Below, in pieces: positions 1 to 34,289 of a DNA stretch of 34,289 nucleotides (within the stretch, counting starts at the first letter, position 1; each line of letters starts with the position of its first letter). The stretch is from Deltaproteobacteria bacterium (GTDB taxonomy: Bacteria > Desulfobacterota > Desulfobulbia > Desulfobulbales > BM004). The stretch spans positions 1 to 34,289 of the forward strand of contig JAHEID010000006.1 of the NCBI GenBank assembly GCA_024639555.1, read 5' to 3'. The notes below the pieces were generated by a model. It had not been told where the DNA came from. It made no database searches and worked only from the letters and a program-made list of their open reading frames with translations. Position numbers and translations under genes: made by a program.

Positions 1-6
1 TGTTAT

Positions 7-414
7 TTACTTAACGTGGCAGCCTGTACACTTGGTCGGGCCTGTCTTGCCATCGACCCCCTGCTTGTGGCATTCCTTGCAGCGCGCATGAAATGCGGCT
101 TTGGGAGTCTGGAGTTTCGGGTCGCTGAAATCCTTGTTGTGACAGTTTGCACAGCTAAGCTGCTGACCGTTTTCCATGACCGCAATGTCTGTGTCTGTTA
201 ATGGCTGGTGCTGACTGTCATGATGACACTGACCGCAAGCCACACCAAGGTTCAAGTGGACCGGATGGGAAAATTTTGCAGATTTTTTTTCTCCCTCAAT
301 AATAATCTCTGCTTCCGGAGCCTTCAAGCCTGTTCCCTCGGTGCCAAAAGACGTCCCCACGAACAGGGCCGTTGCTGACAACACCATAAAGACCAGTAAC
401 CAAATTTTCTTCAT
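7..414 (-). CDS. Tetraheme class III cytochrome c (cytochrome c3 family), periplasmic
   Basis: Four CxxCH motifs (CGQCH, CANCH, CKECH, CTGCH), N-terminal signal peptide MKKIWLLVFMVLSATALFVGTSFG; AGGAGG about 7 nt before the ATG at 414, so the listed start at 459 is probably too far upstream. Confidence 0.92.
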   Translation of the reverse strand: MKKIWLLVFMVLSATALFVGTSFGTEGTGLKAPEAEIIIEGEKKSAKFSHPVHLNLGVACGQCHHDSQHQPLTDTDIAVMENGQQLSCANCHNKDFSDPKLQTPKAAFHARCKECHKQGVDGKTGPTKCTGCHVK

Positions 415-701
415 TGCCATTCCTCCTTTTATGTTTTTGTATGAATTAATACCTGGCACTTGTTTGCCTGTTCTCGATTGTAAGAAACTGACACGAAAAT
501 AGTAGATGATGTCGGGCTATATTGCTGTAGATGTTGGCCGATATCGACCAGACATCTTAGAAAGATGTATCCTTAGCACTATTTGCAAGACCGGCCGATT
601 TGGCTATGAATGAAAAACCTGTGCAGGTTCTGTGAACTTGGGCTAATATGATGCAGCTTTATAATCATAAAAAATAATAAAAAATTGTAATTCCTCTCAG
701 A

Positions 702-1643
702 ATGAGTGAACAGATATTTCCAGGCCCGTATCAAATGGTTAAGATAGATGGCTCCAAGGTGCGGAGCCTGCGTGAGTCAAAAGGGCTTACACAGCTCTAT
801 ATCGCCACCGTGGTAGGAGTAACCACAGACACTATCTCCCGCTGGGAAAACAAGCGTTATCCTTCCATAAAGGAGGAAAATGCACACAAACTTGCTGAAG
901 CACTTGAGGTGCCTCTTGAACAGATTCTTGAAAAAGAAGAAGAGCCAGCCTCGCTGGACGATACACCAGCAATTACTGCTTCACAGCCTAAAATACCAAG
1001 GTCCAATCGGATCCTACTCTGGCTTTTGGCACTGAGCGTTGTCCTGCTGCTGCCATTTATCTGGTACAGTTTTAAACAGCCGGCCCCGATCACTATTTTC
1101 GCCATCCGGCTCCTCCCTCCACATATACCGGCAGGTCAGCCATTTCCAGTAGTTATTCAGGTTACGACCAAACAGCAGGGGCCTTTTTCTCTGATTCTCA
1201 AGGAGATGCTTCCTGAAGGTTGCGAACCGATTGTCAGCGCACCTCCTTTTACAAGCTTTGACAAAAAAAACGGAAGCCTTAAGTGGATCAGCAGAACAAC
1301 GGGTCTAACCACAACCTTTGTTTATCTGGCGAAAAAGCTTGGTAATGAATCCGGCGCCGCGCATGATGCTCCCCTTCGCTTCAATGGCTCTGTTACCTTG
1401 AGAGACAAAAAATCCTCGGAAACAACCATAGCAGGTTCACTGATCCTACCCCTTGCAGAATATCACTGGGCGGACGCCAACCGTGACAGTCGCGTAGAGG
1501 ATGCCGAAATCCTGGCAGTCTATGACACTTTCAGCGCCCTGGATAATATCAAGTATGACTGGCAGAAAGTTGATGAAATCTGGTCTGGGGATGGATATTA
1601 CTGGGATGAAGGCAAACAGGAATATATTGTTGTCGGGAAGTGA
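702..1643 (+). CDS. Membrane-anchored XRE-family helix-turn-helix protein with extracytoplasmic domain and C-terminal EF-hand/dockerin-like loop
   Basis: N-terminal HTH (VRSLRESKGLTQLYIATVVGVTTDTISRWENKRYPSIKEENAHKLAEAL), single TM segment (ILLWLLALSVVLLLPFIWY), C-terminal DANRDSRVEDAEIL. Confidence 0.85.
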   Translation: MSEQIFPGPYQMVKIDGSKVRSLRESKGLTQLYIATVVGVTTDTISRWENKRYPSIKEENAHKLAEALEVPLEQILEKEEEPASLDDTPAITASQPKIPRSNRILLWLLALSVVLLLPFIWYSFKQPAPITIFAIRLLPPHIPAGQPFPVVIQVTTKQQGPFSLILKEMLPEGCEPIVSAPPFTSFDKKNGSLKWISRTTGLTTTFVYLAKKLGNESGAAHDAPLRFNGSVTLRDKKSSETTIAGSLILPLAEYHWADANRDSRVEDAEILAVYDTFSALDNIKYDWQKVDEIWSGDGYYWDEGKQEYIVVGK

Positions 1644-1690
1644 AGTGTTGAAGCTGGCACACCGATGAGCAACTGCCGCAGCTACCCGAC

Positions 1691-2233
1691 TTATACAACC
1701 TCTTCATCGCCACTGATGTCATGCCTTTCCTGCAGGGCTTCTTCATAGGCCGACCTGGTTTCGGTATTGAAACAGACAAACAGAACACTTTCCAATTTCT
1801 CATTATCAGACAAAGCCTTTTGGGTTTCTCTTACGGCTATTGCGGCAGCCTTTTTTTTAGGAAAACCATAGACACCGGTGCTGATGGCCGGAAAGGCAAT
1901 GGTTCGCAAGTTATTTTCCATGGCGAGCTTGAAGCACCTTTGGTAACAACTGGCCAGCAAGCCCTCCTCCCCTGATGCACCGGAGTGCCAGACGGGTCCG
2001 ACGGTATGGATTACATATTGCGCCGGGAGGTTGTAGCCTTTCGTTATCTTGGCATCCCCTGTGGCGCATCCGTTCAACGTTCTGCACTCCTCCAGAAGGC
2101 CAGGGCCAGCGGCACGGTGAATTGCTCCATCAACGCCTCCGCCGCCCAGCAGTGTATTATTTGCCGCATTTACAATAGCGTCCACTTGAAGAACAGTAAT
2201 ATCGGCTTCTATGAGTTGAATTCTTCCGTCCAT
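1691..2233 (-). CDS. Macrodomain protein, O-acetyl-ADP-ribose deacetylase-like
   Basis: [36 protein letters not shown] and [14 protein letters not shown] motifs of the YmdB-type macrodomain family. Confidence 0.95.
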
Positions 2234-2404
2234 AAGCCGGCTCCGGTTAAATTAAAAATTGCACACAGCTCTTTTCCGATGTTTGACACTTGTTTTATTT
2301 TATGTCATTTTTCAGCAGATTCAAAACAGGTTTTTTATACAGGGGAGCGGGTGTTTCTGGCTGCGTTTAAATTAAATATATTGATGATCTGGGAGTATTG
2401 CATC

Positions 2405-2842
2405 ATGCTGACAAAATATATCTTCACCTTACTTACGGTTTTTTCCTTTTCTTTTTTGGTCTACTCAAATGCAGCTGCTGATGAGAACGCTCCCGTCTGC
2501 ACCCGGCTGGAGAAAAAAGAAAGCGGGGACATGCTGAAATACTCACTGGATGCCGTAGTCAACAACCCTGTATTCTTCGATGATATCGGCTGCGGCGTCA
2601 GCTACCGCGAAGAACTCTGCGCCATGGAAATGGTCAGTTTTGACATCAGTGCCACGGTTTATGATTATTATACTTCTGAAAAAATTGAAATAGGCAAAGC
2701 TCACTTCTGGCTGGATGAAATAAACAAAGATGCTCCCATTCTGGCATTCAGCTCAAAAGAGTCGGCTGAGAAATATGGTGCGGAACAAGAGGGTGGTGTG
2801 ATTCTGGATTATCCAGGTTTGACTGACAGGCTGCTCAAGTAG
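2405..2842 (+). CDS. NosL-like exported protein
   Basis: Signal peptide MLTKYIFTLLTVFSFSFLVYSNAAA; C-terminal half resembles NosL (VYDYYTSEKIEIGKAHFWLD...LAFSSKESAEKYGAEQEGGVILDYPGL). Start moved inward from the ORF-track start at 1985. Confidence 0.65.
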   Translation: MLTKYIFTLLTVFSFSFLVYSNAAADENAPVCTRLEKKESGDMLKYSLDAVVNNPVFFDDIGCGVSYREELCAMEMVSFDISATVYDYYTSEKIEIGKAHFWLDEINKDAPILAFSSKESAEKYGAEQEGGVILDYPGLTDRLLK

Positions 2843-3971
2843 TCCCCTCCTCCCTGTCCGGCACCTGGAGCCCAAGTGGTGCCAGCACATTTATCTCAGC
2901 CCAATTCCTGATTTTTTCAGGAGATTCCCCCTGATCCAGCCTTTGGCTCACTTTCTGAAGCTTGCCCGCAATTACCTCGTTTTTTTCACGGCACTCCATT
3001 ATTGCCATTTGCAGTAAAGACCAGTCACCATTATCCCAGAAGACTTTGCTCGCTTCATTCAGCTCCGGACAAAGAAGCTTGCGCATACCATCCAGAAAGG
3101 ACATGTAAAAACCCAGAGAACTTTTTTTCTCCAGACCTACAATATGGCTGAGAAGGCCCCTGGGATGGGTGTCGGCTAAAATGTCCTTGACTGCACGGGC
3201 CAGCAGTTCAAGGGCCGAAGCAGGAAAAGCCGCTATGATTCTTTTAAGCACATTACCGTTGAGCATATTTTCCTGGCGCTCACCTACCTCATGATAGATA
3301 AATATCTCCAATTCCTCTTCAACTATTGCATCAAACACGGCGATCAACTTTTCCCGGTCAAGGGCACAACCCTCTTTCATAACGCCGTAAGACCCAAGCG
3401 CCTGCTGCATGGCAGGCCTGCAGGAGGGGTTAATTTCCTGGATCTGGTCCCAGAAAAAAAAGCGCATGGGATCCTTTCTGATATAGATGACCCCATCCTG
3501 GAGCATGGCAAAGGGGCTGGAAAGCTCCCTGGCTTTTTCTTTGCCGAGAATTAGAGTGGGGCAGCCGTCCACCAGGCGGTCTTCAAGAATTTCCGCCATG
3601 AAAAAAACCGCCTTCATGGATCTGCCGTAGCCGGCACCATACACATGGTTGGCAACTGACAAATGCCTGTTGATTGGAGGCAGCAGGAAGGGATCAACCT
3701 TTTCTCCATTGATGGGAATGGCTGAAAACGGTTCAGCCCGTATGGTCGCCCAGTATTCTTCCTTGGCGGCAATCCAGTCAAGCAGTACTGGGGAGTCAGG
3801 CTCCTCCCAAGGTTGCAAACCATGCTCCCACTTATAGAGGTTGCGCAATTTCAGCACCAGGGTACAGATGGAGTAGATTCCATTGTCCCTGGCGTCTGAT
3901 ATATCACAGTTATGCTTAATTATTTTTAATAGAGAACCGTCAGTCATAGCTTGCAACTTATCCGGGATCAT
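2835..3971 (-). CDS. Conserved protein of unknown function, probably cytoplasmic
   Basis: Long ORF (378 aa) with normal composition, convergent with and overlapping the NosL-like gene by 8 bp; no recognised domain. Confidence 0.75.
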   Translation of the reverse strand: MIPDKLQAMTDGSLLKIIKHNCDISDARDNGIYSICTLVLKLRNLYKWEHGLQPWEEPDSPVLLDWIAAKEEYWATIRAEPFSAIPINGEKVDPFLLPPINRHLSVANHVYGAGYGRSMKAVFFMAEILEDRLVDGCPTLILGKEKARELSSPFAMLQDGVIYIRKDPMRFFFWDQIQEINPSCRPAMQQALGSYGVMKEGCALDREKLIAVFDAIVEEELEIFIYHEVGERQENMLNGNVLKRIIAAFPASALELLARAVKDILADTHPRGLLSHIVGLEKKSSLGFYMSFLDGMRKLLCPELNEASKVFWDNGDWSLLQMAIMECREKNEVIAGKLQKVSQRLDQGESPEKIRNWAEINVLAPLGLQVPDREEGTT

Positions 3972-3985
3972 AAGACATATTTCAC

Positions 3986-4522
3986 TTAAATACCGAAATT
4001 TATTCCGAAACCTCTAGGCCTGTAAAAATCCCGATTCAGTGGCGGTGGATAGACCTGGACCTTGTTACCCTCTAAAAACTTAACCGTTGTATAGTTCTCA
4101 ATTGAAAACCAGGCACCAACTCTATTGCCATCCGGGTTCAGGATGTAAGCAGCAAAATAACTACCCGACCTCCGATAATTCTGATCAGGAGCGATGGTAT
4201 CAATCCATTTTCGCATCTGGCCTGTATCAACATTCGGAACTGATACCCAGAGGTTTCTCGGATTATCCAACTCGTAATCCCTATGAATTGCAAGAATGGC
4301 ATTGGGGGCATCATATCCGCCGCTGGTGTAATACCTGTGGTCCGGCAATACCTCATAACTGAGAAACATGTTGTCCAGATCCCTGTCCCTGGCAATTTTC
4401 CCGTAATTACCCCCGGCACATCCAACTAAAAGAAAAAGGGCAATAAATACTGCCAGCAAAGTTACCAACCTTTTCCTCATGTTGAAACTATCATACGTTT
4501 TCATTTTCATAGCTTTATCCAC
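3986..4522 (-). CDS. Putative lipoprotein
   Basis: N-terminal hydrophobic segment followed by lipobox LLVGC (RKRLVTLLAVFIALFLLVGCAGG). Confidence 0.75.
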   Translation of the reverse strand: MDKAMKMKTYDSFNMRKRLVTLLAVFIALFLLVGCAGGNYGKIARDRDLDNMFLSYEVLPDHRYYTSGGYDAPNAILAIHRDYELDNPRNLWVSVPNVDTGQMRKWIDTIAPDQNYRRSGSYFAAYILNPDGNRVGAWFSIENYTTVKFLEGNKVQVYPPPLNRDFYRPRGFGINFGI

Positions 4523-4761
4523 CTCATGAATTTTTTATTCGGAGCAGGTTACTGTAAAATCCACATAAAATTCACTTACTAATATATATTAAGCACCTCT
4601 CTTATCCTGTGCCAGATATTCAATGTGGGAAAAACGTTCTTTTCCTGTTTGCAGGCTGTTCCACCCTTGACAGTAGTTACTATCTAAAGTAAGCATTTGT
4701 AATATCAGAATTTATTGCTAAACTGCAGGAAGGACTGCAAGCCTATCATGCCTACTTTTTT

Positions 4762-6861
4762 ATGATCAAACGATACCTGGCCAAACTGCTTGACCACCTT
4801 GCCCCGAGGGAGGGGCTTGTTCTGCTGGTTATGGCACTTATTGTAGGGGTCGCCACCGGCCTTGCTGCTGTATTTTTTATCCGCCTCATCGGTTTCATCC
4901 AGGTGACTGCCTACGGCGGAGCAGAAAATATTTTCCCAGCCTTAGGCCGCTTCTGGATAATCCTGATACCGGTCATCGGTGGTCTTCTTGTCGGGCCCAT
5001 CATAGCCAAATTTGCCGTCGAGGCCAAAGGCCACGGGGTCCCTGAGGTAATGCAGGCCATCATCTTACGGGGAGGACGCATCCGGCCCAGAGTGGCCCTG
5101 GCAAAAATAATAGCCTCGGCTCTTTGTATCGGTACAGGTGGATCAGCAGGCCGTGAAGGACCTATCGTCCAGGTCGGTTCCGCCCTGGGTTCATCTGTCG
5201 GCCAGTGGCTGCACCTGTCCGATGAAAGGATAAAAAACCTGGTTGCCTGCGGTGCAGCAGCAGGTATTGCTGCAACATTCAACGCCCCCATTGCCGGTGT
5301 GGTTTTTGCAATAGAAGTACTGCTCAGCGAACTGCAGGTAGCCGTATTCGGTAACGTGGTTGTTTCAGCCGTAGCTGCAAGTATTGTCAGCCGCATCTTT
5401 CTGGGTGCCCGTCCGGCTTTTGAGATCCCAGGCTATGTCATGCACTCATCCTGGGAAATTCTGCTCTATGTGGTCCTGGGGCTTCTGGCAGCGTTAGTCG
5501 GCATATTTTTCATCCGCTTGCTTTACTATACTGAAGACGTGTTTGATCAACTTGCAATTCCTCTATGGCTTAAACCTGCAGTGGGTTCGTTGCTTCTTGG
5601 TATGCTTGCCTTTTTCTACCCTTATATGGGGAGTAGCCTGCATGTATCAGCGGCTGACATGACATTGGGCCTGCCGCTGGTTGAAAACTATCCGCATGTT
5701 TTTGGCTCCGGTTTCCTGTTCCTTGAAGAAGTACTGCATGGTCGCGCCCCGTTCCTGTTATTATTTATTCTTATTTTCCTTAAGCCATTGGCGACTTCGT
5801 TCACCCTGGGATCCGGTAATTCCGGAGGTGTTTTTGCCCCTTCCCTTTTTACAGGTGCCATGCTGGGCGGCTCCTTCGGTTACCTGGCAATGCGTCTTTT
5901 CCCAGGCCTTACCATTGAAATCGGGGCCTATGCCCTGGTCGGCATGGCCGCGGTTTTTTCTGCGGCAGCCAGGGCACCACTCACCTCCATGCTCATTGTT
6001 TTTGAAATGAGCAATGACTACCGGTTGATCCTGCCGCTTATGGCAGCAGGAATGGTTGCTTCCACCTTTGCCCAATGGCTGCATTCAGATTCCATTTATA
6101 CGTTGAAACTTTCCAAGCGGGGCATACGCTTTGAACAGGGTCGGGATATGGACATCATGCAGACCGTAGAGGTGGAAGAGGTAATGAACAAGGCACCGAT
6201 CACGATGCAGAATGAACAGAGCGTTGCTGATCTTTTTGGAGCTTTCCAGGAAACGCATCTCGGCGGCTTTCCCGTTCTGGACAGCAACAATGAACTTTAC
6301 GGCATGGTAACCATGCAGGATATGGAAAGGACTATCCAGGATATGGAGCGAACCCTGCATAGAAAAGACGTCAACCTGCGGGACTTGAAAGTCTGGGATG
6401 TGGCAACTCCTGAACCGGTCACGGTTTTCCCGGACGAACCCATATGGTCAGCCATCAGAAAAATGGCCCCCCGTGACCTGGCCCGGCTGCCGGTTGTTGC
6501 AAGGAATAATCCGAAGCAGTTTGTCGGCCTCATCAGCCGCAGTGATATAGTCCGGGCCTATAATGTTGGTTTGATGCGCAAACAAAAAGACCAGCTGGCC
6601 CAGGAACGTTCCACCCTGCGCAAGGTGACCGGGCTCGATTTCATCGAGATCAAGGTGGAGTCCAATTGTGCCGGCACCGGCAAACGGTTGGCTGATATGC
6701 ATCTTCCCAGAAACACCAATGTTGTCTCAATCCTGCGTTATGGAACAGTTTTAGTGCCTGACGGGAATACCAGGATACTTACCGGGGACGTCATAACCGT
6801 GCTATGCCTTTCCAGCCAGATAGAGTCAGTCAGAAAATTCTTTATATGCCATGACGACTAA
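4762..6861 (+). CDS. CLC-family chloride channel/transporter with CBS pair and C-terminal TrkA-C (RCK_C)-like domain
   Basis: GSAGREGPIVQVGSALGS, FNAPIAGVVFAIEVL, GSGNSGGVFAPSLFTGAMLGG; CBS-like segments; C-terminal DFIEIKVESNCAGTGKRLADMHLPRNTNVVSILR...GDVITVLC. Confidence 0.95.
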   Translation: MIKRYLAKLLDHLAPREGLVLLVMALIVGVATGLAAVFFIRLIGFIQVTAYGGAENIFPALGRFWIILIPVIGGLLVGPIIAKFAVEAKGHGVPEVMQAIILRGGRIRPRVALAKIIASALCIGTGGSAGREGPIVQVGSALGSSVGQWLHLSDERIKNLVACGAAAGIAATFNAPIAGVVFAIEVLLSELQVAVFGNVVVSAVAASIVSRIFLGARPAFEIPGYVMHSSWEILLYVVLGLLAALVGIFFIRLLYYTEDVFDQLAIPLWLKPAVGSLLLGMLAFFYPYMGSSLHVSAADMTLGLPLVENYPHVFGSGFLFLEEVLHGRAPFLLLFILIFLKPLATSFTLGSGNSGGVFAPSLFTGAMLGGSFGYLAMRLFPGLTIEIGAYALVGMAAVFSAAARAPLTSMLIVFEMSNDYRLILPLMAAGMVASTFAQWLHSDSIYTLKLSKRGIRFEQGRDMDIMQTVEVEEVMNKAPITMQNEQSVADLFGAFQETHLGGFPVLDSNNELYGMVTMQDMERTIQDMERTLHRKDVNLRDLKVWDVATPEPVTVFPDEPIWSAIRKMAPRDLARLPVVARNNPKQFVGLISRSDIVRAYNVGLMRKQKDQLAQERSTLRKVTGLDFIEIKVESNCAGTGKRLADMHLPRNTNVVSILRYGTVLVPDGNTRILTGDVITVLCLSSQIESVRKFFICHDD

Positions 6862-7005
6862 AAAACACAGGCTCCCCTTTCATCTCCCAGAAATTCAGGT
6901 GACTAGCAGTTTCTGAAGAACAATCCTCCGAAATCTCACACTATACCTGACACATAAATGAACCATAAAAATGGCTGGAGCAATTGCCATTGAATTAAAA
7001 GGCAT

Positions 7006-8412
7006 TTGGGGTATTATGACGATGTCTTACTGGAAAAAACTGCAAAGAGAATATTGTATCCGTTCAGGGAAATGAAAAAATCCATTACAGAAGAATCCAT
7101 TCTTTTAGTCAGCATCTTCAAATGGTTTATCGTGGCAAGCCTGATTGGCGTGGTTGTTGGTTTCTCAACTTCACTTTTCCTGGTTTCCCTGAAATGGAGC
7201 ACCATACGCCTTGGCGAACACTCATACTATTTCTTCCTTCTACCCTTGGCGCTGGCCCTGAGTTCCTATATTACAAAATACCTGGCTCCTGAAGCTGAAG
7301 GTCATGGAACCGAAAAAGTAATTGAAGCTGTGCATCGCCATGACGGATACATCAAACCGATTGTGGTCCCCATAAAATTGATTACCACTGTTATCACTCT
7401 TGCCTGCGGTGGTTCGGCCGGCAAGGAGGGCCCCTGTGCCCAGATCGGAGGCGGATTAGCTTCAATAATCGGCAACCTGCTGCACTTTGACAAAGCAGAC
7501 CGCAGAAAACTGGTGATTTGCGGCATCAGTGCCGGTTTTGCCTCTGTTTTTGGCACGCCCATCGCAGGCGCGATCTTCGGTATCGAAGTTCTGTTTGTTG
7601 GAGGCATCATGTATGAAGTGCTTCTGCCAACCTTCATTGCAGGGGTAATGGGATACCAGGTTTCTTCAGCTCTGGGGGTTTCCTATTTTTATCATCAGAT
7701 CGATTTTGTGCCTGCCTTTACCGAACTCTTTTTCATTAAGGTACTTCTTTCCGGAATTTTATTTGGTCTTTGTTCCCTGCTTCTTGTCGAGACATTAAAT
7801 CTGTTCCAGAGACTTTCTGAAAAAATACCTTGGTGGCCCCCCTTGAAAGGGCTTCTCGGCGGCACAGTTCTTATCCTCTTAACCCTCTTTTTTTCCACCG
7901 AATACCTGGGGCTCGGGCTTGACACCATTGAGGCCACACTTGCAGGTGCAAGGGTGGCGTGGTACGCCTTTGCTGCAAAAATAATATTTACCTGCATCAC
8001 CCTTACCTTTGGCGGCAGCGGCGGCATGGTGACTCCTGTCTTTTTTATCGGTGCCACCTTTGGCAGCCTGTTGGGAGCAATGCTCGGTGTTGACCCGGCG
8101 ACTTTCGCCGCCATCGGCATGGTGGCTCTTTTGGCTGGCGCAGCAAACACTCCCATTGCCGCATCCATCCTGGCTGTGGAACTTTTTGGTGCGCAAATAG
8201 CTCCCTATGCAGCAGTTGCCTGCGTCACCAGCTTCCTGATGACCGGGCACCGCAGCGTTTATCCATCACAGATATTTGCCATCATGAAATCCTCCTCCTT
8301 TCGGGATCAGACTGGCAAGGAGGTTACCGACGCCCAGGCAGAATTCCTCTTACGCCGCAAAAGCCTCACACGCTATTTCCTTTCATGGGTCAGAAAAGTC
8401 TTCCGCAACTAG
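7006..8412 (+). CDS. CLC-family chloride channel/transporter (no CBS domains)
   Basis: GSAGKEGPCAQIGGGLAS, FGTPIAGAIFGIEVL, FGGSGGMVTPVFFIGATFGS. TTG start at 7006; ATG at 7072 is an alternative. Confidence 0.94.
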   Translation: MGYYDDVLLEKTAKRILYPFREMKKSITEESILLVSIFKWFIVASLIGVVVGFSTSLFLVSLKWSTIRLGEHSYYFFLLPLALALSSYITKYLAPEAEGHGTEKVIEAVHRHDGYIKPIVVPIKLITTVITLACGGSAGKEGPCAQIGGGLASIIGNLLHFDKADRRKLVICGISAGFASVFGTPIAGAIFGIEVLFVGGIMYEVLLPTFIAGVMGYQVSSALGVSYFYHQIDFVPAFTELFFIKVLLSGILFGLCSLLLVETLNLFQRLSEKIPWWPPLKGLLGGTVLILLTLFFSTEYLGLGLDTIEATLAGARVAWYAFAAKIIFTCITLTFGGSGGMVTPVFFIGATFGSLLGAMLGVDPATFAAIGMVALLAGAANTPIAASILAVELFGAQIAPYAAVACVTSFLMTGHRSVYPSQIFAIMKSSSFRDQTGKEVTDAQAEFLLRRKSLTRYFLSWVRKVFRN

Positions 8413-8432
8413 GCTGCAATTTTACTCCTGCA

Positions 8433-9320
8433 ATGAAACTTGAAATCAGCATCAAAGCAAACAATCTTCTTAAACAAGACCTGCTCCCAGGATTAGCCCG
8501 TCTTGTTCCTGAGCAGCAGGTTCAAGAAATTCTCACCAAATGCAGCAGTGGCCGTTTTACGCTTAATTTTACTGTTGAAGCACAATCGCCTGACCGCCTG
8601 TTGCAGGAAATTGCTGCATACGTAGCAAACATTGAGAATCACTGTGCAGCTGAGCTCGGTATTGATTTACATGTCAGGAATATTGATTGTTCTGAACCAA
8701 CCCTATGTACTGCACAAAACAAAAGACCTTTTTCGCCGGTCGAAGGCATTCGCATAGTCCCTTGGGATGGCAGAAAGAAACCTCCACCAAAATCCTCCGA
8801 TATTCTTCTCCGGCCAGCCCATGCCTTTGGCACCGGCCTGCACCCTTCAACCCGTCTCTGTTTGCAGTTGCTCAAACTGGTGGCAGAGCGAGATTTAGAA
8901 AAAAAACACGTTGCACGCTCTGTACTTGATATCGGCTGCGGTTCAGGCATATTGACCATAGCAGCACTCCGGTTGGGAGCAGCACGGGTGCATGCCGTTG
9001 AAATTGATCCAAACGCAGTAGAGGTTGCCCGCAGGAATATACAGATCAATCGACTTTCACACTCTGCACAAGTATTACATACATCATGGCATGATGTAAC
9101 AGGGCAATATGACCTGATCCTGGCTAACCTTGTGCCATCGGTGCTGTTTAAGGCCGTACCCTATATTGCAAAATTTCTCAAAGAACAGGCTTTGCTTATA
9201 ACGGCCGGCTTCCCGGTTTCGAGAAATACAAAAGTGCTTGGGTTGTTTGAAAAGAGGGGCTTGCGTTTGATAAGTGAATTTTCTTCAGATGGCTGGGGGG
9301 CTTTGCTGATAACTAAATAG
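8433..9320 (+). CDS. prmA: Ribosomal protein L11 methyltransferase-like SAM-dependent methyltransferase
   Basis: HAFGTGLHPSTRLCLQLL, SVLDIGCGSGILTIAALRLGAARVHAVEIDPNAVEVARRN, LILANLVPSVL. Start at 8433 avoids overlap with the CLC gene; the ORF opens at 8385. Confidence 0.88.
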   Translation: MKLEISIKANNLLKQDLLPGLARLVPEQQVQEILTKCSSGRFTLNFTVEAQSPDRLLQEIAAYVANIENHCAAELGIDLHVRNIDCSEPTLCTAQNKRPFSPVEGIRIVPWDGRKKPPPKSSDILLRPAHAFGTGLHPSTRLCLQLLKLVAERDLEKKHVARSVLDIGCGSGILTIAALRLGAARVHAVEIDPNAVEVARRNIQINRLSHSAQVLHTSWHDVTGQYDLILANLVPSVLFKAVPYIAKFLKEQALLITAGFPVSRNTKVLGLFEKRGLRLISEFSSDGWGALLITK

Positions 9321-9419
9321 CATCCATGCTGGGGGAATGATAATCAAGATCCGTATTGGGGCTGCGCAGGAATAAATTTTGAAGTCAGAACGTTTCGAAC
9401 CTATGGTTTATGCCTCGGG

Positions 9420-10274
9420 CTAAACCTTGATATGCCATGGTTCAAAACGTACCCCCTTGAGGTTGTCCTTGGGGTAACGGATAGTGACATAGTCCATATC
9501 TTCAAGTTTCTTAAAAACTTCTGTAGTTGTAAATTTTCCCGTAAAATTTAAAGCTCCAAAGCCGGTCTGCCCCACATCGAAATCAGCAATGCCATGATAA
9601 GAATACCCAGGAGGAGCTAAAGAACGGGAGGCCAGAGAGAGGTTGCCATTATTGATGTGAGCCTTATCGAGGAAGAGCAAAAACTGTTTGACCACGCCCC
9701 TTATACCGGAAGTCAGGTATAACTGGTCCCCCACACGCTTTCTTAATTTTTCATACATTTCGCGGGGTTTGCCTTTGTAGAGATAATTTCCGGACCCTGA
9801 GATATTCACCACCTTTCTTTCATTGATACGGGTGGTTATGCTGTCAATAGGTTTTTCGCCCCAGAAACCATAGATAGCGCTATCGCTGTAAAAAATCTTT
9901 TCCAAGAAGTCCTGTTCCTCCTTGGTGAAACTTCCTACTTTGGGATATCTGCGGGCAATTGCCAAGCCCTCATCAAAGCTCAGAATATTAAAATTGCCGT
10001 GTCCCGCCATACTCTGGAGTCGTTTCAGCCTCGAAACGCATGCATTGAGAAGGGATAGTTGTTTATTTTCGAGAATTATATCCCCTGAATGGGGATGGTC
10101 AAAATTGTCCATCTTATGAAGATAGTCTTTGATATGGCCATCAAAGTCCGGCTGGGAGAGCCGTTGGGGTGGAGGAAACAACTGGGCGGCAGATGCAAAG
10201 GAAAACGGGTCAATACCACTGAGGAGGACACCAGCCGTTGCAGCTTTTAAAAAATCTCTTCTTTTCATTTTCAT
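9420..10274 (-). CDS. Tat-exported M15-type (VanY/DUF882-like) murein peptidase
   Basis: Tat signal RRDFLKAATAGVLLSG; SYHGIADFDVG and FEPWHI resemble the M15 zinc-peptidase motifs. Start at MKMKRRDFL rather than 10358. Confidence 0.8.
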   Translation of the reverse strand: MKMKRRDFLKAATAGVLLSGIDPFSFASAAQLFPPPQRLSQPDFDGHIKDYLHKMDNFDHPHSGDIILENKQLSLLNACVSRLKRLQSMAGHGNFNILSFDEGLAIARRYPKVGSFTKEEQDFLEKIFYSDSAIYGFWGEKPIDSITTRINERKVVNISGSGNYLYKGKPREMYEKLRKRVGDQLYLTSGIRGVVKQFLLFLDKAHINNGNLSLASRSLAPPGYSYHGIADFDVGQTGFGALNFTGKFTTTEVFKKLEDMDYVTIRYPKDNLKGVRFEPWHIKV

Positions 10275-10364
10275 GCAGCCCCAAAACAAGTCTGTAACAT
10301 CTTTCCCTGTTATTGGCCCCTCCACATTTTGGTCACAGGTCAATACTCTCCCCTGCATTGGCTA

Positions 10365-10456
10365 TATACATAAATCTATTTATCCACATAAGTCTATTGT
10401 ACTTTGGTATTAAATTGTTTTTTTTAGAAAATTTATGCTGATCGAAATTTATGCAT
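10365..10456 (-). repeat. Copy 1 of a ~95-bp intergenic element, upstream of the M15-type peptidase gene
   Basis: Reverse complement aligns along its length with 14032-14134: TAAATTTCGATCAG, poly-A run, ATACCAAAGTACAATA, TTATGTGnAnAAATnGATTTATGT. Confidence 0.8.
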
Positions 10457-10741
10457 ACAGTAATAAATTTAACATGAGAGGCAGCTTCCTCATTAAGGAA
10501 TTGCGTTCCCATGAAACCTTTTGCAGTCATTTTTTTAAAAAAATGATAATAACAGCGACTAATTTGAATCTCAAGAAAAAATTGCAGGCGTAAATACATG
10601 CCCCGCAGATTTTTTCCCGGCAGGAAGATTTTTTTGAGAGTTGTAGCGCTGTTTTGGGACTTATGGTATGCTCCCGCCTCTCTTTGAGGATCAGCACCAG
10701 TATCCCTTCGAAACCGATAAAATAAAGGATTGTGCAATAGT

Positions 10742-12427
10742 ATGGGTAACGAACCACAGAAGATTATCTACTCCATGATCGGAGTAAGCAAGTTTTATAA
10801 TAAAAAGCCGGTCATCAAAGACATCAGTCTTTCTTTTTTCTATGGCGCTAAAATTGGGGTGCTGGGGCTGAACGGCTCCGGCAAGAGTACCGTCCTGCGA
10901 ATCATGGCGGGTGTTGACCATGAGTACAACGGCAGAATAACTACAACTCCCGGGTTCACCATTGGCTACCTTGAACAGGAACCTCTAGCAGGAGAAACAA
11001 AAACTGTTTTAGAAGTTGTCAAGCAGGGCGCACAAGAACAGGTCGACCTGCTGGCGGAATTTAACGATATCAATGCGAGGTTTGCAGAATCCCTGGACGA
11101 TGCTGCAATGAACCAGCTCATTGAGCGCCAGGGAGAGGTCCAGGAAAAACTTGACAACTTGGATGCCTGGGATATTGAGAGCCGGCTGGAAATGGCCATG
11201 GACGCCCTGCGCTGCCCCCACGGGGACACGTCCGTCAATGTGATATCAGGTGGAGAGCGCCGCCGGGTGGCTCTCTGCAGACTGCTTCTTCAAAAACCAG
11301 ACATCCTGCTGCTCGACGAGCCTACCAATCATCTGGATGCTGAATCGGTGGCCTGGCTGGAGCATCATCTGCAGCAATACGAAGGTACAGTCATAGCCGT
11401 TACCCATGACCGCTATTTCCTGGACAACATTGCCGGCTGGATTCTTGAACTGGACAGGGGACACGGCATCCCCTGGAAGGGCAACTATTCTTCTTGGTTG
11501 GAACAGAAGCAGAAAAGATTGCAGCTTGAAGAAAAACAGGAGAGCGATAGACAGAAGACACTTCAGCGCGAGCTGGAATGGATCAGGATGTCGCCCAAGG
11601 GCAGGCATGCAAAAGCCAAGGCCAGGATCAGTTCCTATGAAAACCTGCTCAACCAGGAGACGCAGAAAAAAATCCGGGACCAGGAGATCTATATCCCCCC
11701 TGGCCCGCGGCTGGGCAAAAGCGTTATTGAAGCCGACCATATCTCCAAGGCCTTTGGAGACAGACTGTTGTTCGAGGATATGAACTTCAAACTGCCTCCT
11801 GGAGGTATTGTCGGGATCATCGGTCCCAACGGTGCCGGCAAGTCAACCCTGTTCAAAATGATAACCAACCAGGAACAGCCGACCTCCGGTTCCATCAGAC
11901 TTGGCGATACGGTCAAACTCGCCTATGTTGATCAGAGCCGCGATGCCCTGGGTCCTGACAAATCTATCTGGCAGGTCATTGCAGATGGGGAGGATACCAT
12001 CACTCTGGGTGACCGTGAGGTAAACTCCCGGGCCTATGTGGCACGTTTCAATTTCTCCGGTTCCGACCAGCAAAAAAAAGTGGGCCAGCTTTCAGGGGGC
12101 GAGAGGAACAGGGTGCACCTGGCCCGTATGCTGAAAGAAGGAGCCAATGTGCTTTTACTGGATGAACCGACAAACGATCTTGATGTCAACACCCTGCGGG
12201 CCCTGGAAGAGGGTTTGGAGCATTTTGCCGGCTGCGTGGTTGTCATCAGTCATGACCGTTGGTTTCTTGACAGGATAGCCACCCATATCTTGGCCTTTGA
12301 AGGGGACAGCAAAGTAGTCTGGTTCGAGGGCAATTACTCTGAGTATGAAGCAGACCGCAAGAAGCGGCTCGGGGCTGCTGCAGAACAGCCGCGCAGGATA
12401 AAATACCGCCAGTTGACCCGCGCTTAG
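10742..12427 (+). CDS. ettA: ABC-F ATPase, energy-dependent translational throttle protein EttA
   Basis: Two Walker A (GLNGSGKST, GPNGAGKST), two signature motifs (SGGERRR, SGGERNR), PTNHLD/PTNDLD, EttA-like architecture. ORF opens at 10730. Confidence 0.95.
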   Translation: MGNEPQKIIYSMIGVSKFYNKKPVIKDISLSFFYGAKIGVLGLNGSGKSTVLRIMAGVDHEYNGRITTTPGFTIGYLEQEPLAGETKTVLEVVKQGAQEQVDLLAEFNDINARFAESLDDAAMNQLIERQGEVQEKLDNLDAWDIESRLEMAMDALRCPHGDTSVNVISGGERRRVALCRLLLQKPDILLLDEPTNHLDAESVAWLEHHLQQYEGTVIAVTHDRYFLDNIAGWILELDRGHGIPWKGNYSSWLEQKQKRLQLEEKQESDRQKTLQRELEWIRMSPKGRHAKAKARISSYENLLNQETQKKIRDQEIYIPPGPRLGKSVIEADHISKAFGDRLLFEDMNFKLPPGGIVGIIGPNGAGKSTLFKMITNQEQPTSGSIRLGDTVKLAYVDQSRDALGPDKSIWQVIADGEDTITLGDREVNSRAYVARFNFSGSDQQKKVGQLSGGERNRVHLARMLKEGANVLLLDEPTNDLDVNTLRALEEGLEHFAGCVVVISHDRWFLDRIATHILAFEGDSKVVWFEGNYSEYEADRKKRLGAAAEQPRRIKYRQLTRA

Positions 12428-12562
12428 AGTAAATTTAAATATTTTTCGGCATTTCTTTTTTTACCCTTGCCAATTATCCATCCAGTACTTACCGTTAGGT
12501 AAGTTTTGCAGTCCTGATAACAAATATCAACTAATAATAATTACCATACTGGAACTACTGTA

Positions 12563-12988
12563 ATGAAAAGAATCGTAGCCCTGACAATCTCTGCATTTCT
12601 GTTTGTTTTTCTTGGTTCACAATTGGCCCCTGCCGCGCAACCGCAGTTCCCTGGTTTGGAAGAACAGCACTCTCTTTTTAAAACGGTGACCCCTCAAGAG
12701 GCTCAGAATCTCATTGAAAGCCGCAAAGACATTCTGCTTATAGACGTCCGCGGTCAAGACGAATTGAGTGAAGGCTATATAGCGGGTTCAACCCTGATGC
12801 CACTTTGGAGCATCATTAAGGGCACCGAACGCCCCCCCCAAAACAAACCAATTCTGCTTATTTGTGCTGTTGGCGGCCGCTCCCTGGCACTGGGCCAGCT
12901 CATGTCGAAAAACGGCTGGGATGAGGTCTATAACCTCAAGGGCGGCATCTCAGCCTGGAAGGACGCAAAACTTCCATTGAAATACTAA
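12563..12988 (+). CDS. Exported rhodanese-like domain protein
   Basis: Signal peptide; ILLIDVRGQDELSEGYIAGSTLMPL, active-site-like ILLICAVGGRSLALGQLM, NLKGGISAWKDAKLP. Confidence 0.93.
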   Translation: MKRIVALTISAFLFVFLGSQLAPAAQPQFPGLEEQHSLFKTVTPQEAQNLIESRKDILLIDVRGQDELSEGYIAGSTLMPLWSIIKGTERPPQNKPILLICAVGGRSLALGQLMSKNGWDEVYNLKGGISAWKDAKLPLKY

Positions 12989-13125
12989 CCGACTGACTAA
13001 AGGTTAAAGGTTAAAGATTTAAAACTGTAAGCTGTTTATCTTAAAGGTACTGAGAGTTTAATGCTTGGTACCATATAAAAACAAAAGCGATAAATCCGGG
13101 CCCTCTAACCAATCCTTTTCGCATT

Positions 13126-13794
13126 TCACGCAGATGTACAACGCTGGATAAACTTTTCCACATTAATACACACCCCATTCCAGTCTTCTGCACTCACTGC
13201 CTGCTCGCCAAAGAGTGAAATGCCGACACCTACTGCTGCTGCCCCTGCCTGCATATATTCCCGTGCATTTTCAAGGGTCACACCGCCGACTGCCACGAAA
13301 GGGATATGATCAAAGGGACCGCAGAGTTCCCTGATATAGTGCGGTCCTCCAAGAGCCCGGCATGGAAAAACCTTAACCATTGCAGCTCCAGCCTCCCAGG
13401 CCCTGTATACTTCTGTCGGGGTTAAGGCTCCGGCAATAACAGGAATACCTTTAGTTCGGGCTAATTCTATGACTTCAGGGTCTGCATTCGGGGTGACAAT
13501 AAACATGGCACCGGCTTCATAGGCCTTTTGGACTTCCAGGGGGTTGCGGATAGTACCCATGCCCAGGTACTTTCCTGCTGGAACGCGATCTCTGTTAGCT
13601 GCAATTATTGCTTCAGCCCCTGGCGTATTCATGGTTACTTCGATGGCCTGCAGTCCAGCAGAAAAAGCGGCCTGCATAAGAAAGCTGAACCGACCAGCCT
13701 CAATACCACGTAAAATACCAATTACCTGAACATCCAAATTCAGGGAGTACTGCTCGCCGGACAGCATAGTTGCATCTGTTTCACTATTTGCCAT
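13126..13794 (-). CDS. eda: 2-dehydro-3-deoxyphosphogluconate / 4-hydroxy-2-oxoglutarate aldolase (KDPG/KHG aldolase)
   Basis: GLQAIEVTMNTPGA, GMGTIRNPLEVQKAYEAGAMFIVTPNADPEVI, VIAGALTPTEVYRAWEAGAAMVKVFP, FVAVGGVTLENAREYMQAGAAAVGVG. Confidence 0.93.
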   Translation of the reverse strand: MANSETDATMLSGEQYSLNLDVQVIGILRGIEAGRFSFLMQAAFSAGLQAIEVTMNTPGAEAIIAANRDRVPAGKYLGMGTIRNPLEVQKAYEAGAMFIVTPNADPEVIELARTKGIPVIAGALTPTEVYRAWEAGAAMVKVFPCRALGGPHYIRELCGPFDHIPFVAVGGVTLENAREYMQAGAAAVGVGISLFGEQAVSAEDWNGVCINVEKFIQRCTSA

Positions 13795-13846
13795 GGGTAT
13801 CTTAATTAGCCTAACCAGGACGTTGTGTAAAGAATTATAGTCAGGG

Positions 13847-13880
13847 ACAGACCCCTCCCTGCATGCCGGGAAGGGTCTGT
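13847..13880. repeat. REP-like hairpin
   Basis: ACAGACCCCTCCC ... GGGAAGGGTCTGT, 13-bp arms with one mismatch, 8-nt loop. Confidence 0.6.
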
Positions 13881-14031
13881 TTGTTCATTGCTAATGTTGC
13901 CCCGGCATAAGATTGCTGGAAGACAACATTAGGGTAAGGCTTCTGAAATTCTTCACATTTTTTCTCCTGATAAATACTTTCCTCCTCAAAAATAATCATT
14001 TTGTAACCCATATATAATTTTAAAGGTGTTG

Positions 14032-14134
14032 CATGCTTAAATTTCGATCAGTAAAATTTTTCTATAAAAAAACACAATAATATAGTACCAAGGTACAATA
14101 TATTTATGTGCACAAATTGATTTATGTGCATAAT
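14032..14134 (+). repeat. Copy 2 of the intergenic element, upstream of the M99-like peptidase gene
   Basis: Matches the reverse complement of 10365-10456; contains GTACCAAGGTAC dyad and TTATGTG twice at 18-bp spacing. Confidence 0.8.
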
Positions 14135-14178
14135 AATATGGGAAGCAGTGACACATATTCTTCAAGAAAGGAGTCATT

Positions 14179-14313
14179 ATGCAACTTATACAGAGAGTGT
14201 TAGCAATATTTCCTGCAAAGGTTTTCATCTCAACTTGTTTGTCGAAACTGGTGAGAGCTGAATCACAGGTCTATTCCTGCATCTTGGTAAAGGAGAAAAG
14301 CCTTGAAAATTAG
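14179..14313 (+). CDS. Possible 44-aa small ORF (MQLIQRVLAIFPAKVFISTCLSKLVRAESQVYSCILVKEKSLEN) overlapping the downstream gene start
   Basis: AAAGGAG 5 nt before the ATG; stop at 14311-14313 overlaps the TTG start at 14303 in another frame. Not in the supplied ORF track. Confidence 0.4.
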   Translation: MQLIQRVLAIFPAKVFISTCLSKLVRAESQVYSCILVKEKSLEN

Positions 14314-15799
14314 AATTTCTGCCATATGGTTCTTAACTCTTCTGCTGTCTTTTATTATTGTTCATGCCAGCAGCCAAGCCCAGGTAATCCATGAGGTTTT
14401 CCTGCCCAACACAGACCACGAACTTAACGTCTACCGGATATTCGGCGAACAACCGGGCAAAACAATCATGATCATTGGAGGCATACAGGGGGACGAACCT
14501 GGTAGCTATATGACAGCGGACCTCTATGCAGATATCCATCTCAAGAAAGGCAATCTCATAGTTGTGCCCCGGGCAAACTTTTATTCAATATTGCTGAATC
14601 AGCGCGAAGGGTTGACCGGTGATATGAACCGCAAGTTCGGCGTAAACGGTAATTTGAAGAAAAGCCTTGATGAAGAAGTTGTCATCGTCCTGAAGCACCT
14701 TATTGCTGAAAGCGACCTCCTGCTCAACCTCCACGAGGGCTCCGGTTTTTATTCCCCAACCTGGATTAACAATATGGAAAACCCCAAGCGCTACGGCCAA
14801 TCCATCATCTACGATGCAGAGGCCCATTCGCTGCCGGATAACCAGGGATCGATCAACTTGGGCGGTCTGGCCAGAAATGTCATAAAAAAAGTAAACAGCC
14901 AGATTGAAAACAAAAGGTACCACTTCAGACCCAACAACCATAACACGATATCTGAAAAAACCAGCCACCCTGAGCAAAGACTATCAGCTACACACTATGC
15001 TCTCACCCAAGCCCTTATACCTGCCTTTGGTGTTGAAACCTCAAAAACCATAGATAAACTTGAAGTGAAAATTTCCCTGCATAAACTTGTTATCAATACC
15101 TTCATGGAAATGCTCGGAATAGAATTGGATACACCGGGACTGGATTTGAAAAAACCAAAACTTGCTTATCTCCTCATCAAGGTCAATGATGGCCCTGCCC
15201 TTGCCATGCCCCATGGCTCAACCCTAAAAATCAAGCCGGGGGACGTGGTCCTCGTCACAGATATCATTGCAAATTACAAGCGTGGGATGGTTGCTGACAT
15301 AAACGGCTTGGGCAATAAAAATGACACCAACATCCCTTTCAGTATATCAAAAGACACTAAAGTCATCGTGCGAAAGGATTCGGAAAAATGCGGCTGGGTT
15401 GCACTGGAAGTTGGCGTTCCTGATTCAGTCCAGCCTGCAATTGTTGCCAGCGTTGATCATGCTGCCATAAAGGCGGAAGAACTTATCGTTAATGTGAATG
15501 ACTCGATCGAAACCCTTCCCGCCGGCGCCACGCTGTTCGTAAAAAAAGACAGCCGGCTGATCCTCAAGGGAATCAGAACGAATATTCCCCATTTGGACAG
15601 CGATGTTTTCATCAATTTTAAAGGCTTTGCACCACCGACGTCTGCTAATGACGGAAATGATCTCGACTACCCCATATACACCAACCAGGATCTCTGGACC
15701 CGCTATTCTGTTAACAAAAAAGGGAAACTTTACCCTGTAATCGCCACTTACAATGACAAAAAAATTGGTGAGTTCTGGGTAGAACTTGCAAGTAATTGA
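14303..15799 (+). CDS. Exported M99/Csd4-like zinc carboxypeptidase
   Basis: Signal peptide; GGIQGDEPGSY (QxxE), NRKFGVNG, LLLNLHEGSGFYSP; TTG start preceded by AAGGAG. Confidence 0.82.
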   Translation: MKIRISAIWFLTLLLSFIIVHASSQAQVIHEVFLPNTDHELNVYRIFGEQPGKTIMIIGGIQGDEPGSYMTADLYADIHLKKGNLIVVPRANFYSILLNQREGLTGDMNRKFGVNGNLKKSLDEEVVIVLKHLIAESDLLLNLHEGSGFYSPTWINNMENPKRYGQSIIYDAEAHSLPDNQGSINLGGLARNVIKKVNSQIENKRYHFRPNNHNTISEKTSHPEQRLSATHYALTQALIPAFGVETSKTIDKLEVKISLHKLVINTFMEMLGIELDTPGLDLKKPKLAYLLIKVNDGPALAMPHGSTLKIKPGDVVLVTDIIANYKRGMVADINGLGNKNDTNIPFSISKDTKVIVRKDSEKCGWVALEVGVPDSVQPAIVASVDHAAIKAEELIVNVNDSIETLPAGATLFVKKDSRLILKGIRTNIPHLDSDVFINFKGFAPPTSANDGNDLDYPIYTNQDLWTRYSVNKKGKLYPVIATYNDKKIGEFWVELASN

Positions 15800-15973
15800 T
15801 CATTTTATATTTGCAGCACAAAACTTTATGAAATTTCTCTAGCGCCATTTCTTCTGTCTTATGCATTAAGCTTTCTTCTTCTTCCATCACCTTTCTATGC
15901 CGGGGAAGCAGTCATCTATAAGATAAAATCAGATTAAGCTCAGTCAACATTACCAATGCACACCTGAACACAT

Positions 15974-16012
15974 AAAGCCGGAGTTGGAATCAAAATTCCC
16001 ACTCCGGCTTTT
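15974..16012 (+). terminator. Rho-independent terminator
   Basis: AAAGCCGGAGT ... ACTCCGGCTTTT stem followed by T-rich sequence, downstream of the M99-like gene. Confidence 0.8.
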
Positions 16013-16277
16013 ACATTTCTTCTGTTTTGGGTAAAAGTTAAGATATTTTATGCAGCAGACACTCAAGGGTTTTGATACAAGTTCGTTTCACTTATTACAT
16101 GTGGTAAATATAATTAAATGCTACTAAAAGACTAGATTTTCCTCCGGCCTGACAATAATATACTCTTTAAAATACTCTTGGCGAACGATTGTTTTTATTG
16201 ATTATAATCTTTATATATATAAACTAGGATAAATGTTTCATGCCTAATAGCTTTTAAACTCCAGCCAGAGGTGGAAA

Positions 16278-16622
16278 ATGCAGGCGCTTAAAGAACGACG
16301 GAAACATGAGCGGTTCAGTGCAAACCTATCCTGTGTACTTGTTTCGCCGTTAATGGTGCTATCATATGAAGTATTGGATATCAGTAATTCCGGTCTGGCG
16401 TTTAGTTATGCCGGTTGGGAGAATTGGCCAAGGAAAGGGATAAGACTTGATTTCATCAACCAGAATCTCTACCTGGAGGATATACCAATCCGCATAATAA
16501 AAGATGTTCAACTTAATGATGAATCAAAAAAGCTGCGCCGTTGTGGTGTCAAGTTTACTGATTTAAATGCCCAGCAGCAGGCCCTGGTGAAGCAGTATAT
16601 TGAGAGTGTCACGGCTAACTAG
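16278..16622 (+). CDS. PilZ domain protein
   Basis: RRKHERF, VLDISNSGLAF, RRCGVKFTDL typical of PilZ c-di-GMP-binding proteins. Confidence 0.9.
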   Translation: MQALKERRKHERFSANLSCVLVSPLMVLSYEVLDISNSGLAFSYAGWENWPRKGIRLDFINQNLYLEDIPIRIIKDVQLNDESKKLRRCGVKFTDLNAQQQALVKQYIESVTAN

Positions 16623-16945
16623 AAAGCCCCAGCCACATATCTGTTTATGGATTTTTTTTTAAAACAAAAGGAATCACAAATTTCCTAATAAAGTAATTTT
16701 AGTATGCCAGTGATACAGATGTAGAAATTCATTAATAATTGAATATTAACTGATTTTGCATGACTTGAAGGCAGGACATAAATTGTTCCGCCTTTTTATT
16801 TCACAAGTCTATATGAAAGCTATTACACTTGAGTAGAACATCACTGAGATAATTGATATTTTCACCTGCAATGTTGACGTTCTGAGAGAGGAAAACCTTA
16901 TTGGTTAAATAGGTTACAATTGGGGGTTCTGATCCCGTTTACCCA

Positions 16946-19114
16946 TTACCTGCGCCGAACCTCAACCACTCCATCTATCTGCCGTAAATGCTGCATCAGG
17001 CGACTGAGATGCTCCAGGTTTTCAACTTCGAGGACAATATTGCTGGTGGATAGGTTGTCCACACTGGTTTTGGCTTCCAGCTCAACGATATTGGCATCAT
17101 CCATACTGATGGCATTGCCGACCGCAGCAAGCATGCCTTTCTTGTTCTGTGTCACAAGGTAGATCTGGGCCCGGTGAACTGTTTTAGCATCTGCAGACCA
17201 GTTCACCTCGATCCTGCGCCGGGGGTCTGTTGCCAGGAGATTATGGCAGTTGGCCTTGTGAATTGAAATACCGCGTCCCGTAGTTATGAATCCCATGATC
17301 GGGTCACCTGGGACCGGCAGACAGCACTGGCTTATTTTCACCAGCATATCATTAACACCTTCTATAATAATACCTTCACTGCCCGGCTTTTCATACCTTT
17401 GAGAGAGAGGCTTGACACTCAGCAGTTCCTGCTCATCAACTTTTCCCTCTTCTTCGATTCTCAGATCCGCGGGTTGCAGCACCTTGATAATATTCTGTAT
17501 AGGTAGGGCGCCGGAACCGATCTTACCTAGCAGGTCTTCCAGAGAGTTGCAACGCGTGGCCTTGAGGATCTGCTTCATGTGGCCTGTCTTAATGATCTTC
17601 TTGAGAGAGGTGGCATGCTTGCGCAATTCCCTTTCACTGATCTCGCGCCCAACATTCATTGCCTTTTCTTTTTCTTCTCTCCGGAGCCAATGGCGGATAC
17701 GGGATTTTGCCCGGCTCGTCCGTACCAATGACAACCAGTCCCTGCGCGGCTTCTGCTTGGGTGAGGTGATAATTTCCACAACATCACCGTTTTGCAGCTT
17801 ATATTTTAGGGGCACTATTTTGTCGTTCACCTTGGCCCCCACGCAGTTGTTGCCCACCTCAGTATGAATGATATAGGCAAAGTCTAGCGGTGTGCTGCCC
17901 TGTGGGAACTCCTTAACTTCACCATTTGGAGTTAGAGCATACACATCCGGATCAAAAAGCTCCCCTCTAACCGAATCAAGAAACTCCTTAGGATCCTTGA
18001 GCTCCTGCAACCATTGCACCAACTGCTTCAGCCCCTTGAATACCTTGGCATCGTCCTTACTGATGGCCTGCCCTTCTTTATACGCCCAGTGAGCGGCAAC
18101 GCCCTCCTGGGCCACTCTGTCCATTTCATGGGTACGGATCTGCACCTCCATGAATTCTCCGTAAGGTCCTATAACCGTGGTATGCATGGACTGGTAGTTA
18201 TTGCCCTTGGGGGTGCTGATAAAATCCTTGATCCGTCCTGGCACCGGCGGCCAGTTCGCATGCACCACTCCGAGAGCTTCATAGCATTCCGTGACCGTAT
18301 CAACAACGATTCTGAAAGCAACCTTGTCATAGACCTTCTCAAGCGGGATTTTCTGAGCGATGATTTTTTTATAAATTGAGTACAGGTGCTTGGGGCGGCC
18401 TATTATCTCGCATATGGTAAGGTTTATTTCCGCAAGCTTCTTCCGTAGAATACCGATGACTTCTTTGACATAATTTTCCCGGTCAGTTGTGGAGCTTTCT
18501 ATCCTGGCAGTCAGGTCCGCATATTCGTCAGGAAAAAGAAATTTAAAGGAGAGGTCCTCAAGTTCCCGCTTCATCCAGTCAATACCGAGACGGCTTGCAA
18601 GAGGGGCGTAAAGTTCGAGGGTCTCCTGGGCCAATTCCTTCTGGCGCTCCATATCATCGAGAATATAGGAACGCATATCGTGCAGCCGGTCGGCAAGCTT
18701 CACTAATAAAACCCTTATATCCGAGGCCATTGCCAGGAGCAGTTTTCTAACATTTTCCGCCTGGTAAGTCAGCTTGCTGTTAAATTGCACACTGGTGATT
18801 CTGGTGGCGCCGCGGATTATATTAGCCACGTCTTTGCCATAATCGTCTTCAATCTCCTTAATGGTAAGCGTTGGATCCTGCTTCAAGACACCGTGCAGCA
18901 GACCGGAAATTACTGTCTGCAGATCAAGTTTCATGACAAGCAGGATCTCTGTTACTGCAAGCAGATGGGCAATATATGGCTCCCCGGAGGTTGGATGCAC
19001 CTGGCCCGCATGAACCTTTTCAGCGAAATAATAGGCTTTTTCCAGAGGCTCCAGGTCCACGTCATGGAGGTAGCCTTGGGCCAGATCCTTAATATCATTA
19101 TAACTGAGCATCAT
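16946..19114 (-). CDS. RelA/SpoT-family (p)ppGpp synthetase with degenerate hydrolase motif
   Basis: Synthetase (GRPKHLYSIYKK, YDKVAFRIVVD, KGNNYQSMHTTV, EVQIRT), TGS and ACT regions; hydrolase region HGVLKQD in place of HDxxED. Confidence 0.95.
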   Translation of the reverse strand: MMLSYNDIKDLAQGYLHDVDLEPLEKAYYFAEKVHAGQVHPTSGEPYIAHLLAVTEILLVMKLDLQTVISGLLHGVLKQDPTLTIKEIEDDYGKDVANIIRGATRITSVQFNSKLTYQAENVRKLLLAMASDIRVLLVKLADRLHDMRSYILDDMERQKELAQETLELYAPLASRLGIDWMKRELEDLSFKFLFPDEYADLTARIESSTTDRENYVKEVIGILRKKLAEINLTICEIIGRPKHLYSIYKKIIAQKIPLEKVYDKVAFRIVVDTVTECYEALGVVHANWPPVPGRIKDFISTPKGNNYQSMHTTVIGPYGEFMEVQIRTHEMDRVAQEGVAAHWAYKEGQAISKDDAKVFKGLKQLVQWLQELKDPKEFLDSVRGELFDPDVYALTPNGEVKEFPQGSTPLDFAYIIHTEVGNNCVGAKVNDKIVPLKYKLQNGDVVEIITSPKQKPRRDWLSLVRTSRAKSRIRHWLRREEKEKAMNVGREISERELRKHATSLKKIIKTGHMKQILKATRCNSLEDLLGKIGSGALPIQNIIKVLQPADLRIEEEGKVDEQELLSVKPLSQRYEKPGSEGIIIEGVNDMLVKISQCCLPVPGDPIMGFITTGRGISIHKANCHNLLATDPRRRIEVNWSADAKTVHRAQIYLVTQNKKGMLAAVGNAISMDDANIVELEAKTSVDNLSTSNIVLEVENLEHLSRLMQHLRQIDGVVEVRRR

Positions 19115-19176
19115 TTTCCTAGATTCAAAGGGTTCTGTCTGCCATCGGCAGCTTTATCTGCTGACGAAATTATGAA

Positions 19177-20913
19177 TTATTTTGCTTCGGATTCCTGGGT
19201 TGCTGACATTTCATTACTAATAGAGCTGACAATCTCTGCCATTGCCTTATCAAGGGACAGGCTCAGTGTTTTACCATTGGCCCTTGACCGAATTTCCACC
19301 TCAGCACCCTGGAGGAAACGTTTGCCGATGGTAATTCGATAGGGTATGCCGATAAGGTCGGCATCCTTGAATTTGATACCGGGACGCTCGTCACGGTCAT
19401 CAAGTAAAACCTCAAGCCCTTTCTGCTGCAATTGTCTGTAGAATGACTCAGCGGCTGTGCTTATCTCCTCTGTTTTGGGATCAAGATTAAGGATAATGGC
19501 CTGAAAAGGTGCCAGGGGCAACGGAAATATTATGCCATTTTCATCATGGTTCTGTTCAATTGACGCGGCAACCGTCCTGCTCACACCAATGCCGTAGCAG
19601 CCCATGACAAAATTCTGTTCTTCACTGTTGCTGTCCTGGAAAGTGGCTTTAAGAGCCCTGCTGTAACTGTCTCCCAGCTTGAATATGTGACCGACCTCAA
19701 TGCCTTTGGTTAATTCCAGAACACCACCGCACGATGGACATCTGTCATCCTCAGTAACCTGCCGGAGATCTGCCGCTTGAAAGACCTTGAAGTCCCTTGG
19801 CAGATTTACATTCTGCATATGATAATTCTTTTCATTGGCGCCAACGGTGAAATTTACCATGGCTGAGACCGCCTGATCTGCTGCCACAGGTATCTTTAGA
19901 CCAATAGGTCCAAGGTAACCGCTGGGTACGCCTGTTATGTCAAAAACCTGCTTCTCATCCGCCAGTTCAACATCCACTGCGCCTAACATATTCTTAAGCT
20001 TAACCGGCTGCACTTCATGGTCACCCCGGACAAGTACGGCGACAGGATCACCATCAGCTAAGTAAACCATGGTTTTTACCAGCTCCCTGGGTGAGATGCC
20101 AAGGAAGCCACAAACTACTTCAACCTTTTTCTTTCCAGGGGTTTCAACCTTTTGCAGGGGTAGCAATTCGACATCCTCGCCAGTCTTTTCAGGCGGCTGC
20201 ACTGCGGCCTTTTCCATATTGGCTGCATAGGCGCAACTCCTGCAGATTACCAGCGTGTCTTCTCCTGTCTCGGCAAGCACCATGAATTCGTGTGAAAAAC
20301 TGCCGCCAATAGTCCCCGTATCAGCCTCTACAGCCCGGAAGGACAGACCACAACGTTTAAAAATACGATGATAGGCATCATACATTTTCTGGTAGGTGAT
20401 CTCTGCTCCTTTTTCCGTCGCATCAAAGCTGTAGCCGTCCTTCATGATAAACTCGCGACCCCGCATGAGCCCAAACCGCGGCCTGATTTCATCCCGGAAC
20501 TTAGTCTGGATCTGGTAGAGATTAACCGGCAGGTTTCGGTAGGAATGGATCTCCCTGCGTACCAGATCGGTTATCACTTCCTCGTGTGTCGGTCCAAGGC
20601 AGCTTTCCCTCTCGTGACGGTCTGTAAAACGTAGCAGTTCCGGACCATATTTTTCCCAGCGCCCGGACTCCTTCCAGAGATCTGACGGCTGCACCATGGG
20701 CATGAGCAGTTCCTGGGCCCCAGCCTTGTTCATCTCCTCGCGCACAATCTGCTCAACCTTGCGGATGACGGCAAGTCCCAGAGGCAGGTAAGTATAGACG
20801 CCGGATGAAAGCTTGCGGACAAAACCGGCCCGCAGCAGAAGCCGGTGGCTTACGACCTCGGCCTCAGTGGGTGTTTCTTTCAAGGTCGGCAACAGCAGTT
20901 CTGAATAACGCAT
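19177..20913 (-). CDS. proS: Prolyl-tRNA synthetase (bacterial type)
   Basis: MRYSELLLPTLKETP, LGPTHEEVITDLVRREIHSYRNLPVNLYQIQTKFRDEIRPRFGLMRGREFIMKDGYSF. Confidence 0.97.
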   Translation of the reverse strand: MRYSELLLPTLKETPTEAEVVSHRLLLRAGFVRKLSSGVYTYLPLGLAVIRKVEQIVREEMNKAGAQELLMPMVQPSDLWKESGRWEKYGPELLRFTDRHERESCLGPTHEEVITDLVRREIHSYRNLPVNLYQIQTKFRDEIRPRFGLMRGREFIMKDGYSFDATEKGAEITYQKMYDAYHRIFKRCGLSFRAVEADTGTIGGSFSHEFMVLAETGEDTLVICRSCAYAANMEKAAVQPPEKTGEDVELLPLQKVETPGKKKVEVVCGFLGISPRELVKTMVYLADGDPVAVLVRGDHEVQPVKLKNMLGAVDVELADEKQVFDITGVPSGYLGPIGLKIPVAADQAVSAMVNFTVGANEKNYHMQNVNLPRDFKVFQAADLRQVTEDDRCPSCGGVLELTKGIEVGHIFKLGDSYSRALKATFQDSNSEEQNFVMGCYGIGVSRTVAASIEQNHDENGIIFPLPLAPFQAIILNLDPKTEEISTAAESFYRQLQQKGLEVLLDDRDERPGIKFKDADLIGIPYRITIGKRFLQGAEVEIRSRANGKTLSLSLDKAMAEIVSSISNEMSATQESEAK

Positions 20914-21005
20914 GACATGTATCCCGTTGAGAAAATAAAAATGGTTAAAGGACTATAAACCGTCGCAATTCATTATTTAACAAAAACTGGTTAGAAGGTG
21001 CTTAA

Positions 21006-21173
21006 CAAGCCTTTGAACAATTTACGGAGAATTCAAAGAGTTGCGGAGCGCAAAATTACGAGGTAAGCGAAGACTCCGCCTGTCTGAGCCTCCGCAGGCG
21101 GAGAGTTTCGTAATTCAGTGAAGCGACCTGTAGAATTATGTAAATTGTTCACCCAGCGCAGGAAATCACCTTC
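21006..21173. repeat. Copy A of TIR-bounded palindromic intergenic repeat
   Basis: TGAACAATTTA (21014-21024) ... TAAATTGTTCA (21141-21151); inner CTCCGCCTG/CAGGCGGAG and AATTACGA/TCGTAATT arms; homologous to 31784-31933. Confidence 0.85.
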
Positions 21174-21202
21174 ACCTGAGAATTCGTAAGAACCAGCATA
21201 GG

Positions 21203-22288
21203 TTATTTCTTTTCCTCAGCCATTGTGTCTAGTTCTTTGAGAAAAACTTCCAGCAGCTCATTTTCAGCCACTTTTTTATAGAGTCTGCCCTTCTTGAAAA
21301 TTATTCCCACACCCTTACCGCCTGCCACACCGATATCCGCTTCTTTTGCCTCCCCAGGACCGTTTACCACGCAGCCCATAACAGCTATCTTCAACGGAGT
21401 TTTAATGGTTTGGATATGGTGCTCTACCTCATCTGCCAGGTTGAAAAGATTGACCTGGCATCGACCGCAGGTCGGGCAGGAGATCAGTTCCGGGCCGCGA
21501 TGCCTTATATCCAAAGATCGCAGGATTTCGTACCCCACTCTGACCTCTTCCACCGGGTCACGGGTCAGGGATATGCGGAAGGTATCACCGATACCTTCAT
21601 ATAGCAGAATACCGAGAGCGACGCTTGATTTTACCGTGCCGGCAATCAACCCCCCGGCTTCGGTTACACCGAGATGAAAAGGGTAGTCGCAACTGGAAGC
21701 CAGCTGTCTATAAGCCTCAACCGTTGCCAGAGGATCAGAGGACTTAATAGAAATCTTTATTTCATAAAATGCCTGATTTTCAAGCAGTTCCACATTGCGC
21801 AGTGCACTTTCCGTCAGAGCCGCGGGGGTGGGATGACCGTGTTTTTTTAATAGGTCTTTTTCCAGAGAACCGCTGTTCACTCCTACCCGTATGGGCACCG
21901 CATGTGCCTTTGCAGCATCCACAACCTTTGCAAGTTTTTTGAGCCCGCCTATATTGCCCGGATTGATCCTAATTGCCTGAGCCCCGTTTTCCATACTGGC
22001 CACAGCAAGCCTGTGATCAAAATGAATATCAGCGATCAGGGGGATTTGTATCTGGTCCCGGATCGATCGTATGGCAGCTGCTGCTGCCATATCTACCACA
22101 GCAACCCTTATGAGTTCACAACCTGCTCCTTCAAGGCGCTTTATCTGGGCAACAGTTTCCTCCACCTTGCGGGTGTCGGTATTGGTCATGGACTGCACCG
22201 TGATAGGTGCGTTCCCCCCGACCGGAACAGTGCCGATCTTGACCTCTCGTGTTTTGCGCCGCTGGATCATAACAATTTTATTTCCCAA
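21203..22288 (-). CDS. ispG: 4-hydroxy-3-methylbut-2-enyl diphosphate synthase
   Basis: VPVGGNAPITVQSMTNTDTR, IPLIADIHFDHRLA, ISCPTCGRCQVN, VMGCVVNGPGEA. Confidence 0.97.
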   Translation of the reverse strand: MGNKIVMIQRRKTREVKIGTVPVGGNAPITVQSMTNTDTRKVEETVAQIKRLEGAGCELIRVAVVDMAAAAAIRSIRDQIQIPLIADIHFDHRLAVASMENGAQAIRINPGNIGGLKKLAKVVDAAKAHAVPIRVGVNSGSLEKDLLKKHGHPTPAALTESALRNVELLENQAFYEIKISIKSSDPLATVEAYRQLASSCDYPFHLGVTEAGGLIAGTVKSSVALGILLYEGIGDTFRISLTRDPVEEVRVGYEILRSLDIRHRGPELISCPTCGRCQVNLFNLADEVEHHIQTIKTPLKIAVMGCVVNGPGEAKEADIGVAGGKGVGIIFKKGRLYKKVAENELLEVFLKELDTMAEEKK

Positions 22289-23006
22289 ATTGCAGCTCGG
22301 CCTCTGAAGGCCTTATATATATCGGTGCCGCTTCTTCAGGGTCAATAAACTCATTCTTCTGCCACTTATCCAGGGCCAGCAAGCCGATTGTTGCTGCCCG
22401 GGGGAAAAATGTACTTGAAGGAGGTATCGTCAGAAGATCAACAAGTTTTTCCCGGAAAAGATCGCCATAGACTGCTGCCCCATCCCCCAGCAGCACCACA
22501 GGTTCATGAATCATAGCGCACAAAGCTTCGGGGCCAATGACCATATATTCTTCCAGAAGCCTTGGCATGCTCTGGTTGTCACACTTATAAAAACCACAAT
22601 ATACCTCTTTTTTCCTGGCATCAAGCACCGGGCAGATCAAAATTTCTCCCACTGCAAAGAGTTGTGCTGCCAGGCCGTCCAAGGTCCCTACTCCAATGAG
22701 TTCAGCCCTCCCGGCCATAGCCAAGCCCTTTGCTGTAGCAAGCCCTATGCGTAAACCGGTAAAACTTCCCGGCCCAAGGCTCACTGCCACGGCATCAATT
22801 ACTGGCCAATCGATGCCGGTCTCCTGCAGGAGCCAGTCAACTCCTGCCAGAAGCCTGCGGGAATGTGTCTCACCTGTTTGCAGCGAAAATTCCGCCAGGC
22901 ACCTGTTATCAGCAACAAGAGCTACACTGCCGCACATGGTAGCAGTTTCCAGAGCCAGTATTATTGGCTTGTGCACTCCTTTTAAATCCTTTTCAGTATG
23001 AGCCAT
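22278..23006 (-). CDS. tsaB: tRNA threonylcarbamoyladenosine biosynthesis protein TsaB
   Basis: ILALETATMCGSVALV, SLGPGSFTGLRIGLATAKGLA. Confidence 0.94.
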   Translation of the reverse strand: MAHTEKDLKGVHKPIILALETATMCGSVALVADNRCLAEFSLQTGETHSRRLLAGVDWLLQETGIDWPVIDAVAVSLGPGSFTGLRIGLATAKGLAMAGRAELIGVGTLDGLAAQLFAVGEILICPVLDARKKEVYCGFYKCDNQSMPRLLEEYMVIGPEALCAMIHEPVVLLGDGAAVYGDLFREKLVDLLTIPPSSTFFPRAATIGLLALDKWQKNEFIDPEEAAPIYIRPSEAELQFGK

Positions 23007-23084
23007 ACCTGCTTTCTATGATAAAAATCCATTACCTACAAAAAAGTGAATAATTTATAATATACTGTTTTCTAAAAGCCATTT

Positions 23085-23325
23085 CACGCAGCCGGACAGT
23101 GCAAAAAAGAACGGATTAACGATTTGATGGAGCACCTGTAATGGGGTGTGACTTTCCGAAGCGTCCGTTCTTTTTGAGCTGCGCGGGATGTCAGTCATCA
23201 GCTGTTTTATATTAGCTGATCATTCCACTGAAAGTGGAACAGATGACCGGCTGCCCTTTCTTTTGTCAGCATACTAAACTGCTGACGGTCTGCGGGAAAT
23301 AAGCTTTGGCTTAGCTTCCCTTAAA
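23085..23325. other. Structured intercistronic region with multiple hairpins (rseP-tsaB gap)
   Basis: GCAGCCGG/CCGGCTGC outer arms; AAAAAGAACGGA/TCCGTTCTTTTT; TCAGCT/AGCTGA; TTCCACT/AGTGGAA; GTCAGCA/TGCTGAC; GGGAA/TTCCC. Confidence 0.75.
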
Positions 23326-23439
23326 AATTTGAGTATAAATTGCCTATAATGTTGGTTTATTTTATTAATGCCTCAATGACTGGCTGAAAAAATCATTAAC
23401 GCCTGAATTTTATCCGACATAAAACCCAAAATACAGCTC

Positions 23440-24525
23440 TCAGCTGCTGAATACCCTGACCAGATCATTATAAAAAACAAAAACCATCAGGGTTCCCAGG
23501 AGCACGAGACCTATCTGCTGCATGATTTCCATGGTCCGCAGGTTAAGCGGTTTCCGTAAAATTGCCTCAACGGAGAAAAACACGAGGTGTCCGCCATCCA
23601 GGATGGGGATCGGGAGCAGATTCAGAATTCCAAGGTTTACGCTTAACACTCCCATGAAGTAAAGGAAGTTTATCCAGCCGGCCTCCATGCGCTCTCCGGC
23701 AATTTTGGCAATGAGTATCGGACCCCCTAGTTCCGAAGCCGGTATAACTTTCTGGATAATCTTTACCAGACCCATTACCGTGAGGTACATCCAACTCCAT
23801 GTCTGGCTGACACCTGCCTGCAAGGATTTTATGAGACCAACCTTTTCATAGATAAGCTCCTCCGACCTGGCTATACCAATTAAGTAGCGCTCGCCCACCT
23901 CTTCACCAAAGAGATTTTTTGTTGTCTCCATTCGGGGCGTTACAGCAACTTCAAGGGTCTGGCCTCCCCGCTGCAGGGTCAGAACCACCTCCCTGCCTTC
24001 ACTGTTCCTGATCAGCGAGGACACATCTTCCCAGTGCCTGGTTTCCGTATCGTCTATGGCAAGGATGGTATCACCCTCCAGCAAACCTGCCTCTGCAGCA
24101 GGAGTATCCTGACCAATCCCGCCAATGGTTGTTGTATCAACAGGCTGCGGCAGTCCTGCTACAAGCACGATGATGAAAAAAAGAAACATGGCAAAGATAA
24201 GGTTAAAAACCGGGCCGCCCGCCACGATTATAAAACGCTGCCAGACCGGCCGCGTGGCAAAAGAACGCTTGAGCTCCCCGGGAGACAGTTTCTCTTCAGC
24301 CAACTCTCCTGGATTTTCCCCGAACATTTTGACATAGCCGCCCAGGGGAAAGGCGCTGATCAGGTACTCTGTTTCACCATACTGCCTGCTGATGAGCTTT
24401 GGGCCAAATCCCAGGGAAAACTTCAAGACCTTGACCCCGAAAAACTTAGCCCAGATAAAGTGACCAAACTCATGCACAAAAATCAGCAAACCAAGTACTA
24501 TGGCAAAAGAAATTAAAGTATTCAT
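23440..24525 (-). CDS. rseP: RIP site-2 metalloprotease RseP
   Basis: FVHEFGHFIWAKFFGVKVLKFSLGFGPKL, PDZ region, NLLPIPILDGGHLVF. Confidence 0.95.
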   Translation of the reverse strand: MNTLISFAIVLGLLIFVHEFGHFIWAKFFGVKVLKFSLGFGPKLISRQYGETEYLISAFPLGGYVKMFGENPGELAEEKLSPGELKRSFATRPVWQRFIIVAGGPVFNLIFAMFLFFIIVLVAGLPQPVDTTTIGGIGQDTPAAEAGLLEGDTILAIDDTETRHWEDVSSLIRNSEGREVVLTLQRGGQTLEVAVTPRMETTKNLFGEEVGERYLIGIARSEELIYEKVGLIKSLQAGVSQTWSWMYLTVMGLVKIIQKVIPASELGGPILIAKIAGERMEAGWINFLYFMGVLSVNLGILNLLPIPILDGGHLVFFSVEAILRKPLNLRTMEIMQQIGLVLLGTLMVFVFYNDLVRVFSS

Positions 24526-24696
24526 TCAGTTTCAAACCTCTATTATATTTGTAAGCCTTTCAAACAGCTTTCCGCCGACAGACATTTCGTTCGTAACAAT
24601 CTGATATTATTAAGGCTTCTTGCTGGCTGCGAAATTTTTTTATGCCTGCATCATATTTCCGCCAGGGAAACCCGGAACCGTGAGTCTAAGCTGATT

Positions 24697-25884
24697 TCAA
24701 TCTGCGCCAATAGCCTGTTTTTCCATATCCCGCAGCACTTCAGCAGCCTCGATTCTGGCCAGCTGATCAGCTTTTAAAATTGTTTCAATATCTGTATCTT
24801 CCATATAATCAATGCGCGTCATGGTTTCAGCAACCACTTTCGAAATCTCAGGAAATTTGAGTTTCCCGTCAAGAAAGGCCCCCACTGCAAACTCATTTGC
24901 CGCATTGAGAACAGCTGGCAGGCACCCTCCTGCCCTGCAGGCCTTGTAGGCAGTCTGCAGCGCAGGAAACCGGGTAATGTCCGGCTTGAAAAAGCTCAAA
25001 TTACTGCATTCTGTCAGGTTCAGGCGCGAAAGACCTGTTTCCAGTCTTTCCGGATAGGAAAGCGCATAGCTGATCGGTACCCGCATGTCCGGAATACCCA
25101 ACTGGGCCACCACTGAACCATCAACAAACTCAACCAATGAATGGACAATACTCTGGGGATGTACGAGCACCTCGATCCTTTCCAGGCCCACATCAAAAAG
25201 CCAATGCGCCTCTATAACTTCAAGCCCCTTATTCATCAGGGTTGCGGAATCAATGGAAATCTTACGGCCCATATCCCAATTGGGATGGTGCAGGGCCTGG
25301 TCAGGTGTTACCTTCCAAAGGCCGTCCTGGTCTAAGTCTAAAAAAGGTCCGCCTGAGGCTGTAAGAATAATACGGGCGACATCTTCTTTGCGTCCTGCCT
25401 CAAGAGCCTGTGCAATGGCACTGTGTTCACTGTCAATGGGCAGCAGCCGCACCTGTTGTTTTATTACTTCTTCCATGATGAGACGTCCTGCCATAACAAG
25501 GGTTTCCTTGTTTGCCAGGGCAATATCCTTGCCGGACCTGATCGCGGCAAAAGTCGGCAGCAGACCTGCCGCTCCTACAATGGCAGAGACCACCATATCC
25601 GCTTCCTGCAGAGAAGCCACCTGCTCATTGCCTGCCTGCCCCCAGACTACTTCTGTTTGGCTGGCAGGAGATAAAAGGTTTTTGAGCTTTAATGCTTCCC
25701 CCTTTTCAGCAACAGATACGAGGCGCGGTGAAAACGCTTCAATCTGCTGGCAAAGCAGGTCGATATTCCATCCCGCGGCCAAGCCAACCACGGTAAAACG
25801 TTCCGGAAAGCTGGCTGCAACTTTAAGAACATTTCTGCCGATGGACCCGGTGGAACCGAGTATGACAATTTTCTTATTCTTCAT
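24697..25884 (-). CDS. dxr: 1-deoxy-D-xylulose-5-phosphate reductoisomerase
   Basis: VILGSTGSIGRNVL, LANKETLVMAG, PIDSEHSAIAQAL, WDMGRKISIDSATLMNKGLE, HPQSIVHSLVEF. Confidence 0.97.
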   Translation of the reverse strand: MKNKKIVILGSTGSIGRNVLKVAASFPERFTVVGLAAGWNIDLLCQQIEAFSPRLVSVAEKGEALKLKNLLSPASQTEVVWGQAGNEQVASLQEADMVVSAIVGAAGLLPTFAAIRSGKDIALANKETLVMAGRLIMEEVIKQQVRLLPIDSEHSAIAQALEAGRKEDVARIILTASGGPFLDLDQDGLWKVTPDQALHHPNWDMGRKISIDSATLMNKGLEVIEAHWLFDVGLERIEVLVHPQSIVHSLVEFVDGSVVAQLGIPDMRVPISYALSYPERLETGLSRLNLTECSNLSFFKPDITRFPALQTAYKACRAGGCLPAVLNAANEFAVGAFLDGKLKFPEISKVVAETMTRIDYMEDTDIETILKADQLARIEAAEVLRDMEKQAIGAD

Positions 25885-26012
25885 GCAAAGCAGTAATTAC
25901 TAATATAAAGAGCGAAATCATGCACTTCAGGCTCGTTCTTTCTCCTTCCCTGAATATAAGCATCTTCAGTATTTTTGCTGCAGAATACTTTTCTGTTGCG
26001 AAGTTGATAATG

Positions 26013-26819
26013 CTACTTCAACAGTGCTGCTTGTCCCCAGAAGAGGACATAATACAGTACAGGAGCTGTCAGCAGCAGGCTGTCACAACGGTCAAGCAAT
26101 CCGCCATGTCCGGGTAATATCTGCCCGGAATCTTTTACCCCTGATACGCGCTTGATGAGCGATTCAATCAAATCCCCGATAATGCCGATCGCACTTAAAA
26201 CCAGGCTCAGAAGTGCTACCATGACAAAATTGGCTCCCTCAAAGAGAATGGCAGCCAAAACAAGCCCTCCGAGCATACCACCGATAATACCACCAACTGC
26301 GCCCGCCCTGGTTTTTCCCGGGCTTAAGACAGGGTAGAGCTTTGTTTTGCCCAGCGTACGACCTACATAGTAGGCCCCGGAATCGGAAGAAACGGTGATG
26401 GCTGTCAGTACAAGCAACCAATAAATTCCCTGTGGTAAGGAGCGTAGCAGGATCAAATGTGCCGAACAAAAACCTATATAAAAAATGCCGAACCATAATC
26501 GAGATATAAAGAGAAGCCCATTTTCCAGGGACGGATAAGCAACAATAGTGACAATGATTAAAACAAGCAGGGCCAGAAAGAGGCTGGAATTTACCGCGCC
26601 GCTGCCCCACAGTGAGGCTGAAACAAGGGGAAAAATCCCGAGAATGAGTACGAGGGGGATATGTTTCTGCTCGACCTCAGGAGAACCCATGCGCAGGAAT
26701 TCATACAGGGCCACCCCAGCACCTGCGGTAATAACAAGGCAAAACATTGGGTATGTCCCTACAAGCAGCAATAAAAGCCAGCCTATGGCAAGGATAAGAC
26801 CCGTGACAATTCTGACCAT
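26013..26819 (-). CDS. cdsA: Phosphatidate cytidylyltransferase
   Basis: Polytopic; SDSGAYYVGRTLGKTKLYPVLSPGKTRAGAVGG, GDLIESLIKRVSGVKDSGQILPGHGGLLDRCDSLL. Confidence 0.96.
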   Translation of the reverse strand: MVRIVTGLILAIGWLLLLLVGTYPMFCLVITAGAGVALYEFLRMGSPEVEQKHIPLVLILGIFPLVSASLWGSGAVNSSLFLALLVLIIVTIVAYPSLENGLLFISRLWFGIFYIGFCSAHLILLRSLPQGIYWLLVLTAITVSSDSGAYYVGRTLGKTKLYPVLSPGKTRAGAVGGIIGGMLGGLVLAAILFEGANFVMVALLSLVLSAIGIIGDLIESLIKRVSGVKDSGQILPGHGGLLDRCDSLLLTAPVLYYVLFWGQAALLK

Positions 26820-26822
26820 AGA

Positions 26823-27581
26823 TCACTCCGCCTGCAACTGTTCGCTGGTTTGGCCGAATCTTCTTTCCCGGCTCTGATAATCCCTGATAGCCTCGATAAA
26901 CCTTTCGCCTTTAAAATCGGGCCACATGGTTTCAGTAATATAAAGTTCGGCATAAGACAACTGCCAAAGGAGAAAATTGCTCAGGCGTACCTCACCCCCT
27001 GTCCTGATGAGCAAATCAGGATCAGGCAGCCCCCCGGTATAGAGATGGGAAGCAAAAAGCTGTTCAGAAAAATCTTCCGGATCAAACTGGCCGCTGACAC
27101 ATTTTTCCGCCATGATACGGGCAGCCCTGACAATCTCGGAACGACTGCCATAGCTTAAAGCCAGGTTTAGCGTCAAGCTTGGCTTCACTTTTGTTTTTGG
27201 TGCAGTCTCACGGATGACCCTGGTAAGAATTTTCTGCACATCAGGCTGTAATTTTTCAATTTCTCCGATGCAACGCAGAGAAATGTTGTTTTCCAGCATG
27301 TTTTGCACTTCTGATTTGAGATAGGTCTTGAGCAGGGTCATAAGACCCTTGACCTCAATGGCGGGCCTTTTCCAATTTTCGGTTGAAAAAGCATAGAGGG
27401 TGAGCACCTCCAGGTTTAATTCTCTGGCGGTTTTCACAACATCTTTTACAGATTCGGTCCCTACCTTGTGCCCCATAATTCTCGGCAGGTTGCGCTGTTT
27501 TGCCCATCTGCCGTTGCCATCCATAATAATGGCAACATGTCGGGGAATCCTCTTCGGATCAAGAACCGGATTTTCAAGCAT
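26823..27581 (-). CDS. uppS: Isoprenyl (undecaprenyl) diphosphate synthase
   Basis: HVAIIMDGNGRWAKQR, LTLYAFSTENWKRP, DLLIRTGGEVRLSNFLLWQLSYAELY. Confidence 0.97.
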   Translation of the reverse strand: MLENPVLDPKRIPRHVAIIMDGNGRWAKQRNLPRIMGHKVGTESVKDVVKTARELNLEVLTLYAFSTENWKRPAIEVKGLMTLLKTYLKSEVQNMLENNISLRCIGEIEKLQPDVQKILTRVIRETAPKTKVKPSLTLNLALSYGSRSEIVRAARIMAEKCVSGQFDPEDFSEQLFASHLYTGGLPDPDLLIRTGGEVRLSNFLLWQLSYAELYITETMWPDFKGERFIEAIRDYQSRERRFGQTSEQLQAE

Positions 27582-27613
27582 AGCAGATCATTGCACTCTT
27601 ATGGTGATGAGTC

Positions 27614-28171
27614 CTAAACCTCCATTACTTCATTTTCTTTTTCAGCGGCAACTTCATCTATCTTAGCAATATAACTGTCAGTTTCTTTCTGGGCCTCATC
27701 CTGAAGCTTGAATTGCTCGTCTTCTGAGATTTCTTTATTTTTCTTTTGTTTCTTGAGGATATCAATGGCATCACGACGGTGATTCCGGACAGCAACACGG
27801 TATTCCTCTGCAATTTTCTTTACAATCTTAACAAGTTCTTTGCGCCGTTCTTCGGTCAGCTGCGGGATGTTGATACGGATGACCTTGCCGTCATTTACCG
27901 GGGTCAGGCCCAGTTCAGACTTTAAAATGGACTTCTCAATACTTGACATAACCTGGGGATCCCACGGCTGAATAACAATCTGTCTGCTCTCCGGAATAGT
28001 CAAGGTGCCTACCTGGTTCAGCGGCATGGAGGAATCATAGGCTTCAACCTTGATCCCGTCCAGAAGAGACAATGAAGCACGGCCTGTACGTATCTTGGTC
28101 AATTCCTGTTTAAAAGCACCCAGGCTTTTATCCATTTTTTCAGCCATTTCCATTATTATTTCACTCGTCAT
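27614..28171 (-). CDS. frr: Ribosome recycling factor
   Basis: LTKIRTGRASLSLLDGIKVEAYDSSMPLNQVGTLTIPE, RRDAIDILKKQKK. Confidence 0.97.
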   Translation of the reverse strand: MTSEIIMEMAEKMDKSLGAFKQELTKIRTGRASLSLLDGIKVEAYDSSMPLNQVGTLTIPESRQIVIQPWDPQVMSSIEKSILKSELGLTPVNDGKVIRINIPQLTEERRKELVKIVKKIAEEYRVAVRNHRRDAIDILKKQKKNKEISEDEQFKLQDEAQKETDSYIAKIDEVAAEKENEVMEV

Positions 28172-28245
28172 TATACTCTCCTTTCGGCTACTACCGGCTG
28201 TTAAGTATCTATTTTATGGTGTTTCAAAAATTCTACTATTTCCCG

Positions 28246-28959
28246 CTACTGCACTATTGTGCCGACATGTTCACCGCATACTGCCTTCTTGATATTGGCG
28301 GGTATTTTCATGTTCAATACTATTATCGGCTTATTGTTGTCCCGGGCTATGGATATGGCAGCGGCATCCATTACCCTGAGGCTTTTTTTGAGGACATCAG
28401 AATAGGTCAAGGTGTCAAACTTTACCGCATCAGGATGCAGGAGCGGGTCTTTGTCGTAAACGCCGTCAACCTGCGTTGCCTTGCAGATAAGATCAGCCTC
28501 GATTTCCAAGGCCCGGATGACCGCTGCCGTATCAGTAGTAAAATACGGTGTGCCTATCCCGGCAGCGCAAACCACAACCCTGCCCTTCTCAAGATGACGC
28601 ATAGCCCGGCGGCGTATATAAGGCTCACAAACACTCGGCATGGGAAAAGCGGACATTACCCTGGTGACAATATTGTTGCGTTCCAGAGCATCCTGCATTG
28701 CCAGACTGTTGATCACAGTTGCCAGCATACCCATGTTGTCTGCTGTGCTTCTGTCCATGCCTTTTGAAGCCCCGGCAACACCCCTGAAGATATTGCCTGC
28801 CCCGATAACCAGACCCACCTCTATGCCCAATTCTATTACCTGTTTCACCTCGTTTGCAACATAGTTCAATACATCGGTGCTGATCCCGAAATCAGTCCCA
28901 CCCATCAGGGCTTCACCGCTCAGCTTCAATAGCACTCTTTTGTATGGTACATCGGCCAT
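28246..28959 (-). CDS. pyrH: UMP kinase
   Basis: [64 protein letters not shown]. Confidence 0.97.
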
Positions 28960-29013
28960 CTGTTTTTCCCTTAATTGAAAGTTGCAGGTTGCTAGTTATG
29001 CGCCAATGAATTC

Positions 29014-29613
29014 TCAGGCATCAGCTCCTACCTGAAAACGGGCAAATCTTTTCACTGTTATATTCTCTCCCATCTTGGCGATCAAGTCATTTAGCAGGTC
29101 CTGAATACTCAGGTCGGGGTTTTTTACAAATTTCTGTTCCAGCAGGCTGAACTCAGCGAAAAATTTATCCAGTTTGCCGGTGACCATTTTTTCTGCAATA
29201 TTTTCAGGCTTGCCGGAATCCATGGCCTGTTTCTTATAAATTTCAGCCTCCCGGGCAATCAGGTCCTCAGGGATATCTTCCCTTTTAACAGCAATCGGAT
29301 TCATTGCTGCTATATGCATGGCGATCTCTCGGGCAAAATTCTGGAAATCGTCTGTTTTGGCAACAAAGTCAGTTTCACAGTTGACCTCAACCATAACCCC
29401 GAGTTTACCTCCGGCATGGATATATGTCTGGACCACACCTTCACTGGTGGAGCGGCCTGCCCTTTTCTGGGCTACTGCCAAACCTTTCTGGCGCAGAAAG
29501 TCAACCGCCTTTTCCATGTCACCGTCGGTTTCACCCAGCGCTTTCTTGCAATCCATCATTCCCGCGTTGGTCTTGTCACGGAGTTCTTTTACCATTTGAC
29601 TTGTAATTTTCAC
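29014..29613 (-). CDS. tsf: Translation elongation factor Ts
   Basis: VKELRDKTNAGMMDCKKAL, DMEKAVDFLRQKGLA, VEVNCETDFVAKTDDFQ. Confidence 0.97.
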   Translation of the reverse strand: MKITSQMVKELRDKTNAGMMDCKKALGETDGDMEKAVDFLRQKGLAVAQKRAGRSTSEGVVQTYIHAGGKLGVMVEVNCETDFVAKTDDFQNFAREIAMHIAAMNPIAVKREDIPEDLIAREAEIYKKQAMDSGKPENIAEKMVTGKLDKFFAEFSLLEQKFVKNPDLSIQDLLNDLIAKMGENITVKRFARFQVGADA

Positions 29614-29893
29614 GATATTTCTCCTTTACATGCAGCCCATGTAAAATGTTATAAATGTAATTCTGCTTTCTGTTCGCGCCTTCCAGGCACCTCTCACCGC
29701 CACTGTCCCGATGAAAAGCCTGCAGATCCATCTAAAATCTTTTGGAACTTCTGCAAAAAGGGCCTGCCCCATATACAGTTTCAGGCTGTTCTTCTTTATA
29801 TAACAAGCCTTAAACCGATACAATACAGCTCTGCAGCAGATGAAGACCGTACAATAGTATGAAATTGAATAATCTCAGCTAAACAGACGGCAT

Positions 29894-30688
29894 TTACTCC
29901 TCGTCTGCCGGGGGGTCCTCAGCTTCCGTTCCCTCGGAAATGTCCTCCGGATTCTCTGCCATTGCCTGTTCAACCATCTCTTCGACAACAGCATCCTTTT
30001 CCTTCAACTGGGAACGGCCGTCCAACACTGATTCTGCTATTGCTGATGTGATTAACTTGATTGCCCTGATTGCATCATCATTGCCGGGGATAATATGGGT
30101 AATGCCATCAGGGTTGCAGTTGGTGTCAGCCAGGGCAATAACAGGGATGTTGAGCTTGTTGGCTTCCTTAACAGCAATCTGCTCTTTGTTGGGATCAATG
30201 ACAAAAACAACGGTTGGCAGGCTGCGCATGTTTTTGATACCCCCAATATTGCGCTCAAGCTTGATCCGTTCCTTTTCCATCAGCAGCACCTCCTTTTTGG
30301 GGAACTTGGTGATGGAGCCGTCTTCTTGCATTGCTTCAATACTCTTTAACCGGTCTACCCCTTTCTTGATGGTCTGAAAATTGGTCAAAGTGCCGCCCAG
30401 CCAGCGATGATTGATATAGTACATGCCACAACGGGTGGCTTCCTCCTTGATAATCGATTGTGCCTGGCGTTTGGTCCCCACAAAGAGAACATAACCGCCC
30501 TTTGATGTTTCCTCGATTATATATTCATAAGCTTTTTTGAACAGGCGTATGGACTTGTCAAGGTTGATAATATAGATCCCGTTGCGCGGCCCAAAAATAT
30601 AAGGCTTCATCTTTGGATTCCAGCGCCGAGTCTGATGGCCGAAATGGAGCCCGGCCTCAAGCATCTGTTTCATGGTAATTTCTGACAT
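29894..30688 (-). CDS. rpsB: 30S ribosomal protein S2
   Basis: [49 protein letters not shown] before the ATG at 30688. ORF-track start at 30874 is upstream leader. Confidence 0.97.
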
Positions 30689-30708
30689 ACTTTTCCCTCC
30701 GATTTTTG

Positions 30709-30813
30709 GTTTTTTCCTCCACCCTTTACCCCGCCCCAGCATTGGGGACCGAGGGGTCCTTTGACGGTAGGGTGTGTGTAGTAAGAAGCCGCTGCCGGCT
30801 TCCTGTATGTACT
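30709..30813 (-). promoter_or_regulatory. Candidate structured rpsB leader RNA
   Basis: Minus strand: GAAGCCGgcagCGGCTTC; CACCCTACC ... GGTAAAGGGTG enclosing GGACCcctcGGTCC and CCCCAatgcTGGGG (the two inner stems share two C residues). Confidence 0.45.
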
Positions 30814-30904
30814 GGCCCTGCGGCCATGTTAAAATAAAGCGTGTACCTATACCATTTGTGGTCTTATTTTGCAAACGAATCTCAATTATTTCACTTGGAT
30901 TGCA

Positions 30905-31681
30905 CTATTTGCGCCTGAGATTCCCAGTCCCTGCCAAAATATATTTGAGCCACTCAAAACCGAACTTCAGCAGGGCCTCGTCATCATCGTCCAAAATCCT
31001 ACGGAGAGTGCTTTCAAGCTTGAACTGGTCAAAGAGCCTGTTCTCTTCAGCAAACCTGCGGAAACCGTCAATATTGTAACAGACCATAAAGGCCATCTGC
31101 TGTCGTGGTCCTCCTGCACCTTCTCCCTGCCATGGATTTTGCGCAAACAGGGTGTCAATTTCTGCCCAGAGATCATTGACCGCATTATAATGCTGCACCT
31201 TTTGATCCTTAAGCCAGGACTTCACCGTCCATTCTTTTGCTTCTTGGTGCCCCAGGCAATACGAATGAGCGGTCATGAAATAATACTCTTCAGGCCTGCC
31301 ACGTTTCGGGCTTCTCTCAACTGCCCTTTCCAGCGGATAGGTCCTGCAGGCAGTCGGCCGGTCTTCATAGACAGTACAGCCGTTACCATACAGAAACGGA
31401 CAGGTCTGCTCCTCGTTTTCAGACATAAGGAGCATTGCCGCCGGGAAAAAAGGATGACTGGAATTTCCCAGCCGTGTATGACGACTCATAAACTCCTCGG
31501 AAGATATGGAAAGTCTGGTCTTCAGCCGGATAATATCATACGGGTAGAGGATCAGGTCGAGTTTGCGGCAGCATGACATGTAACATATCACATCCGGCGC
31601 ACAGCGAAAATGAAACACGGAATTTCTTAGGGGCACCATGCCTTCAGGAAACTCCTTTTTTATATCGTCTTTCTTGCTCAT
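30905..31681 (-). CDS. YkgJ-family cysteine-cluster protein
   Basis: FRCAPDVICYMSCCRKLDLILYPYDIIRL, CPFLYGNGCTVYEDRPTACRTYPLERA. Confidence 0.88.
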   Translation of the reverse strand: MSKKDDIKKEFPEGMVPLRNSVFHFRCAPDVICYMSCCRKLDLILYPYDIIRLKTRLSISSEEFMSRHTRLGNSSHPFFPAAMLLMSENEEQTCPFLYGNGCTVYEDRPTACRTYPLERAVERSPKRGRPEEYYFMTAHSYCLGHQEAKEWTVKSWLKDQKVQHYNAVNDLWAEIDTLFAQNPWQGEGAGGPRQQMAFMVCYNIDGFRRFAEENRLFDQFKLESTLRRILDDDDEALLKFGFEWLKYILAGTGNLRRK

Positions 31682-31783
31682 AGCTCTAATATTTTATCGA
31701 CCATCCGCTTTGTTCCCTCTTGCCAGTCTTCTGCAGGCAGGGAGGTAATTATCAGCATACAGGACTGCTGATGATTGGCAGAC

Positions 31784-31933
31784 AATGCCTTTGATCAATT
31801 TATGCACAATTCAAAGAATCGCGGAGCGTGAAATTACGACCTGTCTGAACCGCCGCAGGCGGTGAGTTTCGTAATTTAGCGAAGCGGCCTGTAGAATTGT
31901 ATAAATTGTTCAACAGCGATGGAAATTACCTAC
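31784..31933. repeat. Copy B of TIR-bounded palindromic intergenic repeat
   Basis: TGATCAATTTA (31792-31802) ... TAAATTGTTCA (31902-31912), same core and flanks as 21006-21173. Confidence 0.85.
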
Positions 31934-32007
31934 AACTCTTACTTTTTGTATTATTCGTTCATTTTTGCTTGTCCAAAAACGAACCAAAAAAGACAGCCAA
32001 TCACTTG

Positions 32008-32112
32008 ATCGACCTTTGGTCGATTACCCTGCGCTGCTTGAATCTGACGGGAGTTAAAAAACTCGCTACGCTCAGACAGTTTTAACTCTTTATCCGGCAG
32101 ATTCTTCGCAGC
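32008..32112. repeat. Intergenic long imperfect hairpin element
   Basis: ATCGACCtttGGTCGAT (32008-32024); GCTGCTTGAATCTGACGGGAGTTAAAA (32033-32059) pairs with TTTTAACTCTTTATCCGGCAGATTCTTCGCAGC (32080-32112). Confidence 0.7.
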
Positions 32113-32221
32113 TCGGCAGCGTGAAATGACTGGAAAGTGCACATGTAAAATTTATGTGTATTTCCCACTGATGTAACAGATATATATCTATGAGCAAGAA
32201 GCTGGAGTACTCCAATAATAA

Positions 32222-32255
32222 AAAACCGGCATGAATACTCTCTCATACCGGTTTT
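32222..32255 (-). terminator. Rho-independent terminator downstream of rplQ
   Basis: AAAACCGGcATGA ... TCATaCCGGTTTT stem, with a T run on the minus strand. Confidence 0.8.
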
Positions 32256-32292
32256 GCTAAAGCAATTATAGGTGCAGCAAAAATCAAATGTT

Positions 32293-32676
32293 TTAATTGG
32301 TAACAGCCTCGGTCTCTTCAGTATAGTTTACCAGTTCGATAATGGCCATTGGAGCTGCATCACCAGCCCTGTTGCCGGTACGAATAATACGGGTGTAACC
32401 ACCGTTACGATCCATGTATTCTTCTTTTAGTTTGCTGAAAAGTTTATCCACAACCTTCTTGCTGCGTATTACAGCGAGAGCTTGTCTTCTGGCATGCAGG
32501 TCACCCCGTTTAGCAAGGGTTATCATTTTATCGGCCAACTTTCTCAATTCTTTGGCTTTAGGAGTTGTTGTTACAATCCTCTCATGCTCAAGCAGCGAAG
32601 TTACCATATTTCTCATCATGGCCTGCTGGTGTGAACTATTTCGCCCCAGCCTTCTTCCGGCTTTTCTATGTCTCAT
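32293..32676 (-). CDS. rplQ: 50S ribosomal protein L17
   Basis: [45 protein letters not shown]. Confidence 0.98.
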
Positions 32677-32690
32677 CGGTATCCACCTCG

Positions 32691-33740
32691 TTATATATTC
32701 TCATCTTCTGCTTTTGCCACAGCCGGTTCGGGTGGTTCCCATTCCTCAATCTTCATGCCAAGTGACAAATCCATCTCTTCGAGGAGCTGCTTGATCTCAT
32801 TTAACGACTTGCGGCCAAAATTCTTGGTCTTGAGCATCTCAGCCTCTGATCTTTGCACCAGCTCGCCTATATAAGTAATATTGGCATTCTTCAAACAGTT
32901 CGCCGAACGAACAGAGAGTTCCAGGTCCTCAACCGTACGGTAGAGATTTTCATTCTGAGGTATCTCTTCACTTTCTTCTGTTTCTTCAATTTCGGGCTCT
33001 GCTTTTTCTTCGTCGAAATTGATAAAAATCGCCATGTGCTCTTTGAGAATTTTTGCAGCATACGCCAGGGCATTTTCAGGTTTGACACTTCCATCAGTGT
33101 AGATTTCCAGGGTCAATTTGTCGTAGTCCGTCTGCTGGCCGACACGGGCCTGGGTCACAATATACTGCACTTTCTTGACAGGAGTAAAAATCGAGTCGAT
33201 GGGGATCACACCGATCGGCTGATCATCTGTCTTATTCATCTCCGCCGGCCTGTACCCCTTGCCCCATTTTACTTCAAGCTCGACATCAAACTTTCCTTTT
33301 CCGGTTATGGTGCAGATATGCTGCTCCGGGTTCATAATCTCAACCGAGCCGTCAGAAATTATATCACCAGCGGTTACAGGTCCCTTTTCTTTCTTATTGA
33401 TCCGCACGGTTTGTCCATCAGCCGTATTAAGCTTGAGCCGCACTTCCTTCAGGTTCAGGATGACCTCAGTCACATCTTCCAAAACCCCGGGAATAGCAGT
33501 AAACTCATGTAATGCCCCTTCAATCCTGACAGAGGTAATTGCCGCACCCTGTATGGATGAAAGAAGGATCCGGCGCAAGGAGTTGCCTATCGTAGTAGCA
33601 AATCCCCGCTCCAAAGGCTGACAGGCAAATTTGCCGTACGACTCAGTGTGACTCTCCTTGTCCACTTCAAGTCGATCGGGCTGAATCAGTTCGGACCAGT
33701 TCTTATAAAAGGGATTTTCCTCAATAAGGTTTTCAGTCAT
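32691..33740 (-). CDS. rpoA: RNA polymerase alpha subunit
   Basis: [37 protein letters not shown]-terminal [43 protein letters not shown]. Confidence 0.98.
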
Positions 33741-33764
33741 GGTAGGTTTTTCCCTTAGTAATTA

Positions 33765-34289
33765 TTATTTAGAGTAGAGTTCAACTATCAACTGTTCTTG
33801 GATCGGCATCGTGATTTCATGCCGCTCCGGCATGCTCTTGACGCTTCCCTGCAAGTTGTCTCTGTCAAGTTCCAGCCAGCTTGGCACACCTCGCCTGGCC
33901 ACCGCATCCAAACTCTCATTAATGGCTTGATTCTTCTTGCTCTTTTCCTTGAGCGTGACTACATCTCCGACAGAAACCAGGAAGGAAGGGATATTCACCT
34001 TTTTGCCATTAATCAGGACATGATTATGACGGACAATCTGTCGGGCCTGATTCCTTGAATTGGCAAAACCAAGTCGGAACATGGTATTGTCAAGACGTCT
34101 TTCCAAAAACATTAAAAGGGTTTCACCTGTAACCCCCTTGGCTGATTCCGCCATCACAAAATATCTTCTAAACTGCCCTTCAAGCATGCCATAGATACGT
34201 TTTACCTTCTGTTTCTCGCGCAGCTGCACAGCATAGTCCGACACCTTGCGAAAACGCATCTGACCGTGTTGGCCCGGGGCATAGGCGCG
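33765..34289 (-). CDS. rpsD: 30S ribosomal protein S4, truncated at its 5' end by the window edge
   Basis: Frame continues upstream of the listed Met to the window end as [43 protein letters not shown], so the Met at 34259 is internal. Confidence 0.97.

Follow-up and report, generated by a model that had tools for sequence, protein, structure and literature searches.

Two copies of an element precede murein peptidase genes

The window, a stretch of 34,289 nucleotides, is contig C34 of the MAG G000 (2.42 Mb, 233 contigs, 85% complete). It carries two copies of a sequence element, each upstream of a predicted cell wall peptidase gene.

9420..10358, minus strand: VanY/M15 D-Ala-D-Ala carboxypeptidase with a Tat-like signal (PF02557, 1.6e-10)
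about 10365-10456, reverse complement: copy 1, upstream of the VanY/M15 gene
10367..10372, minus strand: predicted -10 box of copy 1 (TATGTA), weak; it is the second unit of the TTATGTG repeat
10391..10396, minus strand: predicted -35 box of copy 1 (TAGACT), at the dyad-relative position that is fixed in 37 adhesin promoters
10394..10412, minus strand: operator dyad of copy 1 (TAATACCAAAGTACAATAG), before VanY; 26.6 bits, second best in the window
14033-14134, plus strand: copy 2, upstream of the M99/Csd4 gene
14083..14101, plus strand: operator dyad of copy 2 (TAGTACCAAGGTACAATAT), before M99; 26.9 bits, best in the window
14099..14104, plus strand: predicted -35 position of copy 2 (TATATT), weak, from the adhesin promoter geometry
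14123..14128, plus strand: predicted -10 position of copy 2 (TATGTG), a weak, non-canonical hexamer, from the same geometry
14179..14313, plus strand: 44-aa leader ORF overlapping the M99 start, a relic of a Sel1-protein signal peptide by homology to the Sel1 gene on contig C44
14303..15799, plus strand: Peptidase_M99, a Csd4-like carboxypeptidase (PF17033, 5.6e-33)
15800..15903, plus strand: residual 5' end of a Sel1-repeat gene, following M99, from a blastn match to G000:C181

The two copies are 81% identical; their local alignment score is 101, and 1000 shuffles reached at most 39. The earlier note had seen one element doubled before two murein peptidase genes, and the likeness is indeed far beyond chance, with VanY/M15 and M99/Csd4 as the downstream genes. 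The copies have in common a core dyad of 12 bp, GTACCWWGGTAC, joined to a promoter. This core bears out the dyad that had been described as kept in both copies, although in copy 1 it is imperfect (ATACCAAAGTAC). A TTATGTG repeat at 18-bp spacing is likewise real, but the second unit in copy 1 reads TTATGTA. The weakly inverted ends that had been proposed do not amount to convincing terminal inverted repeats. Copy 1 has an orthologous counterpart in the sister species G001, which scores 24.3 bits with the matrix of adhesin sites described below. A block, TTTCGATCAG, lies 5' of the dyad at a spacing that varies (~36-44 bp) and is common to copies 1 and 2 and to the G001 sites on contigs C29 and C27. 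No Rfam match to a structured RNA was obtained over the window copies.

The VanY gene probably starts at the ATG at 10274 or 10268 (MKMKRRDF...) rather than at 10358, because in four other genomes of the genus the homologous proteins match the query no earlier than residue 22, 27, 30 or 86. Against this, the homologue in the sister species aligns from residue 3. A search of the genome contigs for M99 by peptide patterns gave no match.

Association with Lap adhesin promoters across the order

A hit in another family of the Desulfobulbales consisted of two dyads upstream of a retention-module protein. Upstream regions were then examined for 53 retention_LapA loci across the order. The pattern GTACCNNGGTAC, with at most one mismatch, lies upstream of 37 of these (shuffles, 4/265), and a longer consensus with at most four mismatches is found at 47 of the 53, compared with 0/40 weak retention-like loci and 1/279 shuffles. 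An exact scan across the order found the pattern at 26 sites and its reversed form nowhere, and in 11/11 genomes outside the genus the site is directly upstream of the adhesin.

A matrix was built on 46 adhesin sites, all from outside the genus of the window (training range, 16.5-32.6 bits). Applied to the window, it ranks the two copies first and second, at 26.9 and 26.6 bits. The third score, 18.9 bits, is the palindrome of copy 2 read backwards, the next independent site reaches 10.8 bits, and the shuffled maximum is 4.7. The murein genes are thereby tied to the adhesin operator without use of the alignment between the copies. The ancestral place of the element is most likely the promoter of a giant LapA-type biofilm adhesin in the Desulfobulbales.

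Promoter geometry

In 37 dyad-aligned adhesin promoters, a TTGACA-like -35 starts 8 bp from the dyad centre and T-A-n-n-n-T lies 31 bp from it, with a spacer of 17 bp. TAnnnT is found 30-32 bp from the centre at 43 of 47 adhesin sites (shuffles: mean 4.7, maximum 12), and this fixed distance between dyad and -10 places the dyad near -42. Class II activators contact RNA polymerase from an operator centred near -41.5 to -42.5. The adhesin promoters have this arrangement; the window copies have weak -35 and -10 hexamers, with TATGTR at -10. The -10 hexamer of copy 1, TATGTA, lacks the final T, so its assignment is uncertain. TACAAT within the dyad was also considered as a -10 box and was discarded, since the adhesin promoters show their TAnnnT maximum 31 bp downstream from the centre of the dyad.

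The earlier suggestion of a shared promoter or operator is strongly supported by the occurrence of the dyad at a fixed distance from the -10 before Lap adhesins across the order, and by window scores in the range of those adhesin sites, but the element does not serve to link two hydrolases alone. The regulon resembles a biofilm and c-di-GMP set into which murein peptidases were recruited, and not one of murein genes alone.

Sites in the genus and their history

The genome of the window has only six strong sites in 2.4 Mb, each facing a gene start. The genus sites were taken at two or fewer mismatches, with the addition of the G001 VanY site orthologous to copy 1, which has three. A general search at three mismatches was not used because its counts equal those of the reversed control in most genomes. 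The relatives are Desulfobulbaceae/Desulfobacterales/Deltaproteobacteria MAGs (PKTW01, CAMYKS01, JAFDCR01, JAFDCT01 and JAUXHH01). Sites beyond the window lie as follows.

G000, contig C44: before a Sel1-repeat gene
G000, contig C181: before a decayed M99 remnant, followed by a Sel1 gene
G000, contig C221: before an exopolysaccharide sugar transferase gene
G000, contig C69: before a small protein
G001: before VanY, M99, PilZ, Sel1, a zinc-ribbon protein and a GalU-like protein (named from sequence)
G001, continued: before an M23 peptidase with Csd3_N2, a secreted MORN-like protein, an AAA_22 (ExeA-like) protein and a secreted TSP_3 protein
G003, G004, G007 and G008: before a Lap adhesin, a small protein or a secreted protein

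The genus total is about 22 promoters, and 22/22 readable sites face a gene start; one further site lies at the edge of its contig, G001 C106. Genus-wide, the sites have only the core TAGTACCAAGGTACAATAGATTTAT in common.

Some copies are alike well beyond the core. Copy 2 matches the C44 Sel1 promoter at ~83% identity over ~195 bp, signal-peptide region included, and this Sel1 region persists in the window as the leader ORF overlapping the M99 start. Window positions 15643-15903 match G000:C181 (blastn, 75% identity, 3.6e-44), where the end of M99 meets the start of Sel1. This match indicates that a promoter-M99-Sel1 unit was duplicated, after which one gene was lost from each copy, a different one in each. 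Between copy 1 and the G001 PilZ promoter, 162 bp align at 74% identity. The element is absent before VanY in G005, G007 and G008 and before M99 in G008, which suggests that both peptidases gained it in the G000/G001 line; such an acquisition within that line is the most likely history for VanY and M99. Part of the spread is promoter duplication, and there is a grain of truth in the earlier wording that the element had landed in both promoters.

In G001, the leaders at C175 and C130 contain c-di-GMP-I (GEMM)-like aptamers that start at the transcription start predicted from the geometry. Their Rfam scores are 34.2 bits (E 1e-4) and 31.3 bits (E 7e-4), respectively, against a cut-off of 59. The G001 Csd3 leader (C62) has a weak c-di-GMP-I-like match at the predicted start, at 17.9 bits and also below the cut-off. 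None of these three leaders matches c-di-GMP-I at or above the Rfam gathering score, and the window copies have no match.

A candidate regulator at the Lap locus

In the Lap locus of G007, lapB- and lapC-like genes are followed by a LuxR-family gene. The same lapB-lapC-luxR order is found in G001, G002, G003, G008 and G228, of which only G228 is fully annotated. In G228 (contig C174) a LapA retention module, LapB/C/TolC, LapD and LapG lie in one locus; other genomes have this set in part. The regulator was detected in 57 of 251 genomes. In a comparison of the LuxR gene with the site, 39 cases had both, 32 had neither, and 3 and 5 had only one of the two, a correlation confounded by the fact that both lie within one locus. 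In five genomes the site is present and the regulator was not detected.

The regulator has a GerE domain (PF00196) and resembles NarL (1a04, 2.5e-14) and VpsT (3kln, 1.2e-10). Its predicted fold is NarL- and VpsT-like with a receiver-like N-terminus (Foldseek, 3klo, 1.3e-10). In an alignment by eye, the receiver has a histidine at the expected position of the phospho-accepting aspartate. The c-di-GMP-binding motif of VpsT is W[FLM][TS]R, and this motif is not found in the regulator. In its place most homologues have W[VLIF][GN]Q, and WLTR of VpsT aligns to WLGQ. Neither the regulator nor the adhesin was detected in the MAG of the window (85% complete), and their absence may reflect incompleteness. 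The adhesin of the sister species is represented only by an RTX C-terminal fragment.

Proposed mechanism and alternatives

The element may best be explained as the activator-dependent promoter of a Lap adhesin, controlled by a VpsT-like regulator and reused before wall and exopolysaccharide genes. We put the probability of this reading at roughly 0.7. The promoter would be of the sigma70 type, with the operator dyad TWGTACCWWGGTACAAT abutting the -35 and centred ~42 bp upstream of the transcription start. Its binder would most likely be the VpsT/CsgD/NarL-like LuxR-family regulator whose gene lies with lapB-lapC at the adhesin locus, and the likeliest signal would be c-di-GMP. In the genus of the window, the promoter would have been duplicated, or have arisen anew, before VanY, M99/Csd4 and M23/Csd3 peptidases, and would further have recruited a sugar transferase and GalU (exopolysaccharide), PilZ, Sel1, MORN and small proteins. 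Envelope remodelling would thereby be switched on with adhesion. The operator dyad and promoter with their spacing, the Lap-adhesin link, the spread in the genus and the duplication homology are computational observations; from them we infer that the LuxR protein binds, that it activates rather than represses, and that c-di-GMP exerts control.

It is also possible that the dyad and promoter are real and the LuxR protein controls something else, the binder being a MerR- or LexA-type protein or an RpoH-like sigma factor, but this appears unlikely. The GTAC-N4-GTAC half-site spacing is also known from MerR and some LexA operators, and an RpoH-like sigma gene adjoins the adhesin in G008 and G004. 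MerR dyads, however, lie between -35 and -10, a geometry rejected here because the dyad is upstream of the -35. The targets are not SOS genes, and a sigma factor would not need a palindrome beside a normal -35/-10 pair. The LuxR gene recurs at Lap loci, while the sigma gene was noted at G008 and G004.

The earlier note had offered a MITE-like element that landed in both promoters. The ~100 bp that copies 1 and 2 have in common, and the several G000/G001 copies that match beyond the core, are what such a repeat could leave. This origin is nonetheless very improbable, since the few strong copies in the genome all point toward gene starts and other families of the order have conserved the core. 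The extra homology also runs into leader and signal-peptide sequence, as gene duplication predicts. Equally improbable is that TTATGTG-N11-TTATGTG is the operator proper, with a binder specific to murein genes. Both copies in the window and their G001 orthologues retain this repeat, but it is missing from the G003, G004, G007 and G008 sites, the G001 M23/Csd3 site and the adhesin promoters, and it also precedes Sel1 and PilZ genes. It was rejected as the operator because it is restricted to G000/G001 and overlaps the -10 with its second unit.

The adhesin-promoter reading extends, more tentatively, to the history of the regulon. A promoter with a VpsT-like operator, which elsewhere in the order serves the adhesin only, may have grown into a regulon within one genus, in part by being copied along with its leader, bringing the three cell-shape families of M15/VanY, M99/Csd4 and M23/Csd3 peptidases and exopolysaccharide genes under the adhesin switch, possibly with a GEMM-like riboswitch from the first transcribed base as a second c-di-GMP checkpoint at some targets.

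Relation to known systems

The site is far less degenerate than that of VpsT and is locked to the promoter at ~-42. Other differences from VpsT are the position of the regulator within the lapB-lapC cluster and the murein peptidases among the targets. The T-box of Vibrio cholerae VpsT is W-R-[CG]-Y-W-W-R-[GC]-Y-W (PMC8754643), and TACCWWGGTA agrees with it at 10/10 positions (chance ~1/1024). As with VpsT, a LuxR/NarL-type regulator is combined with biofilm or surface targets, often with c-di-GMP (PMC8754643).

The LapA-type retention-module adhesin, LapB/LapC/TolC, LapD and LapG are like those of the Lap/Dvh systems of Pseudomonas and Desulfovibrio, for which post-translational control by LapD/LapG is described (PMC13090378, PMC11784015). 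Neither paper was found to describe a LuxR regulator linked to the Lap/Dvh genes or a conserved operator of the adhesin. V. cholerae has large LapG-cleaved adhesins under c-di-GMP-responsive transcription factors, but the available portion of that source reports no operator common to adhesin and murein genes (PMC6890996). EagA of Erwinia amylovora, an M23 murein endopeptidase required for aggregation, increases at the transcript level with c-di-GMP; it belongs to another genus and gene context, and a VpsT-like operator is not reported for it in the part of the source at hand (PMC7705223). The literature searched yielded no description of transcriptional control of Lap adhesins in the Desulfobulbales.

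The analysis yields a testable operator and a candidate activator for the Lap adhesins of this order, and it suggests that biofilm commitment and peptidoglycan remodelling are under one switch, so that wall shaping is probably induced jointly with biofilm formation. Through reuse of a single promoter the regulon would have grown from roughly one to roughly ten targets per genome, an expansion that can be read unusually well. If true, this would be a traceable case of regulon growth by promoter duplication, with cell wall shaping tied to surface attachment.

The block TTTCGATCAG lies 5' of the dyad in both window copies of the promoter element (10430-10450 and 14038-14052), and is also found in two promoters of the sister species G001, with variable spacing. 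Two other G001 sequences resemble a riboswitch aptamer, and both are positioned right at the predicted transcription start.

c-di-GMP-I-GGC riboswitch-like aptamers in G001 (cut-off 59 bits)
Contig C175, L299 2308-2382, minus strand: 34.2 bits, under the cut-off
Contig C130, L301 239-312, plus strand: 31.3 bits, under the cut-off

At the Lap adhesin loci of two other genomes of the genus, an RpoH-like sigma factor gene is immediately 5' of the adhesin (G008, L037 2509-3435; G004, L039 2221-3198).

Upstream of the window M99 gene is a 44-aa leader ORF (14179-14313) with a good ribosome-binding site. Its stop overlaps the M99 start codon, TTG, and translational coupling of the two is possible. 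On the same strand, 3' of M99, is a PilZ-domain gene of the c-di-GMP receptor type (16278-16622). Behind the G001 PilZ gene there is a sub-threshold molybdenum-cofactor riboswitch match (L035 4996-5118; 27 bits vs a cut-off of 36). In G008 a pair of M99 paralogues lies in tandem (C14:38367-41045; L080, L082), and both lack the operator.

The M99/Sel1 junction region occurs in three places.

M99/Sel1 junction region
Window, 15643-15903
Contig C181 of the same MAG (G000), L031 5861-6118
G001 contig C110, L035 2729-2980, reverse complement

The window retains M99, with Sel1 reduced to a remnant, whereas the C181 copy retains Sel1 and has M99 as remnants only; these losses are reciprocal decay after duplication.
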